Of a stretch of 64,000 nucleotides of DNA, positions 1 to 64,000 are shown one piece after another (within the stretch, counting starts at the first letter, position 1; the number at the start of each line of letters is the position of its first letter). The translations under genes were made by a program, and so were the position numbers. The stretch covers positions 893,309-957,308 of the forward strand of contig NZ_JANDBC010000001.1 of assembly GCF_024320785.1 (NCBI RefSeq), given 5' to 3'. Origin of the DNA: Gracilimonas sediminicola (GTDB lineage Bacteria; Bacteroidota; Rhodothermia; Balneolales; Balneolaceae). The notes beneath the pieces are model-generated. The model was not told the DNA's origin. It did not search any database and was given only the letters and a program-made list of their open reading frames with translations.

Positions 1-1363
1 ATTCGCAATGCTTGCAGTAGTCGCTCATTTTGTTGATGTAATTCCCGCTGCTCACATACGGCTTGGATGCTAAAACTCCTCCATCCGCAAAGGTTGACAT
101 CCCCAGCACATTGGGCAGCACCACCCATTCGTAAGCATCTACATAGGCCAGGTGAAACCACCGGTTCAGTTCTCTCGGGTCGGTTTCAGTAAGATTACTG
201 AAATTGCTAAGTACCATCAGCCGGGGAATGTGATGGGAAAAACCTTTTTCTATCACCGGCTTCAGGCACTCGCTCATACAGTTCATCTTGGTCTCTCCCG
301 TCCAATACATCTCCGGCAGCTTTTTGGTGAAATTGAAGTGATTAACATCCCGAACTTCCGGCATCATTCCTTCATAGTAAATTCGTACATATTCCCGCCA
401 GCCTATAATCTGTCGAATAAAACCTTCAACTGAATTTAACCGGGCACTCCCCTTTTCATAGGCCTCTTCTGCTTTATCGCAGGCTTCTTTGGGGAGAATA
501 AGTCCGTTGTTCATATATAAAGACAAGTGCGAATGAAACAGATCGTATTCACCATGAGCCATCGCATCCTCGTACGGCCCGAATTCATCCAGCCGTTCAT
601 CAATGAATTCGTTGAGACGGTATAAAGCCTGCCGGCGGGTAACCGCATATGTAAAGTCTTCGCTCTTTCCGAAATGATCAGGAAACCAATCTTCCACCAT
701 ATCGATCACTTCCCGGGTTACATCATCCACTTCCGTCTCCGCTATCTCAGGAATCCGGTGACCTTTGGGAAGTTTCTCGCGATTCTCTTCATCATAATTC
801 CATTCGCCGCCTTCGGGCTGATCACCATTCATCAAGTAGCCGGTCTTTCGGCGCATTTCGCGGTAGAAATATTCCATCACCCAGCCATCGGCTACTTTCT
901 CCTTGTATTCCTCGGCATCTGCAAGGAAAAAGTTGTTGGGGATTTCCTGCACCCGTTCTTCATACGCCGATTGAACCTGCCGAAGTCGCTCTCTTGAATC
1001 CCATTCGGAAGGAGTCATATAGGTCAATTCCAACCCGGGATTTTGTGAAAGGATATCCTTCAGCCCCTCATCATAATGTTTTTCTGTGGAATGATAGAGC
1101 ACCGGAAATCCGGCATCGGCACATTCAAGGGCAAAGTGCCGCATGCTGCTCAGCAGGTAAATCAATTTCTTTTTATGATAGGGCAGGGAATTCCCCTTCT
1201 TAGCTGACTCTATAAATATCAGCAAGGGTTTTTCTTCACGAACCCGGCTTGGCCAGGCATCCAGATTCAGCTGATCATGCAAAATAAACACAGCCTTTTG
1301 ATGGTTTCGCAGATCTTCCTGCTTTATAGATGAATCTATGTGAGTTAAATATGTACGGCTCAT
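1..1363 (-). CDS. phrB: FeS-type (6-4) photolyase / cryptochrome-like protein, C-terminus cut by window edge
   Basis: The gene reads leftward from an ATG at 1363 and stays open to base 1, giving 454 residues without a stop, so the C-terminal tail is missing. The N-terminal half fits the photolyase-related domain that binds the antenna chromophore, and the C-terminal half is the FAD-binding helical domain (EGFIRQIIGWREYVR, FSHHIPRLMVLSNF, WFHLAYVDAYEWVVLPN). Prokaryotic FeS-BCP photolyases ligate a 4Fe-4S cluster through four cysteines; three candidates are visible (Cys362, Cys450, Cys453) and the fourth would lie just past the edge. Family members repair (6-4) photoproducts in UV-damaged DNA using blue light. 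Identity to family is strong; exact lesion specificity is inferred. It is divergent from the next gene, sharing a 73-base gap. Confidence 0.9.
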   Translation of the reverse strand, partial: MSRTYLTHIDSSIKQEDLRNHQKAVFILHDQLNLDAWPSRVREEKPLLIFIESAKKGNSLPYHKKKLIYLLSSMRHFALECADAGFPVLYHSTEKHYDEGLKDILSQNPGLELTYMTPSEWDSRERLRQVQSAYEERVQEIPNNFFLADAEEYKEKVADGWVMEYFYREMRRKTGYLMNGDQPEGGEWNYDEENREKLPKGHRIPEIAETEVDDVTREVIDMVEDWFPDHFGKSEDFTYAVTRRQALYRLNEFIDERLDEFGPYEDAMAHGEYDLFHSHLSLYMNNGLILPKEACDKAEEAYEKGSARLNSVEGFIRQIIGWREYVRIYYEGMMPEVRDVNHFNFTKKLPEMYWTGETKMNCMSECLKPVIEKGFSHHIPRLMVLSNFSNLTETDPRELNRWFHLAYVDAYEWVVLPNVLGMSTFADGGVLASKPYVSSGNYINKMSDYCKHCE

Positions 1364-1436
1364 GCCTTAGAAATTGATAATTGCATGCAGAACGTTCCTT
1401 ACTCGAATCTTAACGCGCTTTAAAGTATCATTCGCT

Positions 1437-1931
1437 ATGGACAACAAAAGAATCATCGGAATAATGGGACCCGGTTCAGGGGCAACGGATAAAGATCTTG
1501 AAACAGCTTTTGAACTTGGTAAGCTACTGGCTGAAAACGACTACTATGTATTAACCGGCGGGCGGGCTTCGGGTGTAATGGAAGCCGCTATGAAAGGAGC
1601 AAAATCGGCCGGTGGAACCACCATAGGAGTCCTGCCTTCCGAGAATGGAGAGGATCAATCCGAATTTGTAGATATCCCCATTAAAACAGGAATGGGTAGT
1701 GCACGTAATAACATCAATGTACTTACGGCTGATGTAGTGATCGGGGTTGGTATTGGCCCGGGCACCGCCTCGGAAATTGCTCTGGCTATCAAAGCTCAAA
1801 AACCCATCCTTTTACTGAACCAAAGTCCGGAGTCGATTTCCTTCTTCCAGAAATTCGGATATGAACAGTTGAGTATATCCGAGTCATTGGAAGAAGTTTT
1901 GGGGATTGTAGATTCTTTTAAGTCTTCCTAA
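1437..1931 (+). CDS. TIGR00725-family SLOG/LOG-fold protein
   Basis: 164 residues. The ATG at 1437 (MDNKRIIGIMG) is preferred over an upstream in-frame start at 1374, because the extra 21 residues are basic and unlike the family, and the Rossmann-type first strand (IIGIMGPGSG) begins here. The core GGRASGVMEAAMKGA (about residue 40) and GPGTASEIALA (about residue 105) correspond to the GG and PGGxGTxxE-like nucleotide-binding elements of the SLOG superfamily, which includes cytokinin-activating LOG proteins and molybdenum-cofactor carriers. The PGGxGT motif is degenerate, as usual for TIGR00725. The substrate is unknown; a nucleotide-related ligand is an inference from the fold. Confidence 0.8.
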   Translation: MDNKRIIGIMGPGSGATDKDLETAFELGKLLAENDYYVLTGGRASGVMEAAMKGAKSAGGTTIGVLPSENGEDQSEFVDIPIKTGMGSARNNINVLTADVVIGVGIGPGTASEIALAIKAQKPILLLNQSPESISFFQKFGYEQLSISESLEEVLGIVDSFKSS

Positions 1932-1958
1932 AAAAATTGAAATCTTGAACTTTAATTA

Positions 1959-1978
1959 AATACTATTATATTAGTATT
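1959..1978. promoter_or_regulatory. Probable BlaI-type operator
   Basis: A dyad with perfect 7-base arms, AATACTA and TAGTATT, separated by 6 bases, sits 22 bases before the BlaI-like gene. BlaI/MecI repressors bind dyads with TACA/TACTA-like half-sites near their own promoter, so position and symmetry fit autoregulation of the repressor-sensor pair. The surrounding DNA is very AT-rich, so chance symmetry is possible. Confidence 0.5.
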
Positions 1979-1999
1979 AACTAATTCAGACTTAGACCT

Positions 2000-2380
2000 A
2001 TGAGAAAATCATTGACACCCCTTGGAGAATCGGAAATGGAAATCCTGCACCACGTGTGGGAAATGGGGGAAGCTACCGTTGCTCAGGTGCAGGAAGAAAT
2101 CCTGAAGGAACGTAAAGTAGCTTATACCACCGTCATGACCATCATGAAGAATTTAAACGACAAAGGATATTTAAAGTATCGTAAAGACGGCGTGACCTAT
2201 GTATACAGCGCCCGTAAAAAGCCGGAAGAGGTGCAGTCGAGCCTGGTATCCGGCATGATTGATAAAGTATTTAAGGGATCAACCTCTGCCCTGGTGCAAA
2301 CGCTGGTGAAGAGAGAAAACCTCAGCGAGGAGGAACTGAAGGAACTCCGCGACATGATAGACAACATGGAGGACAAGTAA
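2000..2380 (+). CDS. BlaI/MecI/CopY-family transcriptional repressor
   Basis: 126 residues, normal family length. The N-terminal winged helix is clear (LTPLGESEMEILHHVWE, then VAYTTVMTIMKNLNDKGYL as recognition helix region, then KDGVTYVYSA as the wing), followed by a short helical dimerisation tail. These repressors are inactivated by cleavage by a partner M56 metalloprotease, and exactly such a gene begins one base after this stop, so the two are co-transcribed. No beta-lactamase lies nearby; the regulon is therefore probably something else, such as envelope stress genes. A candidate operator is at 1959-1978. Confidence 0.93.
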   Translation: MRKSLTPLGESEMEILHHVWEMGEATVAQVQEEILKERKVAYTTVMTIMKNLNDKGYLKYRKDGVTYVYSARKKPEEVQSSLVSGMIDKVFKGSTSALVQTLVKRENLSEEELKELRDMIDNMEDK

Positions 2381-2381
2381 C

Positions 2382-4181
2382 ATGTATGAACTCACCGAAC
2401 TTATCAAAGTAATTGGTAATGTAAGCCTGGACACCTTTTGGTTTCCCATCATGATTTGGACCATTTGCTGTGCCCTGGCTTTTCTATTTCTGAAAACACG
2501 TGAGAAACTGAATCCGCTGTTTCATTATCACCTGAGAACAGCAGCTATCCTTTCCCTGCCGCTGGGCATAGCAGTTGCTGCCATCATGAGTAAAGTGCCG
2601 GAATGGTTTGCTTCATCTAACCTGGAGACTGCTTTTTTTATAGTACAAAATCCTATTGAGATAGTACCCGGTGCCAATCCTTCTTCTGCTGAACTATCTG
2701 TGATCCAATGGCAGGAACCTTCCTTTTTTATAGGAGCCGCTACCGTTTTAATTAGTCTGATCTCCCTCTTTATGATCGGAAGACTCATCAGTAGTTACGC
2801 GGCACTGAAATCTTTATATAACAATTTAAGCCTTACGGAATTGCAGGAAATCCCGCATGAAATTGACCGGACCAATAACAAACCGGTGAAATTGGCTTTT
2901 CATGATCATCCGTTGGTTCCATTCACATTTGGATGGAAGCAACCGGTGATTGTCCTTCCAAAAATTCTGCAACATGAACCGGAAAAACTGGACATGGCCC
3001 TGCAGCATGAGCTCATCCACATTAAGCGGGGTGATTATTTGCTGCAGCTGGCGTTGTCCATGATCGAATCTCTGTTTTGGTTTCACCCGTTAATCCGATA
3101 CGGCAACCAGGAGATCGACACCTATCGCGAAATCAGTTGCGATCAGGAGGTACTTTCCAAATCCGATTTCTCCATTAAGTCTTATGCCAATCTCTTGTAT
3201 GAATTAGTGCCACTCAACACCGGTGTTGGAAAACTCTCGGTGAGTATGGCAGTCAAAAATTCAACACTTAAAAAACGTATTAAGACCATGAAATATCACA
3301 AATTACATAAAGCATCGTTCAGGCAAAGCATCTTCTTTCTCTTCCTGATGATTTTAGGGATCACCCTGCCCATCGCCTGCTCTGATTTACGAGGGCCGGA
3401 AATGGCTTCGCCTGAAGAACTGGAAAATGCTTCTTACGAATTCAGAAATATCAATATGACAATTAATGGAAAAGAGGTTATAAATATGGAAGGTGAAGCC
3501 GGAGCTGCTTCAACCGGACTGAGTGCCTTTTTCCTAAATGCCAATGAATATGGTGTATTTAAAATTTCCCCGGCTCGTTTCGATGGTGGGGTTAATGCCG
3601 GAAATATTGATGGTTCTAAACTGAATTTTACTATCAATGAAATGGATGTCAGCATTACTTCAAGTACTCCAATCCTTACCGGGATTGACAAAACTTCGGT
3701 ATGGGTGCAACATTCTCCTAAGAAAACTACCGGATTCAGTCACGGAGTTGCTTCTGCTAACTCCCCATTAGAAGAGTATATCTCCGTTCATGATAGCGAA
3801 GCTTCGAAAAAAGAAGATTACTTTGTGGTAGTCGAACAAATGCCCAAGCTTATTGGCGGTATGGCTTCGTTACAGTCTAAAGTAGAATATCCTGAAACGG
3901 CTCGTAAAGCGGGAATTGAGGGCAGAGTTACGGTGCAATTCATCGTAAATGAACAAGGTAATGTAGAAAATGCCCAGGTTGTTCGTGGAATTGGAGGCGG
4001 GGCTGATGAGGAAGCCCTTAAGGTTGTCAAACAGGTCCAGTTTACTCCAGGTTACCAACGAGGTCGCCCGGTTCGGGTACAATATGCGCTATCCATTAAT
4101 TTTAAATTGGAGGACTCAGAGTTTTCGACTCCCCCACCTCCACCCGTTAAAAAATCAGAGGCAGAACGTAACCAAGGATAG
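2382..4181 (+). CDS. BlaR1-like M56 membrane metalloprotease with C-terminal TonB domain
   Basis: 599 residues. Membrane helices lie near the N-terminus (residues about 15-60 and 110-135) and around residue 320. The zinc-protease motif HELIH is at residues 209-213, preceded by the typical VPFTFGWKQPVIVLP segment. Instead of a penicillin-binding sensor domain, the extracytoplasmic part ends in a TonB-type domain at about residues 484-577 (YPETARKAGIEGRVTVQF ... VQFTPGYQRGRPV) and a proline tail. M56 proteases of this kind cleave the cognate BlaI-like repressor on stimulation. M56-TonB fusions are common in Bacteroidota, where the TonB part may sense or contact outer-membrane proteins; that role is inference. 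The region from about 340 to 480 has no recognised domain. Confidence 0.92.
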   Translation: MYELTELIKVIGNVSLDTFWFPIMIWTICCALAFLFLKTREKLNPLFHYHLRTAAILSLPLGIAVAAIMSKVPEWFASSNLETAFFIVQNPIEIVPGANPSSAELSVIQWQEPSFFIGAATVLISLISLFMIGRLISSYAALKSLYNNLSLTELQEIPHEIDRTNNKPVKLAFHDHPLVPFTFGWKQPVIVLPKILQHEPEKLDMALQHELIHIKRGDYLLQLALSMIESLFWFHPLIRYGNQEIDTYREISCDQEVLSKSDFSIKSYANLLYELVPLNTGVGKLSVSMAVKNSTLKKRIKTMKYHKLHKASFRQSIFFLFLMILGITLPIACSDLRGPEMASPEELENASYEFRNINMTINGKEVINMEGEAGAASTGLSAFFLNANEYGVFKISPARFDGGVNAGNIDGSKLNFTINEMDVSITSSTPILTGIDKTSVWVQHSPKKTTGFSHGVASANSPLEEYISVHDSEASKKEDYFVVVEQMPKLIGGMASLQSKVEYPETARKAGIEGRVTVQFIVNEQGNVENAQVVRGIGGGADEEALKVVKQVQFTPGYQRGRPVRVQYALSINFKLEDSEFSTPPPPPVKKSEAERNQG

Positions 4182-4219
4182 AATACCAGCACTAATCAAA
4201 AATTTAAACATAGTAAATT

Positions 4220-4246
4220 AGCGGAGTTAGCAGCTCCGCTTTTTTA
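4220..4246 (+). terminator. Rho-independent terminator after the BlaI-BlaR1 operon
   Basis: AGCGGAG pairs with CTCCGCT around a 7-base loop and runs into a T tract, 39 bases after the stop of the M56 gene. Confidence 0.8.
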
Positions 4247-4323
4247 TTTGAACTTTTTTTGAAACATCTTTTTTTAGATGGCGTACCGAAAGGTTAGATT
4301 ATAATCAAACTAACTATACCAAC

Positions 4324-4506
4324 ATGCCAGCTAAATTAAGAAAATCAAGAACAGACAAAATGCTTGCCGGCGTTTGCGGAGGTTTTGCTGAGTATCTCGG
4401 ATGGGACCCAACACTTGTCCGTATTATTTTTGCTATTATCCTCGTTTCCAGTTTCGGGACGGCTGTACTGGCTTATTTTATTCTTGCCATTGTAATGCCC
4501 GACTGA
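4324..4506 (+). CDS. PspC-domain small membrane protein
   Basis: 60 residues that are almost entirely one PspC domain: a basic N-terminus (RKSRTDKMLAGVCGGFAEYLG, with the diagnostic GVCGG turn) followed by one membrane segment from about residue 33 to 57. PspC-like proteins sit in the inner membrane and in several bacteria take part in phage-shock or envelope-stress responses. Here it stands alone between a terminator and an unrelated gene, so only the domain identity is secure. Confidence 0.9.
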   Translation: MPAKLRKSRTDKMLAGVCGGFAEYLGWDPTLVRIIFAIILVSSFGTAVLAYFILAIVMPD

Positions 4507-4616
4507 TCACCTATTCATCAGAGATTAAAATAATTACACACCCCAAATTCCGCATTGTTGTAAAATTCCTTCCTCATTAGCATCTTGAGACCCAATTAAA
4601 CGGGATCATATTGCTT

Positions 4617-5471
4617 ATGAAAGTTGGAATTGTAGGAGATGCAAAACGGGCAGTAGCCTGGGAGCAGCATTTACGCCCTCACCGCATTGTTCAGGAAGTA
4701 GAGCTTTGCCCGAGCATCAGGGAAGTAGGCACCGTCGATGCCTGTCTTTTAATAGATGAGACGGAACAGAACCTTGATATACTCCTCGAAGGTATTCAGT
4801 TGGGGTTGAACTGTTTTCTCATTTCCCGTCAGCCCACCAACACCCAAAAGCTGGAGAAAATCTACCGGGCTACCAAAGAAGCAGGTGTTCACGTACAGTT
4901 TTCTCATTGGCCAACCCTCGCCCCCGCTACTCAATGGATGATGGACCGTATGTCCCGCCCGGTTTTTCTAAGCATCACCCGTGAGGTCAACCACACTCAA
5001 TTCATTGGCACTGATGAAGAATTTCGCCATTTTTGGATCGACGAACTCGGACTGTGCATGAAATGGATAGACAGCGGTATCCATCATGCAGAAGCCAAAG
5101 CCATCAATCTCGAAGGTAAACATCCTATAACCATTCACATTTTTCTTCGGTTTGATAATGGCTCAACAGCCGACATCAGAATTTACACCGGGGCGGCCGA
5201 AAACACTCACAAACGCATTGCTTCCACCAAGCAAGAGATCCTGGAATGCAATGTTCCCTCCCAGGACATTCGTATCGGCAGGCTTAATTCAGGGAATCAC
5301 CTCTTTTTTGAAAAACAAAGCTTCGATCCGGCAAAATCAGCCGAGAAAACAGCCCTCATGTTTTTAAAGTCTATACAAATGGACAGGGAGACACCCTACA
5401 CTGCTTATGACTCCTATCAGCTTTCCCTGCAAATTGAAAGCATAGAAAAACGCCTCTCACAGTTCCTCTGA
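4617..5471 (+). CDS. Divergent Gfo/Idh/MocA-like oxidoreductase-fold protein
   Basis: 284 residues from ATG 4617; a TTG two codons earlier is in frame but less likely. The start MKVGIVGDAKRAVAWEQHL is a Rossmann beta-alpha unit with a poor glycine motif (GxxGDA), and the segment VDACLLIDETEQNLDILLEGI then LGLNCFLISRQP resembles the second half of a Gfo/Idh/MocA NAD(P)-binding domain, where a Lys of an EKP motif is expected but SRQP is found. The C-terminal half is beta-rich (HPITIHIFLRFDNGSTADIRIYTG), like the oligomerisation domain. The missing catalytic EKP lysine suggests a non-enzymatic or altered role. Assignment is by pattern only and moderate. Confidence 0.55.
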   Translation: MKVGIVGDAKRAVAWEQHLRPHRIVQEVELCPSIREVGTVDACLLIDETEQNLDILLEGIQLGLNCFLISRQPTNTQKLEKIYRATKEAGVHVQFSHWPTLAPATQWMMDRMSRPVFLSITREVNHTQFIGTDEEFRHFWIDELGLCMKWIDSGIHHAEAKAINLEGKHPITIHIFLRFDNGSTADIRIYTGAAENTHKRIASTKQEILECNVPSQDIRIGRLNSGNHLFFEKQSFDPAKSAEKTALMFLKSIQMDRETPYTAYDSYQLSLQIESIEKRLSQFL

Positions 5472-5477
5472 GCCCTG

Positions 5478-5543
5478 TGTTAACTTAATGTTAACTTTTC
5501 GTTAACATACCATTTACTTTAAGTTAACAATTCCTTAACATTG
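5478..5543 (+). promoter_or_regulatory. Six 11-bp tandem repeats with TTAAC core, Pho-box-like
   Basis: Six consecutive 11-base units begin at 5478, 5489, 5500, 5511, 5522 and 5533. Five contain TTAAC at the same phase and the fourth has TTTAC; four carry GTTAAC. OmpR/PhoB-family regulators bind direct repeats spaced one helical turn (11 bp), and the PhoP/PhoB boxes of Bacillus and cyanobacteria have TTAAC-type cores. The array ends 25 bases before the ATG of the next gene, overlapping where its promoter should be. A repressor or phosphate-response role is inference. Confidence 0.6.
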
Positions 5544-5568
5544 GGGTAGAAACAACAAGAGGAAATCT

Positions 5569-5970
5569 ATGAAGACTAAATTCTTACCCATACTGTTCAT
5601 TGCTGTTTTTTCTACTGGATTATTTGCCCAGCAGAACATTACCAATGAGAAACACGATCGAGTGTTGACACATATTGAAGACAACATTTTTAGCGTCAAG
5701 TTTTATGATGCTGATGGAACAGTTGCTCAGGAAGGGCAGTATTGGAAAGAAGGGGACTTATTTAGGCCCCACGGTAAGTGGGCACTGTATTCCTCAATTG
5801 ACGGAGATATCGTAACAACCTCTACTTTTAATAAGGGAGAGCGAATTTCTGTTGAAACCGTTATTGACGGTAAAGTAGTAAAGGCTGATAAACAGCAGTT
5901 TGCTATCAAACAAATTGAACAACAAATAGACCAGCTTGAAAAGAGACTTGCTGATCTAAAAGAAAATTAA
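5569..5970 (+). CDS. Small secreted protein with MORN-like repeats and C-terminal coiled coil
   Basis: 133 residues. A signal peptide is clear (MKTKFLPILFIAVFSTGLFA, cleavage near AQQ at residues 21-22), so the protein is exported. The middle (GQYWKEGDLFRPHGKWALYSS) resembles a YwqK/MORN-like repeat in which a glycine-aromatic pattern recurs, and the last 30 residues form a charged helix (QIEQQIDQLEKRLADLK) likely to be a coiled coil. A Shine-Dalgarno-like AGAGGA at 5558-5563 supports the start. Function is unknown. The 11-bp repeat array immediately upstream suggests specific control, perhaps by an OmpR/PhoB-type regulator. Confidence 0.8.
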   Translation: MKTKFLPILFIAVFSTGLFAQQNITNEKHDRVLTHIEDNIFSVKFYDADGTVAQEGQYWKEGDLFRPHGKWALYSSIDGDIVTTSTFNKGERISVETVIDGKVVKADKQQFAIKQIEQQIDQLEKRLADLKEN

Positions 5971-6010
5971 ATAAAAATAAACCGCACCAAAAAAATGAGG
6001 AGGTGCTATT

Positions 6011-6166
6011 ATGAGAGCTAAGTTATATGAAAAATATTACAAGTTAGGATTTGACCACTACATCTTTAAAAACATTTTTGGCCTTCATAAGCCGGATAAA
6101 AATGTGAAACGTTTCTATTACGTTTTGATCATCTCTGCACTGGCATTAGGACTGGCTATTTCCTAA
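6011..6166 (+). CDS. 51-residue small membrane protein, unrecognised
   Basis: A short open frame from ATG 6011 to TAA 6164-6166, below the usual length cut-off. It is preceded by the best Shine-Dalgarno sequence in the neighbourhood, GAGGAGGTG ending 8 bases before the ATG, in a genome where such sites are scarce. The product has a basic and aromatic N-terminal half (KLYEKYYKLGFDHYIFKN) and one hydrophobic helix at the C-terminus (FYYVLIISALALGLAIS), so it is probably a single-pass membrane peptide. It lies 40 bases after the secreted-protein gene and may share its transcript. No family is recognised. Confidence 0.6.
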   Translation: MRAKLYEKYYKLGFDHYIFKNIFGLHKPDKNVKRFYYVLIISALALGLAIS

Positions 6167-6201
6167 TCCTAAAGTAGTAGTGACAGTGAGAATCAATTCC
6201 A

Positions 6202-7053
6202 CTAAGGCTTCATTGCTTTAAATAATTTTTTCAGTTTACTGCGCGACATTAATCCGTCCACAAAATTAAACTGTCCGGCCTGAAGCCTTTCTCCTCCATC
6301 AATAACCACACATTCCCCGGTTATATAGGGAGCGAGATCAGACATAAGAAAGATTGCAAGATTGGCGAGCTCTTCATGCTCGCCATATCTTTTTGCAGGA
6401 ATCTTATTCTTAAAATTCTTCTCCAACACTTTCTTAGGCACCAATCTTGACCAGGCGCCCTCGGTAGGAAAAGGGCCGGGGGCTATGGCATTTAATCGGA
6501 TTCCGTATGTAGCCCATTCAAAGGCCAGGGAACGAGTCATCGCTAACACTCCCGCTTTACTACAGGCTGAGGGTAACACAAAAGCACAACCTGTACCTTC
6601 GGCATAGGTGGTTACCATATTCAGAATATTCCCCTCTTTTTCATTATCGATCAAGTAATTACCGAACACATGCGTACAGTTGAAGCTGCCATGAAGGACA
6701 ATATCTACCACGGCTTTAAATCCACCTGGTGAAAGGTCCTCCGAAGCGGAAAGGAAATTCCCGGCTGCATTGTTCACTAAACCGGTAATAGCTCCAAAAT
6801 TGTCTATGATTTGTTCAAACATCGTTGTTACACCATCATAATCTCGTACATCACATTGATAATAACGTGCTACAATCCCTTCCCCTTCTTTTTCTATTTC
6901 CTTGACGGCCTTTTCCAGCTTCTTTTCCGTACGCCCACAGATGGCAATATTTGCTCCGCATCGGGCAAAACCCTTAGCCATAGAAAGCCCCAAGCCACTG
7001 CCCCCACCTGTAATTAAGATTGTTTGTCCTGATAGCGTGTCTTCTTTGAACAT
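6202..7053 (-). CDS. Short-chain dehydrogenase, probable 2,4-dienoyl-CoA reductase type
   Basis: 283 residues. The NADP(H)-binding motif TGGGSGLG is at residues 15-22, and GLVNNAAGNF is the NNAG element. The classical YxxxK active site is replaced by Ser162-x3-Lys166 (PSACSKAG), which is the pattern of the mitochondrial/peroxisomal 2,4-dienoyl-CoA reductase branch rather than of ordinary SDRs. Such enzymes reduce 2,4-dienoyl-CoA intermediates from unsaturated fatty acids. It is the last gene of the beta-oxidation cluster, 79 bases after the thiolase, which supports that role. A trans-2-enoyl-CoA reductase activity is an alternative. Confidence 0.85.
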   Translation of the reverse strand: MFKEDTLSGQTILITGGGSGLGLSMAKGFARCGANIAICGRTEKKLEKAVKEIEKEGEGIVARYYQCDVRDYDGVTTMFEQIIDNFGAITGLVNNAAGNFLSASEDLSPGGFKAVVDIVLHGSFNCTHVFGNYLIDNEKEGNILNMVTTYAEGTGCAFVLPSACSKAGVLAMTRSLAFEWATYGIRLNAIAPGPFPTEGAWSRLVPKKVLEKNFKNKIPAKRYGEHEELANLAIFLMSDLAPYITGECVVIDGGERLQAGQFNFVDGLMSRSKLKKLFKAMKP

Positions 7054-7065
7054 AATTTCCTGTAT

Positions 7066-7121
7066 TGAAGAGTGACCATTGACAACAGACTATCGACGAG
7101 TGTCGGCCGTAGTTTGTCGGT
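7066..7121. repeat. Heptad-periodic intergenic repeat, TGACNNN type
   Basis: Eight successive 7-base units fill the gap between thiolase and SDR genes: TGAAGAG, TGACCAT and further variants of the form NGACNNN, then TGTCGGC and TGTCGGT. The second half is an imperfect reverse complement of the first (GACCA...GAC against GTC...TGGTC), so the RNA could fold into a hairpin. Confidence 0.65.
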
Positions 7122-7132
7122 GGTCCTCCTTA

Positions 7133-8311
7133 TTAAAGATTTTCAAAAATACCGGCAGCACCCATTCCGCCGCCTATACACATGGTAACCAATCCATATT
7201 TTGAATTGCGTTCTTTCATCTCGTAGAGAATCTGTGTGGTCAACTTAGCCCCGGTACAACCAAGCGGGTGCCCCATGGCTATAGCTCCGCCATTTACGTT
7301 TGTGATTTCCTGATCTAACCCAAGCTCACTAATTACCGCCAGCGACTGTGAAGCAAAAGCTTCATTAAGTTCTATCAAATCAATGTCCGATAATTTCAAT
7401 CCGGTTTTGTTCAGTACTTTTGGAACAGCTTCAATCGGTCCTATGCCCATGATTTCCGGGGCCACACCGGCAACCTGAAATCCAACGTACCTGGCCATAG
7501 GTTCCAGGCCAAGCTTCTCAACCATCTCTCCACTCATAACGACTACACCGGCAGCGGCATCATTCATTTGTGATGAATTACCAGCCGTAACACTTCCTCC
7601 ATTTTTAAACACAGGCCGCAGTCCCGATAGTGCCTCAACCGAAGTATCTTTTCTGGGGCCTTCATCCTGTTTAAAGGTGAATGATTCCTCTACTACTTCC
7701 CCATCAGCCGTTACTTTCTTTTCATGGACTTCTACAGGAGTGATTTGGCTGTCAAATTTTCCATCTTCCCAGGCTTTTATCGCCCGCTGATGACTTCGGT
7801 AGGCAAATTGATCCTGATCTTCCCGGCTGACTTCGTACTTATCGGCTACATTTTCAGCCGTGATACCCATGCTTACATACACGCCCGGCTTATCATCAAC
7901 CAACTCCGGGTTGGGTTGAACCGACATGCCTCCCATAGGAACCAGGCTCATGGATTCTACTCCTCCGGCAATGATCACATCAGCGCCACCGGCCATGATA
8001 CGTTCTGCTGCCATAGCAATGGTTTGCAACCCCGAGGAACAAAACCGGTTTACGGTAACACCCGGAACTGAGTCTGGCAATCCACCCAACAAAGCGATCT
8101 GTCGGGCCACATTTAGTCCCTGTGACGCCTCCGGAAAGGCACAACCCATTATAACATCTTCAACCTGTTCAGCTTTGAGTCCTTTGGTTCGATTAAGTAA
8201 ATCTTTAACAACTGCCCCTCCCATTGAATCTGGCCGGGTAAACCGCAGGGATCCCTTATTGGCTTTCCCACAAGCTGTTCGAGCTGCTGCAACGATATAT
8301 GCTTCTCTCAT
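7133..8311 (-). CDS. fadA: Acetyl-CoA C-acyltransferase (thiolase)
   Basis: 392 residues from ATG 8311 ([16 protein letters not shown]); an upstream in-frame ATG at 8374 would add 21 residues derived from repeat DNA and is rejected. The acyl-accepting cysteine is Cys91 in [10 protein letters not shown], and the C-terminal motifs [17 protein letters not shown] and CIGGGMGAA supply the catalytic His and second Cys. The enzyme performs the last step of beta-oxidation, releasing acetyl-CoA from 3-ketoacyl-CoA. It belongs to the minus-strand operon with FadN and the acyl-CoA ligase; an S23-type gene lies between it and FadN. Confidence 0.96.
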
Positions 8312-8319
8312 ATTAGTAG

Positions 8320-8354
8320 TGAGTTTTGAGAAACGAGTATTGAGATACTCATTT
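8320..8354. repeat. Left heptad repeat (TGAGNNN) bracketing S23 gene 1
   Basis: Four to five 7-base units of form TGAGNNN or CGAGNNN (TGAGTTT, TGAGAAA, CGAGTAT, TGAGATA) run on the plus strand. The stop codon of the S23 gene (8349-8351, minus strand) is inside the array. It is the inverted partner of the array at 8716-8750. Confidence 0.7.
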
Positions 8355-8705
8355 ATTATTAAGTTTATTTGCAAATACGTAAATCATTTTCTGAATTTCA
8401 TCGATCTCTGCTGATAGCTTAGAATGATCTTCATCTTTTAGATAACCAAGATTATTAGCAATCAGTAACTGTGTTTCTAACTCATAGATGGATCCATATG
8501 CGATGTGTAAAAAATATTTAAACTCTTTTTTACCTTCTCTACCAGCACCCTCTGCAATGTTGGAAGGTACTGACACAGCACACCTCCTCATCTGAGATGT
8601 AATACCATACTTCTCTTCCTTTGGGAATGACTTTGTAGCTGAGTAAACCTCTGTAGCCAGATCTACCGACCTTTTCCAAATCTCTAAGTTCTTATATTTG
8701 TTCAT
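8349..8705 (-). CDS. S23/IVP-type four-helix-bundle protein, copy 1
   Basis: 118 residues from ATG 8705 ([21 protein letters not shown]). The pattern [43 protein letters not shown] and [19 protein letters not shown] is diagnostic of the four-helix-bundle proteins first seen as 23S rRNA intervening-sequence ORFs; the fold is shared with Avd of diversity-generating retroelements. Function is unknown. It interrupts an otherwise tightly packed beta-oxidation operon in the same direction and is enclosed by inverted TGAGNNN heptad repeats, which suggests it arrived as a unit. No reverse transcriptase or template repeat is present. Confidence 0.92.
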
Positions 8706-8715
8706 TCCAAAGTTG

Positions 8716-8750
8716 TTACTCAGCACTCATTTCTCAAGACTCACCACTCA
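8716..8750. repeat. Right heptad repeat (TGAGNNN, minus strand) bracketing S23 gene 1
   Basis: Five exact TGAGNNN heptads on the minus strand (TGAGTGG, TGAGTCT, TGAGAAA and two more). They are in inverted orientation to the array at 8320-8354 and share the TGAGAAA unit, ending 11 bases before the S23 start codon. Confidence 0.75.
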
Positions 8751-8755
8751 AAAAT

Positions 8756-11101
8756 CTAATTCCTTAATGGTTTTCCCTTCTTCAGCATGTGTTCCATTCG
8801 GGCTAGTGTTCGATCATCCTGCAGGCATTCAAGGATTGCTTCCCTTTCCAGCTTCAAGAGATAAGATTCCGGGACTTCCTGCGCTTCACTTAAATCTCTA
8901 CCAGCCAATACATAGGCCACCCGTTCAGCTACCACTTTGTCGTAATCAGTGATATACTTTCCTTCATGCATAACATGGAGCATGAGTTTCATGGCAGCAA
9001 GAGCAGTCTTTCCCAACACTTTAATCGGAGTTTCAGCCGGCGACTGATAACCCGCGTGAACTAAGTTCAGAGCTTCTTCTTTGGCTCTTTTGATTAAAAG
9101 ATCACGATTCATAACAATTGTATCGGAATCCCTCATATACCCGAGTTCACGAGCCCGGTGAGCGCTTTCCGATACTTTTGCCATCCCGATAGTCTTGAAT
9201 ACCTCCCGAATAAAAGGCAATGGATCTGCATCTCCCTCCAGCTTTTCCATAGCCCTTCGGAGCAGCTCCGTGGTTCCTCCACCGGCCGGAATTAACCCGA
9301 CTCCTACTTCTACCAAACCCATATACAATTCATGATGGGCCACTACTTTATCCGAATACAGGCAAAATTCTACGCCTCCGCCCAAGGTTTTGCCAAAAGG
9401 AGCAACTACTACCGGAAATGGAGCATACCTGAGAGCAACGGCTGTTTTCTGGAAGTTTTCAACAGCTTCCACCACGCTGTCCCAATCGTTATTCTGCTTG
9501 GCAACCAGGGCCTCTTTCAGGTTGGCTCCAAAAGCGAAGTTGTCGGCATCATGACTGATAACCAGTGCACCAAATTGATCTTTGACCGTATCCAGCGAAT
9601 TATACAGGGACTGAACCAGCTCGCTACCCAGTGTGGAATTTGGAGTGTGGAATTCAAACAGTGCAACTCCATCACCCATATCGTGAAGGGACACACTGTT
9701 GTTCTCCATCACCGGAGATTTCTGCTTACGAAGATGATGGACCTTGACTTCTTTTTTAGCCTCCGGCGGAATATCTACCATGGACTTAGATTGAGGATCA
9801 TACACCTTTCCATCTTCATAAAAAGATGATATTCCGGCATCCAGCATTTCACTAATTAACTCAGGAATTTCAGCTCCTTCCTTCTCAAGCCGCTCTACCA
9901 TGTTGTTAAGTCCTAAGGCATCCCAGCGCTCGAAAGGCCCCATTTCCCAGTTAAACCCCCATTGCATGGCACGGTCGATGGAAAGAGGGGAGTCGGTAAT
10001 TTCAGGAATTCGATTGGCCGCATACAGCAGTAAGTCCCGGTGCACATTCCAGAGAAAATCGCCGATTTTATCCTCAGAGAAAACCAAGAACTTCAATCGT
10101 TCTGCTGTGTCTTTTATTTTTTTTGCCTCATCCAGAATCGGGTCTTCCAATTGTTGCTGAGACTCATATTCAAACGTCTCCGGATTGATAACCAGGTATT
10201 CTCCATCCTGCTTCGAGTAAAACCCTTTCCCGGCTTTATTACCGATCATACCATCTTCCACCATTTTTTCGAATTCTTCCGGCAGGTTGAAAGTCTCCCG
10301 CATTTCATCATCCGGGATGGATGGATACAGGTTTTTGGCTACATGATTGGTAACATCCAGTCCGGCCATATCTGCCGTTCGGAAGGTGGCTGCTTTGGAA
10401 TACCCGGTGAGTGTTCCGGTTAGCAAGTCAATTTCTTCAGCCCGGAAGTCACCATCAAAGAAATAAGGCATGATATTAGCGATGGAGAAAATCCCAATCC
10501 GATTGGCGATAAAGTTGGGCGTGTCTTTACAAATCACGACCCCTTTGCCGAGTGTTTTCTCACAGAAGCGGTGCATGAATTCAGTTACATCTTCGGAAGT
10601 GGTTGCAGTTGGAATTACTTCCAGAAGCTTCATATACCGGGGTGGATTAAAGAAGTGCGTTCCCAGGAAATGAGCTTTAAAATCATCACTGCATTCTTCG
10701 GAAATCTCACTTATTGGAAGCCCGGATGTATTGGAACTAACAATAGTTTCCGGCTTTCGAATCTTTTCAATGCGAGACATCATATCCTTTTTGATGTCCA
10801 TCTTCTCTACGATCACTTCACAAATCCAATCGGCCTCTTTTAGCTTATCAAAATCATCCTCGAAATTTCCCACTTCGATTCGTTGGGCAAAATCCGGTTT
10901 TCCGAAGGGCGCCGGCTTCATCTTCGAAGCTTTTTGAAGACTTTCTTCCACCGTTTTATTTGGGCGATTGGGGTCATCACTTTTAAGATCCAGTAACACC
11001 ACGTCCAGTCCGGCATTTACGCAATGCGCTGCAATCTGTCTCCCCATCACTCCTGACCCTAATACAGCTACTTTCCTGATCGAATATTTCTTTGTACTCA
11101 T
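8756..11101 (-). CDS. fadN: 3-hydroxyacyl-CoA dehydrogenase / enoyl-CoA hydratase, FadN type
   Basis: 781 residues. Domain order is NAD-binding 3-hydroxyacyl-CoA dehydrogenase first (VAVLGSGVMGRQIAAH, residues about 12-27; SSNTSGLPI; GTHFFNPPRYMKLLEVIP), its C-terminal helical domains, then an enoyl-CoA hydratase/isomerase domain from about residue 460 (FGANLKEAL, GKTLGGGVEFCLYSDKVVAH, GLVEVGVGLIPAGGGTTE). This order and length match Bacillus FadN rather than E. coli FadB. It catalyses hydration of enoyl-CoA and oxidation of 3-hydroxyacyl-CoA. It starts 11 bases after the ligase stop, so the two are translated from one message. Confidence 0.95.
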   Translation of the reverse strand: MSTKKYSIRKVAVLGSGVMGRQIAAHCVNAGLDVVLLDLKSDDPNRPNKTVEESLQKASKMKPAPFGKPDFAQRIEVGNFEDDFDKLKEADWICEVIVEKMDIKKDMMSRIEKIRKPETIVSSNTSGLPISEISEECSDDFKAHFLGTHFFNPPRYMKLLEVIPTATTSEDVTEFMHRFCEKTLGKGVVICKDTPNFIANRIGIFSIANIMPYFFDGDFRAEEIDLLTGTLTGYSKAATFRTADMAGLDVTNHVAKNLYPSIPDDEMRETFNLPEEFEKMVEDGMIGNKAGKGFYSKQDGEYLVINPETFEYESQQQLEDPILDEAKKIKDTAERLKFLVFSEDKIGDFLWNVHRDLLLYAANRIPEITDSPLSIDRAMQWGFNWEMGPFERWDALGLNNMVERLEKEGAEIPELISEMLDAGISSFYEDGKVYDPQSKSMVDIPPEAKKEVKVHHLRKQKSPVMENNSVSLHDMGDGVALFEFHTPNSTLGSELVQSLYNSLDTVKDQFGALVISHDADNFAFGANLKEALVAKQNNDWDSVVEAVENFQKTAVALRYAPFPVVVAPFGKTLGGGVEFCLYSDKVVAHHELYMGLVEVGVGLIPAGGGTTELLRRAMEKLEGDADPLPFIREVFKTIGMAKVSESAHRARELGYMRDSDTIVMNRDLLIKRAKEEALNLVHAGYQSPAETPIKVLGKTALAAMKLMLHVMHEGKYITDYDKVVAERVAYVLAGRDLSEAQEVPESYLLKLEREAILECLQDDRTLARMEHMLKKGKPLRN

Positions 11102-11112
11102 AAATTTAGATC

Positions 11113-12906
11113 CTAAGATTCTTCCTCTTCTTCTGCGTAGATACTGTCGATTTGTTCTTTGTATTTCTCGTTGATCACATTTCGTTTAATTTTAAGCGTG
11201 GGTGTGATTTCTCCGTCATCAATGGTAAACTGATCTTTCAACAGCTTGAACTTTTTCACTTTCTCCCACTTGGAAAGCTCCTCGTTCACTTTGTCTATTT
11301 CCTTCTGAATTCGCTTGATCACATACTTATTCTCAGTAGGATTATCTTCCGGGAAGTCGTGTCCGGTTGACTTAAACCGTTTCTTCATGTTCTCCCAGTT
11401 CGGGACGATCAATGCACCACAAAATTTATGCTCACTTCCCACAACCACAGCTTGCTCAATAAACCCGCTGTTTACCAATGCATTCTCTATGGGTTGCGGA
11501 GCTACATATTTACCCGTTGAAAGTTTAAAAAGCGATTTCTTCCGGTCGGTTACAAACAACCAGCCATCTTCATCAATATGCCCGATGTCTCCGGTATGAA
11601 ACCAGCCGTCTTTATCTATTGCCTCCTCGGTTTTTTCCGGCATTTTGTAATAGCCTTTCATGATGTTCGGACCTTTAGCCAGAATTTCTCCATCTTCGGC
11701 AATTTTGAGCTCCACATCCACCAGCGGCTTTCCGGATGAACCGATTCTGAGTTCCCCCACAGGTGGCCCGGTTAGTACCGGGGAAGTTTCCGTAAGACCA
11801 TACCCCAGTCCGCAATAAATCCCGATTCCGTTCATAAAGCGTGCGATATTCGGTGAAAGCGCGGCTCCCCCCACATTAAGCCCCACCAGGTTTCCACCAA
11901 ACATTTCCCGGATTTTAGCATACACCAGCTTGTCGGCAATTTTCCATTTCCAGGAAGCCGGCGGATCTTCCGGATCATATTCTTCAGCTAAATTAACCGC
12001 CCAATAGTACAGCTGTTTCTTCAACCCGCTAAATTCCTGACCCTTTACTTTTATGCCGGTTACAATCTTCTCCAAAAGCCGTGGGACGGTAACCATATAG
12101 ATTGGCTTCACGGTTTGAAAATCATCCCGTATCTCCTCCACCTCATCGATGTAATAAGGAGGAACCCCCACATAGGCATAGATATAAGATGCCGTTCGTT
12201 CAAACATATGCGCCAGCGGCAGGTAGGAAAGCACCTTTGGTTCATCGTGCTCTTTAGGGTCGAAAGGAAAAATTTCGTGCGAGGCCAGGGCGTTCCCGGC
12301 AATATTGTTGTGGGTCAGCATCACTCCTTTCGGTACACCGGTGGTCCCTGATGTATAGATCAGTGTGGCAAGGTCATCGGGTTGCACATCACTGCGAAGC
12401 TTATCAAACAAATTCGGATCTTCCTCCCCCTTCTTATGCCCTATTTCCAGGATATCATCAAAAGTCTTGAGCTTGTTATGGTTTGAACCGAGAATGGAAA
12501 TGATCGCCTTTACGTTTTCGACACCCTTAATCAGCGGCTTGGTTTCCGCAAACACTTCATCGTTAGATACAAAATGAACCTTAGCCTCCGAATTCTCCAG
12601 GATGTACTTGATCTGCTCGCCGGGCTGAGTGGTATAAATAGGCACTACAACCGCGCCCAAGGATAAAATGGCCTGGTCTATTACCAACCACTCGGTACTG
12701 TTTTCAGCATGCAGAGAAACCTTATCTCCTTTCCGAACGCCCAGCTCATACAAGCCCATAGCCAGGTCGTGTACCATTTGGTTAAAATCATCGATGGTTG
12801 TTTCAATCCATTTTCCATCCCGCTTTACAGCCGAATATATCCCTGTTTCATTTTTTTCAATTCCTTCAGAGACGACAGACAAAATCGTGGTAGGTTCGTA
12901 TTTCAT
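11113..12906 (-). CDS. fadD: Long-chain fatty acid-CoA ligase (AMP-forming)
   Basis: 597 residues, typical for the long-chain branch. Adenylation motifs are complete: LIYTSGTTGVPKGVMLTHNN (P-loop), GYGLTETSPV, and GWFHTGDIGHIDEDGWLFVT followed by RKKSLFKLSTGKYVAPQPIE, the linker and C-terminal lysine region. It activates free fatty acids to acyl-CoA at the expense of ATP, feeding the downstream FadN-thiolase pathway. It is the first gene of the minus-strand operon, with the divergent thioesterase 115 bases away, so the shared gap should hold both promoters. Confidence 0.95.
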   Translation of the reverse strand: MKYEPTTILSVVSEGIEKNETGIYSAVKRDGKWIETTIDDFNQMVHDLAMGLYELGVRKGDKVSLHAENSTEWLVIDQAILSLGAVVVPIYTTQPGEQIKYILENSEAKVHFVSNDEVFAETKPLIKGVENVKAIISILGSNHNKLKTFDDILEIGHKKGEEDPNLFDKLRSDVQPDDLATLIYTSGTTGVPKGVMLTHNNIAGNALASHEIFPFDPKEHDEPKVLSYLPLAHMFERTASYIYAYVGVPPYYIDEVEEIRDDFQTVKPIYMVTVPRLLEKIVTGIKVKGQEFSGLKKQLYYWAVNLAEEYDPEDPPASWKWKIADKLVYAKIREMFGGNLVGLNVGGAALSPNIARFMNGIGIYCGLGYGLTETSPVLTGPPVGELRIGSSGKPLVDVELKIAEDGEILAKGPNIMKGYYKMPEKTEEAIDKDGWFHTGDIGHIDEDGWLFVTDRKKSLFKLSTGKYVAPQPIENALVNSGFIEQAVVVGSEHKFCGALIVPNWENMKKRFKSTGHDFPEDNPTENKYVIKRIQKEIDKVNEELSKWEKVKKFKLLKDQFTIDDGEITPTLKIKRNVINEKYKEQIDSIYAEEEEES

Positions 12907-13021
12907 ATTATTTTCCTATCATGTTTGCGTGTATTTTCTAATATACACTTTCACTATTCATTTGAAAGCGGTTCCACTCTTTATTTTAATAACTTAACAC
13001 TGTTAATCAAATTCAAATTTC

Positions 13022-13459
13022 ATGTTCATCCAAGAGGATCTAAAAAAGAAAGCCGAAATTTATTTCAACTTTTCCCATAAGCATATGGGGCATGCTTTGG
13101 GGATGGAGTTTGAGCACGTGGCCAAAGACAAAATGGTAGCCACCATGCCGGTAAATGAAAATTCGGTGCAACCATTCGGGGTATTACATGGTGGAGCTTC
13201 TGTTGCCCTCGCCGAAACGTTGTGTTCGGTAGGCGGCTGGTTTCAATTGGAAGATTCCAGCCAAACAGTGGTAGGGGTGGAGATAAACGCCAATCATATC
13301 CGGTCCGTGAAGATGGGAGGCAAAGTAACAGGAACTGCAAAGCCTGTTCATATTGGTAGAAAAATTCAGGTCTGGGAATGTGAGCTACGGGATGAACGGG
13401 AAAAGCTGGTGTGTTCTTCGCGCTGTACCCTGGCTGTGATTAATCGACCTGATAGTTGA
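13022..13459 (+). CDS. Hotdog-fold PaaI/MenI-like thioesterase
   Basis: 145 residues. The motif VQPFGVLHGGASVALAETL at about residues 50-68 is the HGG active-site helix of the PaaI/4HBT family, with the catalytic acidic Glu in ALAET, and GVEINANHIRS follows as the next strand. These enzymes hydrolyse acyl-CoA or aryl-CoA thioesters, including DHNA-CoA in menaquinone synthesis. It is divergent from the acyl-CoA ligase, which makes an acyl-CoA substrate plausible. The exact substrate cannot be read from sequence. Confidence 0.9.
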   Translation: MFIQEDLKKKAEIYFNFSHKHMGHALGMEFEHVAKDKMVATMPVNENSVQPFGVLHGGASVALAETLCSVGGWFQLEDSSQTVVGVEINANHIRSVKMGGKVTGTAKPVHIGRKIQVWECELRDEREKLVCSSRCTLAVINRPDS

Positions 13460-13466
13460 TATTTCA

Positions 13467-13515
13467 GTGGTTCGTAAATTCGTTATTCGCAAATCTTTAA
13501 TCGGGTTATCGCAAT
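13467..13515. repeat. Heptad repeat (TTCGTTA type), left copy
   Basis: Seven-base units built on GTAAATT and CGTTATT follow the thioesterase gene. The start, GTGGTTCGTAAATTCGTTAT, differs by one base from the start of the longer array at 15447-15530, in the same orientation. The two arrays flank the kinase-phosphatase pair. Confidence 0.65.
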
Positions 13516-13651
13516 TCTGCTAATTTGATTGGTGATGGATTGAGCTACCGGTTTTCGATGAACTATTTATTTTTCACCCTGAGCAAATATCACCATTGGT
13601 AACTTAACTCCCCTTCAATCCACTGCCATATCTTTGCTATCTTCCGACTCA

Positions 13652-14620
13652 ATGAATGAATCGTTTAAAACTTTCATCTTAGAATGCACCGGTGCTACCT
13701 CCATCAGCGATGAGGTAGTTATACAGGAGCTTTGGAGTGGTTACGGAAAGATCCTCCGCATACATCTCGAAGGAGCGCAGGTTTCCAGTGTGGTGGTAAA
13801 GCACGTTCAAACGGAAAAGTCCCAACAGCATCCCCGGGGTTGGAACACCGATATCGGCCATCAGCGCAAGCTCAAGTCTTATGAAGTGGAAACCACCTGG
13901 TACGAGCAGTACAGTCATCAATCCAAAGCCCGGCTACCCCGCTGTTTGGCCATTAATCATAAGGAGCATGAAGTACTTATGGTCCTGGAAGACCTCAATG
14001 CCTCCGGTTACCCGCTCCGAAAAACGTCGGTAAGCTGGCAAGAAATCACCCCAATTCTAAAATGGCTGGCGGATTTTCATGGCAGTTTCTTGGGTATGGT
14101 CCCGGAGGGATTATGGGATCAGGGCACCTACTGGCATTTAGAAACTCGCCCTCAGGAACTTGAGGCATTAAGCGACGAGCGCCTGAAAAAGGCCGCCTCC
14201 ATTATTGATCAAAAACTGAAAGCCTGCAGGTTTAAGACTTTTGTGCACGGAGACGCAAAGCTGGCAAATTTTTGTTTTTCGGAGCGGGGAGAAGTTGCAG
14301 CCGTAGACTTTCAGTATGTGGGAGGAGGCTGTGGCATGAAAGATCTGGCCTATTTTATCGGAAGCTGCCTGGATGAGGAAGACTGTGAAGCCCTCGAGGA
14401 ACAGATTCTGGACACCTATTTCAGCTATTTACAACAGTCAACGGGCGAGCAAAACCCAGACCTTGAAAAGGAATGGCGGCCTTTATACCGGGTAGCCTGG
14501 GCAGATTTCCACCGTTTTCTGAAGGGATGGAGCCCGGAGCACTGGAAAATCAACAGCTATAGTGAGCGTGTAACCAACGAAGTGATAAACACCCTATTGG
14601 ATGAACCTGTTACCTCTTAA
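13652..14620 (+). CDS. APH/EcKinase-like small-molecule phosphotransferase
   Basis: 322 residues from ATG 13652. The Brenner motif HGDAKLANF is at residues 199-207 (catalytic Asp201) and the metal-binding DFQ begins at Asp219 ([20 protein letters not shown]), as in aminoglycoside phosphotransferase and ecdysteroid-kinase-like families. The N-terminal lobe includes a VVVKHV strand with the ATP-binding lysine. Substrate is unknown; the family phosphorylates choline, sugars or drugs. Its stop overlaps the following IMPase-like gene by 20 bases, so a kinase and a phosphatase are translationally coupled. Confidence 0.85.
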
Positions 14621-15440
14621 AGAAACTGCTATGGAAGCCGCATTAGCTGCCGGCCGCATCATAAAATCTTATTTGGATACTACCATTGATGTGAAGGTAA
14701 AGCCTGATGGCGGAAGTAATTATGCCTCTCAAATCGTCACTAAAGTGGACAAGGAATGTGAAGATGAGATTCTTTCATACTTGCTTCCCACTTGTGAAGA
14801 ACATGATATAGCCCTGCTAACAGAAGAAACCGAAGACGATGGCAGCCGGTTTGAAAAAGATTATTTCTGGTGTGTTGACCCCATCGACGGCACCCTGGCC
14901 TTAAGCCGTAAAATACCAGATTTCTCGGTATCTATAGCCCTTGTTTCCCGGGGTGGAACACCTGTCATCGGTGTCATTTACGACCCCAGCACTGAAACCA
15001 TGTATCATGCTGCCAAAGGCCACAGGGTTTTTAAAAATGATAAACTCTGGAAACGGCCCAAACCAAATAATTACCTGACCCATATTACCGACAAACCGTT
15101 GACCAAGACTCCCCGGCCGGATGAGCTGATGAGGCATCTTTATCATAAAGTGGGTGAACTAAATTTATCAGGCTTAAAAGTAATTCAGGGCGGCGGCTCG
15201 GTTCTGAACGCCATCAAAGTAGTACAACATACTCCCGCCAATATGATTAAGCACCCCAAGAAAGAAATTGGCGGAGGCAGTCTTTGGGATTTCGCGGCCA
15301 CTGCCTGCATATTTCACGAACTTGGATTCCGAGCCACAAACTTTAATGGCGACCCGCTGGACCTGAACAGAAAAGACAGCACCTTTATGCACCATGAGGG
15401 AATTTATTATGAATGCGTAGAGTATTTAGCCGGGTTGTAA
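14601..15440 (+). CDS. Inositol-monophosphatase-family phosphatase
   Basis: 279 residues. The metal-binding residues of the lithium-sensitive phosphatase family are present: Glu75-Glu76 (LLTEET), Asp93 and Asp96 in DPIDGT, and Trp229-Asp230 in LWDFAATA. The family includes inositol monophosphatase, fructose-1,6-bisphosphatase and the 3'-phosphoadenosine-5'-phosphate phosphatase CysQ. Specificity is open; the extended loop at about 155-185 and the lack of sulfur genes nearby give no clear hint. It overlaps the upstream kinase gene, implying joint expression. Confidence 0.9.
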
Positions 15441-15446
15441 ATGTTT

Positions 15447-15530
15447 CGGTGATTCGTAAATTCGTTATTCGTAAATTCGTTATTCGTTATTCGTTATTCG
15501 TTATTCGGAAATCGTTAATCGGTTAATCGC
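15447..15530. repeat. Heptad repeat (TTCGTTA type), right copy
   Basis: About twelve 7-base units, with the core TTCGTTA repeated at least four times in exact phase between 15470 and 15508 and more degenerate units on both sides (GTAAATT, TCGGTTA, TCGTTAA). It matches the shorter array at 13467-13515 in the same direction. Confidence 0.8.
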
Positions 15531-15648
15531 TGTTCGCATTGATTTGCGATGGACGATTTTGCTGTTATAATCCTTGCGCTCGTAACGAAGATTCGTTATT
15601 CGCTGTTCTCCCACTTTCAAAAGAAAGTCACATTAGCTATTATCGGGC

Positions 15649-15768
15649 ATGGAAAATAAACCGACCTCAGAACCCAAGTGGCTCAAAGACTACACCATCG
15701 TACTGGTATTGGGCGTTGCCTACATCTTGTTATTTCTGATCTTCACCACAACCTTCAATCTGCCCTGA
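15649..15768 (+). CDS. 39-residue membrane peptide upstream of sodium symporter
   Basis: A short frame from ATG 15649 to TGA 15766-15768, ending 3 bases before the symporter start codon. The product has a polar N-terminus (MENKPTSEPKWLKDY) and a single membrane helix (TIVLVLGVAYILLFLIFTTT). Codon use is like the neighbours and the spacing implies translational coupling. Some solute:sodium symporters have a small membrane partner (DUF4212 type), but this one is about half that size and does not show that motif. No Shine-Dalgarno is visible, so expression is inferred from context. Confidence 0.55.
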   Translation: MENKPTSEPKWLKDYTIVLVLGVAYILLFLIFTTTFNLP

Positions 15769-15771
15769 TTT

Positions 15772-17499
15772 ATGAGCTGGATTGACTGGTCGGTTTTAAT
15801 CGCTTTTCTTGGATATACCGTTTGGGATGGAACCCGTCAGGGTAAAGACGCCTCTACCATTGAAGGCTACCTGCTTGCCAACCGCTCGATGCCCTGGTGG
15901 GCGGCCGGACTTTCGGTCATGGCAACCCAGGCCTCGGCCATCACCTTTATCGGAACAACCGGAATTGCCTATGTAGAAGACATGCGCTTTGTGCAAACCT
16001 ACCTGGCTATTCCATTTGCCATGATTTTCATCTGCATGTTTCTGGTTCCTTTCTTCAACAAAATGCAGAATTTTACGGCTTATGAAGTGCTTGAAGAACG
16101 ATTTGGGTTGAAAACAAGGCTAACTACAGCCGGACTTTTTCTGATCTCCCGAGGCCTGGCACTGGGCGTTGTGATTGCGGCTCCTTCTTATGTTTTATCA
16201 TTGCTGCTGGGGCTTCCTCTGAATGTCACCATCATAATTATTGGAGTAATCGCTACGGCATATACTACAGTTGGGGGAATTGCCGGCGTTATCAATACCG
16301 ATGTGAAACAAATGGCCATTATGATGTTCGGGCTCATTTTTTCTTTTGGGTTGATTTGGGTCAACCTCCCGGAAGAAGTCAATTTTAATGATGCTCTGTA
16401 TCTTGCCGGAAGCCTGGATAAGCTGACCGCCCTCGATCTGAATTTTGACCTTTCTGAGAAGTACAATGTATGGAGCGGAGTTATTGCCGCTTTCTTTCTG
16501 ATGGCCTCCTATTTCGGGACCGACCAAACGCAGGTTCAGCGTTACCTCACAACCGATTCGGTCAAAAATGCACGAAAATCATTACTTCTAACAGCTTATG
16601 CTAAAGTCCCCATGCAGTTCTTTATCCTGCTTCTTGGGGTGATGCTGTACGTATTTTTCATTTTTAACCCTGCACCTGCTTCTTTCCGTGCTACCGAACC
16701 GGTGGCCGAAACGCAGGAATACCAACTGGCGGAAGAACGAATCCTGAAAGAGTATCAGCTGGCTCATATTGCCCGGGAAGGTGCGGCCCTCGAAGCTGTC
16801 CAAAACCGAAATCCGGGAACCCAGCAAGCGTTTGTCAATGCCGACAAAGAGATGAATGAAGCTCGTCAGGCTGACCTGGCACTGCAGGCCGAAATCCAAC
16901 AAGCGGACGTTAACGACACCAACTACATCTTCCCCTATTTTATCCTGAACCATGTGCCCATCGGAATTATCGGGTTGATCGTGGGCGGGATTTTTGCGGC
17001 AGCCCTCAGTAGTATCGACAGTGAACTGAATGCTTTAACCACGGTTTCTATTGTCGATTGGTATCAGCGCCTGAAAGGAGACGTTCATACCGAAGCACAC
17101 TATGTTAAATCATCAAGAGGTGTAACCTTTATGTGGGGAGCCATTGCTACCGTCTCTGCCCTCTTACTTGGGGAAACGAAATCGATTATTGAATTGGTAA
17201 ACCAGATCGGCAGCTATTTTTATGGTTCTATTCTCGGCGTATTTGTGCTCCTCCTTTGGGTGAAACGAGCCACAGGAACGGGTGCTTTGGTGGGGCTGAT
17301 TTCCGGAATGCTCTCCGTTTTTGCCTTCGACCGGCTTTTCTATAATGCCACAACCGCTGATTATTCCTTCATCTTTCCCTGGAACGAGGTGCCTGATGGA
17401 TATGCCAAAGCCATCGAATTTCTGTGGCTGAATCCGGTTGGGACTGCGGTTGTTGTACTTGTTGGGTTTTTAGTGAGCATTGCTTTTAAGAATAGATAA
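15772..17499 (+). CDS. Sodium:solute symporter (SSS family)
   Basis: 575 residues with about 13 membrane helices. Family signatures include MPWWAAGLSVMATQASAITF (helices 1-2), AYTTVGGIAGVINTDVKQ and GGIFAAALSSIDSELNALTT (the sodium-site SS/D of helix 8). An 80-residue charged, alanine- and glutamate-rich insertion at about 305-388 (EEQEYQLAEERILKEYQL-like) separates two helices and is predicted helical, probably a coiled coil outside the membrane. The family imports sugars, inositol, sialic acid or amino acids with sodium. The adjoining inositol-phosphatase-like and kinase genes make a sugar or polyol plausible but not shown. Confidence 0.92.
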   Translation: MSWIDWSVLIAFLGYTVWDGTRQGKDASTIEGYLLANRSMPWWAAGLSVMATQASAITFIGTTGIAYVEDMRFVQTYLAIPFAMIFICMFLVPFFNKMQNFTAYEVLEERFGLKTRLTTAGLFLISRGLALGVVIAAPSYVLSLLLGLPLNVTIIIIGVIATAYTTVGGIAGVINTDVKQMAIMMFGLIFSFGLIWVNLPEEVNFNDALYLAGSLDKLTALDLNFDLSEKYNVWSGVIAAFFLMASYFGTDQTQVQRYLTTDSVKNARKSLLLTAYAKVPMQFFILLLGVMLYVFFIFNPAPASFRATEPVAETQEYQLAEERILKEYQLAHIAREGAALEAVQNRNPGTQQAFVNADKEMNEARQADLALQAEIQQADVNDTNYIFPYFILNHVPIGIIGLIVGGIFAAALSSIDSELNALTTVSIVDWYQRLKGDVHTEAHYVKSSRGVTFMWGAIATVSALLLGETKSIIELVNQIGSYFYGSILGVFVLLLWVKRATGTGALVGLISGMLSVFAFDRLFYNATTADYSFIFPWNEVPDGYAKAIEFLWLNPVGTAVVVLVGFLVSIAFKNR

Positions 17500-17572
17500 A
17501 CTTATTTCTGCTCAAAGTTTTCTCTTCATTTTAGTATCATTCCGGCAACATATCAATTCAAGCTGCTTGTCT

Positions 17573-18151
17573 ATGAATCCTGAGGTTGACTGGTTTTTTG
17601 AGAAAGACACTCAATGGAAACAAGAATATGAAAGACTCAGAATGCTCATCCTGGAATGTGGACTCACGGAGGAATTGAAATGGGGTTGTCCCTGCTACAC
17701 GGTTAACAAAAATAATGTAGTACTCATCCATGGGTTTAAAGATTACTGTGCTCTTCTGTTTCACAAGGGAGTGTTGCTGAAAGACCCTGAGGACATTCTG
17801 ATCCAGCAAACAAAGAATGTCCAGTCAGCCCGCCAGCTTCGATTCACCAATGTTGAAGAAATTATAGACACGGAACACATCATTCAGGCGTATGTCAATG
17901 AAGCAGTTGAGGTGGAGAAATCAGGAAAAGAAGTAAAAATGAAGAAGACTTCAGAGTTTGATGTGCCTGAAGAATTTCAATCTAAACTTGATGAAGACCC
18001 CGCTTTGGAAAAGGCTTTTGAATCATTAACTCCGGGACGTCAGCGCGGATACCTACTTCACTTTTCAGGGGCTAAACAATCCAAGACACGTAAACGAAGA
18101 GTAGAAAAAGCCATTCCGGACATTCTGGAGGGAAAAGGATTACATGACTAA
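17573..18151 (+). CDS. DUF1801 / YdeI-OmdA family protein, paralogue 1
   Basis: 192 residues from ATG 17573 (MNPEVDWFFEK); the longer frame from 17480 adds unrelated hydrophobic residues. The N-terminal DUF1801 domain (LRMLILECGLTEELKWGCPCY, FKDYCALLFHKGVLLKDP) resembles a frataxin-like fold; the C-terminal OmdA segment has FESLTPGRQRGYLLHFSGAK. OmdA-type proteins have been linked to bacteriocin protection, and DUF1801 proteins to iron handling, but the biochemical role is not settled. The next gene, six bases downstream, is a paralogue. Confidence 0.88.
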   Translation: MNPEVDWFFEKDTQWKQEYERLRMLILECGLTEELKWGCPCYTVNKNNVVLIHGFKDYCALLFHKGVLLKDPEDILIQQTKNVQSARQLRFTNVEEIIDTEHIIQAYVNEAVEVEKSGKEVKMKKTSEFDVPEEFQSKLDEDPALEKAFESLTPGRQRGYLLHFSGAKQSKTRKRRVEKAIPDILEGKGLHD

Positions 18152-18157
18152 AGAAAA

Positions 18158-18775
18158 ATGAACCCAGAAGTTGATCAATATCTCGATATCGGTTGCGGGC
18201 GCTGTCCGCTGGGCGGCACCCCCGATTGCAAGGTACAAGACTGGCAGGAGGAACTGAAACAGCTACGGCTCATCATCCTTGAATCGGGGCTTACAGAAGA
18301 AGTGAAATGGAGTGTGCCCTGCTACACTTTTGAAGGCAGCAACGTACTTATCCTCAGCGCCTTCAAAAACTATTGCTCGGTCAGCTTTTTTAAAGGATCT
18401 CTGCTCCAGGATCAAAACAAAATTCTTGTTAAACCCGGGAAAAATTCACAGGCAGCCCGCCTATTTAAGTTCACGAATGTTGAACAAATCAATGAATCTG
18501 AGAACACTATAAAAGAATATATCCGGGAAGCTATTGAGATTGAGAATTCCGGAAAGAAGGTGAAATTCAAAAAGAACCCGGAACCCATTCCTGAAGAGCT
18601 ACAGGCAAAATTCGATGAAGACCCTATACTAAAAGAGTCTTTTGAAGCACTAACACCCGGCAGGCAACGCGGCTACATCATTCACTTCTCCGGAGCTAAG
18701 CAGTCTTCAACCCGGCAACGAAGAATTGAGAAATACATTCCAAAAATCATGGAAGGGAAAGGATTTCATGATTGA
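18158..18775 (+). CDS. DUF1801 / YdeI-OmdA family protein, paralogue 2 with cysteine-rich N-terminus
   Basis: 205 residues, starting 6 bases after paralogue 1 and aligning with it along its length (LTEEVKWSVPCYTF, FEALTPGRQRGYIIHFSGAK). It differs by an insertion near the N-terminus, DIGCGRCPLGGTPDCKVQDW, which carries C-x2-C and a third Cys at a fixed distance and could hold a metal or FeS ligand set. Cys in the KWGCPCY motif of paralogue 1 is Ser here (KWSVPCY), so the pair is not redundant. The tandem is probably an old duplication, as identity is only moderate. Confidence 0.88.
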   Translation: MNPEVDQYLDIGCGRCPLGGTPDCKVQDWQEELKQLRLIILESGLTEEVKWSVPCYTFEGSNVLILSAFKNYCSVSFFKGSLLQDQNKILVKPGKNSQAARLFKFTNVEQINESENTIKEYIREAIEIENSGKKVKFKKNPEPIPEELQAKFDEDPILKESFEALTPGRQRGYIIHFSGAKQSSTRQRRIEKYIPKIMEGKGFHD

Positions 18776-18778
18776 TGA

Positions 18779-19648
18779 TTAATCATTGTCAGATTCACGG
18801 ATATCTGCTTCATCCCCAAACTTAGATCCTACCGGTGGGCGATAAGTTTGAAATGGAATCTTAAGCAGATTGCCCAGATTATCATTCTCGGCCGGGTCCA
18901 TATGTGTATCGATGCCATACTTGAGTTCAGTCATCTCATCTACCTGGGCAAAAGTTCCAAACATTCGGTCCCAAACGGCAAAGATATTCCCATAGTTAGT
19001 ATCGGTTAACGGCTGCGTATAATGGTGGTGAACTTTATGCATCAACGGTGTGATAAATACCCATGATAAAGCCCGGTCTATCTTTCTTGGCATGTTGATG
19101 TTCGCATGGGTCAGGTGCGCGAATAATGCCGATATACTTTGATAAAGGAAGACAATCCAGATTGGTGCACCTACAACTATCACCCCAATAATGGTAAAAA
19201 CCATTCGGAAAACAGCTTCGCCGGGGTGGTGACGGAGCCCGGTGGTTACATCTACAGTAGTATCACTGTGGTGAACGAGATGAAATTTCCACATGAACAC
19301 AACTTTATGTTCTATCCAGTGAATCAGGTAAGCACCGAAGAAATCGAGCAGCATTACTCCAACTATGGCCTGAGCCCACACCGGCATTTCAACCCATTGA
19401 AGAACGCCGAATTCGTTAGTCGTCACATAATTGGATGACCAAACCAAAAGACCGGCAAAACCCAGACCTATCACCACAAAAAAACCATTTAGCACCAGAT
19501 TGATAGCTGCATGGCGTACTTTTTTATATCCAAACTCGAAGAGCGGAAAAACACCTTCAATAATCCAGAACAGAAAAATCCCGCCCACCAACATGCCCGC
19601 CCGGAAAACCGTGGGGACATCTTCAAAAAATTCAATTAATGATTCCAT
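18779..19648 (-). CDS. Sterol desaturase / fatty acid hydroxylase family membrane protein
   Basis: 289 residues with four or five membrane helices. The di-iron histidine clusters are present: HWIEHK (about residue 110), HLVHHSD (about 123), HHPGEAVFR (about 138) and HKVHHHYTQP (about 205). Members insert hydroxyls or double bonds into lipids such as sterols, carotenoids or fatty acids in the membrane, using oxygen. The particular lipid is unknown. It converges with paralogue 2 of the DUF1801 pair with only 3 bases between stop codons. Confidence 0.9.
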   Translation of the reverse strand: MESLIEFFEDVPTVFRAGMLVGGIFLFWIIEGVFPLFEFGYKKVRHAAINLVLNGFFVVIGLGFAGLLVWSSNYVTTNEFGVLQWVEMPVWAQAIVGVMLLDFFGAYLIHWIEHKVVFMWKFHLVHHSDTTVDVTTGLRHHPGEAVFRMVFTIIGVIVVGAPIWIVFLYQSISALFAHLTHANINMPRKIDRALSWVFITPLMHKVHHHYTQPLTDTNYGNIFAVWDRMFGTFAQVDEMTELKYGIDTHMDPAENDNLGNLLKIPFQTYRPPVGSKFGDEADIRESDND

Positions 19649-19718
19649 AGAAACAGAGTGTTAATTAGCCACCTGCTAAAGATGCTAAAACAGTGATTGA
19701 TCTTCAAAATCAAAACAT

Positions 19719-19757
19719 AAAAAAAAGCCCCCACTCAAAGTTATGAGCGGGGGCTAA
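19719..19757 (-). terminator. Terminator after the metalloprotease gene
   Basis: On the minus strand AGCCCCCGCTCA pairs with TGAGTGGGGGCT (one mismatch) around a 6-base loop and is followed by a run of T, 25 bases after the metalloprotease stop. Confidence 0.85.
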
Positions 19758-19781
19758 AAAATTACTTAGCTGGTTTAGAAA

Positions 19782-22304
19782 TTAATCGTCACCATCTAAA
19801 ATGTCTTCAACTCTCATTTGCGCGTCCTCAAGATGCACACGGGTTGATCGGTCAAATCCACCACTTCTGAGCGCACGAGCGATATCGCGGTTCAGGATAG
19901 TAAGCTGATTTCGAACGATTGGTCGGATATCAGACTGACTTACATCAACCTGGGTCCAGCCAAGAAATTGTCTCCACTGAGCAGGAATACTTGGAAGCTC
20001 ATTGTTCATCAATGATTCCATCTGTTCGATGTATGCACGCTGCAGGTTTCTGCGATGCACGTCAATATTCTCGTTTGCACGCACTTCAGTGAAGATACCA
20101 TTTCGCAGGTCATCCATCATTTCAAAAGCGGTGTAAACATCACCGGAAGCTCGTCGCTCAAATTCAATCAGGCGAGCAATACGTTGAGCATCTGCTACAC
20201 TACCAAGTACATTCTCCTGGTAGTTTCTGAAGTTATCAATTGCAGATGACTGGTTCACGCGGCTCAGGATTTCATCACTGAATGCCCAGGTTGGTGAACT
20301 GAATGCATGCTGCTGCAGAAACTCCATGGCATCACGTTGTGTAGCTTCGGGTACCGGCTCGTAAACTGCACCGTCCTGCTCATAGGTTTTATGATTCTCA
20401 TACACACCGCCAATATTGCTGAGTGCATGGCCCATGTAGCGGTACCACTGGCTGAGGACATTGCCGTACAGTTCTTCCAGCTCTTCGAAGTTAGCTCCAT
20501 CTCTCTCTGTCCAGTCAATCAGGTTTTCAGTAATAACCTGAAGGTTGGCAAGACCAAGTTCACCGGCTTCCATAGCATTGTTGGTGAGGTCTTCATTCTG
20601 AGAACGAGGATCAATTTTACTTCCTGTCTGACGACCATAGAAATAAACCGGATCATCAGCTCTTTCGATAGTCCACTCATTCAGAGTAGCTTCGATTTCT
20701 TCGTCACTCATGTCATCCGGGAACCAGGTATATCCCCATTTGGTCACCCATTTGTCATATTCACCAACAGCAGGATAGAAATTTGTAACTCCGTCACCGG
20801 GCTGAGCCACATAGTTGAAACGGGCATAATCCATAATGGAAGGTGCGGTTCCGTGGTTTGAGGTAAACTCAGGATCGCGAAGCTGATCTACCGTGTAGGC
20901 ATAACTTGAACCCCAGTTGTGAGGGAAACCAAGTGTGTGACCTACTTCGTGAGCAGATACAAATCGAATCAGTTCACCCATAATTTCATCATCAAATTCC
21001 ACACCTCGGGCATCCGGGTTAGCTGCGGCCGTTTGAATGAAGAACCAGTTGCGAAGCAGGTTCATCACGTTGTGGTACCAGCCAATGTCACTTTCCAGTA
21101 TCTGTCCGCTTCTTGGGTCATGTACATGCGGACCGTAGGCATTTTGCACCGGAGATGCGAAGTACCGGATTACAGAATAGCGCACATCTTCCGGGCTGAA
21201 CTCAGGATCTTCTTCTTTGGTAGGAGGAAGTTTACCCATGATAGCATTTTTGAAACCGGCGGCCTCAAAAGCCACTTGCCAGTCATCCACACCCTGAATC
21301 AGATATTCTCTCCATTTCTTAGGTGTAGCAGGGTCTACATAATAAATAATCGGATTTTCAGGCTCTACCAGCTCATCACTTTCGCCGTTTAACCAGGCGA
21401 TGTAGGCTTCTTTATCTTTAGGAACCAGTTTCCAGCGGGTGATGTCGCGTATTTGCTTCGCCTTTTGAGCATTATCCGTGTACTTGGTTTTCTGAACACT
21501 GAAGAATCCGACTCGCTGATCGTACGAACGAGATCTCATTTCCTCTTCCGGAAGTACAATCATACTATGGTTCAACTCCAGAGAAATAGTTCCGGTAGAA
21601 GAGTTTGAAGGAGGATTACTGGCGTCATATGTAATCAGATTCCGCGCTTCAATATTCTTAGGGTAACTGTTGATGTGCTCAATAAAAGTTCGGCTGCCAT
21701 CAACACGGCGCACCTGATATTCTCGTCTGTCACCGCTATCCAATCCTAAAGATGGGATGTCATCAGTAAACAGGCTGGTGATTTCAACTACGGAACCGGT
21801 TGAGTCTTCGTTCAGAGCGGCAATATCAAACGATGCGATAATGGGCTCGAAGTTCGAATTTCTTACCGCTTCATAAATGGGCATCGTATCTGAGGCAACG
21901 TTCTCGTAGGAAACGTGGCGCAGCAGAATCTTGTCTTGTTTCTTTTGCCACCGCACGATTTGAGTATTCAGCTTTTCGCCGCCGTAACCCAGGTTATCGG
22001 CCGTTTTAGCAATACGACTCACTAATAGCATTTCGCGGTCTAAAAGGTCATCGGGAATTTCGTAATAATATTTGTCGTCAACTTTATGCACATCAAACAG
22101 ACCTTCGTCTGTTTCGGCATCTTTGGTGATTACATCACTGTATTTCTTCATCCCGTCATCGCTGCCAGGGCCACCACGCATTCCGCGCGTTGGGTTTTCT
22201 GAAGAACTTGCGGCTTGTTCTGCTGTTTTACACCCTGCAAATACAAAGGTAAAACTCAGAAGCAATACGGCAAGTTTGGTAAAAGTATTTTTTCCGTAGT
22301 TCAT
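19782..22304 (-). CDS. Zinc-dependent metalloprotease lipoprotein (DUF5117/DUF4953 family)
   Basis: 840 residues. The signal peptide ends in a lipobox, FVFAGC with Cys25, so it is anchored to a membrane and in Bacteroidota-like cells probably faces the periplasm or surface. The zinc site HEVGHTLGFPH at residues 452-462 is the metzincin-type HExxHxxGxxH, and the segments GYGGEKLNTQIVRWQKK and SVIRYFASPVQNAYGPHVHD are typical of this large uncharacterised family. It is expected to degrade peptides or proteins, but no substrate is known. It is transcribed alone and ends at a strong hairpin. Confidence 0.92.
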   Translation of the reverse strand: MNYGKNTFTKLAVLLLSFTFVFAGCKTAEQAASSSENPTRGMRGGPGSDDGMKKYSDVITKDAETDEGLFDVHKVDDKYYYEIPDDLLDREMLLVSRIAKTADNLGYGGEKLNTQIVRWQKKQDKILLRHVSYENVASDTMPIYEAVRNSNFEPIIASFDIAALNEDSTGSVVEITSLFTDDIPSLGLDSGDRREYQVRRVDGSRTFIEHINSYPKNIEARNLITYDASNPPSNSSTGTISLELNHSMIVLPEEEMRSRSYDQRVGFFSVQKTKYTDNAQKAKQIRDITRWKLVPKDKEAYIAWLNGESDELVEPENPIIYYVDPATPKKWREYLIQGVDDWQVAFEAAGFKNAIMGKLPPTKEEDPEFSPEDVRYSVIRYFASPVQNAYGPHVHDPRSGQILESDIGWYHNVMNLLRNWFFIQTAAANPDARGVEFDDEIMGELIRFVSAHEVGHTLGFPHNWGSSYAYTVDQLRDPEFTSNHGTAPSIMDYARFNYVAQPGDGVTNFYPAVGEYDKWVTKWGYTWFPDDMSDEEIEATLNEWTIERADDPVYFYGRQTGSKIDPRSQNEDLTNNAMEAGELGLANLQVITENLIDWTERDGANFEELEELYGNVLSQWYRYMGHALSNIGGVYENHKTYEQDGAVYEPVPEATQRDAMEFLQQHAFSSPTWAFSDEILSRVNQSSAIDNFRNYQENVLGSVADAQRIARLIEFERRASGDVYTAFEMMDDLRNGIFTEVRANENIDVHRRNLQRAYIEQMESLMNNELPSIPAQWRQFLGWTQVDVSQSDIRPIVRNQLTILNRDIARALRSGGFDRSTRVHLEDAQMRVEDILDGDD

Positions 22305-22419
22305 GGTTCCTCGTTAGTTCTTAATTGGTAAATAATCAGATAGGTGAAAGTGAGGCTACTTTGCCTGCTAATCAAGTAGTAGCGGGTAATTGATGTGTAA
22401 AAATATTAAAAGAACCCTC

Positions 22420-23295
22420 TCAGCGGAGGTGTTCCACGAACCAACCTTCTGTCCATTCCAGCACTTCAGCAAAAGGTTTGGGGAAATCCTGGTCTTCAAA
22501 AGGATGTGCAGCTCCATACGTATGCGTGCCGTTGGCAACCAACCGAAGCTCTTTGTCCCGGGCTTCGCAGGCAATATGCAGTTTTTCTGAGTTGGTATAA
22601 GTCACAGCTTCGTCATCCCTGCCATGAATAAAAAGGGTCGGGATTCTCAAATCCTTCACCCGCTCCATCGCTATAACCCGTTCTGCATTATCCACGGAGT
22701 CTTCATATACCACTTTCCCGACCTTCATCTTCTGTCCGGTGCGGCTGTTCTCAATTTCAGTATAACCCTGTTCTTCCCAATCTTTTTTCATTTCTTCGGT
22801 CCAGCGCTCCCGATAATCAGCCACAGCTGACCATGTGACTAAACACTGTACAGGAGCATATTCAACAGCTGCCGAGATAGCTGTTTGCCCACCACGGGAA
22901 TGCCCCAACAATCCAATCACATCTGTATTTAGATTGGAGTGGTTATCTGTAATCTCTCCTTTTTGCAGCGCATCAATCACGGTACCTACATCATCAAGGT
23001 CCTGTGAAAGTGTTTCCCTTTCGAAAAGCTCCAACTCAGTGAATTCGGTCTTATTGTCACCGATTCCATTGAGTGAAAAATTCATGGCAACTACTCCATA
23101 CCCGGCCCGTGCCAGTTCTTCGCAAACATCCGGAAATGGTCCCCAGTCTTTGAAACCTTTTAATCCGTGCAGGAAAATAATGACCGGAAAGCTCAGTCCG
23201 TTTCTTGAAATAGGTGAATACAAATCATAACGGATCGGCAACCCTTCATTAGATTCTACCTGTCCGGATGAAATCGAAATACTGCTAATCTCCAT
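22420..23295 (-). CDS. Alpha/beta hydrolase of dienelactone/prolyl-oligopeptidase type
   Basis: 291 residues. The nucleophile elbow is GHSRGG (Ser about 130), with an oxyanion strand IIFLHGLKGFKDWG, an acid in FIHGRDDEAVTY and a His in NGTHTYGAAHPF near the C-terminus, so the catalytic triad is complete. A broad esterase or peptidase role is likely. It follows the RluB gene by 11 bases on the minus strand, so it is the last gene of the ScpB-RluB transcript, although a functional link is not obvious. Confidence 0.88.
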   Translation of the reverse strand: MEISSISISSGQVESNEGLPIRYDLYSPISRNGLSFPVIIFLHGLKGFKDWGPFPDVCEELARAGYGVVAMNFSLNGIGDNKTEFTELELFERETLSQDLDDVGTVIDALQKGEITDNHSNLNTDVIGLLGHSRGGQTAISAAVEYAPVQCLVTWSAVADYRERWTEEMKKDWEEQGYTEIENSRTGQKMKVGKVVYEDSVDNAERVIAMERVKDLRIPTLFIHGRDDEAVTYTNSEKLHIACEARDKELRLVANGTHTYGAAHPFEDQDFPKPFAEVLEWTEGWFVEHLR

Positions 23296-23306
23296 GTAAT
23301 ATGTGT

Positions 23307-24149
23307 TTATTTGCCTTTATTAAAGTCTAATGTCTCAAGCTTAACCAATTTTCGCAGGTTATTAATTTCATTTTGGCGAAGATATCTCCATCTCCCCATC
23401 GGAACGTCTTTTAGCGTGAGTCCTGCATATTCAATCCGTTTGAGTTTGGTTACTTCTGTTCCGTGAAATTCTACCATGCGGCGAATCAATCGGTTCCGGC
23501 CTTCAAAAACTGACATCTCAAAGGTATATGGGTCATCCACAAATTGGGTAATGTTATATCCCTTAGCGATCCCGTCTTCCAGTTCAACACCTTCGAGATA
23601 CTGTTCAAGCTGCCCTTCCGAAAGAGGATTTTCTGTGGAAACCTGATAGGTTTTTCGAACCTCATAACTGGGGTGCATCAACCGATGTGCCAGGTCGCCA
23701 TCGTTAGTCAGCACGAGTAACCCGGTGGTGTTTCTGTCCAGCCGGCCCACGGGATATACGCGATAACCGGTGGCATCTTCAATCTGATCCATTACCGTTG
23801 TCCGGTCGCGGTCATCGTCTGTTGTAGTAATTACATCTTTGGACTTATGAAGCAGCAGATACACAAACGGTTCCAAACTCAGGTTTTGGCCATCAACCAC
23901 CACAGAATCTTTACGCCTGACTTTAGTTCCTAACTCTGTAGTTACTTGCCCATTAACCTGAACCTTACCCGCAGAAATATACTCGTCCGCATCACGGCGG
24001 GAGCAAAACCCGGCATGGGCTATAAATTTATTCAACCTGATTTCTTCGTCTTTGGAATAATTCTGATCAACGGTGGCTGCTTTTTTAGAGTCCGCCTTAT
24101 TCTTGGGTCTTCTCTTTCCTGATTTATTTCCACCTTTATGGTTACTCAT
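23307..24149 (-). CDS. rluB: rRNA pseudouridine synthase, RluB/RsuA type
   Basis: 280 residues. A lysine-rich 35-residue extension precedes an S4 RNA-binding domain (IRLNKFIAHAGFCSRRDADEY), and the catalytic domain has YPVGRLDRNTTGLLVLTNDGDL with the nucleophilic Asp in GRLDRNT and HPSYEVRKTYQV. It isomerises a uridine in large- or small-subunit rRNA; RluB (23S) is favoured because of its usual pairing with ScpB. The first 4 bases overlap the ScpB stop (ATGA), so translation is coupled. Confidence 0.93.
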   Translation of the reverse strand: MSNHKGGNKSGKRRPKNKADSKKAATVDQNYSKDEEIRLNKFIAHAGFCSRRDADEYISAGKVQVNGQVTTELGTKVRRKDSVVVDGQNLSLEPFVYLLLHKSKDVITTTDDDRDRTTVMDQIEDATGYRVYPVGRLDRNTTGLLVLTNDGDLAHRLMHPSYEVRKTYQVSTENPLSEGQLEQYLEGVELEDGIAKGYNITQFVDDPYTFEMSVFEGRNRLIRRMVEFHGTEVTKLKRIEYAGLTLKDVPMGRWRYLRQNEINNLRKLVKLETLDFNKGK

Positions 24150-24943
24150 TCTTCCTCGTTAGTTTCTCTTTCTTCATTTTCATTTTCAGGCTGAGCTTGT
24201 TCTTCCTCAACCTCTTCATGTTCTTCTGATTCTCTGACTGCCTTCTTTTCCTGGTATTCGGTCAGCAATTCTTCGGCAACGTCTTCTTTGGTAACTTCTT
24301 CATCTTCATCATTCATTTCCTCCATCATAAGCTGACGCTCCATCAATAACTGACGATGCTCAGCCATATCATCATCCTTCAGAATTTCATCGATCTCGCG
24401 TGGCTTCGGCAATTCATCCACCGAGTTAATTCCAAAATGACGCAGAAAATGCTTTGTAGTTCGGTATAAGAGCGGCTTTCCGGGACTATCGGCTCGGCCG
24501 GAAACTTCAATCAATGCTTTCTCCATCAGCTGTCGCAAGATGTACCCGGAGTCAACACCGCGAATCTGGTCCACTTCCGGCTTGGTGATGGGCTGGCGAT
24601 AGGCCACAATGGCAAGCGACTCAATCGCTGACTGCGACAGCTTCCGGTAGGCATTTTCGTGCTGAAAGATGCTGAGCCAGTAATGATATTTCTTCTGGGT
24701 GACAAAGGTATACCCCCCACCCAGCGCCTGAATACGAAAGCTCAGTCCATTTTCATCATAGCGTTCGTTCAGCTTGTCAACGAAATCAGATACCGTTTCT
24801 TCGGTAATTTCAATCTGTTCTTCATTATCAACAATGATTTCCCGGATTTTAGAACCGGGAATAGGCTCCTCACTGGCAAAAATCAGTGCTTCAATCACCG
24901 ATGAAAGCCGGGTGCCATCAACAAATTCATAATCGTTTCTCAT
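24146..24943 (-). CDS. scpB: SMC-Scp complex subunit ScpB
   Basis: 265 residues. Two winged-helix domains are visible: LSSVIEALIFASEEPIPGSK at the N-terminus and SQSAIESLAIVAYRQPITKPEVDQIRG at about residue 110, which binds ScpA. ScpB works with ScpA and SMC in chromosome condensation and segregation. The last 70 residues are a long acidic tail (many Glu) beyond the usual length, probably disordered. scpA is not in this window. Its overlap with rluB is the common arrangement. Confidence 0.95.
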   Translation of the reverse strand: MRNDYEFVDGTRLSSVIEALIFASEEPIPGSKIREIIVDNEEQIEITEETVSDFVDKLNERYDENGLSFRIQALGGGYTFVTQKKYHYWLSIFQHENAYRKLSQSAIESLAIVAYRQPITKPEVDQIRGVDSGYILRQLMEKALIEVSGRADSPGKPLLYRTTKHFLRHFGINSVDELPKPREIDEILKDDDMAEHRQLLMERQLMMEEMNDEDEEVTKEDVAEELLTEYQEKKAVRESEEHEEVEEEQAQPENENEERETNEEE

Positions 24944-25050
24944 CGAAAGTGGTCATAAAATTCAAAATTGCCGGCTTTCAAAATGCCGGCTGACAAAGAT
25001 TTTAATATACAGCCTAATAAAGAGCTAACAAAAAACTGTGCCGTGAAAGA

Positions 25051-26193
25051 TTATATACGTTTGTAGCAAATCAACCTGTTTTCATCCTTTCTGATAACTC
25101 TGTAGCCCAGAAGGTGAAAAATTTCCTTCACGAAGAACCGCGCAATGGTAAGATTTACGGAATAAGCACCGGGTTGAAATTCTTCTACCCCGGGCAGATA
25201 ATGCAGATAGTTGTTAAGGAAGCTGTCTCTGAAAATCGAAGATATTTCGAGCCAGAAAGGTGAACGTCCTTTAAGAATAAAAAAGCCGTCATTTCCTTTC
25301 TTCTGATATAGAGGCATAAATATGAATCCGGATACAGGGGCATTAATTCTCTGATGATCGTCATAAGCCAGAAAATCTCCTTTCCGTATGCTGTCAAAAT
25401 TTACATACCCCTTTTTCATCCTGAAAGTTAAAGGGTCTTCGACCATATAATGATGATCAATTTCATAGTATTTGATGGGGATATCCGACTCAGGCCTTAG
25501 TTTCTCTTCAAGTTGCCTTAGCTCCTTAATTCCCAGATTCACAATGTTGACGTAATCGAGATATATCCAAAGAAAGGCTTCGGTTCGCTCGATTGAAAGT
25601 GGGTCGGTGTGGCTGCCTGCTTCAAAACCAATCGCAGGGTAACCCAGATCGTTGATATAACTGAGTAATGTTCCGTGTATAGATTCTTCGATTCCCAGTA
25701 TTTGGGGAACCGGAAACCGCAAGGCAATTCTGCGGTTTTCAAGCGTATCATTAAAGGGAATGAATGCACAGCTTTTAGCCGATGTAGTATGTAAATCAAT
25801 GAAGTAAATCTCCTTCATATCATCACTGTATCTGCCAATCAGTCCCTTAATAATCTCCCTTATTTCCAGGGCCTCCTTCCATTCAGCTGATTCACGCAAT
25901 TCATCGGAACCTGAGTCAAGCTCGTTCCAAATTCGGTTCAGATCAAAATCTATATATCTTACCCCTTCTTCTATCGCAGTTTTATTACCGCTTATCATAT
26001 ACACCGAACCCTGCATATCACCTTTCATGGATTCAAGGGCATTGGCAATCTGCTTGCAAGCATTTATCCCGGCCGTCTCATTTCCATGCACTCCCGCAAA
26101 AACCACAAATATGGGACCTACTTCTGCTTCATGACTCCATATTATCCTGTTTGTATCGTCCTTTTTTTGTTCTGTTTCCTTTTCGTTGTGCAT
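25051..26193 (-). CDS. Succinylglutamate desuccinylase/aspartoacylase family metallohydrolase
   Basis: 380 residues from ATG 26193; a TTG five codons earlier is possible. The zinc ligands His36 and Glu39 are in FAGVHGNETAG and the third His is in FIDLHTTSAKSC; the M14-like fold includes AIGFEAGSHTDPLS, whose Glu would be the general base. The C-terminal half (KYYEIDHHYMVEDPLTFRM, ISGFIFMPLYQ) is the beta domain. The family deacylates N-acyl amino acids or trims glutamyl derivatives. It follows the GCS2-CBS gene by 32 bases, which suggests the pair makes and breaks an amide of an amino acid such as a glutamyl compound; that is inference. Confidence 0.85.
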   Translation of the reverse strand: MHNEKETEQKKDDTNRIIWSHEAEVGPIFVVFAGVHGNETAGINACKQIANALESMKGDMQGSVYMISGNKTAIEEGVRYIDFDLNRIWNELDSGSDELRESAEWKEALEIREIIKGLIGRYSDDMKEIYFIDLHTTSAKSCAFIPFNDTLENRRIALRFPVPQILGIEESIHGTLLSYINDLGYPAIGFEAGSHTDPLSIERTEAFLWIYLDYVNIVNLGIKELRQLEEKLRPESDIPIKYYEIDHHYMVEDPLTFRMKKGYVNFDSIRKGDFLAYDDHQRINAPVSGFIFMPLYQKKGNDGFFILKGRSPFWLEISSIFRDSFLNNYLHYLPGVEEFQPGAYSVNLTIARFFVKEIFHLLGYRVIRKDENRLICYKRI

Positions 26194-26225
26194 TAAGTTG
26201 ACGGTCAATACTTCGGTGCTGATAA

Positions 26226-28145
26226 TTATTTTTGGTTTTCAAGTGTTTTCAGAAGACGAATGGTAATCTTCATAAAATTACCCTCCGATATTATTCCTAT
26301 AAGCCGGCTGTTTTTCACTACCGGGAGACAACCAATCTTTTGTTCCCTCAGTATTCTCATAGCCTCCATTATAGATGCCTCCGGGTGAATCGTAATAGGA
26401 TTTTGAAGCATGATATCGCTTACGGTTTTAGTGCCTGTGTCTTCACCTGCATCCTCAGCTTTTGAGTATTCACGCAGCAATTGCCTCATGGTGATCAACC
26501 CTATTAAGTGCTTCTGATCATCTTCTACGGGTAAATACCTGATCTTTCGCCAGTCTAACAGGTTGGCAACAAATTCGAGTATATCATCTTTATGAACGGT
26601 AAACAGGTCGGTAGTCATAAACTCTTCAACCATCAGGGATGACGGTTTCCAGTTTTCCAAATCTTCCAATTTCGCTAACCCCCATTTATGAACAGGTTCT
26701 CCTTTGTTTTGATTCTTCATCATCGCTGAAGTGATGGCTGTAAGTGCCTGATCTCTGTTACTCTCTTTAACTAAATTTCCATAAGATTTAACAACCCAAT
26801 AGGATCCGGTTTGTGCGCTTTTCACCCTCTCCTCTATCACACCAAGGTAGGTGTCAATGTCAGAAGAATTGATGTCAGCTTTTTTCAACCCATTTCGAGC
26901 AATCGGCAACAGTTCGTCTTTAATCAAATCAACCGCCGATACTTTCCGATCACCCGTCCACATAAATTTGGTATCCAGACCCATTTTGGATGCTGCAAAA
27001 AAGTTCATCCGGGCGTTATCAAAATCCAATTCTTTGGTAATATCCTTGTACTCATCTTCAAATCCATTCAACAGCCCCAGCCAAAAAGCTGCATTTGACA
27101 CTTCATCTACAACTGTGGGTCCCGATGGAAATATTCGATTTTCAATTCTCAAATGGGGCTTTCCGTTACTAATACCATAACAAGGCCTGTTCCACCTATA
27201 CACCGAAGAATTATGCACTTTAAGCGCCATAAGCTCTGGTGCCTTTCCTTCTTCCATAAGTTTTTCCACTTCTTCCTCAACTTCTGCACTCAGCATTACG
27301 CGGTATCGGGAAATATCTTCCTTATAAATATCAAGGATACTGTCTTCCAACCATTGGTTCCCAAAGGTTACACGTGGACTTGAGTCCCGCAGATGCTCTC
27401 CCACCTGCCGGGTATCGATGGATTGATGAAAAAGGGCTACCCGGGTTTCTGCCCAAAGGCGCTTCCCGAATAGGACGGGGGAATTTACCGCACAGGCTAA
27501 AACGGGAGCGGTAACCGCTTGTGCAATATTGTATCGGTTTACAAATTCATCAGGCTTAACCTGTAAATGTACCTGAAACCCGGTATTGCAAGCTTCCAAC
27601 AAGGGAGAATCAAATTTCATCAGCAACTCATCCATCCCCTGAATGCGAAGTTCAAACTCTTTACCTCTCAGTCTATTAATCGCTTCACACAGAGCCTCAT
27701 AACGCTGGAGCGGGGTTAAATTTTTGATATCCACATCCATCTTTCGGATGGTTGGCAAAATACCCGTAAGTAAAATATCGCCCCCCATCTCTCTAACCAC
27801 TTTCCTAACACGCTCCACATCTTCATGAAGATCATGCTCCATCTGTGAAAGGCTGTTGCCGGTAAATTCCAACGGCTCCATATTGATTTCCAGATTGAAG
27901 CGGGCAAACTCAGTGGTGTAATTTCCGTCTCCAAGTTTTTCCAGAACTTCCATCGACTTTGAAAACACCTTGCCATTCGGATCAACCATACAAAGCTCCT
28001 GCTCGGCCCCAATTCTTATGGTATCGGTTTCAAACCAGTCATTTTCAAGCATGGTTTTCAAGGCCCGCATATCGCGGAACACGTGCTTCATGAAGTTCTG
28101 CACCTGTTCGTTATCATCAGCAAGCTTTACGCGCTCTTCTCCCAT
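26226..28145 (-). CDS. Glutamate-cysteine-ligase-like GCS2 enzyme fused to a CBS pair
   Basis: 639 residues. Residues about 20-450 are a GCS2-type carboxylate-amine ligase domain (IGAEQELCMVDPNGKVFSK, FNLEINMEPLEF with the metal Glu residues, NTGFQVHLQVKPDEF, RIENRIFPSGPTVVDE). The C-terminal part has two CBS modules at about residues 505-565 and 575-632 (FMTTDLFTVHKDDIL, SDIMLQNPITIHPEASIMEA), which bind adenosyl ligands and often regulate the attached enzyme. GCS2 enzymes join glutamate to an amine, as in gamma-glutamylcysteine synthesis. No gshB is nearby, so glutathione itself is not assured. A regulatory energy-sensing role for the CBS part is inference. Confidence 0.9.
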   Translation of the reverse strand: MGEERVKLADDNEQVQNFMKHVFRDMRALKTMLENDWFETDTIRIGAEQELCMVDPNGKVFSKSMEVLEKLGDGNYTTEFARFNLEINMEPLEFTGNSLSQMEHDLHEDVERVRKVVREMGGDILLTGILPTIRKMDVDIKNLTPLQRYEALCEAINRLRGKEFELRIQGMDELLMKFDSPLLEACNTGFQVHLQVKPDEFVNRYNIAQAVTAPVLACAVNSPVLFGKRLWAETRVALFHQSIDTRQVGEHLRDSSPRVTFGNQWLEDSILDIYKEDISRYRVMLSAEVEEEVEKLMEEGKAPELMALKVHNSSVYRWNRPCYGISNGKPHLRIENRIFPSGPTVVDEVSNAAFWLGLLNGFEDEYKDITKELDFDNARMNFFAASKMGLDTKFMWTGDRKVSAVDLIKDELLPIARNGLKKADINSSDIDTYLGVIEERVKSAQTGSYWVVKSYGNLVKESNRDQALTAITSAMMKNQNKGEPVHKWGLAKLEDLENWKPSSLMVEEFMTTDLFTVHKDDILEFVANLLDWRKIRYLPVEDDQKHLIGLITMRQLLREYSKAEDAGEDTGTKTVSDIMLQNPITIHPEASIMEAMRILREQKIGCLPVVKNSRLIGIISEGNFMKITIRLLKTLENQK

Positions 28146-28232
28146 AGTCTGTTCCGTTAGATGGGTTGAATTTCATTCACCCTTAAATACCGACTTTGCG
28201 TACCCTTTTGCAAGTTTTTTGAAGGGCCTTTT

Positions 28233-30668
28233 TTACTGAATGGCGTCCACGTTTACATTTACCCTCACCGATGAGAATCTACCTTTGGTTTCTGCTTCAT
28301 ATACTCCCATAATTTTCTCCACAACTGCCTCGATATAACCCGCTCCTTTTTCGGGATCAATCTTCAGCGTTACCTCCCAAATGTACTTCTTATTCATCCA
28401 GGGAATGGCACCCGGCGAAGGCCCCAAAACAGCTAATTCAGGAACCACTCTCCCAATTGATGAGGTTAGCTGGTGGGCCGCCTGACTTACCTCTTGTTCC
28501 TTTGTAGATTTAAGCTCAAACTGTATCAGGCGTGAATAAGGCGGGTAATAAAGCGGTTTCCTGAATTCCATCTCCTGTCGTGCAAATCCCCGGTGATCGT
28601 GTTTTTTAGCAAACTGGATAGCTGGATTTTCCGGCTGCCGGCTTTGAAGAAATACGGTGCCGGCCTTCTCTCCTCGCCCCGATCTTCCTGAAACCTGGCT
28701 CAGCAGTTGGTACATTCTTTCTGTTGCCTGAAATGAGGGAAAGGCCAATTCCGTGTCGGTATCAATCACCCCTACCACCGTTACATTTGGGAAATCGAGT
28801 CCTTTGGCCACTAATTGAGTTCCAATTAATATATCTGCTTCACCTTCCCCGAATGTATTCAGAATCTGTTCATGAGCCCCTTTTCGGGAGGTGGAATCAC
28901 GGTCAAACCGGATTACGCTTGCCTCAGGGAACAAATCTCCGAGTTGCTCTTCGATATTTTGCGTTCCCGATCCTTGCACTTTCAGGTTTGGAGAACCGCA
29001 ATGCTCGCAGTTGGTATCGGCACGGCGGGAATACCCTGAGTAATGGCACATTAGCAGGTTTTTACGCTTGTGATACGTCAGGCTAACCGAACATTCCGGG
29101 CTTTGGGGGATATGCCCGCAATCTTCACATTGCAGATAACTGGCATAGCCGCGCCGGTTGTACAACAAGATAATTTGCTCTCCTTTTTCTAAAGCTTCTT
29201 CCATCTCCATAAAAAGAGGAACCGCCAGTTCGCCTCGCATAGCTCCTTTATACTGTTTTAGATCCAGCACCTCCACTTCGGGTAGCTTTGCTTCGGCATG
29301 GCGTTTTTTTAGTTCCAACATTTCGCACTTCCCTTTGGCCGCCATATTCAATGCCTGCATGCTTGGCGTAGCCGACCCCATAATGACAACAGCGTCGTTT
29401 TCCCGGGCTCTCACAATCGCCGTTTCCCGGGCATGATACCTGGGAGCGGGATCCATTTGCTTGTACGAGCTGTCGTGTTCTTCATCCAGAATAATAAGCC
29501 CCAGATTTTGTACCGGAGCAAACACTGCTGATCGTGGCCCAATGGCGATGTTCTTTTTCCCTGAATTCAGATCTTTCCAGGCCTGCAGCCGTTCACGGTT
29601 TGTCATTCGGCTGTGTAGAACAGCAATCTGATCACCAAAAATGCGGTAGAACCGGGATACCGTTTGCGGCGTAAGTGCAATCTCAGGAACTAACACTATG
29701 CCGCCTTTACCATTCTCCACCACTTGTTTGAGCGCATGGATATATACTTCGGTCTTTCCACTCCCTGTAATTCCAAACAGTAAATAATTGGCAAACTCTT
29801 CTTTCGTCAGTGATTCACTTATTTTCTCAAAGGCTTTTTCCTGATCCTCATTTAGGGTTTTTATGGATTCCGGTTCATGAGATAGGTGATCGATTTCGGT
29901 TTTCTTCTCCACATCCTGATAGGTAATCCAGCCTTCATCACGCAGTTTTTTTAGGGTGTATGAGGTTAGAACCGACTCCTCTGAAATATCAGATTGCCGA
30001 ATGGGAATTCTTTCAGCGATATATGAAAGTGCTTCTATCCACTTCAATTCACTGTTAGCATCGTCACTTTCTAAAAACGCTTGTACCGATTCTTCATTTC
30101 TTCCTTCAGCCCATATCCATTGCCGCTCTGTAGCTACCGTCACCTTCAGGTCTGGCTCTTCCCAAATCTCGATTACTTTCTTTTTAAGCAGCTTTGAGAA
30201 TACTTTATTTAAACCCGTTCCCTTATACCTTTTCTTGGCTTCATTCAGCGTTGTTTCTGATTGTTGAAGGTCTTCAATAATTTCCTTTTGGTCTTCGCTC
30301 AATCCTGCATCATCAACCGATTCAGATACTCTCAGGTATTTGCGGGAAACGAAGTTCAAACCCGCCGGCAGAGCAGCCTGAATTGTTTCTCCCCAGCTGC
30401 TATAATAGAACCTTGAAATCCATTGGGTAAGCTTCAAAAGCTCCTGCGACAGAAGAGGATCCTCATCCAGTATTTTTCGCAGGGGCTTTGTTTTGAAAGA
30501 AGGAGTTTGATTGTGAACACCGACAATCACACCAATGGCATAGTAGTTTCTGAATGGTATCCACACGCGCTGCCCGGGCTGTACAGAAGCCATAAGCTCT
30601 TTAGGCACGTGATAAGTAAACTGCTTTCGGACCGCTGCCGGTAAAGCTACATCAACAAAAATGGACAA
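28233..30668 (-). CDS. priA: Primosomal protein N' (replication restart helicase PriA)
   Basis: 811 residues. N-terminal 3'-DNA-binding domain (FVDVALPAAVRKQFTYHVP), then a helicase core with Walker A GITGSGKTEVYIHAL and DEEH (ILDEEHDSSYKQ), a zinc-binding insertion at 514-557, and the C-terminal helicase lobe (GTQLVAKGLDFPNVTVVGV). PriA reloads the replisome at collapsed forks. The first zinc site is intact (Cys514, Cys517, Cys554, Cys557), but in the second the expected outer cysteines are Ser523 and Ser544, leaving only Cys526 and Cys541. This was checked at codon level (AGC and TCA), so it is not an alignment slip. Confidence 0.96.
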   Translation of the reverse strand: MSIFVDVALPAAVRKQFTYHVPKELMASVQPGQRVWIPFRNYYAIGVIVGVHNQTPSFKTKPLRKILDEDPLLSQELLKLTQWISRFYYSSWGETIQAALPAGLNFVSRKYLRVSESVDDAGLSEDQKEIIEDLQQSETTLNEAKKRYKGTGLNKVFSKLLKKKVIEIWEEPDLKVTVATERQWIWAEGRNEESVQAFLESDDANSELKWIEALSYIAERIPIRQSDISEESVLTSYTLKKLRDEGWITYQDVEKKTEIDHLSHEPESIKTLNEDQEKAFEKISESLTKEEFANYLLFGITGSGKTEVYIHALKQVVENGKGGIVLVPEIALTPQTVSRFYRIFGDQIAVLHSRMTNRERLQAWKDLNSGKKNIAIGPRSAVFAPVQNLGLIILDEEHDSSYKQMDPAPRYHARETAIVRARENDAVVIMGSATPSMQALNMAAKGKCEMLELKKRHAEAKLPEVEVLDLKQYKGAMRGELAVPLFMEMEEALEKGEQIILLYNRRGYASYLQCEDCGHIPQSPECSVSLTYHKRKNLLMCHYSGYSRRADTNCEHCGSPNLKVQGSGTQNIEEQLGDLFPEASVIRFDRDSTSRKGAHEQILNTFGEGEADILIGTQLVAKGLDFPNVTVVGVIDTDTELAFPSFQATERMYQLLSQVSGRSGRGEKAGTVFLQSRQPENPAIQFAKKHDHRGFARQEMEFRKPLYYPPYSRLIQFELKSTKEQEVSQAAHQLTSSIGRVVPELAVLGPSPGAIPWMNKKYIWEVTLKIDPEKGAGYIEAVVEKIMGVYEAETKGRFSSVRVNVNVDAIQ

Positions 30669-30742
30669 AATATCGGTGTGATCTTGATTTCATGAATAAA
30701 GGAAGGAAAGCTTATCCAATTTCAACGCCTGAATCAACCAGT

Positions 30743-30832
30743 TTATAGAACCACTAGTAAATAAATCAGAATAATAAGTACCGGTAAGCTAAATACCAGT
30801 CCGCCTCTCCAATATGCCGTTCTGTTTCTCAT
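30743..30832 (-). CDS. 29-residue membrane peptide, tentative
   Basis: A short frame from ATG 30832 to a TAA at 30743, with an AGGAG Shine-Dalgarno about 8 bases upstream (AGGAGACGGTTATG). The product is basic at the N-terminus (MRNRTAYWRGG) and then one hydrophobic helix (LVFSLPVLIILIYLLVVL). It lies between priA and the second S23 gene, in the same direction. The size is small and there is no known family, so it could be chance; the ribosome site is the main support. Confidence 0.4.
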   Translation of the reverse strand: MRNRTAYWRGGLVFSLPVLIILIYLLVVL

Positions 30833-30922
30833 AACCGTCTCCTGTCTAACTATTTACCGCTGATGACAGATTTAGTTTCATCAACTGCAATCTTAATTAA
30901 ATCATTCTCTCCAAACACCACA

Positions 30923-30958
30923 TGAACATGTGAACATTGAACAAGGAACACCCAACGT
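30923..30958. repeat. Left heptad repeat (GAACANN) bracketing S23 gene 2
   Basis: Seven-base units TGAACAT, TGAACAA, GGAACAC and CCAACGT, reading plus strand and ending one base before the S23 stop codon. It is the inverted partner of the array at 31356-31390. Confidence 0.75.
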
Positions 30959-31330
30959 TTAAGTTTCTTTTCTAAGGTTGTGCGTTGCTGTTTGGATGCT
31001 CTTCACAAATATTGCAATGAGTTCATTGTTTTCTTTCAATATTTCATCCAAGATTAGGTCAGCAAGTATTCTTCTCTTTTTGAGAATAGAAATATTTACC
31101 TGCGTCTCTCTAAGTTCTTTGGCGCCAATTTTCAGTTTATGAATAAAATCTTTTCTTGATTCCGCACTTTGAGCTTCACCATGATGAAATGCCGGTGATG
31201 TTCCACTTTTTACTAATTGCTTAGCAAAATGGATTCCCATAACTGTTTTGGGCAGCTGATCAACAATTTCCAGTACCATAACTGAAAAATTTATCAGCCT
31301 TTCCTGTAAATCATATTTCACATTTCTCAT
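30959..31330 (-). CDS. S23/IVP-type four-helix-bundle protein, copy 2
   Basis: 123 residues (MRNVKYDLQERLINFSVMVLEIVDQLP, PKTVMGIHFAKQLVKSGTSPAFHHGEAQ, FIHKLKIGAKELRETQVNISIL). It is a diverged member of the same family as the gene at 8349-8705, with the SGTSPAFHHGEA motif in place of [12 protein letters not shown]. Both copies are enclosed by inverted heptad repeats, each copy with its own core word. Function is unknown. It sits between priA and comM on the minus strand with no obvious operon partner. Confidence 0.88.
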   Translation of the reverse strand: MRNVKYDLQERLINFSVMVLEIVDQLPKTVMGIHFAKQLVKSGTSPAFHHGEAQSAESRKDFIHKLKIGAKELRETQVNISILKKRRILADLILDEILKENNELIAIFVKSIQTATHNLRKET

Positions 31331-31355
31331 AAGTCTTCGTTTAAGTTATAGTTTA

Positions 31356-31390
31356 AAGTTCAACATTCGATGTTCCTTGTTCAGTGTTCT
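31356..31390. repeat. Right heptad repeat (GAACANN, minus strand) bracketing S23 gene 2
   Basis: On the minus strand five 7-base units run in exact phase: AGAACAC, TGAACAA, GGAACAT, then CGAATGT and TGAACTT. It is in inverted orientation to 30923-30958, and the comM stop codon (31389-31391) overlaps its last unit. Confidence 0.75.
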
Positions 31391-32930
31391 ACCCCAGCCA
31401 GCCTTCCCGGTCCAGGCTTCTGTATTGGATGGCTTCAGCCACGTGGTTTGATTTGATTTCTTCGGAGTGATCCAGATCGGCTACTGTCCTTGATACTTTC
31501 AGGATACGATCGTAGGCACGGGCCGAAAGTCCCAGGGAAGTAATCGCTTTTTTGAGGATAGATGAGCCGGCATCATCCAGCTTGCAGACTTTCCGGACGG
31601 TACGGGTACTCATTTGGGCATTGCAATAAACACCTTTCATCCCCATAAACCGTTTGGACTGAATTTTTCGGGCTTCCACTACCCGCTCCCGAATATCTTT
31701 AGAAGACTCCCCTTTTGCCTTCCCCGATAGTTCTTCGTAACTCACTTTATGTACTTCGATATGCAAATCAATCCGATCCAGCAACGGCCCGCTGATTTTG
31801 CTCAGATATCTTTGCATCTGCATCGAGCTGGTGCCATTCATTTCTTGTGGATCATACCAGTCACCTGATGGGGAAGGATTCATCGAAGCCACCAGCATCA
31901 CCCGGCTCGGATAGGTCACGCTCATTCGGGCCCTTGAAATGGATACGCTGCCATCTTCCAGCGGCTGGCGCATTACTTCCAGGGCGCTTCGCTTAAACTC
32001 CGGTAGTTCATCTAAAAAAAGCACTCCGTTATGCGCCATCGAAATCTCGCCGGGCATGGGAATGCTCCCCCCTCCCACCAAAGCCACATCCGATACCGTG
32101 TGATGAGGAGACCGAAACTGACGTTTAGTAATCAGTGCTTTTCCCGATTCCAGAATCCCCGATACCGAATGGATCTTGGTTGTTTCAAGAGCTTCCTCCA
32201 AAGTCAGCGGCGGCAGAATCGTTGGTATTCGGCGGGCCATCATGGTTTTTCCTGAACCCGGAGGACCTACCATAATTACATTATGTCCACCAGCAGCAGC
32301 AATCTCCAGGGCTCTTTTTACATTTTCCTGTCCACGGACATCACTGAAATCCAGCGGATTGTGTTTCCCATTCTGATGAAAATATTCCTGCACATTACTT
32401 CTCAATGGATCGATATTTCCGCGGTTTTCGAGCCAGTCTTTCACCTGGTTCAGATGCTCAAAAGGGAACACTTCAATCCCCTCCACAACTGCTGCTTCTC
32501 CGCCGTTTTCTTTGGGAACCACCAGGTATTTGAATCCTTTTTTGGCAGCCTCAACGGCAACCGGAAGTACTCCTTTGACCGGACGTATTTTTCCATCCAG
32601 TGCCAACTCTCCCAGCATTACGGTATCGTCCAGTTTGTCGGTATGGATTTGCCCTGACATATTCAAAATTCCGATGGCGAGGGGCAGATCAAATCCATTT
32701 CCTTCTTTAGGTAAGTCGGCCGGAGCCAGATTTGCGGTGATTCTTCCCAATGGATAATAAGAGCCCGTATTCCGGATGGCTGCTTCTACCCGGTCTCTTG
32801 ATTCTTTTACGGCGCGGTCCGGCAATCCCACCAAAAAGAACTTGACCATTCCATTGGTGTGATGTGTTTCTACGTCAATAATTTTTGCATCCACCCCCAC
32901 TGTGGATGCACAGTAAACTCTTGAAAGCAT
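31389..32930 (-). CDS. comM: YifB/ComM-family Mg-chelatase-like AAA ATPase
   Basis: 513 residues from ATG 32930 ([21 protein letters not shown]), the conserved family start; a longer frame from 33008 is rejected. Domains are an N-terminal Lon-like/ChlI fold domain, a Walker [18 protein letters not shown] at about residue 215, Walker [14 protein letters not shown], and the C-terminal four-helix lid ([19 protein letters not shown]). ComM proteins are hexameric helicases that extend branch migration during natural transformation. Whether this organism is competent cannot be told here. Upstream it is divergent from the DUF4342 gene. Confidence 0.93.
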
Positions 32931-33022
32931 GTTTTGTACCTGAATCTTTTTTATTGTGTTTACGTAGTTAGAGCGGTGAGAATCCAATTCCTTACAAAAA
33001 AATTTCATAAATCATACATATC

Positions 33023-33469
33023 ATGAAAAAAGAAGAAGCTAAAGAGAAGGCAAAAACCATTTATCAGGAAATACAGGGCGGCGTAAATGAGGTGATAAAG
33101 CAGATCCGGAATTTGATTAAAGAAGGAAGCGCCCGTAAGCTGATTATTAAGGACAAGGAAGGCGAAATTAAATTTCAGACTCAGCTGGCTTTTGGGGTAA
33201 GCGGGGCTGCACTTATCGGAGCGATGGCACCCGTCATTTCAGCCATCGGGATGTTTGCCATGTTCATCAACGATTACCAGATTATTGTGGAACGGGAAGT
33301 TACCGATGATGATGAGTATTCGGTGGATGCTGAATTTATAGACATCAAAGATGAGGACGAGTCGGAAGAAGAAAAGCCGAAAGCCAAGTCAAAGTCTAAA
33401 AAAGAAGATTCGGACTCCGAAGAAGAAGAGGAAAAGGAAGAAAAAACGGTTGGGAAGAAAAAGAAGTGA
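33023..33469 (+). CDS. DUF4342 domain protein with acidic-lysine tail
   Basis: 148 residues. The N-terminal 90 residues match DUF4342: an amphipathic helix (KEEAKEKAKTIYQEIQGGVNEVIKQIRNL), a basic RKLIIKDKEGEI strand, then a membrane-like hydrophobic stretch (LAFGVSGAALIGAMAPVISAIGMFAM). The remaining residues are highly charged (runs of Glu, Lys and Asp) and probably disordered. Function is unknown. The stop codon is part of an inverted repeat shared with the end of trxB. Confidence 0.85.
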   Translation: MKKEEAKEKAKTIYQEIQGGVNEVIKQIRNLIKEGSARKLIIKDKEGEIKFQTQLAFGVSGAALIGAMAPVISAIGMFAMFINDYQIIVEREVTDDDEYSVDAEFIDIKDEDESEEEKPKAKSKSKKEDSDSEEEEEKEEKTVGKKKK

Positions 33470-33538
33470 TAAGTAATTAAGTGATGAAGTGATTGAATTG
33501 CAGAACATAGCTCACTTCATCACTCGTTAATTTATCAC
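33466..33538. repeat. Imperfect inverted repeat between convergent genes, GTGAT words
   Basis: The left arm 33466-33492 and the right arm 33512-33538 match in 22 of 27 positions as reverse complements, with a perfect outer 13-base block (AGTGATGAAGTGA). The left arm consists of words AAGTGAT or AAGTAAT at a 7-8-base period. It could serve as a bidirectional terminator for the DUF4342 and trxB genes, although T tracts are weak. Confidence 0.6.
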
Positions 33539-33546
33539 CATATCAC

Positions 33547-34524
33547 TTACTTCCAATGAGATTCGGCGATGGCTTCTTCGCTTTCAAGCTCACCTAAATA
33601 GCGTTCGGCATCAAGAGCGGCTTTACATCCGGTTCCTGCTGCAGTTACTGCCTGTCGATAAACGGCATCCATGGCATCTCCGCAAGCAAACAATCCGGGT
33701 AGGTCGGTTTCGGTTGATTGACCTTTTGTTTTGATGTAGCCGACATCATCCATTTCCACCACACCTTTAAAAAGATCCGTGTTTGGCTTGTGACCGATAG
33801 CTACAAAAACGCCGGTTACGTCCTCTAATTCTGTTATTTCGCCAGTATTACTATTCTTTATTTTCACCCCATCCACAACTTGATCACCAAGAACTTCAAT
33901 CAGCTCGCTGTCCCACATAAATTCAATCTTGTCGTTGTTGAATGCGCGGGTTTGCATTGCCTTGGAAGCACGCAGCTCATCCCGACGATGAACGACAGTA
34001 ACTTTGCTGGCAAATTTAGTCAGGAAGGTGGCTTCCTCCATGGCTGTATCACCGCCACCAACTACAACTACATGCTGGTCGCGGAAGAATGCACCGTCGC
34101 AAGTTGCACATGCTGATACGCCTTTCCCTCTCAGCTTCTGCTCGCTTTCAAGGTGCAGCCATTTAGCTGAAGCGCCGGTGGATGCAATAATTGCATTCGC
34201 GTACACCTCGGTTTTTTCATCAACAGTGATTTTATAGGGGCGTTTGCTGAAGTCGATATCAGATACAAAACCGTACCGGCAGTCAGCCCCAAAGCGGGTA
34301 GCCTGCTCTCGGAAGTCCTGCATCATTTTCGGGCCCATTACTCCTTCCGGGTAGCCGGGAAAATTCTCTACATCGGTGGTGGTCATAAGCTGACCACCGG
34401 GCTCAGGACCTTCAAATACCAATGGGCTTAAATCGGCTCTGGCTGCATATAAAGCAGCAGTTAAACCTGCGGGCCCGCTTCCTACAATTACAACGTCAAA
34501 TGTTTTTCCGGCAATATCTTCCAT
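33547..34524 (-). CDS. trxB: Thioredoxin-disulfide reductase
   Basis: 325 residues. FAD-binding GSGPAGLTAALYAARA at the N-terminus, the redox pair Cys139 and Cys142 in ACATCDGAFF, the NADPH motif VVVGGGDTAMEEATFL, and the C-terminal FAD contact LFACGDAMDAVYRQAVTAAGTG. The enzyme transfers electrons from NADPH to thioredoxin in the cytoplasm. It is expressed on its own, convergent with the DUF4342 gene. Length and all motifs are standard. Confidence 0.97.
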   Translation of the reverse strand: MEDIAGKTFDVVIVGSGPAGLTAALYAARADLSPLVFEGPEPGGQLMTTTDVENFPGYPEGVMGPKMMQDFREQATRFGADCRYGFVSDIDFSKRPYKITVDEKTEVYANAIIASTGASAKWLHLESEQKLRGKGVSACATCDGAFFRDQHVVVVGGGDTAMEEATFLTKFASKVTVVHRRDELRASKAMQTRAFNNDKIEFMWDSELIEVLGDQVVDGVKIKNSNTGEITELEDVTGVFVAIGHKPNTDLFKGVVEMDDVGYIKTKGQSTETDLPGLFACGDAMDAVYRQAVTAAGTGCKAALDAERYLGELESEEAIAESHWK

Positions 34525-34815
34525 ATCTCAAATCTTTAGTTAATTCGACTCCAATTATAAGGTTTTGAGAACAAAATAATCTGTCTAATTCTCTATCGAA
34601 TTCATAGATCAAGCTTATGCTAAAACCTCAAAGTGTCACCTTCTATTTTCGTTTTAGAGATGCATTTCCAACCCGAGTTCTTACTTACCTGAAGACACCA
34701 TGCTCAAATAGGATAAGTCACTTTTAAATTCCCATAAAAAAGCGCTCCCAATAGCATTTGTGATATTCACCGATTTCATTATGTTAATCAAAATGTTTTA
34801 ACGGAGGATAAAAAA

Positions 34816-35934
34816 GTGATTGTTGGAGTTTTAAAGGAAACAGCTGAACATGAACGTCGGGTTGCGCTTACACCCGAAGTCACTGACCAACTAATTAAAC
34901 AGGGGCTTAATGTCTGGGTTGAAAAAGATGCCGGACTTGCATCCAACTTTTTAGACCAACATTACAAAGATTCAGGAGCTAAGGTAGTGTCCGGCAGGAA
35001 TGAAATTCTCACCCAAACTGACATCCTCCTTACTATTCAAACTCCTTCCAACGAAGAACTTAAGAAGTTAAAGAAGGGAACCATTCTCATTTGCTTCCTC
35101 TGGGCTCTTCAGCACCCTGAGTTGGTAGAAGAGCTCAAAGAACTGGAAATTTCTTCGCTTGGGATGGATGCCATCCCCCGCATATCACGGGCACAGAATA
35201 TGGATGCCTTGTCTTCCATGAGTTCCATTGCCGGTTATAAATCTGCTCTGATCGCGGCCAATGAGCTCGACAAATATCTGCCCATGATGATGACCGCCGC
35301 CGGAACTATCCCGCCTTCCAAAGCACTGGTTTTAGGTGCCGGAGTTGCCGGACTTCAGGCCATTGCAACCTGCAAACGACTGGGATCTGTGGTTGAAGCT
35401 TTTGACATCCGCCCGGAAGTAAAAGAGCAGGTAGAAAGTCTGGGTGCCAAGTTCGTTGAAGTTGAACTTGGCGAGGAAGACACACAGACCGAAGGAGGCT
35501 ATGCCAAAGAGCTGGATAAGAGTAAGCAAGACCTCCAGCGTGAAGCCATACATAAGCACGCGAAGAAATCAGACATTATCATCACTACTGCTTTGATACC
35601 GGGCAGGCCAGCACCACTTCTTATCACCGAGCAGATGGTGAAAGACATGGCCCCGGGTTCTGTGATCGTTGATATAGCTGCTGAAAACGGCGGGAATTGT
35701 GAACTGACCGAGGCCGGGAAAACGGTCATCAAACATGATGTTAAAATTGTGGGACCTGTAAATCTGCCAAGCCGACTTTCTCATCATGCCAGCAAGCTTT
35801 ATTCAAAGAATATGTACGCTTTACTAAATCTTCTTATTAAAGAAGGAAAAGCAGATTTTGATTTTGAAGACGAAATTCTGCTTAAAACCACCATCACCCA
35901 TCAGGGCAAAACCATTAGTCCAATGTTGAAATAA
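34816..35934 (+). CDS. pntAA: NAD(P) transhydrogenase subunit alpha, soluble part (PntAA)
   Basis: 372 residues, starting at GTG 34816 with GGAGG 9 bases upstream. The AlaDH/PNT N-terminal domain is clear (VGVLKETAEHERRVALTPEVT, WVEKDAGLASNF), followed by an NAD-binding Rossmann domain (LVLGAGVAGLQAIATCKRLG). In this organism the alpha subunit is split: the soluble domain I here and the membrane part encoded by the next gene. The enzyme couples proton flow across the membrane to hydride transfer between NADH and NADP+. Confidence 0.96.
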   Translation: MIVGVLKETAEHERRVALTPEVTDQLIKQGLNVWVEKDAGLASNFLDQHYKDSGAKVVSGRNEILTQTDILLTIQTPSNEELKKLKKGTILICFLWALQHPELVEELKELEISSLGMDAIPRISRAQNMDALSSMSSIAGYKSALIAANELDKYLPMMMTAAGTIPPSKALVLGAGVAGLQAIATCKRLGSVVEAFDIRPEVKEQVESLGAKFVEVELGEEDTQTEGGYAKELDKSKQDLQREAIHKHAKKSDIIITTALIPGRPAPLLITEQMVKDMAPGSVIVDIAAENGGNCELTEAGKTVIKHDVKIVGPVNLPSRLSHHASKLYSKNMYALLNLLIKEGKADFDFEDEILLKTTITHQGKTISPMLK

Positions 35935-35966
35935 ACATCGAACAAGGAACACCGAACTTCGAAGTT
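35932..35966. repeat. Heptad repeat (GAACANN) between pntAA and pntAB
   Basis: Five 7-base units (TAAACAT, CGAACAA, GGAACAC, CGAACTT, CGAAGTT) begin at the pntAA stop codon and fill most of the 48-base gap. The core is the same as around S23 gene 2 and at 62006-62040, and the last two units form a 14-base palindrome. Confidence 0.75.
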
Positions 35967-35982
35967 CAAAACTCATACTGCT

Positions 35983-36279
35983 ATGTCAGCTTTAATTTTT
36001 TCTTTATTCATTTTTGTTCTGGCCTGTTTTATTGGGTTTGAACTCATTTCAAAAGTACCTCCAACCCTGCACACCCCGCTTATGTCTGGGGCAAATGCCA
36101 TTTCGGGCATCACCATTGTAGGGGCGCTAATTGTTGCCGGCCACTCGGGGGTGGATTCTCAAATGAGTCAAATCATCGGTTTTGTTGCCATCGTATTTGC
36201 CACTATTAATGTGGTGGGCGGTTTTATGGTTACAGACCGCATGCTGGAGATGTTCAAGAAAAAGGAGGATGACAAATGA
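35983..36279 (+). CDS. pntAB: NAD(P) transhydrogenase subunit alpha, membrane part (PntAB)
   Basis: 98 residues with three membrane helices (MSALIFSLFIFVLACFIGFELI, TIVGALIVAGHSG, IIGFVAIVFATINVVGGFMV). It contains the VPPTLHTPLMSGANAISGI loop typical of the membrane domain II of transhydrogenases, including the conserved polar helix residues of the proton path. Its stop overlaps the pntB start by 4 bases (ATGA). Confidence 0.95.
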   Translation: MSALIFSLFIFVLACFIGFELISKVPPTLHTPLMSGANAISGITIVGALIVAGHSGVDSQMSQIIGFVAIVFATINVVGGFMVTDRMLEMFKKKEDDK

Positions 36280-37694
36280 GCCAGTTTTTACCTGAAAGCT
36301 TTTTGCCTTTTGTACCCGATGTTATCCAGATTATATACCTGATTGCGACCTTCTTTTTTATTCGCGGGTTGAAGTTGCTGAACTCTCCCGCCACAGCCCG
36401 AAAGGGAAATCAATATGCAGCTATTGGGATGTTAATTGGTATTGCCGTCACTCTTTTCGATCAGCAAATTATTTCTTTTGAATGGATTGTAGCCGGTGTA
36501 GTTATTGGCGGTTTGATCGGCGCAGTGCTTGCCAAAAAAGTAGCTATGACAGCCATGCCGGAACTTGTAGCTGTGTTTAATGGATTTGGTGGTGGTGCAT
36601 CAGCATTAGTCGCCTGGGGAGAATTTTCCCGCCTGACCGATCCCACCGTTATGTCACCGGATAGTTTGGTTACCACAGGCTTAGGCATCTTCATCGGAGC
36701 CTTAACCTTCACCGGCAGTTTTATCGCCTTTGGTAAACTGAAAGGATTTATTTCCGGAAACGCCATCACCTTTCCAGGACTGAACGTTATTAATATCGGG
36801 TCCATGATTGGTGTGGTGGTTCTGATCGGAGTCTTCACTTTCGATCCCACTAATCAAACCATCTTCTGGATTATTCTCGGGCTTTCACTATTGATTGGAA
36901 TCACCTCTGTCATCCCCATTGGCGGTGCAGACATGCCGGTTGTTATTTCCCTGCTTAACTCCTATTCAGGCATTGCCGCCTCTATGGCCGGCTTTGTGAT
37001 TGGCAATAACCTCCTCATTATTGCCGGAGCTCTTGTAGGAGCGGCCGGACTCATCCTCACCCAAATTATGTGCAAGGCCATGAACCGCTCGTTAACCAAC
37101 GTCATATTTGGAGCCTTTGGAGGTGAAACAAGCGGAACTGCAAGTGGCGAAGAAGGAGACAAAACCGTTCGCGAAACCTCTGCGGAAGATTTAGCTATTC
37201 AGGTTGCGTATGCTTCAAAGGTTGTCATTGTACCGGGATATGGATTGGCCGTTGCTCAGGCCCAGCATGTTATTAAAGAAGTGGCCGGAAAACTCGAAGA
37301 GCGCGGTGTGCAGGTTAAATACGGGATTCATCCTGTAGCAGGTCGCATGCCCGGACACATGAACGTACTTTTAGCCGAAGCGGACGTTCCCTACGACCAG
37401 CTGTTGGACATGGATCAAATCAACCCGGAATTTAAATCGACGGATGTGGTATTGGTGATTGGAGCCAATGATGTCGTAAATCCTGTCGCTAAAACCGAGC
37501 CCGGCAGCCCCATCTATGGCATGCCTATACTTAATGTGGATGAAGCCAAACGAACGGTGGTATTTAAGCGAAGTTTAAGCCCCGGTTATGCCGGCATCGA
37601 TAATCCGTTGTTTTATGACGAGAAGAACCAGATGTTTTTTGGGGATGCCAAGAAGAGTTTGCAAGCTCTGAATGAAGCGTTGAATGATGTTTAG
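36276..37694 (+). CDS. pntB: NAD(P) transhydrogenase subunit beta (PntB)
   Basis: 472 residues: eight or nine membrane helices to about residue 290 (GGGASALVAWGEF, GSFIAFGKLKGFISG, SYSGIAASMAGFVIGNN), then the NADP-binding domain III with VVIVPGYGLAVAQAQH, VKYGIHPVAGRMPGHMNVLLAEA and VVLVIGANDVVNPVA. It completes the proton-translocating transhydrogenase. The order pntAA-pntAB-pntB is a standard operon; only the heptad repeat between the first two is unusual. Confidence 0.96.
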   Translation: MSQFLPESFLPFVPDVIQIIYLIATFFFIRGLKLLNSPATARKGNQYAAIGMLIGIAVTLFDQQIISFEWIVAGVVIGGLIGAVLAKKVAMTAMPELVAVFNGFGGGASALVAWGEFSRLTDPTVMSPDSLVTTGLGIFIGALTFTGSFIAFGKLKGFISGNAITFPGLNVINIGSMIGVVVLIGVFTFDPTNQTIFWIILGLSLLIGITSVIPIGGADMPVVISLLNSYSGIAASMAGFVIGNNLLIIAGALVGAAGLILTQIMCKAMNRSLTNVIFGAFGGETSGTASGEEGDKTVRETSAEDLAIQVAYASKVVIVPGYGLAVAQAQHVIKEVAGKLEERGVQVKYGIHPVAGRMPGHMNVLLAEADVPYDQLLDMDQINPEFKSTDVVLVIGANDVVNPVAKTEPGSPIYGMPILNVDEAKRTVVFKRSLSPGYAGIDNPLFYDEKNQMFFGDAKKSLQALNEALNDV

Positions 37695-37873
37695 AATGGA
37701 AAACAGATAACGCTGATTTTGCAAATTATCGCAGATTAAACAAATCTCAAACACTTACCAGTACGCTTGGTGCCGGTGTGATTTTTTCCATCTATAATTA
37801 CCCTTCTTAATGCAGAACCGCTTATCTTTTCATTTCAGCATTCCAAGACAAACTGATTTTTAGATTATCACAC

Positions 37874-38380
37874 ATGCCATCTACCAAATTTATCCGACTA
37901 TTTATTCCGGTACTGTTTCTGTTTTTTGTCACCGTTTCCTGCTCTGATGACAGCGGTTGCAATCAAAAGCCCAACACGGCTGTAAATCAGGCCCAGCTGC
38001 AGTTAGATATCGATGAAATTGAAGCCTATCTCACCGAAAATAACATTGAAGCTGAAGTTCATGAATCCGGCCTGCGTTATGTGATCAATGAGCCCGGTGA
38101 CGGTAAAACAGCTACCCTTTGCGACCAAATTACGATCAGTTATGAAGGACGTTTGCTTTCGGACGGCAGTGTATTTGATGACAGTGACGGTAAGAACGTA
38201 GCCTTCCCCCTCAGCCGACTGATCATAGGGTGGCAGGTTGGCATTCCTTTAATTGACGAAGGCGGAAGCATTACCCTTTACGTGCCATCCTCTTATGGGT
38301 ATGGAAGCCGGGGCGCCGGGGATGATATCCCACCTAACGCCAACCTTATTTTTGAAGTCAGCCTGGCCCGGGTTTTTTAG
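37874..38380 (+). CDS. FKBP-type peptidyl-prolyl isomerase lipoprotein
   Basis: 168 residues. The signal peptide ends in FVTVSC with lipidated Cys23, so it is a periplasmic or surface-facing lipoprotein. After a helix (LQLDIDEIEAYLTENNIEAE), the FKBP domain has GLRYVINEPGDGKTATLCDQITISYEGRLL, GSVFDDSD and VPSSYGYGSRGAGDDIPPNANLIFEV. It is expected to help folding of exported proteins by isomerising proline bonds. It is transcribed alone. Confidence 0.92.
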   Translation: MPSTKFIRLFIPVLFLFFVTVSCSDDSGCNQKPNTAVNQAQLQLDIDEIEAYLTENNIEAEVHESGLRYVINEPGDGKTATLCDQITISYEGRLLSDGSVFDDSDGKNVAFPLSRLIIGWQVGIPLIDEGGSITLYVPSSYGYGSRGAGDDIPPNANLIFEVSLARVF

Positions 38381-40762
<2,382 letters not shown>

Positions 40763-40785
40763 CCTTCACAGCTTAACTACGCTTT

Positions 40786-40821
40786 AAAGGCAGCCTGATT
40801 TAGTTCAGGCTGCCTTTTTTT
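40786..40821 (+). terminator. katG terminator
   Basis: AAAGGCAGCCTGA pairs with TCAGGCTGCCTTT and is followed by T residues, 24 bases past the katG stop. The convergent gene's last five codons and stop lie inside this hairpin, so the same DNA ends one message and codes the tail of another. Confidence 0.88.
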
Positions 40822-41266
40822 GTTTCCAATACCTGAGGACCTTTAACATGTAATAGCTTAACAAAGTCATCATGCTGATCAAAATGGAACAACCTGTCAA
40901 TAAAAGCCATGTCTCAAACGAAATCAGTGTTTCTGATGAAAAGTTGTTCTTGAAATTTCCGGTTAAAAGGACTGATACAGGCACCCAAAGTATTGCAAAA
41001 GACAGGCTCGGGTAAATAAAGTACCTGGCTTTAGAAGGCTTTTTAATTAATGAAAGTATGAGCAAATTTAGGGAGACAAGAGCCAGCCAGGTTAACAGGT
41101 TACCCAAAGGCAGAAATGAAAATATAGGTGTAGCTGTTACCAGCAGCCAGTGCCCGGTAATTAAAAGATAGCTTACCAGAAGAATGAAAACCGTAAGCCC
41201 AACACGAAAATACATCATTTTATCCTGAATGTAATTAGCCGCCATCGACTCCACAACTCTTAACAA
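40805..41266 (-). CDS. Hypothetical four-helix membrane protein
   Basis: 153 residues, possibly starting at an internal Met (residue 8 or 17). Four hydrophobic helices are evident (VGLTVFILLVSYLLITGHWLL, PLGNLLTWLALVSLNLLIL, YFIYPSLSFAILWVPVSVLL, LLLTGCSILISMMTLLSYYML), with positively charged ends. No known domain or signature residues are seen. The C-terminal KQKKAA is encoded within the katG terminator hairpin, so it may be a fortuitous extension. Confidence 0.7.
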   Translation of the reverse strand: MLRVVESMAANYIQDKMMYFRVGLTVFILLVSYLLITGHWLLVTATPIFSFLPLGNLLTWLALVSLNLLILSLIKKPSKARYFIYPSLSFAILWVPVSVLLTGNFKNNFSSETLISFETWLLLTGCSILISMMTLLSYYMLKVLRYWKQKKAA

Positions 41267-41332
41267 AACAGACCTTGAATTCTTTATGAATGTTGGTACT
41301 TTTGCCTGCGTCCAAAAATTAAAATCAGACTT

Positions 41333-43912
41333 ATGAAAATGACCAAGATTCGCACCCTGTTTATCTCTCTTTTGATTTTTGGAACCCTGGGATGCTCAAC
41401 ATCCCCAAAGGTTGAGCCCGGTGTTTCCCTTGAACTCGCTAAATTCAGAAAAGCCCTGATCTCGGATGTTAATTATGAACTGTTCTTTAATATCCCCGGG
41501 AAAGAAACAGAGGACATATCCGCCTCAGAAACCATCACATTTACTCTTAAGGAAGCTGGTCATGATATACAGCTGGATTTTCGAGAATCTGCTGAATTAC
41601 TGAAATCACTTACCATAAACGGATCGGAAAGTGAGATTAAGTTTAAAGACGAACATTTGATTTTACCATCCCACCTGCTGAAAGAAGGACTGAATTCGGT
41701 AACCATTGATTTTATTGCGGGTGAATCTTCACTCAACCGAAACCCTGATTACCTTTATACCCTGTTTGTTCCCGATCGTGCCCGAACCGCCTTTCCCCTT
41801 TTTGATCAGCCTGATCTGAAAGCAACTTATGATCTGACCTTAGAAATCCCGGTATCCTGGGAAGCTATTTCAAATGCACCGCTGGCTTCCGTAACCGAAA
41901 AAGATTCAGCTAAAACCCTTGAGTTTGCTACCTCAGATTTAATCAGTTCCTACCTGTTTTCTTTTGTTGCCGGCGATTTTGAGGCCGTCTCGCGAATTGT
42001 TAACGGCCGTGAAATGACTATGCTGCACCGTGAAACGGACGAGGAAAAAGTAGCCCGGAGTATCGATAAAATTTTTGAACTCCACGCGGCCTCACTCAAC
42101 TGGCTGGAAGAATACACCGGTATAGACTATCCCTTTCAAAAGTTCGATTTCGCTCTCATACCTGCCTTCCAATATGGAGGCATGGAACACGTGGGAGCCA
42201 TTCAATACCGTGCCTCTTCCCTGTTCCTGGATGTAGATCCATCTGAGTCTCAACTCCTCAGCCGGGCCAGCCTCATTGCCCACGAAACTGCCCATATGTG
42301 GTTCGGAGACTTGGTCACCATGGAGTGGTTTAATGACGTATGGACTAAAGAGGTGTTTGCCAATTTCATGGCTGCCAAAATCATGAATCCTAACTTCCCC
42401 GATATTGATCATGATCTGAATTTTGTACTTCGTCATCACCCCAGCGCTTATTCCGTGGATCGAACTGAAGGAGCCAATCCCATTCGACAGCATCTTGAGA
42501 ATTTGAACGAAGCCGGGCAGATGTATGGAGCCATCATCTATAATAAAGCACCCATCATGATGCGCCAGCTTGAGTTACTGGTTGGGGAAGAACTCTTTAA
42601 AAAAGGATTACGCGAATATTTAAGCACCTATTCTTTCGGCAATGCCACATGGCCCGACCTGATTACCATTCTGGATCAAAAGACTGAACAGGACCTGCAT
42701 GCATGGAGTGAAGTTTGGGTGAATACCGCCGGCCGTCCTCATTTTTCTGTGGAGTTCCATGAAGATGACCTTCCCGGCCGCGAGCCATTGAAGTATGACG
42801 TTTTGGTGCAAAGCGACCCGGCCGGTTTGGAAAGAGTGTGGCCACAGCAAGTTGGTATCTGGACCATCAGCCCGAAAGACAGCTCATTCAAATTTTTTGA
42901 TATTTTGAGTGACGAGCAGAAGAAATTTGCTACCCTGAATAAACTTCAGGCTGAAACAAGAGTGTTTAATGCCAATGGGCGCGGCTATGGTCTGTTCCCT
43001 GCAGACCTTAAAACCCTTCAGCATTGGGAACACATGCGGGATGTACGGAAAGGCTCTCACCTCATCAACCTGTATGAGAATATGCTGGAGCAGAATGAAG
43101 TATTTCCGGATTCATACCTGGATGAATTGGTCGGGATTTTTCAAACCGAGGAAAACCAGTTATTGCTGAATCTGGCGCTTGGGCATATTGAAACCATTTA
43201 CTGGAAACTGCTAACGGAAGAACAGAGAAATGAAGTTCAAAGCGGGTTGGAAGAAATACTCTGGAATGAGATGCTGGCTCAAACCAAAAGCAGTACAAAG
43301 AAAACTTTCTTCAACACCTTCAGAGACATTGCCCTGTCTGATAATCAGGTCCAAAAAGTATATGATGTCTGGAGCGGGGAACTTGAAATTGATGGGCTAA
43401 ATCTTGCGGAAACAGATTTCATCAGCATGGCCGGAGACCTTGCAATTAAACGACCTGATTTAGCAACATCTATCATTTCGGAACAACTCAGTCGAATTGA
43501 AAACCCGGACCGCAAACGCCGGTTTGAGTTTATTCAGCCTGCTCTGTCAGCAGATCAAAATGTACGCGACTCCTTTTTTGAATCTTTAAAGGATGAAGGA
43601 AACCGAAAAACAGAATCCTGGGTTTTAAGCGCGCTCGGATACCTGCACCACCCGCTTCGTGTTGATGAATCAGAAAAATATATTCTGCCAAGCCTGGAGG
43701 TGCTTCGGGAAATTCAAACAACCGGAGACATCTTCTTCCCCAAGCGCTGGCTGGATGTTACCCTTGGCAACCATTCATCAGATGAAGCTGTGAAAACGGT
43801 GCGCACATTTCTGGATAATAACCCGGATTATAATCGACAGCTGAAAATGAAAATTCTACAAGCTGCCGATATGATGTTCCGGGCTAATGAGATTAAACAA
43901 TACACCAAATAG
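41333..43912 (+). CDS. M1 family aminopeptidase lipoprotein
   Basis: 859 residues. Lipobox FGTLGC at the N-terminus, then the M1 beta domain, a substrate-recognition motif GGMEHVGAI near residue 282 (GAMEN variant with His for Asn), and the zinc site HETAH at 317-321 with the third ligand Glu340, exactly the HExxH-x18-E spacing. The likely transition-state Tyr is in AIIYNKAP. The rest is an alpha-helical C-terminal domain. It would release N-terminal residues from peptides outside the cytoplasm, fitting a scavenging lifestyle. It is a single-gene unit. Confidence 0.93.
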   Translation: MKMTKIRTLFISLLIFGTLGCSTSPKVEPGVSLELAKFRKALISDVNYELFFNIPGKETEDISASETITFTLKEAGHDIQLDFRESAELLKSLTINGSESEIKFKDEHLILPSHLLKEGLNSVTIDFIAGESSLNRNPDYLYTLFVPDRARTAFPLFDQPDLKATYDLTLEIPVSWEAISNAPLASVTEKDSAKTLEFATSDLISSYLFSFVAGDFEAVSRIVNGREMTMLHRETDEEKVARSIDKIFELHAASLNWLEEYTGIDYPFQKFDFALIPAFQYGGMEHVGAIQYRASSLFLDVDPSESQLLSRASLIAHETAHMWFGDLVTMEWFNDVWTKEVFANFMAAKIMNPNFPDIDHDLNFVLRHHPSAYSVDRTEGANPIRQHLENLNEAGQMYGAIIYNKAPIMMRQLELLVGEELFKKGLREYLSTYSFGNATWPDLITILDQKTEQDLHAWSEVWVNTAGRPHFSVEFHEDDLPGREPLKYDVLVQSDPAGLERVWPQQVGIWTISPKDSSFKFFDILSDEQKKFATLNKLQAETRVFNANGRGYGLFPADLKTLQHWEHMRDVRKGSHLINLYENMLEQNEVFPDSYLDELVGIFQTEENQLLLNLALGHIETIYWKLLTEEQRNEVQSGLEEILWNEMLAQTKSSTKKTFFNTFRDIALSDNQVQKVYDVWSGELEIDGLNLAETDFISMAGDLAIKRPDLATSIISEQLSRIENPDRKRRFEFIQPALSADQNVRDSFFESLKDEGNRKTESWVLSALGYLHHPLRVDESEKYILPSLEVLREIQTTGDIFFPKRWLDVTLGNHSSDEAVKTVRTFLDNNPDYNRQLKMKILQAADMMFRANEIKQYTK

Positions 43913-43964
43913 CGCTATTCTTGCCCCGTACGCTGCAAGGATCTTTGGATGCTTACAGGTTCTG

Positions 43965-45272
43965 CTAAGTGGCTGCTTCATCCTCGGTGCTCATAATTTC
44001 AAACCAGTTGATGTTTCGGGTCAGGTACATAACCACAGATAGCACGACAAATAATCCAAGGCTTCCTAACAAGAGCGCATAATCCTGCAATTGCAGCAGA
44101 ATGTAGAGGTAGCCATACAGGATGATTAACACCCCAAAGATGATTCCTGATTTCAGCTTATCGGATAATACGCTGTAGGAGTAGATTGTGATCAACCCAA
44201 TGATGGCGGCAGCAGCAATTACATATGCTAACTGGAACACCACATATTCTGAAATCGACAGAAGCAGCGTGTAAAAAATCAGCAGGGCGAAGCCGATTAA
44301 TAAGTACTGAATGGGGTGAATGATTTTCTTGCTCAGCAGTTCGATCATAAAGAAGGTCAGGAAGGTCAGCGAGATAAACATGATGGCATACTTGGCAGTT
44401 CGCATGGTTTTCTGATATTCATCCACAGCCAGCAGCAGTTCAACCCCGAAAAGCGTATTGGTCACTTCCTGGTTAGGCCCCTGCCATTGCTGAGCAAAAT
44501 TCCGGTTCAGGTGTAATACATTCCATTCGGAATCAAATCCGGCATCTGTGACTTCCCGCTCGGCTGGTAAAAAATTACCCGTAAAACTTGGGTTTAACCA
44601 CTCTGATTTAAGCGCAACATTTGTCTGCTTGCCTACTGGTGAAAAATGAAGCCCGGTACTTCCGTTTAAATTCAGATCAAAGCTAAAATCATAGGCTTCG
44701 CCGGTGGTAAGGTCGGGTGCAATAGAAATTCCGGAGGCCAGAACATCATTGGATTCAATACCCGGATTCGCCAAAAATTCACTCTCATTCCAAGTAATAT
44801 TCACAAAGTCCTTGATTCCGGTCATATCTGAAATCCCTACCGAAACAAAGGCGTCTTCAATAAGGAAGTCTTCCACCGGCACTTTAAACCCACTCAAATC
44901 AATGGCCGGGAAATTTCCTGATACCGACAAGCTGCTGTTATACACAATCACTTTATAAATGCCCCGATACCGAATTTCCGGGGTGATGGCTCCTTCTACA
45001 TTCAGGTTCTCCGGCAAAAAATGAGCATAACGAATGGTTTGCTCTACCTTATCCTCGCCGTTGAAATAATACCTGTAAGGCACACTGATAATAGGTCCTA
45101 CAACAACTTGTTCATCACCCCATTTTTGACTGATTTCATTCGCTACGGAATCTCTCCTGTATTCCCGCTCCGAAATCAGTCCCTGGATTAAAAGGGAAGG
45201 AATAAGCAGGATCAGCGTTAGAAACGCGATGATAAATAAACGGGTACCGAGCGATTTTCTAAGGTTTTTCAT
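43965..45272 (-). CDS. creD: CreD-family inner membrane protein
   Basis: 435 residues. One N-terminal helix (LFIIAFLTLILLIPSLLIQGL), a large extracytoplasmic beta-rich domain with VVVGPIISVPYRYYF near residue 57, then six or more helices at the C-terminus. CreD of E. coli belongs to the CreBC regulon and affects envelope integrity and colicin tolerance; here there is no creBC. It is the last gene of a cluster with a winged-helix regulator, which is the usual Bacteroidota context for CreD. Confidence 0.9.
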   Translation of the reverse strand: MKNLRKSLGTRLFIIAFLTLILLIPSLLIQGLISEREYRRDSVANEISQKWGDEQVVVGPIISVPYRYYFNGEDKVEQTIRYAHFLPENLNVEGAITPEIRYRGIYKVIVYNSSLSVSGNFPAIDLSGFKVPVEDFLIEDAFVSVGISDMTGIKDFVNITWNESEFLANPGIESNDVLASGISIAPDLTTGEAYDFSFDLNLNGSTGLHFSPVGKQTNVALKSEWLNPSFTGNFLPAEREVTDAGFDSEWNVLHLNRNFAQQWQGPNQEVTNTLFGVELLLAVDEYQKTMRTAKYAIMFISLTFLTFFMIELLSKKIIHPIQYLLIGFALLIFYTLLLSISEYVVFQLAYVIAAAAIIGLITIYSYSVLSDKLKSGIIFGVLIILYGYLYILLQLQDYALLLGSLGLFVVLSVVMYLTRNINWFEIMSTEDEAAT

Positions 45273-45294
45273 GATGGTTGGGTTGAGAATGAGG

Positions 45295-45400
45295 AATGAA
45301 AAATGAAAAATTCAAAATTAAAAATGGGGGCTCTTTCTGTCATATTGAGCTGATCGAGAAATAACAAATCCCCCCATTTTGAATTTTTCATTTTTCATTT
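45295..45400. repeat. Long hairpin of ATGAAAA heptads upstream of creD
   Basis: The left arm 45295-45330 consists of 7-base words (ATGAAAA twice, ATTCAAA, ATTAAAA, ATGGGGG). The right arm 45370-45400 is its reverse complement, with 24 paired bases plus a GGGGG/CCCCC block and a 5-base insertion in the left arm. Between them lies TGTCATATTGAGCTGATCGA. It fills the gap between creD and the preceding membrane-protein gene. Confidence 0.75.
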
Positions 45401-45435
45401 TGAATTTAAGAAGTAACACTGTTTCCGCTATTAGC

Positions 45436-46008
45436 TTATTCTGATTGATGGTCTTCAGCTTCTTTCTGTGCAGCGTATTTGAACATCAAGGCAGACACAA
45501 TCCAAAGTGTGACGAAGAAGCCATTTACTCCCAGAATTTCTAACACTGAGCTTGGAGGCGATTGGTAATAACCTCCGAATATTGCTATGGCCGCAATTAG
45601 TGCCTGTGCAAAGGCTGCCACAAACAGAGTGATGACCATACCCTCTGCTTTGAATCTAGAAATAACAGATCCTATGATACCAATGGCAATCACCCCAAAA
45701 TACCACACGTTGATGGGGTTGTCCTCAGAACCTATGATTCCAACAGCCAGGTTTGACCAGATGAGAACAAATCCTGTTCCCAGTGCCAGTCCTATTGCTG
45801 CACGATAAGCAGAGGAACCGGATTTACGGGTTACGAGCAGGTAGGTATAACCTGTTCCAAGAATAAGTATGCCGGCAAAAATGAAATCGCTTAAGGTCCA
45901 CATCACTTCTGACGTAAATTGCATAGCGGTGAAGGGGATCAGCAAAATGACTGCTGTTCCCACAGTAAGGTATAGTAAGTGTTTAGATAAGTGTTGTTCT
46001 GTATTCAT
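45436..46008 (-). CDS. Hypothetical six-helix membrane protein
   Basis: 190 residues with about six hydrophobic helices (YLTVGTAVILLIPFTAMQF, SDFIFAGILILGTGYTYLLV, ALGTGFVLIWSNLAVGIIG, ILGVNGFFVTLWIVSALMF). A pair of polar residues, GSEDNPINVWYFG, connects helices 3 and 4. No recognised domain. It lies between the winged-helix regulator and creD on the minus strand, so it may belong to that regulated unit. Confidence 0.75.
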   Translation of the reverse strand: MNTEQHLSKHLLYLTVGTAVILLIPFTAMQFTSEVMWTLSDFIFAGILILGTGYTYLLVTRKSGSSAYRAAIGLALGTGFVLIWSNLAVGIIGSEDNPINVWYFGVIAIGIIGSVISRFKAEGMVITLFVAAFAQALIAAIAIFGGYYQSPPSSVLEILGVNGFFVTLWIVSALMFKYAAQKEAEDHQSE

Positions 46009-46089
46009 GTTTTGACCTCATTAAGAATTTAAATATTTAAAGCACTTTGAATTACAAAGTAGTTGGGTAAATTTTTTTGGTTAACGGAT

Positions 46090-46395
46090 TTAACTGTTTT
46101 TCTGGGCTTTTATAATTTCTTCCATCACGTTCAGGTAGTCATCGAATGCTTTTTTTCCGTCCGGTGTCATGGAGTACTTAGTGTTTGGTTTGTTATCGAT
46201 AAAGGATTTTTCCACTTCAATGAACCCCTCCTTTTCCAGCTTCTTAATGTGTGTGGCAAGGTTGCCGTCGGTTACATCCAAGAACTCCTTCAGCGCACTG
46301 AAATCGAGCGAATCGTTAACCGCCAGGGCCGACATAATCCCCAGCCTGACCCTGCTCTCGAATGCTTTATGTAAATCATCAAAAGATACGTTCAC
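46090..46395 (-). CDS. Winged-helix transcriptional regulator (HTH_34/MarR-like)
   Basis: 101 residues: almost only a winged helix (FESRVRLGIMSALAVNDSLDF, SALKEFLDVTDGNLATHIKKLEKEGFIEVEKSF, TKYSMTPDGKKAFDDYL). This compact regulator type binds DNA as a dimer and is often next to creD in Bacteroidota. The ATG lies 6 bases after the stop of the preceding membrane-protein gene (46402-47007), so they are co-expressed. The target is presumably this operon. Confidence 0.88.
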   Translation of the reverse strand: MNVSFDDLHKAFESRVRLGIMSALAVNDSLDFSALKEFLDVTDGNLATHIKKLEKEGFIEVEKSFIDNKPNTKYSMTPDGKKAFDDYLNVMEEIIKAQKNS

Positions 46396-46401
46396 TGCTA
46401 A

Positions 46402-47007
46402 TCACCGCTCGTAGCTGAAATACATGTAAATTCCATACATCATATGAACTGCACCAAAGCCCACTGCCCACAACAGCAAGCCATATTCAACAAACCAGGC
46501 GCTTACCAATCCCAATGCGATCTGCACAAAGCCCATAATTCTCACTTCCGGGATGGTGTACCGCCCGGCATTTACCAAAGCAAGTCCATAGAACAATAAC
46601 ATCAGCGAGGCGAGAAGACCAATAAGTCCTTTTGCGAGGAGCACTAAAATTAATACCCCTCCTGCAGCCAAAGGAATAGCCATGCTGCTCAAAAGTCTTC
46701 GGGAGGTGGCATTCCATATATTTTCTCCGTTTCCATCTGCTTTTCGTTTGGAGAAGTAAATGGCCGTCACCAAGGCCAGCACTAAAATCCCAATGGCCAG
46801 CCAGACTACGTTTGCCAAATTCGGGGATGCATAAAAAAGCTCATCCGGATTAAATTCCAATAAGTTGTGAGCAATGTAAGCCCCGGCTAAGGCATACAAG
46901 CCGGCCATGATCCCCGCCCAGCCGGAAAGTGATAAAAACTTAGAAGACCGCTCCATCATCGAGCGTATCTCCGCAATGTCCTTGATATAATCTTGCTCTT
47001 CTTTCAT
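46402..47007 (-). CDS. Hypothetical membrane protein of the CreD cluster
   Basis: 201 residues. The first 22 residues are charged (KEEQDYIKDIAEIRSMMERSSKF), then five or six helices (LSLSGWAGIMAGLYALAGAYIA, VVWLAIGILVLALVTAIYF, LLSSMAIPLAAGGVLILVLLA). It belongs to an unnamed Bacteroidota family that commonly precedes small winged-helix regulators. No catalytic motif is seen. It heads the minus-strand cluster that ends in creD. Confidence 0.78.
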   Translation of the reverse strand: MKEEQDYIKDIAEIRSMMERSSKFLSLSGWAGIMAGLYALAGAYIAHNLLEFNPDELFYASPNLANVVWLAIGILVLALVTAIYFSKRKADGNGENIWNATSRRLLSSMAIPLAAGGVLILVLLAKGLIGLLASLMLLFYGLALVNAGRYTIPEVRIMGFVQIALGLVSAWFVEYGLLLWAVGFGAVHMMYGIYMYFSYER

Positions 47008-47099
47008 ACAAAGTACTTTTTATTTAAAAGTAGATGAAAAAAATCAGTTCTGCAAGAGGGATGGAAAATTTTTTAGTATGATTTATGAGGCACCACCTA

Positions 47100-48704
47100 C
47101 TAAGGTGTAACCCCGGCATAACGGATACCGGTAAGACGATGCATCTCGTAATCATAAGTGGAAAGATCGTTTTTATTAAAGCCACTCACTTTTTCGTGGC
47201 CGCAAGCCCGGGCTATAACTTTGACCAATTCGCTGGATGCTTCAAAATAATTCTGCAGCTGGCTGGCTGATTGATCTATGATGAGTCTTTTTCTCAAGCC
47301 TTCTTTCTGAGTAGCTATCCCGACCGGGCAGTTATTGGAGTCACAGGCCCTCATACCCAGGCATCCAATTGCCTGAAGTGCTGCATTTGAAACTGCAACG
47401 GCGTCTGCCCCGAGCATCATCGCTTTAGCAAAGTCTTCGGCTACCCTTAATCCCCCCGTAATAATCAGCGTTACATCACTGGCTCCGGATGTATCCAGAT
47501 GTTTACGGGCCCGGGCCAGCGCAGGAATGGTGGGCACATTGATATTATCGCGCAAAACCGTGGGTGCTGAACCGGTCCCGCCCCCTCTTCCATCCAGGAT
47601 GATATAGTCCACTCCTACTTCCAGAGCAAAATCAAGGTCGGACTCAACATGACTGGCTGCAATCTTAAAACCCACTGGAATACCTCCAGTTTTCTTGCGA
47701 ACCTCATCTGCAAATCCTTTGAAGTCTTCAACAGTTTTTAAGTCGGGAAAAGCTGCCGGTGAAACAGCCGTTTCACCTTCCTCTAACCCTCTTACCTCAG
47801 CAATTTCTTCCGTTACTTTATCTCCCGGCAGATGTCCTCCCGTTCCGGTTTTTGCCCCCTGCCCTCCTTTAAAATGAAATGCCTGAGCTTTTTGAACTTT
47901 TTCCCAAGAGAAACCGAATTTACCGGATGCCAACTCATAAAAATATTTGGAGTTATTGGCCTGTTCTTCGGGTAGCATACCTCCTTCACCACTGCAGATT
48001 CCTGTACCTGCAAGCTCTGCTCCTTTGGAAAGAGCAATCTTTGCTTCTCGGGATAATGCTCCGAAACTCATATCAGATACAAATAACGGAATTTTCAGTT
48101 TTAGCGGTTTTTTTGCCTGAAGTCCAATTACAACCGTAGTGTCCACTTCCTCTTCATCCATGAGCGGTCTGGTTGCGAGCTGAGCCGGCAGAAACTGGAT
48201 ATTCTCCCATTTGGGCAGGGTGTTTCGATCTACCCCCATAGCAGCAGAAGGACCATGGTGTCCATAATTCTTCAGCCCGTTTTGGGCGAGCTCTTTAATA
48301 TAACCGGTATAGGGTTCGGTATCCTCTGGGTGCGTATCTGCGTACTGGCCAAGGTATTCATCCCTGTTAAAGGGCTGAGGATGTTCCTCAAGGTATTCAT
48401 TGATTTCCGCTTCATCTACCCATACATATCCATCTTTGATTTCAGCTGTAAATTTATGAAGCACCTCCTCATTATTATATTCCGAAACGCCTGTATCGTA
48501 TCGGTAGTCCCACCCATGAACACCACAAATAATGTTACCACCTTCAATATAACCGTCGGCCATAAGCGCTCCCCGGTGCAAACATCTGCCATACAGTACC
48601 GAAATTTTGCCATCATACTTTATTGTCACAAGGTCTAGCCCATTTAGCAGGCTATGTACAGGTTTTCGGTCTTCAAGATCATCAATTGCATGAAGTTTAG
48701 TCAT
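47100..48704 (-). CDS. Rieske domain fused to glutamate-synthase-like FMN domain
   Basis: 534 residues. Residues about 12-105 form a Rieske 2Fe-2S domain with CLH (Cys41, His43) and CGVH (Cys60, His63). From about residue 150, the glutamate synthase FMN domain follows (VSDMSFGALSREAKIALSKGA, GTGICSGEGGM, GFKGGQGAKTGTGGHLPGDK-like, ILDGRGGGTGSAP) with the 3Fe-4S cysteine cluster in CLGMRACDSNNCPVGIATQ. The glutaminase domain of GltB is absent. Such Rieske-GltB fusions are widespread but biochemically undefined; an amine- or ammonia-linked oxidoreductase is the usual guess. An AAGGA site precedes the ATG. Confidence 0.9.
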   Translation of the reverse strand: MTKLHAIDDLEDRKPVHSLLNGLDLVTIKYDGKISVLYGRCLHRGALMADGYIEGGNIICGVHGWDYRYDTGVSEYNNEEVLHKFTAEIKDGYVWVDEAEINEYLEEHPQPFNRDEYLGQYADTHPEDTEPYTGYIKELAQNGLKNYGHHGPSAAMGVDRNTLPKWENIQFLPAQLATRPLMDEEEVDTTVVIGLQAKKPLKLKIPLFVSDMSFGALSREAKIALSKGAELAGTGICSGEGGMLPEEQANNSKYFYELASGKFGFSWEKVQKAQAFHFKGGQGAKTGTGGHLPGDKVTEEIAEVRGLEEGETAVSPAAFPDLKTVEDFKGFADEVRKKTGGIPVGFKIAASHVESDLDFALEVGVDYIILDGRGGGTGSAPTVLRDNINVPTIPALARARKHLDTSGASDVTLIITGGLRVAEDFAKAMMLGADAVAVSNAALQAIGCLGMRACDSNNCPVGIATQKEGLRKRLIIDQSASQLQNYFEASSELVKVIARACGHEKVSGFNKNDLSTYDYEMHRLTGIRYAGVTP

Positions 48705-49000
48705 TTGTCTTTCCTTATTATGAAGCCTTTTCAGGCAGATTATCTTTTAATTCCTACTGCTGACAACGAGATGCGTGTGTACTAAATAGTATTTAACGAA
48801 AGCCAATGTGATAAAATCCGGAAAAGATTCAAAGAAAATAAGGCCGGGAGTAAGACGACTGCCTTGTCACATTATCATTTCTATTGATTGATAGCAGGGT
48901 CAAACGGCCTTACAGGCAGGCATCCATCAGAATGGTTTTATCAAAATTACCCTCAGCTACCAATAGTATAAAACTCAATGCGAAAAAAATATTGACAAAA
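48705..49000. other. Promoter-bearing gap without a gene
   Basis: This 296-base stretch contains no convincing open frame. It must hold the promoter of the Rieske-GltB gene on the minus strand. An AATGTGA ... TCACATT pair (about 48807 and 48868) is separated by 55 bases, too far for a simple operator. I see no riboswitch-like fold or further repeat. Confidence 0.6.
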
Positions 49001-49034
49001 CAAAAAACCCTGCTCACATAAATGAGCAGGGTTT
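49001..49034 (-). terminator. Terminator after the giant surface protein
   Basis: AAACCCTGCTCA pairs exactly with TGAGCAGGGTTT around a 6-base loop and is followed on the minus strand by a T-rich run, 27 bases downstream of the stop. Confidence 0.88.
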
Positions 49035-49060
49035 GTAAAGGTCAGGTTTAAAAAGGTGAT

Positions 49061-52000
49061 TTATTTAATCAGCATCATCTTGCGAGTTTGCACATACTTA
49101 CCGGCCACAATACGGTAGAGATACATACCGGAAGCCAGTCGGGAGGCATCGAAATTGACTTGATGCCAGCCGGCCCGCTGCCGTTCTCCGTTCACCAGTG
49201 TGGCTACTTTACGGCCCAGCATATCGAATACTTCAAGGCGGACCTCACTGCTTTGCGGTACGCCATAGCGAATTATGGTAGTTGGGTTAAACGGGTTCGG
49301 GTAGTTTTGATGCAATTTGAAGTCCTCCGGAATCTGAGCCATAAGTTCAGCTGAAGTTATAAAATTCGGGTCGGTGCGTACTTCCAGGGTATCCAGCGAC
49401 ACGATGTTCTCGTTGTTAGCCACCTGGATGGCTACAAAGAAAGTATCCGCTTCGGCTCTGGTAGTAATCGAAAGCTCGCCGCTGGCATTATCAAAGCCAA
49501 CCGTTTCGGCAGTATCTGATACGATACCGAAGCTGAATTGCAGTTGCTCATTCGGCGTGGTCGCATCACTCACATACTCCCAGAGGTTCAGAATACGGGT
49601 GTCTTCGGTAGCTATCTCAAACGGATTAGGCAAGTCGGAGAACACCGGTTTGTCATTCACGCCCTGCTGCCCACCCCAGGCAACGGAAATGTTATTGGCC
49701 TCACGCATAGCTTTCATGGCGTTTGCCCCGGCTTCATTGAGTTCTATATCACCGATATCGATACTCACACTGTCCTGCAGATCCAGCTTGGCCCATTCTA
49801 CGAACATCTTGCTGGCGTTTTCTGAGTTCATTCCTGAGCCAGTCATAAATCCTGATATGCTTTCACTGGCTGTTGTTTTAACCTTTCCGAGACTATATGG
49901 ATCGTCATCACATGGAGCACCATAGCCAAACTCAACCTGTCTGCCATCCGGGAATTCATATAACTCATATCCTCCAAAACAGACTACGTTGACAGGATCA
50001 AACCCGCTTAAGTCCTGATTGAATGAAGCCGCCCCATAAAACATATTTTTCATTTCCCGGGTCTCGGATACATCCCACGCTTCTCCTGTTTTATTATTTA
50101 GTTTGCCATTAAAGGATTTCGCTCCCCTAAACATGCCAGACATGCTATTAACATTTGAAACATCCCATGATAATGAGTTATCAAACATTTTTTGGCTTCC
50201 ACCAGTAGCTACTTTACTTGAACTGCTTCCGGGAGCATAACCGTTATTAAAGCGGTATGCATTTACAAACATCGCATTCATATTGGTTACTGATTCCGTG
50301 TTCCAAGAACTTAGATCCTGATTGAACTGGGAAGACGCAAACATAAACGCCATATTCGTCACATTCGATACATCCCATTTGTCCAGAGGTTGATTAAACC
50401 TGGTTGCAGTGAACCGGATATTTACCCGACGTGTAGCAGCAAACATGCTGTACATATTGGTTACTGATGAGACATCCCAATCGTTTAAGGGCTTGTTAAA
50501 AGAAACGGCTCCAAAAAACATGTTCATCATATTTGTAACCTTTGACACATTCCAGTCGCCGAGCTCCTGGTTGAAGGCCCTGTTCCCATAAAACATGTTA
50601 TACATACTCGTAACATTAGAAACATCCCAGTCCCCGATAGGCTGATCAAAGGCAGCTGTCGCAGCAAACATCCCTGTCATATCGGTAACGGATGAAACAT
50701 CCCAATCACCTATAGGTTGGTTAAACCTCAATGCGCGGTGGAACATGGAATCCATTTGTGTCACTGAAGAAACATCCCAACTGCTTATATCCTGATTAAA
50801 GGAAGTTAGTCCATCAAATAACTTACGCATGTCCGTGATGCCGGTTGTCACACTTGTTTCAAGGTCCGCGTTGTTTGAATCTTCAAGTAATAAGCTATCC
50901 AGCCCACTGCGATCTCTAAGCGTAAAGGTTGTGTTCTCGCCTTCAACTTCGAGTACATCGCTTTCATCTACCTGTGTTCCCGGGTAGGCCTTGATGGTAA
51001 CCCCATTTTCTGCGAAATAGAACTTACCGCCGTATGTATTTTCATAAATAATAGCTTGAACTCCTTCTTCACTTGACCCTGTTATGAAAAGATCTAAATC
51101 TCCATCATTGTCGAGGTCGTTCACGTTCAGATGACTGTAATACATATTTTTAAGATCTATGCCAAGAGGTGAATAGGTATATGATCCATCGTTGATAAAC
51201 ACGTCAGTATATCCTGAGACAAGTGTAGTGGCAGTTTCTTTTGAAATCATACCGGAGACCATGATATCCAAATCACCATCACCATCGATATCAGTTAGTT
51301 TTGAATAACCAGCTTCTGCAAATATATCAAACTCTATCCAATTGACTTGGCTGTTCAAAAGGGTAAAAGAACCATCTCCGTTGTTTTTATAACGGTAGGA
51401 GACTAACTGCGCTGAAGTATCGATACCAGCAAGTAACAAGTCTCGGATGCCATCTTGATTGACATCAACCAATTGTATATCGCCTTTCAATACACCCTTA
51501 AGCTGAGCTTCTAAAAGTGTAAAGGCACCTGATCCGTCATTCTCATAGATGTTCGTTAACAATTCGCTTTTATTATTGCTTCCAGTTACGATAAGGTCCA
51601 GGTCACCATCTCCATCGATGTCTCCCCAGGTTGTCGCCCCCAGAATTAATCCTGTATCACTCAATTGGTTAGCCGTAAAGGAATCATCGCCCAAATTACG
51701 GTAAACCGTTGTTGTCGTACTGTCATTCTCATTGTTACCTGTCAATACAAGATCCAGGTCACCATCTCCATCCATATCTCCCCAGGATGATGTTCCACCA
51801 AATACTCCTTCCAAATTAGTTGCTTCCAGGGCTGTGAAGCCGCTTGGTGTATTCTTATAGATTAATGCGTTTGGAGTACCATTTTCTTCCTGCCCTGTCA
51901 TGATGATATCCAGATCTCCATCACCGTCCATATCACCAAATTCAGAGGAGCCATAGTACAAACCAACCAGATCACTTGTGCTCTCGGTAAAATGACCTAC

Positions 52001-55000
52001 TCCATCATTAAGGTAAATCGAAGATATAAATGAGTTATCGCCATCTACACCAGAAATGAAGAGGTCATCGTCGCCATCTGCATCTACATCTCCAAAACTG
52101 GAAGTTGACAAACCAACACCAGCCACCGATGCATTCAGGCTATCTAACCTTACATTACCTTCTTTAACGATCACGGAAAATGTCTTTGCTAAAGTAGCTG
52201 TTCCTTTTTCATTGGTAACGCTGACCTGATATTTTCCTCCCGTCATATTTACCGGCAGATCAATAGTCAAAAGCGTTGTTCCTGCAACTGATTTGGGAAC
52301 TACAGAGGTACCTGAAGTTTCTCCAACTTTTGTTAACATAACTGAATGTTCGGAGGGCGATTTGCTAAACCCGGAGCCATACAGAACAATCTCTGTACCT
52401 GGAACAGCACTCATTGGGGTTGATAGAGATAATGAAAGAGGAGCGGTAATGGCTTCATCTTTGCCCGGGATTGGGCTCTGAGGATTAGCCTGCAAATATG
52501 GATAACTCACCGAATCTCCTGTTACAATTGCCCAGATGTTTTCAAAATCAAAGCCTGCATTTGCAAAAGTAAGAGAGTCTTTCATCGCACCAGTGGAAAC
52601 ATCCGTAGTTTGCTCACCACTTGTGTTCCAGTAGGCGTTGGACTCTACGTCTGAAAGTGTGCCTGCAAAGTAATTATGGGTTTGGGTTGCTCCATTAAAG
52701 CCAACAATACCGCCTTCAAAAGTACTTCCTGATACTGTTGCCAGTGAATAACTGTCAGAAATTGTACCTCCATCAGTTACACTACCTACAATACCACCAG
52801 CTCTTTCGCCTGAAACTGATCCGGTTGAATAGCTTTTGCTAATGAATGTATTTTCATCGCCATACGATTCAATATCACCGGAAATACCACCAACATCGGT
52901 TCCGGTAACTGTTCCCACAAAAGAACTTTCTATAATAGATCCATCATTCCATAACGCTCCGGCTATACCCCCTGCGGTTGGCCCGGAAACTGTACCAGTT
53001 ACATGTACATTAGATACCGTTCCGCCTGATACATATCCTATAGGACCTACTGTGGTACCTCGTAAATTGACCTCTTCAAGCTTAAGGTTGCGAACAGTTC
53101 CCGAATGCGCACCGATCAAGCCTACATATTCTTGTTGCGCCGTGCTGTTAATGTACAATCCGGTAATGGTATGATTGTCTCCATCCAGACTTCCAAGAAA
53201 CCATACAGATTCGCCTCTAGTAATCGGAATCCAACCCTCTCCTTCATTGTATGGAGCTACATCAAGGTTGATATCATTTATCAGTTTAAAATGGCCATCT
53301 AAATTATAGGGTTGTTCGGAATACACATCTCTCATTACATTCAGCTGATCTGCCGTGGAGATCAGGTACGGATCAGCTTCCGTTCCGGAACCTCCTTCAA
53401 ATGGATTTGCTTTCACATATCCACTGGTTATGGTATCACCATACGCCGTTCCATCAAACGGGACCACTTCCACTCGCAGGTCGGTAAAATTATCCGTACT
53501 GATAATGATGTATAAAGAGTCTGTTGCTCCATCTATTTTTGCTTCAGAAGAGCTCCCGTACTCACCATACACTTTTCTATACCACTGGAAGCTGGCTCCG
53601 GCATTGTCATCGCCATCTGCATCTTCAAAATCATAGGTAGCCGCAATGGTTTCTCCTGTTTTAGGATAGCCGGAAATGGCTGCATTGCTGGCAACAGGTG
53701 CTCTGTTACCCTGATTAATAGTGATGGTAAATCCTATTTCATAACTATCTTCTCCCCCATTATCTGTACCTCCATCATCAATTACTTTAACGCTAACTAC
53801 AGCGACTCCGGTTGTATCCGGTAAAGGAGTAAATGTTAATGTACCCGCGTATTCGTAACCACCTGAATATCCAGTACCAGCAATTACGATCTCTGGTTGG
53901 ACCTCAAACAAACTTGAATCCTCAGTACTAACAGCATATTCCAATGGCTTCTGACCGGATTCATTAGAAGGGCCTGGCTCAAAATATGCTATAAAAAGAG
54001 CCTGTGAAAATAACCCTGAAGTATTTAGCACAACAGGGTTTCCATAGGTAATTTTAGCATATGGTGCGTCATTCACAGGGTTTACTGTGATTAGAAATGT
54101 TTTTACCGTTTGATCGGTACCACCATTTCCTGTACCGCCGTCGTCACTCAGTGTTACCGTAACGGTAGCCGTGCCACTACTATCGGACGAAGCCGTGTAG
54201 TTAAGAGTTCCTGTGTTAAGATCAATGGATGGCTGAGCTGAGAATAAGGCTTCATTATCCGTCTCAACAGCTAAATTTAAAACCTGCGCAGACTCGTCTG
54301 CTGCTCCTTTAGAACTAACCGTCAAAAAGTTTTCTACTGTTTGTTCACCAGCGTCCTCGTTTGAAGATTGGTCTCCGGCTAAAGTAAATACAGGACCATC
54401 ATTCACCGGGTTCACGGTAATAGTAAAACTATGTTGTACGGTCAACCCTTCACTGTCTTCAGCCTGAATAGTGATATCTGTCGACCCATTAGCATTCGAT
54501 TGCAAAAGAAAGCCCAAGATATCCTGAGTATTGTCAACCGAGGTGAGCACTAACGAAGTATTGGTATTTGATACCAATGAGTACGTCAAATCCGCATCAT
54601 TATCTTCGTTATCACTAAATACATCGGTGAAATTGATGGGGTCTACAGAGCTATCCTCGTTTACCGAAAAGTCAGCAACAGCATTTGTCACAACCGGAGC
54701 TGTATTCCCTACAAATGCCTTAAGAGAAGGATACCCGCTCATCGCCCAGATATCTGTAAAGTCCCAGCCGGCATCTGTGAAGGTACTTTGTGTTTGCATT
54801 TCGGTGGTTGTTTGACCGGTAATACCGGTGGTGCTGCCAATACCGGTTGCAGCCGCCTGACCACTAGTCTGGGTATCCCAAAAAGAATTACTAGCTGCGG
54901 CAAAGCTGTTTTTTTGACCAATAAAACCCCCTACATTTGAACTACCTGTAACCGCACCTGTGGAATAACTGTTGCTTACCGTACCGCTGTTATAGTTTCC

Positions 55001-56404
55001 GGCAAAGCCCCCCACGTTTGTATCACCACTTACAGAACCGGTGGCATAACTATTTTCCACATTGTCGTAGCTAAAACCAATCAATCCACCCACGTTATTG
55101 GCCGTTCCGGTGGCATCACTGGTGGAGTAACTTTCAGATATCGTGCCCAGGCTATGAAGCCCAACCAAACCTCCAATGTCCTGCGTACCATCTACCGTAC
55201 CTGCCGAGTAGCTTTGCGTTATACTGGAATTGTTTAGCCCAACAAGTCCCCCTACAATGGCTGATCCATCCACATCTCCATCGGCATAACTACCTGAAAT
55301 GGTTCCATTATTCTCACCGGCCAGTCCCCCGGTATTTCCACCTCCGGTAATTGAAAGTTGTTCTAAACCAATATTTTTGACTGATCCGCCATCACCAATA
55401 ACGGCAAACAGTCCTGCATAATCTTCTGTTGAGCGGTTAACAGTCAATCCTGTAATTACAAATCCTTGTCCATCAAAACTTCCGGTAAAGGGGGAATCGC
55501 CTCCAATGGGTACAAATCCTGCTCCTGAGTTCCAGGTAGAGGTCGCAGATGCATCCAAGTCATTGTTCAATACAAAATGTAAAGAAGGGCCGTCTTTCAG
55601 TGCTTGCAGCTGCTGAAGTGTTGCCACCTGGTATGGGTCGGCTTCACTTCCGGTACCTCCGGCAAAGCTAACCGCAGGTGTTGTTGGCTCAGCTGCAACA
55701 GGACCCTGAAGTGCACTTTCCTCTTGAGTACCTGCATCGGTGCCATCACTTGGGATCACCGAAAAACTAATGTATTTACCTTCATCAGCGCTTGTCAACG
55801 TGTAGGTAGCTGCATCGGCTGTCGGAATTGGAGTCTTTCCGCTCCCTGCTCCATCATCACTACGGTTCCATGTATATACAGAGCCACTTTCAGGATCACT
55901 ATCGGCATCGCTATAATCATAGGAACCGGTTAATATTGATCCCACTTCCAAAGTACCTGAAAAAGAAACATTACTTGCCACAGGTGGTGTATTCCCCCCA
56001 CCGCCAGAGCTTGAGCCTACCGGTCCTTCCAGCATACTTTCTGCCGGCATACCGGTGTCCGTGCCGTTAGAAGGAGTCACTTCAAAACTAATATATTTAC
56101 CATCATCGGCCACTACCAGGGTGTATAGAGTATCTGTAGCCCCGGTAATTGCCGTCCATCCGCTACCAAATTCGTCATCAGCCCGGTACCACTGGTAGGT
56201 TGACCCATCTTCAGGAAAGCCATCCGGGTCGTTGTATTCATAACTGCCGGTAAGGGTTTCGCCGACTTCCAGGGTTCCGCTGATCTCAACAAAATCAGCA
56301 ATTGGCCCGGATGGCGGAGGCCCGAACTGGGCAAAAGCCGGGTTCACCCCGATGATTAACAAAAAAAGTATAGATTTAAATGCCAACGTAATAGCGGTTT
56401 TCAT
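49061..56404 (-). CDS. 2447-residue secreted multi-repeat surface protein with T9SS-type C-terminus
   Basis: The start MKTAITLAFKSILFLLIIG at 56404 is a signal peptide ending near AFAQ; a frame starting at 56473 is discarded. Successive regions are: two Ig-like modules (about 30-215); a first GLUG-repeat block (about 345-490); cadherin-like modules (about 570-780) and a further repeat pair; a second GLUG block (about 1100-1255); an IPT/TIG-like domain (about 1325-1418); seven FG-GAP/VCBS repeats with DxDGDGD calcium motifs (about 1425-1800); about nine BspA/DUF285 repeats of the form FNQPIGDWDVSSVTxM (about 1850-2140); and a C-terminal sorting domain (HQNYPNPFNPTTIIRYGVP ... SGMYLYRIVAG, from about 2360). 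It is a probable adhesin exported by type IX secretion. One BspA unit near 50430 carries a 9-residue insertion. Confidence 0.93.
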   Translation of the reverse strand: MKTAITLAFKSILFLLIIGVNPAFAQFGPPPSGPIADFVEISGTLEVGETLTGSYEYNDPDGFPEDGSTYQWYRADDEFGSGWTAITGATDTLYTLVVADDGKYISFEVTPSNGTDTGMPAESMLEGPVGSSSGGGGNTPPVASNVSFSGTLEVGSILTGSYDYSDADSDPESGSVYTWNRSDDGAGSGKTPIPTADAATYTLTSADEGKYISFSVIPSDGTDAGTQEESALQGPVAAEPTTPAVSFAGGTGSEADPYQVATLQQLQALKDGPSLHFVLNNDLDASATSTWNSGAGFVPIGGDSPFTGSFDGQGFVITGLTVNRSTEDYAGLFAVIGDGGSVKNIGLEQLSITGGGNTGGLAGENNGTISGSYADGDVDGSAIVGGLVGLNNSSITQSYSAGTVDGTQDIGGLVGLHSLGTISESYSTSDATGTANNVGGLIGFSYDNVENSYATGSVSGDTNVGGFAGNYNSGTVSNSYSTGAVTGSSNVGGFIGQKNSFAAASNSFWDTQTSGQAAATGIGSTTGITGQTTTEMQTQSTFTDAGWDFTDIWAMSGYPSLKAFVGNTAPVVTNAVADFSVNEDSSVDPINFTDVFSDNEDNDADLTYSLVSNTNTSLVLTSVDNTQDILGFLLQSNANGSTDITIQAEDSEGLTVQHSFTITVNPVNDGPVFTLAGDQSSNEDAGEQTVENFLTVSSKGAADESAQVLNLAVETDNEALFSAQPSIDLNTGTLNYTASSDSSGTATVTVTLSDDGGTGNGGTDQTVKTFLITVNPVNDAPYAKITYGNPVVLNTSGLFSQALFIAYFEPGPSNESGQKPLEYAVSTEDSSLFEVQPEIVIAGTGYSGGYEYAGTLTFTPLPDTTGVAVVSVKVIDDGGTDNGGEDSYEIGFTITINQGNRAPVASNAAISGYPKTGETIAATYDFEDADGDDNAGASFQWYRKVYGEYGSSSEAKIDGATDSLYIIISTDNFTDLRVEVVPFDGTAYGDTITSGYVKANPFEGGSGTEADPYLISTADQLNVMRDVYSEQPYNLDGHFKLINDINLDVAPYNEGEGWIPITRGESVWFLGSLDGDNHTITGLYINSTAQQEYVGLIGAHSGTVRNLKLEEVNLRGTTVGPIGYVSGGTVSNVHVTGTVSGPTAGGIAGALWNDGSIIESSFVGTVTGTDVGGISGDIESYGDENTFISKSYSTGSVSGERAGGIVGSVTDGGTISDSYSLATVSGSTFEGGIVGFNGATQTHNYFAGTLSDVESNAYWNTSGEQTTDVSTGAMKDSLTFANAGFDFENIWAIVTGDSVSYPYLQANPQSPIPGKDEAITAPLSLSLSTPMSAVPGTEIVLYGSGFSKSPSEHSVMLTKVGETSGTSVVPKSVAGTTLLTIDLPVNMTGGKYQVSVTNEKGTATLAKTFSVIVKEGNVRLDSLNASVAGVGLSTSSFGDVDADGDDDLFISGVDGDNSFISSIYLNDGVGHFTESTSDLVGLYYGSSEFGDMDGDGDLDIIMTGQEENGTPNALIYKNTPSGFTALEATNLEGVFGGTSSWGDMDGDGDLDLVLTGNNENDSTTTTVYRNLGDDSFTANQLSDTGLILGATTWGDIDGDGDLDLIVTGSNNKSELLTNIYENDGSGAFTLLEAQLKGVLKGDIQLVDVNQDGIRDLLLAGIDTSAQLVSYRYKNNGDGSFTLLNSQVNWIEFDIFAEAGYSKLTDIDGDGDLDIMVSGMISKETATTLVSGYTDVFINDGSYTYSPLGIDLKNMYYSHLNVNDLDNDGDLDLFITGSSEEGVQAIIYENTYGGKFYFAENGVTIKAYPGTQVDESDVLEVEGENTTFTLRDRSGLDSLLLEDSNNADLETSVTTGITDMRKLFDGLTSFNQDISSWDVSSVTQMDSMFHRALRFNQPIGDWDVSSVTDMTGMFAATAAFDQPIGDWDVSNVTSMYNMFYGNRAFNQELGDWNVSKVTNMMNMFFGAVSFNKPLNDWDVSSVTNMYSMFAATRRVNIRFTATRFNQPLDKWDVSNVTNMAFMFASSQFNQDLSSWNTESVTNMNAMFVNAYRFNNGYAPGSSSSKVATGGSQKMFDNSLSWDVSNVNSMSGMFRGAKSFNGKLNNKTGEAWDVSETREMKNMFYGAASFNQDLSGFDPVNVVCFGGYELYEFPDGRQVEFGYGAPCDDDPYSLGKVKTTASESISGFMTGSGMNSENASKMFVEWAKLDLQDSVSIDIGDIELNEAGANAMKAMREANNISVAWGGQQGVNDKPVFSDLPNPFEIATEDTRILNLWEYVSDATTPNEQLQFSFGIVSDTAETVGFDNASGELSITTRAEADTFFVAIQVANNENIVSLDTLEVRTDPNFITSAELMAQIPEDFKLHQNYPNPFNPTTIIRYGVPQSSEVRLEVFDMLGRKVATLVNGERQRAGWHQVNFDASRLASGMYLYRIVAGKYVQTRKMMLIK

Positions 56405-56414
56405 AGTCCTGGTA

Positions 56415-56774
56415 TTAGGAGTTGATGGTGTGTAAAATGAGTGCAAGGTCAAACAGCTTATCTTTAGTGACATAGCCTTTGACCTTGAGTTCTTCTGATT
56501 TGGTTCTGAATATGTGATTGTCGTGACTGGTCACAATCACCACGTTTGCGGCGGAATCCAGCTGGTTTATTTTCTTTGTGGCTTCAAAACCGGACATAGT
56601 GCCCAGCTCGATATCCATAAGTACACAATCGGGTTTCAGGAGCTCATATTGAGCTACCGCCTGTTCCCCGGTTTCACATTCTGTGACCCGTGTAGATGCG
56701 CCTTTAAAAACACAAACTAAATTCCTTAGCATGCGACGCATATCCGCATGGTCGTCCACAATCATTATGTTCAT
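56415..56774 (-). CDS. Receiver-only response regulator
   Basis: 119 residues from ATG 56774. It is a bare REC domain: acidic Asp7-Asp8, phosphoacceptor Asp54 in CVLMDIELG, Thr in VIVTSHD and Lys in GYVTKDKL. There is no output domain. It ends 10 bases before the start of the giant surface-protein gene on the same strand, so the two are very likely co-transcribed. A NarL-type regulator and a kinase lie just upstream. It could act as a phosphate sink or contact another protein; that is inference. Confidence 0.88.
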   Translation of the reverse strand: MNIMIVDDHADMRRMLRNLVCVFKGASTRVTECETGEQAVAQYELLKPDCVLMDIELGTMSGFEATKKINQLDSAANVVIVTSHDNHIFRTKSEELKVKGYVTKDKLFDLALILHTINS

Positions 56775-56946
56775 TGATAGAATTATTTCTATGAGAAAGG
56801 ATGTACCCCGATAAGCCAAAAATCCGGTATGCACCCCAGCATCGCTAAAACTGCATTTTAAGAACACCTATATCAATGGGAAGAGCTACTCATTCGTATA
56901 GGTACAACTACCCAAATATGCTTAACGAAGTATAGAAACCGGGTTT

Positions 56947-57597
56947 TTATAACTTCGATGCGTGTTCTACCGCGTATTTAAGAAGAGCATGAGTTCCACT
57001 GAGGCCCAGTTTGTTACAAATGTTGTTGCGGTGATTCTGAATAGTTTTAATGCTAACGTTATTCTCATCGGCAATTTCCTGGCTGGTTTTCATCTCAGCC
57101 AGTTGCTTTATGATGTTTTTTTCGGTTTTTGTCAACGAATTGAGACCATCCTTATCACTTGCCGGGGCTACAAGTTTACTATTTCTCCTGATGAGAAATT
57201 CAGATATGGCGGGACTGAGGTAGTGTTTTCCACTGAGTACCGTTTGAACGCACTGAATGATTTCCGAAACCGTGTTTTCTTTGAGTACATAACCTTTCAC
57301 GCCAATATCCATGGCTTTGTTGAAAAGAGACTCATCTTTGTACATGGTCAGAAAAATGATGTCGATGGATATGCCTTCATGATACACCTGTTTAGCTACT
57401 TCAAAGCCTGTCAGCTCCGGCATTTCAATATCGAGTATGGCAATTTGAGGGCTTTGCGTGCGAATAAGATCCAAAGCCTCCTTCCCGTTTTCGGCAGTTA
57501 TAATTTCAAAATCTTCATGGCCTTCCAAAACCTGCTGAAGTCCATTCCTCATCAGAGGATGGTCATCAGCTATCAACGTTTTTACGACATTGCCCAT
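56947..57597 (-). CDS. NarL/LuxR-type response regulator
   Basis: 216 residues. Receiver domain with Asp11-Asp12 and phosphoacceptor Asp56 (QIAILDIEMPELTG), and a C-terminal LuxR helix-turn-helix (LTKTEKNIIKQLAEMKTSQEI, NNVSIKTIQNHRNNICNKLGL). It overlaps the upstream kinase gene by 16 bases. It is a transcription factor and the natural partner of that kinase; target genes probably include the downstream surface-protein operon, though no binding site is visible. Confidence 0.94.
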   Translation of the reverse strand: MGNVVKTLIADDHPLMRNGLQQVLEGHEDFEIITAENGKEALDLIRTQSPQIAILDIEMPELTGFEVAKQVYHEGISIDIIFLTMYKDESLFNKAMDIGVKGYVLKENTVSEIIQCVQTVLSGKHYLSPAISEFLIRRNSKLVAPASDKDGLNSLTKTEKNIIKQLAEMKTSQEIADENNVSIKTIQNHRNNICNKLGLSGTHALLKYAVEHASKL

Positions 57598-60500
57598 TCT
57601 TTAACCGGTATAACTATTGTGATTGTAGTTCCTTCCGTCTTCCCCGAATCAATCGATAAGGTACCCCCGAGAGTTTCAACCCGTTCATTCATCCCTGACA
57701 AACCAAGCCCACCTGCATTTAATTTATCGTCAGGATCAAATCCAGCACCATTATCCCATATCATAGCTTTTAATCCGGGTTCTGCCCTTCGGATAATTAC
57801 AGATGCTTCCGAAGCTTTTGAATGTTTAAAAATATTGGTTATCCCTTCCTGAATAACTCTGTAGAAGTTGATTTCTTTGTCTTTGGATATCACCTCATCA
57901 ATATCGTCCACATGGTAACTCCATTCTATAGAAGAGGAGTCCTGAACCTGACTGCATAAATTGTTCAAAGCTTCAGTGAGTCCAAATTTCTCAAGGTGAA
58001 CCGGACGTAATCCATGAGAAATAGACCGGACGTCCTCAATAGAGGTAACCGCACTTTGCATAATTTCATCAAGCTGTTCGTCCAGTTCCGCAGGTTGATC
58101 AACAAATTTTCGAGCAAGCTCTGCCCTGTTTTTTATAACTAAAATTTGCTGGCCAAGACTATCGTGTAGTTCAGATGCAATCCGCTTTCTTTCCTGCTCC
58201 TCCGATTCAATAAGCTGTTCGGTAAAGCGCTTTTGTCGTGCATTCTGTCTTTTCAGCTGCTCTATTCTCAAATAATAGACAAGGCCACCAGCACCAGCTA
58301 CCAATAGCCCCATTAACGTATAAAACCATGTAGTTTGCCAGAAAGGTGGTACAACCGTAATGGCTAATGAAGCTCCCTCCATATTCCAAACTCCATCGCT
58401 ATTACCGGCAATCACTCTAAACGTATAATTGCCGGGCGGGATCTTTGAGTAGAGTGCTTCTCTTCGATTTCCTACCTCGATCCAATCATCATTCAAACCT
58501 TCCATTTTATACCGGAACTCCACCTTTCCAGGTTCTGAAAAGCTTATAGCTGTATATAAAATTTCCAAATATGAAGTGTTGTAGGATAGTGATATACCAG
58601 AAGAAAGCTCAACAGGCCCCTCATCTGTATTTAGCTTTTCGATATAAACCCGCGGCGACACCTCATTTTTCCTGACTAACCCGGGGTTTACCACAGCTAC
58701 GCCGGCTACGGTAGGAAAATAAATACGACCTAAAGAATCGGTAAAAGTACTTGGCTGAAATCCCCCGTTTGTTTCAGCAGAATTCATGCCATCAGCTGCT
58801 CCGTAAGAATTGGATGGTATGTGATCAATTTCACCGTCTAAAAAGCCATTCAAGTCGCTTCTCTTAACACTCGATATGCCACGATTACTGCCCATCCAAA
58901 AATTACCTTCCCCATCTTCAACTATATGAGAGATAATATTGTCGTACAAACCATCCTCTTCAGTAATATTTAAAACCTTATTACCGTCCACCCTGTAAAG
59001 TCCATTCCCATATGTTCCTACCCAGATGTAGCCATTGCCATCTTCAAAAATTGCGCGAACCGGTGGTTGTTTTTCTTGAAAAGAGCCCGGTTCATTACTC
59101 AATAATTCAATTTTTTTCATTTCCCCGCCATCGATTCTGTTTAAGCCGGCCCTTGTACCAATCCACATTCTTCCACGGCTATCTTCAAATATCGTTCGGA
59201 CACTATTGTAGTAAAGCCCGTCTTCTCTTGTCAGATTCTTAAAATAATCTCCCTTGTAAACAAAAACCCCATCATCAGTGAGCACCCAAATTTGACCCTT
59301 TGTATCTTCTGATATTCCAAAAACTCTACCTGCAGTGAATCCATCTTCATCACCAAAAGTTATAGCCGGTCCTTCCAAAGTCGGGAGATAACGTAAATCA
59401 TTTGAACCAATCCAAATTCTTTCTTTTGTATCCTGATATACTGCCCAGTTACATTTTCCTTCGAATATTTCGTTTAAATTTGGATAGGTAGCTTTGAGTC
59501 CGTCCCAATAGTAAATACCCCCGCAATTAGTTGCAAAAAGAGCTTTTCCATCGTTTAATTGAGCCAGAGAAAGCATTTTCTCATTATTTAAGCCCTGATC
59601 TATGTCGATCATATGAATTGGAGTTGACCGGAGTTTAAATAATCCATCTCCGTCTGTCCCAAACCAATAATTCCCTTCGTTATCCTTTAAAACACTCCGA
59701 TAAATAACATTCAGCTGCCCGGGAATCGGAGTCATTTGCCTGAATTTATCTTCTTCCCAAATAAGGATGTCGCCGGGGAAATTAATGATGAGTTTCTCTT
59801 CATCAAATCTCTCAAACCGAACAAAATTATTGTTGCTTGCCCCGTTTTCTGTATTAAATACCTGACGGGAATTTCCATTTTGAATGAGTACCCCATTATC
59901 AACCGTTCCGATGAACAGCTGGCCTGAGTGTTTTGGGTATTCAATAACTTCTATATATCCAAGATGGGCATTCTTTTCCTCATTCTCGTAATCCTCTATC
60001 TGAATAACGCTGTCGCCTGCCGTCTTCACAATTTTATACTCGTATGCAAGCCAAATACCTAAACTATCATTCTTGATTACTTCGGCTAAATCGGAATCAA
60101 CAATTAGTTCTTTCTTTTCAAATTCAGTTCCTGTAAAACGATAGGTATCTCCATACGCAGTCGCCCAGAGCACTCCCCTCTCATCTTCGTTTAACTCAAT
60201 CCGGCTGCCTCCTTGCTTTCCAAAATCATACGTTTCTATCTTGCCGCCTATATACCGCTGTACATACCCCAAATCACCTTCCAGAAATAACCAAATCCCC
60301 CCCTTCCGGTCTTCAAATAATTCGAGAATACGCTCAGTCGCCAATCCTTTTAAGTTAGACTTATTGAATACCGTAAATGAATTGCCATCAAAACGCACCA
60401 ATCCCCCATAGGTAGCCATCCATAGGTAACCATCTTTAGTTTGAATGATATCATTTACTGAACTTTGAGGAAGGCCTTCGTTAAGTCCAAATTGGGTAAC

Positions 60501-60599
60501 AACATAATTGGGTGACTCTGCACTTTGGGAGAGTGCCTGAGACCCCATTACTAAAAAAATTACTATCGATAAGAAACCAGTTGCTGCTATGCCCTTCAT
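57582..60599 (-). CDS. Two-component sensor kinase with extracytoplasmic propeller
   Basis: 1005 residues from ATG 60599 (signal MKGIAATGFLSIVIFLVMG). Residues about 25-690 are Reg_prop beta-propeller repeats (GYLWMATYGGLVRFDGNSF and a dozen WIGT-like copies), followed by a Y_Y_Y domain (to about 745), one membrane helix (WFYTLMGLLVAGAGGLVYYL), then HisKA_3 with His812 in ASELHDSLGQQ and the HATPase G-box GLGLSGMNERVETLGG. This layout is a NarX-class kinase with a large outside sensor, differing from classical HTCS proteins in which kinase and regulator are fused. It probably senses a polysaccharide or envelope ligand, an inference from the propeller. Confidence 0.93.
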   Translation of the reverse strand: MKGIAATGFLSIVIFLVMGSQALSQSAESPNYVVTQFGLNEGLPQSSVNDIIQTKDGYLWMATYGGLVRFDGNSFTVFNKSNLKGLATERILELFEDRKGGIWLFLEGDLGYVQRYIGGKIETYDFGKQGGSRIELNEDERGVLWATAYGDTYRFTGTEFEKKELIVDSDLAEVIKNDSLGIWLAYEYKIVKTAGDSVIQIEDYENEEKNAHLGYIEVIEYPKHSGQLFIGTVDNGVLIQNGNSRQVFNTENGASNNNFVRFERFDEEKLIINFPGDILIWEEDKFRQMTPIPGQLNVIYRSVLKDNEGNYWFGTDGDGLFKLRSTPIHMIDIDQGLNNEKMLSLAQLNDGKALFATNCGGIYYWDGLKATYPNLNEIFEGKCNWAVYQDTKERIWIGSNDLRYLPTLEGPAITFGDEDGFTAGRVFGISEDTKGQIWVLTDDGVFVYKGDYFKNLTREDGLYYNSVRTIFEDSRGRMWIGTRAGLNRIDGGEMKKIELLSNEPGSFQEKQPPVRAIFEDGNGYIWVGTYGNGLYRVDGNKVLNITEEDGLYDNIISHIVEDGEGNFWMGSNRGISSVKRSDLNGFLDGEIDHIPSNSYGAADGMNSAETNGGFQPSTFTDSLGRIYFPTVAGVAVVNPGLVRKNEVSPRVYIEKLNTDEGPVELSSGISLSYNTSYLEILYTAISFSEPGKVEFRYKMEGLNDDWIEVGNRREALYSKIPPGNYTFRVIAGNSDGVWNMEGASLAITVVPPFWQTTWFYTLMGLLVAGAGGLVYYLRIEQLKRQNARQKRFTEQLIESEEQERKRIASELHDSLGQQILVIKNRAELARKFVDQPAELDEQLDEIMQSAVTSIEDVRSISHGLRPVHLEKFGLTEALNNLCSQVQDSSSIEWSYHVDDIDEVISKDKEINFYRVIQEGITNIFKHSKASEASVIIRRAEPGLKAMIWDNGAGFDPDDKLNAGGLGLSGMNERVETLGGTLSIDSGKTEGTTITIVIPVKEWAMS

Positions 60600-60730
60600 A
60601 CAATAAAATGATATTGTCGAAAATACACAGCTGTTGATGATTAACAAACATAAACCCTTATCATTGGCAAAATTTAATCCCCCTCAGTTTCACTATTAAC
60701 CGATTTTTGATTTGTCGGGTAGCTTAAACA

Positions 60731-61993
60731 CTATTCCACCACATCTTCATCATAACTCTTCATGGCTTGAAGGAAGCAAAAGGTGGCCAACACCCCACAT
60801 ACCGTAAATACCAACAGCAGTGCTTTCGAAGGTCCATAAACACCGGTAAAAATATGATCGATCATCCATCCGGTTACGGGAGGACCAATTCCAAAACCTA
60901 CGATGCTCACGACAAACAAATAGACCGCGCTGGCCATCCCACGCATGTCGGATTTCACGAAATATTGGATGAGCGCAGCGGCCACACCGTTGTAGGAAGA
61001 GGATATGACATTGGCAAATCCCACCAACAAGAATGCCACCAAAGCCGACTCGGCCATCAACCCGAAATAATAGAATGGGAGTCCACCCAGGGCTGCTACT
61101 ATTCCCATCACAAAACGCTTTTCAGCTCCCCATTTTTTCGCAAAGTAATCGGCCAGCCAGCCGGATGCATTTACACTAACCCCGGTTGCAAACATAAACC
61201 AGCCGTATTGAGAAATTAGTGAAGGCATTTCAAAAGTATCATTAAGCACAGTCCCGATAAAAGCGAGAATGGTGTATCCGCTGAGTGCCAGAAGGGAAAA
61301 TCCCGCCAGATGATAACGCACCGTTTTCTTTTGGAGAATGAATTTCAGCACGCTGAAGAATTGCAAGGCCGAACGCTCACTTTTGCCTGATTTACGTTTC
61401 GGCTCACGAATCAACAAAAAGCCAATGACTACTAAAACCAGTCCCGGCCAGCCTACAGTTTTCATGGCTACCCGCCAGTCGTAGAGTTCAGCAACAGAAC
61501 CGCCAATCAGGAATGAAAGTCCTACCCCTACAAATATCCCGGATGCATATAATGAGAATACCCGTGCCCTTTTTTCGGGCGGGAAGTAATCGGCCAGCAA
61601 CGAATATACGGCCGGACTTAATGCCGACTGACTCACCCCTACAAAAAACCGGGCCGTAACCAGAAACAGGAACGAGCTGGCAAATCCGCTGGCCACCGTC
61701 ATCAGGCTCCAAATTAATAAACCTGTCAGAATGATTCGCTTACGGGAAAACTGATCAGCAAACCACCCCATGAATATTCCGCAGATGGCATAAATCAGGG
61801 AAAAAGCCGGTCCGTACAACACCCCGATTTGCGTGTTGCTGAAGCCAAGGTCATCACGGATGGCCGTTCCCAACACGGCCACAATCTGCCGGTCCACAAA
61901 GCTGGAGATATAGATAAGGGATAGTAACCCCAACACCAGCCAGGCATAGAATTTGGGAGATTTAGCTTCGAGCGTTTCATATATGAATTTCAT
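60731..61993 (-). CDS. MFS transporter
   Basis: 420 residues from ATG 61993 (MKFIYETLEAKSPKFYAW); the earlier in-frame start adds an unsupported octapeptide. Twelve helices are evident. The loop 2-3 motif is GWFADQFSRKRIILTG and the helix-4 segment TARFFVGVSQSALSPAVYSLLADYFPPEKRARVFSLY is characteristic of the organic-anion/spinster branch of MFS. Substrate is unknown; carboxylate-type anions are typical. It has its own promoter region and its 5' end is marked by a GAACANN heptad array. Confidence 0.9.
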   Translation of the reverse strand: MKFIYETLEAKSPKFYAWLVLGLLSLIYISSFVDRQIVAVLGTAIRDDLGFSNTQIGVLYGPAFSLIYAICGIFMGWFADQFSRKRIILTGLLIWSLMTVASGFASSFLFLVTARFFVGVSQSALSPAVYSLLADYFPPEKRARVFSLYASGIFVGVGLSFLIGGSVAELYDWRVAMKTVGWPGLVLVVIGFLLIREPKRKSGKSERSALQFFSVLKFILQKKTVRYHLAGFSLLALSGYTILAFIGTVLNDTFEMPSLISQYGWFMFATGVSVNASGWLADYFAKKWGAEKRFVMGIVAALGGLPFYYFGLMAESALVAFLLVGFANVISSSYNGVAAALIQYFVKSDMRGMASAVYLFVVSIVGFGIGPPVTGWMIDHIFTGVYGPSKALLLVFTVCGVLATFCFLQAMKSYDEDVVE

Positions 61994-62005
61994 GGCCCCA
62001 AAGAT

Positions 62006-62040
62006 AACACCCAACAAGGAACATTCAACATTGAGCGTTT
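62006..62040. repeat. Heptad repeat (AACANNN) upstream of the MFS gene
   Basis: Five 7-base units (AACACCC, AACAAGG, AACATTC, AACATTG, AGCGTTT) start 12 bases before the MFS start codon on the other strand. The core AACAAGGAACA is shared with arrays at 30923-30958, 31356-31390 and 35932-35966. Confidence 0.75.
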
Positions 62041-62541
62041 AACCGTTAATTCATCATGGTAATCTCTTTAACCTGTAAATCAGGGTTCAAGTCTCTTCTT
62101 TATAGAACACGGATGAGTGGATAGGGCTGACGTTCGCTGATAAAATCCAATCATGGTAATCCTAAAATCCCACAAATCAAGGTTCAACAACTGTGTTATG
62201 AACCTTGATTTGAAGGATGACGGGATTTACTTGATGAGCAACGATTGCCGACACAACCAATTCTTCTTTAACATCGAGGCTATTTCAGATTCCGGCTCAG
62301 GGCCGGAATGATGACAATGGTGTTAATGAATGAAGAAAGGCCGATATCCTAAACATAGTCCGCGAATATCATCCCTACCTGTTTCATCCGCGTTCTATTC
62401 CTCACCTTGTTAATGGCAAACACTCCTTCTTACCTGCCTATGTCAATCAAAAAAACTTTCAATAAAACTATCACATAAAGGGTGCAGAATGTTTATTTTT
62501 AAGGTTCACAAAATTTTGATTTAACCCTCTACTCAATCACA
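62041..62541. other. 500-base non-coding stretch with two hairpins
   Basis: No credible gene is present. A perfect 14-base inverted repeat with a 12-base loop occupies 62173-62212 (arm CAAATCAAGGTTCA), and a second short hairpin with arms ATTCCGGC and GCCGGAAT lies at 62289-62309. A short segment reading TCATGGTAATC occurs twice, at about 62053 and 62152, as an imperfect direct repeat. The last 100 bases should carry the asd promoter; the region reads like degenerate repeat debris. Confidence 0.6.
62173..62212. repeat. Perfect 14-bp inverted repeat in the pre-asd gap
   Basis: CAAATCAAGGTTCA (62173-62186) and TGAACCTTGATTTG (62199-62212) are exact reverse complements with a 12-base loop. There is no T tract on either side, so it is not a simple terminator, and the nearest genes are more than 180 bases away on both sides. 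Confidence 0.75.
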
Positions 62542-63594
62542 ATGATGAAAGTTGGAATTCTGGGCGCTACAGGCGCTGTTGGCCAAAAATTTATTCGCTT
62601 GCTTCAGGGGCACCCCTGGTTCGAAATCGAGGCACTGGGTGCTTCGGAACGTTCGGCCGGAAAGAAGTATAAAGATGCTGCCAACTGGATTGAAGATGTG
62701 GTATTGCCCGAGCACATCAAAGACACCATCGTCAAAAATTGTGAACCCGGCGAATTTAGTAACGTGGATTTTGTGTTTTCCGGGCTGGATTCATCCGTTG
62801 CCGGTGATATCGAAAAAGCTTTTGCAGAAGCCGGGATTCCGGTCATTTCTAATGCAAAAAACTACCGGCAGGACCCAACGGTTCCGCTGCTGATACCGGA
62901 AATCAACCCGGATCATACCGACCTTATTAAAACCCAGTCGTTTAGTAAAGATGGGAAGGGCTGGATTGTGACCAACCCGAATTGTGTGGCCGTGCCGTTA
63001 TCGCTGGCGCTAAAACCATTGTTTGATTCATTTGGAATTGAAGCTCTTATCCTTACCACCATGCAGGCGGTTTCAGGAGCCGGGTATCCCGGTGTAGCCA
63101 GCCTGGATATTCTTGGTAACGTGGTTCCTTTTATTTCCGGAGAAGAGCCTAAGGTTGGACCTGAAACACGAAAATTATTAAGCACACTGAACGAAGACTC
63201 CCTATCACTTCCGGATTTTGACGTACAGGCTACTGCAACCCGTGTCCCGTCCATCAACGGACATATGATTTCAGCTACCGTGAAGCTGGAAAATCCTCCG
63301 GCTGATTTGGAGGAGCTGAAAAAAGCCTACCAAAACTACCGGAATCCTGTTGCCGAATTGGGTCTGCCTTTCTCACCGAAAGCACTCTACAACCTTCACG
63401 ACAATGAGTATTACCCACAACCCCGCCTCCATGCAGATTGGGAGAATGGGATGCAGCTGCATTTAGGGCGATTGAGAAAGGCCGATGTATTTGATGTCAG
63501 CTTTGTGGCTATGGCTCACAACACCATTCGTGGTGCGGCCGGCGGTGCCATTTTAAATGCGGAATTGCTAACCAAAAAAGGATATTTAAAATAA
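62542..63594 (+). CDS. asd: Aspartate-semialdehyde dehydrogenase
   Basis: 350 residues (or 349 if the second ATG is used). The NADP-binding motif MKVGILGATGAVGQKFIRLL is at the N-terminus and the active-site Cys148 is in VTNPNCVAVPLSLAL. The sequence, including QAVSGAGYPGVASLDILGNVVPF and RVPSINGHM, belongs to the archaeal/fungal-type Asd branch rather than that of E. coli. It reduces aspartyl phosphate to the semialdehyde, feeding lysine, threonine, methionine and diaminopimelate. Strength of assignment is high; no related amino-acid gene is adjacent. Confidence 0.96.
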   Translation: MMKVGILGATGAVGQKFIRLLQGHPWFEIEALGASERSAGKKYKDAANWIEDVVLPEHIKDTIVKNCEPGEFSNVDFVFSGLDSSVAGDIEKAFAEAGIPVISNAKNYRQDPTVPLLIPEINPDHTDLIKTQSFSKDGKGWIVTNPNCVAVPLSLALKPLFDSFGIEALILTTMQAVSGAGYPGVASLDILGNVVPFISGEEPKVGPETRKLLSTLNEDSLSLPDFDVQATATRVPSINGHMISATVKLENPPADLEELKKAYQNYRNPVAELGLPFSPKALYNLHDNEYYPQPRLHADWENGMQLHLGRLRKADVFDVSFVAMAHNTIRGAAGGAILNAELLTKKGYLK

Positions 63595-63595
63595 A

Positions 63596-63667
63596 TCTCA
63601 AGCTCCAAATCCCAATTTACAATTAATTGATCATTGGATTTGGTACTTGGTACTTGGTGCTTGGAAT
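63596..63667. repeat. Imperfect hairpin with TTGGTAC heptads between convergent genes
   Basis: Four 7-base units (TTGGTAC twice, TTGGTGC, TTGGAAT) lie at 63640-63667. A partly complementary segment (CAAGCTCCAAATCC) follows the asd stop at about 63598-63611, giving an imperfect hairpin that could end both flanking genes. Confidence 0.6.
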
Positions 63668-64000
63668 TTATTCCCCTTCCATATCCCCGAGGCGTTTCTG
63701 CGACATATACAGGTTTATTTTGGTGGAAAACCGGATCGCTTCGTTCTTGTCGTTTCGTTTGATATTCAATTTAATCTTTCCCTGCTCGCTGCCCGGCAAT
63801 GGTTCAAAAAACGCCCATTGGTTGGCTTCGATAATTAATTTGCCTCCGGTAAAAAACAGGAGTCCTTTCTTATACTGTATCTTTTTGATGTGGTCGAGCT
63901 GTATGGAAAACTTGCTCAGGTTACTCAATCCGTTCCCCATCATATCATACACTTTGTACTCAAATAGCAGCTCTCCATCCAGGAAGCTCAGAATTCCCTT
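63668..64000 (-). CDS. Unrecognised protein, N-terminus beyond the right edge
   Basis: The frame is open from base 64000 to a TAA at 63668, giving the last 110 residues; the start lies outside. A GTG at 63952 could be mistaken for a start, but the frame continues upstream as FLDGELLFEYKVYDMMG. The segment is beta-rich (FSIQLDHIKKIQYKKGLLFFTGGKLIIEA), rather like a PH- or GRAM-type small domain, with a basic end. I do not recognise a family. It converges with asd. Confidence 0.7.
   Translation of the reverse strand, partial: KGILSFLDGELLFEYKVYDMMGNGLSNLSKFSIQLDHIKKIQYKKGLLFFTGGKLIIEANQWAFFEPLPGSEQGKIKLNIKRNDKNEAIRFSTKINLYMSQKRLGDMEGE

Follow-up and report, generated by a model that had tools for sequence, protein, structure and literature searches.

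Genes of the S23/IVP family probably form two-part elements, each consisting of an S23 gene and its own seven-base word. Sequence comparisons point to a pairing like that of REPIN/RAYT systems, in which a pentameric, putative binding protein is matched with a dispersed word. The word is repeated some five times in each of the two inverted arms that enclose the gene, and gene-free copies of it, mostly short inverted pairs, lie in further intergenic gaps. The element considered here lies between comM and priA in a 64,000-nucleotide stretch of the Gracilimonas sediminicola genome (hereafter the window).

The S23 element between comM and priA

The features of the locus are as follows.

28233 to 30668, minus strand: priA, the next downstream gene (named from its sequence)
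30923 to 30958, plus strand: 3' arm, GAACANN in inverted orientation, immediately past the S23 stop codon
30959 to 31330, minus strand: S23/IVP (four-helix bundle) gene, 123 amino acids, with PF05635 and TIGR02436 above cut-offs
31356 to 31391, minus strand: 5' arm, five heptads of the word GAACANN read in the direction of the gene; shares bases with the comM stop codon
31389 to 33008, minus strand: comM-like gene (named from its sequence), upstream of the element, its stop codon forming the edge of the 5' arm

All three genes lie on the minus strand and are co-directional. On the gene strand, from 31391 down to 31356, the 5' arm reads TAGAACACTGAACAAGGAACATCGAATGTTGAACTT, which divides into TAG, AACACT, GAACAAG, GAACATC, GAATGTT and GAACTT; the leading TAG is the comM stop codon (31389-31391), which therefore supplies the first bases of the arm. 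The left array (30923-30958) reads TGAACATG-TGAACATT-GAACAAG-GAACACC-CAACGT and contains one eight-nucleotide step. When one is inverted, the two arms match along 31 nt. The first-pass annotation had placed an S23 gene between inverted GAACANN heptads here, with the correct coordinates and core word; it did not mention that the gene is on the minus strand or that an arm touches the stop codon of comM.

In a profile search the protein scored 43.6 bits against PF05635 (cut-off 33.8) and 63.8 bits against TIGR02436 (cut-off 24), and apart from the latter PF05635 was the only profile matched. Its predicted fold (pLDDT 95.5) resembles 2RLD and 2GSC (TM 0.8 for each), both of which are five-chain entries; 2GSC is the S23 protein of Xanthomonas campestris, and the Xanthomonas protein is cited as a homopentamer in PMC4990558. 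Scores above curated cut-offs and the four-helix bundle of the solved members place the protein in the S23/IVP family. No recognisable catalytic domain is present in S23. The dN/dS ratio is about 0.04 against the orthologue of one congener (G005) and 0.04-0.07 in orthologue pairs with measurable, clearly diverged dS, nearly identical pairs giving noisy values. S23 is under strong purifying selection.

Other elements in the window and the genome

Further elements and arrays of the same kind occur in the window.

8312 to 8344, plus strand: 3' arm of the first S23 gene, TGAGNNN inverted, ending at the fadA start codon
8349 to 8705, minus strand: first S23 gene, 118 amino acids, between fadJ and fadA
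8719 to 8755, minus strand: 5' arm of the first S23 gene, five TGAGNNN units on the gene strand
35934 to 35975, plus strand: S23-less array of GAACANN units that begins at the stop codon of pntAA; a short inverted partner accompanies it
45287 to 45407, no single strand: S23-less inverted array pair with an AATTTAA-like word (L008 type)

The presence of another, similarly bracketed S23 copy, also part of the initial description, was borne out by the gene at 8349-8705, with its five upstream TGAGNNN units and inverted downstream partners. At the pntAA site (35934-35975) the word differs in other congeners. Two additional arrays were seen: a perfect ATTCGTT array at 15452-15610, whose word matches no resident S23 and which has a partial inverted copy at 15590-15610, and a heptad hairpin at 63596-63664 (CCAAATC.../TTGGTAC...), whose word is like that of the S23 gene next to recA (L009). 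Across the window, six arrays exceed the threshold at lag 7, and none or one at lags 4-6 and 8-13; the four arrays at lag 14 are the harmonic of lag 7.

The genome carries 12 PF05635 genes. Read by eye, nearly all of them lie between inverted period-7 arms, with a different word each (TGAGNNN, GAACANN, GTTAGGT, GACNNNN, AATTTAA, AATATCC, GTTGCGG and others). Their neighbours, named from their sequences, are ordinary housekeeping genes: fadJ/fadA, comM/priA, frr/smc, kynU/recA, recN, radC/carbonic anhydrase and macA/macB.

Heptad arrays at S23 genes across phyla

S23/IVP genes were found in 232 of 296 sampled genomes of the phylum. A wider survey pooled loci of relatives, 80 genome loci spanning many phyla, loci from a draw across the phylum, and plasmid loci. 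Deduplication left 220 S23 genes from about ten phyla, whose 110-bp flanks were scanned for arrays, defined as lag-7 segments above the 5% shuffle level. Such arrays occupy 77% of upstream and 69% of downstream flanks, and 86% of the genes have one on at least one side; by this lag-7 measure an array is missing in about 14%. At other gene boundaries of the same loci the corresponding values are 18% upstream and 27% downstream, and in shuffles 5%. The initial view that the bracketing was unlikely to arise by chance is thus upheld, and the test proposed with it, in which a lack of heptad enrichment near S23 genes would have counted against the link, was run and gave enrichment.

Lags from 4 to 12 other than 7 are near background in these flanks, lag 8 being slightly raised. 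About 6% of S23 flanks hold a strong lag-8 array, which suggests that some S23 lineages use or mix in eight-base steps. The arms are inverted in 62% of cases, as against 13% direct, counting scores that exceed the 95th percentile for mismatched pairs. For arrays with a score of at least 12, the median length is 38 nt, and most comprise 4-6 units. The same pattern of arms is found in Cyanobacteria (GTAGGGA, GGGAACA, AAAGCTA), Verrucomicrobia, Cloacimonadota, Chloroflexota and others; L279, a locus from Gemmatimonadota, appears to have direct arms.

The word follows the protein lineage

Heptad profiles were compared in all phase shifts, and composition was removed by subtracting the similarity to a position-permuted profile. 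The resulting excess of word similarity is about 0 below 30% protein identity, +0.04 at 40-50%, +0.06 at 50-60% and +0.18 above 80%. The Mantel correlation between word and protein similarity is 0.42, and 0.35 below 60% identity, values reached by 0 of 2000 permutations. The trend is kept between different phyla (+0.053 at 50-60% identity). Paralogues within the G. sediminicola genome have no common word (mean excess +0.004). A composition artefact as the source of the link was rejected, composition having been controlled for with order-permuted words. Since unconstrained flanks would be expected to be saturated at such divergence, the link points to a constraint on the word. Alternatively, gene and flanks could descend together as one unit.

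Arrays without S23 and the genome-wide association

In 864 kb sampled from this genome, 28 lag-7 arrays were detected, 26 of them outside open reading frames, in a sample that is 87% open reading frame. A resident S23 word is resembled by 19 of the 26 intergenic arrays (p<=0.1 against order-permuted words), most often those of L011, L008 and L004, and 15 of the 22 S23-less arrays are inverted pairs or self-palindromic.

The association extends to whole genomes. Twenty-one genomes from the class of G. sediminicola, a small and phylogenetically non-independent sample, were compared: the density of heptad arrays per 100 kb is 0.15 in the 10 genomes lacking S23 and 4.7 in the 11 that carry it (Mann-Whitney p=0.003); at lags 6 and 8 the two groups do not differ. 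Three S23-bearing genomes (1, 7 and 11 copies) have zero arrays in 80 kb, and two genomes lacking S23 have one TAACTGA array each. TAACTGA proved uninformative as a marker of S23, 2 of 12 positive genomes lacking the gene, with a background of 22%. The idea, put forward with the first description, that the protein family and the repeats share a mechanism is strongly supported by the enrichment across phyla, the tracking of protein lineage by the word and the link to S23-bearing genomes.

These distributions also bear on polymerase slippage, by which heptads would arise as microsatellites in operon gaps where S23 merely tends to sit. An origin of heptamers by slippage has been put forward (Mrazek 2007, cited in PMC4679880 and PMC4692102), and it would agree with the variation of unit number and word among congeners. 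It leaves unexplained the scarcity of arrays in genomes lacking S23, the words that track protein lineage, the inverted arrangement and the gene-free arrays with resident words, and is a very improbable account of the arrays.

Placement in operons and polymorphism among congeners

In a non-redundant set of 187 elements, the upstream neighbour is co-directional with the S23 gene in 142 cases and not in 25, and the downstream neighbour in 132 against 32. The array starts at a median of 5 nt past the upstream stop codon, and within 10 nt of it in 47% of cases. The 3' arm starts at a median of 10 nt past the S23 stop codon, and its far end lies a median of 8 nt short of the next start. In 77% of cases the sense strand of the upstream arm is rich in purines. 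The elements occupy the gaps between stop codon and next start inside operons.

Comparison of orthologous sites across nine congeners reveals several states. Between fadJ and fadA, S23 is accompanied by TGAGNNN in two genomes, while three carry another S23 (53-57% identical) accompanied by AGATNNN, word and S23 type having been exchanged together; in five, nothing but a short AT-rich array is present. At the L002 site, whose neighbours are a PhoH-like gene (judged by eye) and a metallo-beta-lactamase-like gene, the 5' array persists without S23 in one genome, and others have a different, gene-free hairpin word. The L006 site holds an internally deleted S23 in one genome and a lone array in two, and is empty with a very short spacer in three. 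Next to the carbonic anhydrase gene, a hairpin with the same word but lacking S23 occurs in one genome. At the recN site of one genome RecN is 99% identical, yet S23 is only 69% identical. The comM/priA site retains S23 in the majority of congeners, as do four loci from other members of the Balneolaceae. A separate S23 gene directly after comM was seen in a distant family (Saprospiraceae, L114), with a different word (GATTTTA type). These differences among sites indicate that the elements come, go and are exchanged, but slowly. Gain and loss are read from presence/absence polymorphism among congeners, and the insertion event itself is putative; no target-site duplication, a mark of DNA transposons with terminal inverted repeats, was evident at the filled and empty sites read, few of which are clean empty sites.

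The same sites bring in a further explanation: S23 with its arms would be a non-autonomous passenger, a plain mobile element for which IS200-like Y1 transposases of the RAYT type supply mobility in trans. A Y1_Tnp gene replaces S23 at comM/priA in two congeners (L157 in G003, L154 in G004) and at recN in one (L185 in G009). Among 38 relatives, 23 have both genes, 6 S23 only, none Y1 only and 9 neither (Fisher 3e-5, kinship ignored). The six S23-bearing relatives without Y1 carry 1-8 copies of S23, and among the Y1 genes whose flanks were read several have palindromic repeats of their own. A passenger role of this kind is accordingly judged very unlikely. In G003, heptad arms still bracket the Y1_Tnp gene at comM/priA.

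Other vehicles were also considered. S23 occurs in 35 of 72,556 plasmid records, mostly cyanobacterial, in none of the phage records and at 11 loci in 2.9 million viral contigs, and spread by plasmids or phages was rejected on this rarity. On three cyanobacterial plasmids (L269, L275, L278) S23 lies inside CRISPR operons, as cas6-S23-cas4 twice and cas10-S23-cmr3 once. The reverse transcriptase profile RVT_1 is absent from the G. sediminicola genome and from 7 of 9 congeners, which rules out the need for a resident reverse transcriptase. Since S23 has no recognisable catalytic domain either, copying of the arrays would presumably depend on host replication or recombination or on a transposase acting in trans.

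Hairpin or linear word

The first-pass annotation had suggested that the hairpin might be what the protein recognises. Conservation of an RNA stem would predict that heptads departing from the word find their match in register and that G.U mismatches outnumber A.C. In-register pairing is 15.2, against 14.3 for shuffles of heptad order, a small excess, and the arms contain 160 G.U and 156 A.C mismatches, which is to say equal numbers. The weak register excess and the parity of G.U and A.C weaken the idea of a conserved RNA stem: the arms barely covary, the suggestion is not supported for an RNA hairpin, and selection for such a hairpin in the transcript is disfavoured. A known RNA family at comM/priA was rejected, no Rfam match being found in 28000-37000.

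In its fuller form, this explanation would have the arms pair in the transcript, RNase III cut the stem as in the intervening sequences (IVS) of 23S rRNA, and S23 recognise the stem or be released by it. The inverted arms, the sense orientation in operons and the excision by RNase III of rRNA IVS that carry an S23 ORF (PMC4990558) are in its favour; the register and mismatch counts go against it, and it appears unlikely. Recognition of a linear word, iterated and inverted, accords better with the data. A DNA cruciform may still be the recognised form. The link between protein and word is independent of any RNA stem.

On the preferred reading, that of a gene paired with its own word, S23 would bind the word, and such binding may keep or spread the arrays. 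The number of units per arm, the unit of core plus spacer and the five-chain crystal entries suggest that a ring of five S23 subunits may take one heptad per subunit. TRAP binds spaced triplets in ring-like wrapping. A comparison with a TRAP-like ring rests on arrays of mostly 4-6 units and on solved relatives that are five-chain crystal entries.

Relation to known systems

No report tying S23 genes to heptad arrays in general was found in a search of 5.39 million papers, largely confined to sources other than subscription journals and preprints, of which six mention the family under the names searched. The nearest precedent is the Coxiella IVS, in which three to four GACAGAT heptamers lie just upstream of the S23p ORF and terminal inverted repeats form a 28-bp stem (PMC4990558). 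The IVS of 23S rRNA (helix 25/45; Coxiella, Leptospira) share with the present elements the S23p family, an ORF inside terminal inverted repeats and in transcript sense and, in Coxiella, heptamers upstream of that ORF (PMC4990558). The element at comM/priA likewise has its S23 ORF within complementary ends, the 31-nt inverted match; however, it lies between two protein-coding genes and not in a 23S rRNA gene, and the region has no Rfam match. The present elements also differ from these IVS in that the host transcript is a protein-coding operon, there are many copies per genome, each S23 lineage has its word, and gene-free arrays are dispersed.

With REPIN/RAYT systems the elements share a conserved single gene flanked by its own repeats, a word that matches the resident gene, repeats dispersed between genes mostly as inverted pairs, and near absence of the gene from plasmids and phages (PMC8049555). 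Cognate repeats both flank S23 and are dispersed as inverted pairs. S23 differs in being a four-helix bundle without an HUH/Y1 transposase domain, PF05635 being found in place of any Y1 transposase, and the repeat is a 7-mer array, whereas that of REPIN/RAYT is a 20-25 nt palindrome.

Heptanucleotide arrays described earlier (cyanobacterial STRRs, Xanthomonas GGGAATC, TAACTGA) are alike in having a seven-base unit and in lying in intergenic DNA, close to stop codons and between aligned ORFs, with convergent pairs being frequent (PMC4692102, PMC4679880); unlike here, no protein partner was named. The S23 fold also matches Avd of diversity-generating retroelements (4DWL, TM 0.7-0.75), a homology noted in PMC10053308. 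For L001 the Avd model scores under its cut-off, and for the S23 protein at 30959-31330 it gives no match; the reverse transcriptase partner of such retroelements is lacking, RVT_1 being absent from the genome.

Implications

S23/IVP had no known function when last reviewed (PMC4990558), and years of cataloguing heptanucleotide arrays have brought no protein partner to light (PMC4679880, PMC4692102). A link between the two makes two open questions one, testable with a 14-kDa protein and short oligonucleotides. It is conceivable, if on balance doubtful, that S23 is the trans-acting factor behind bacterial heptanucleotide arrays at large, including cyanobacterial STRRs, Xanthomonas GGGAATC and TAACTGA, each pentamer reading its own word, one per subunit, and thereby creating or maintaining the arrays. 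If so, this would explain why the unit length is seven and provide a natural protein family whose seven-base code could be read. Provided that each lineage does read its own word, the natural protein-word pairs, of which 167 were collected here, would make it possible to see how a small ring of helices recognises a repeated nucleic-acid word. Should the reading of S23 genes and heptads as two-part elements be true, they would constitute a widespread class of operon-embedded repeat element with neither a transposase nor a reverse transcriptase of its own.
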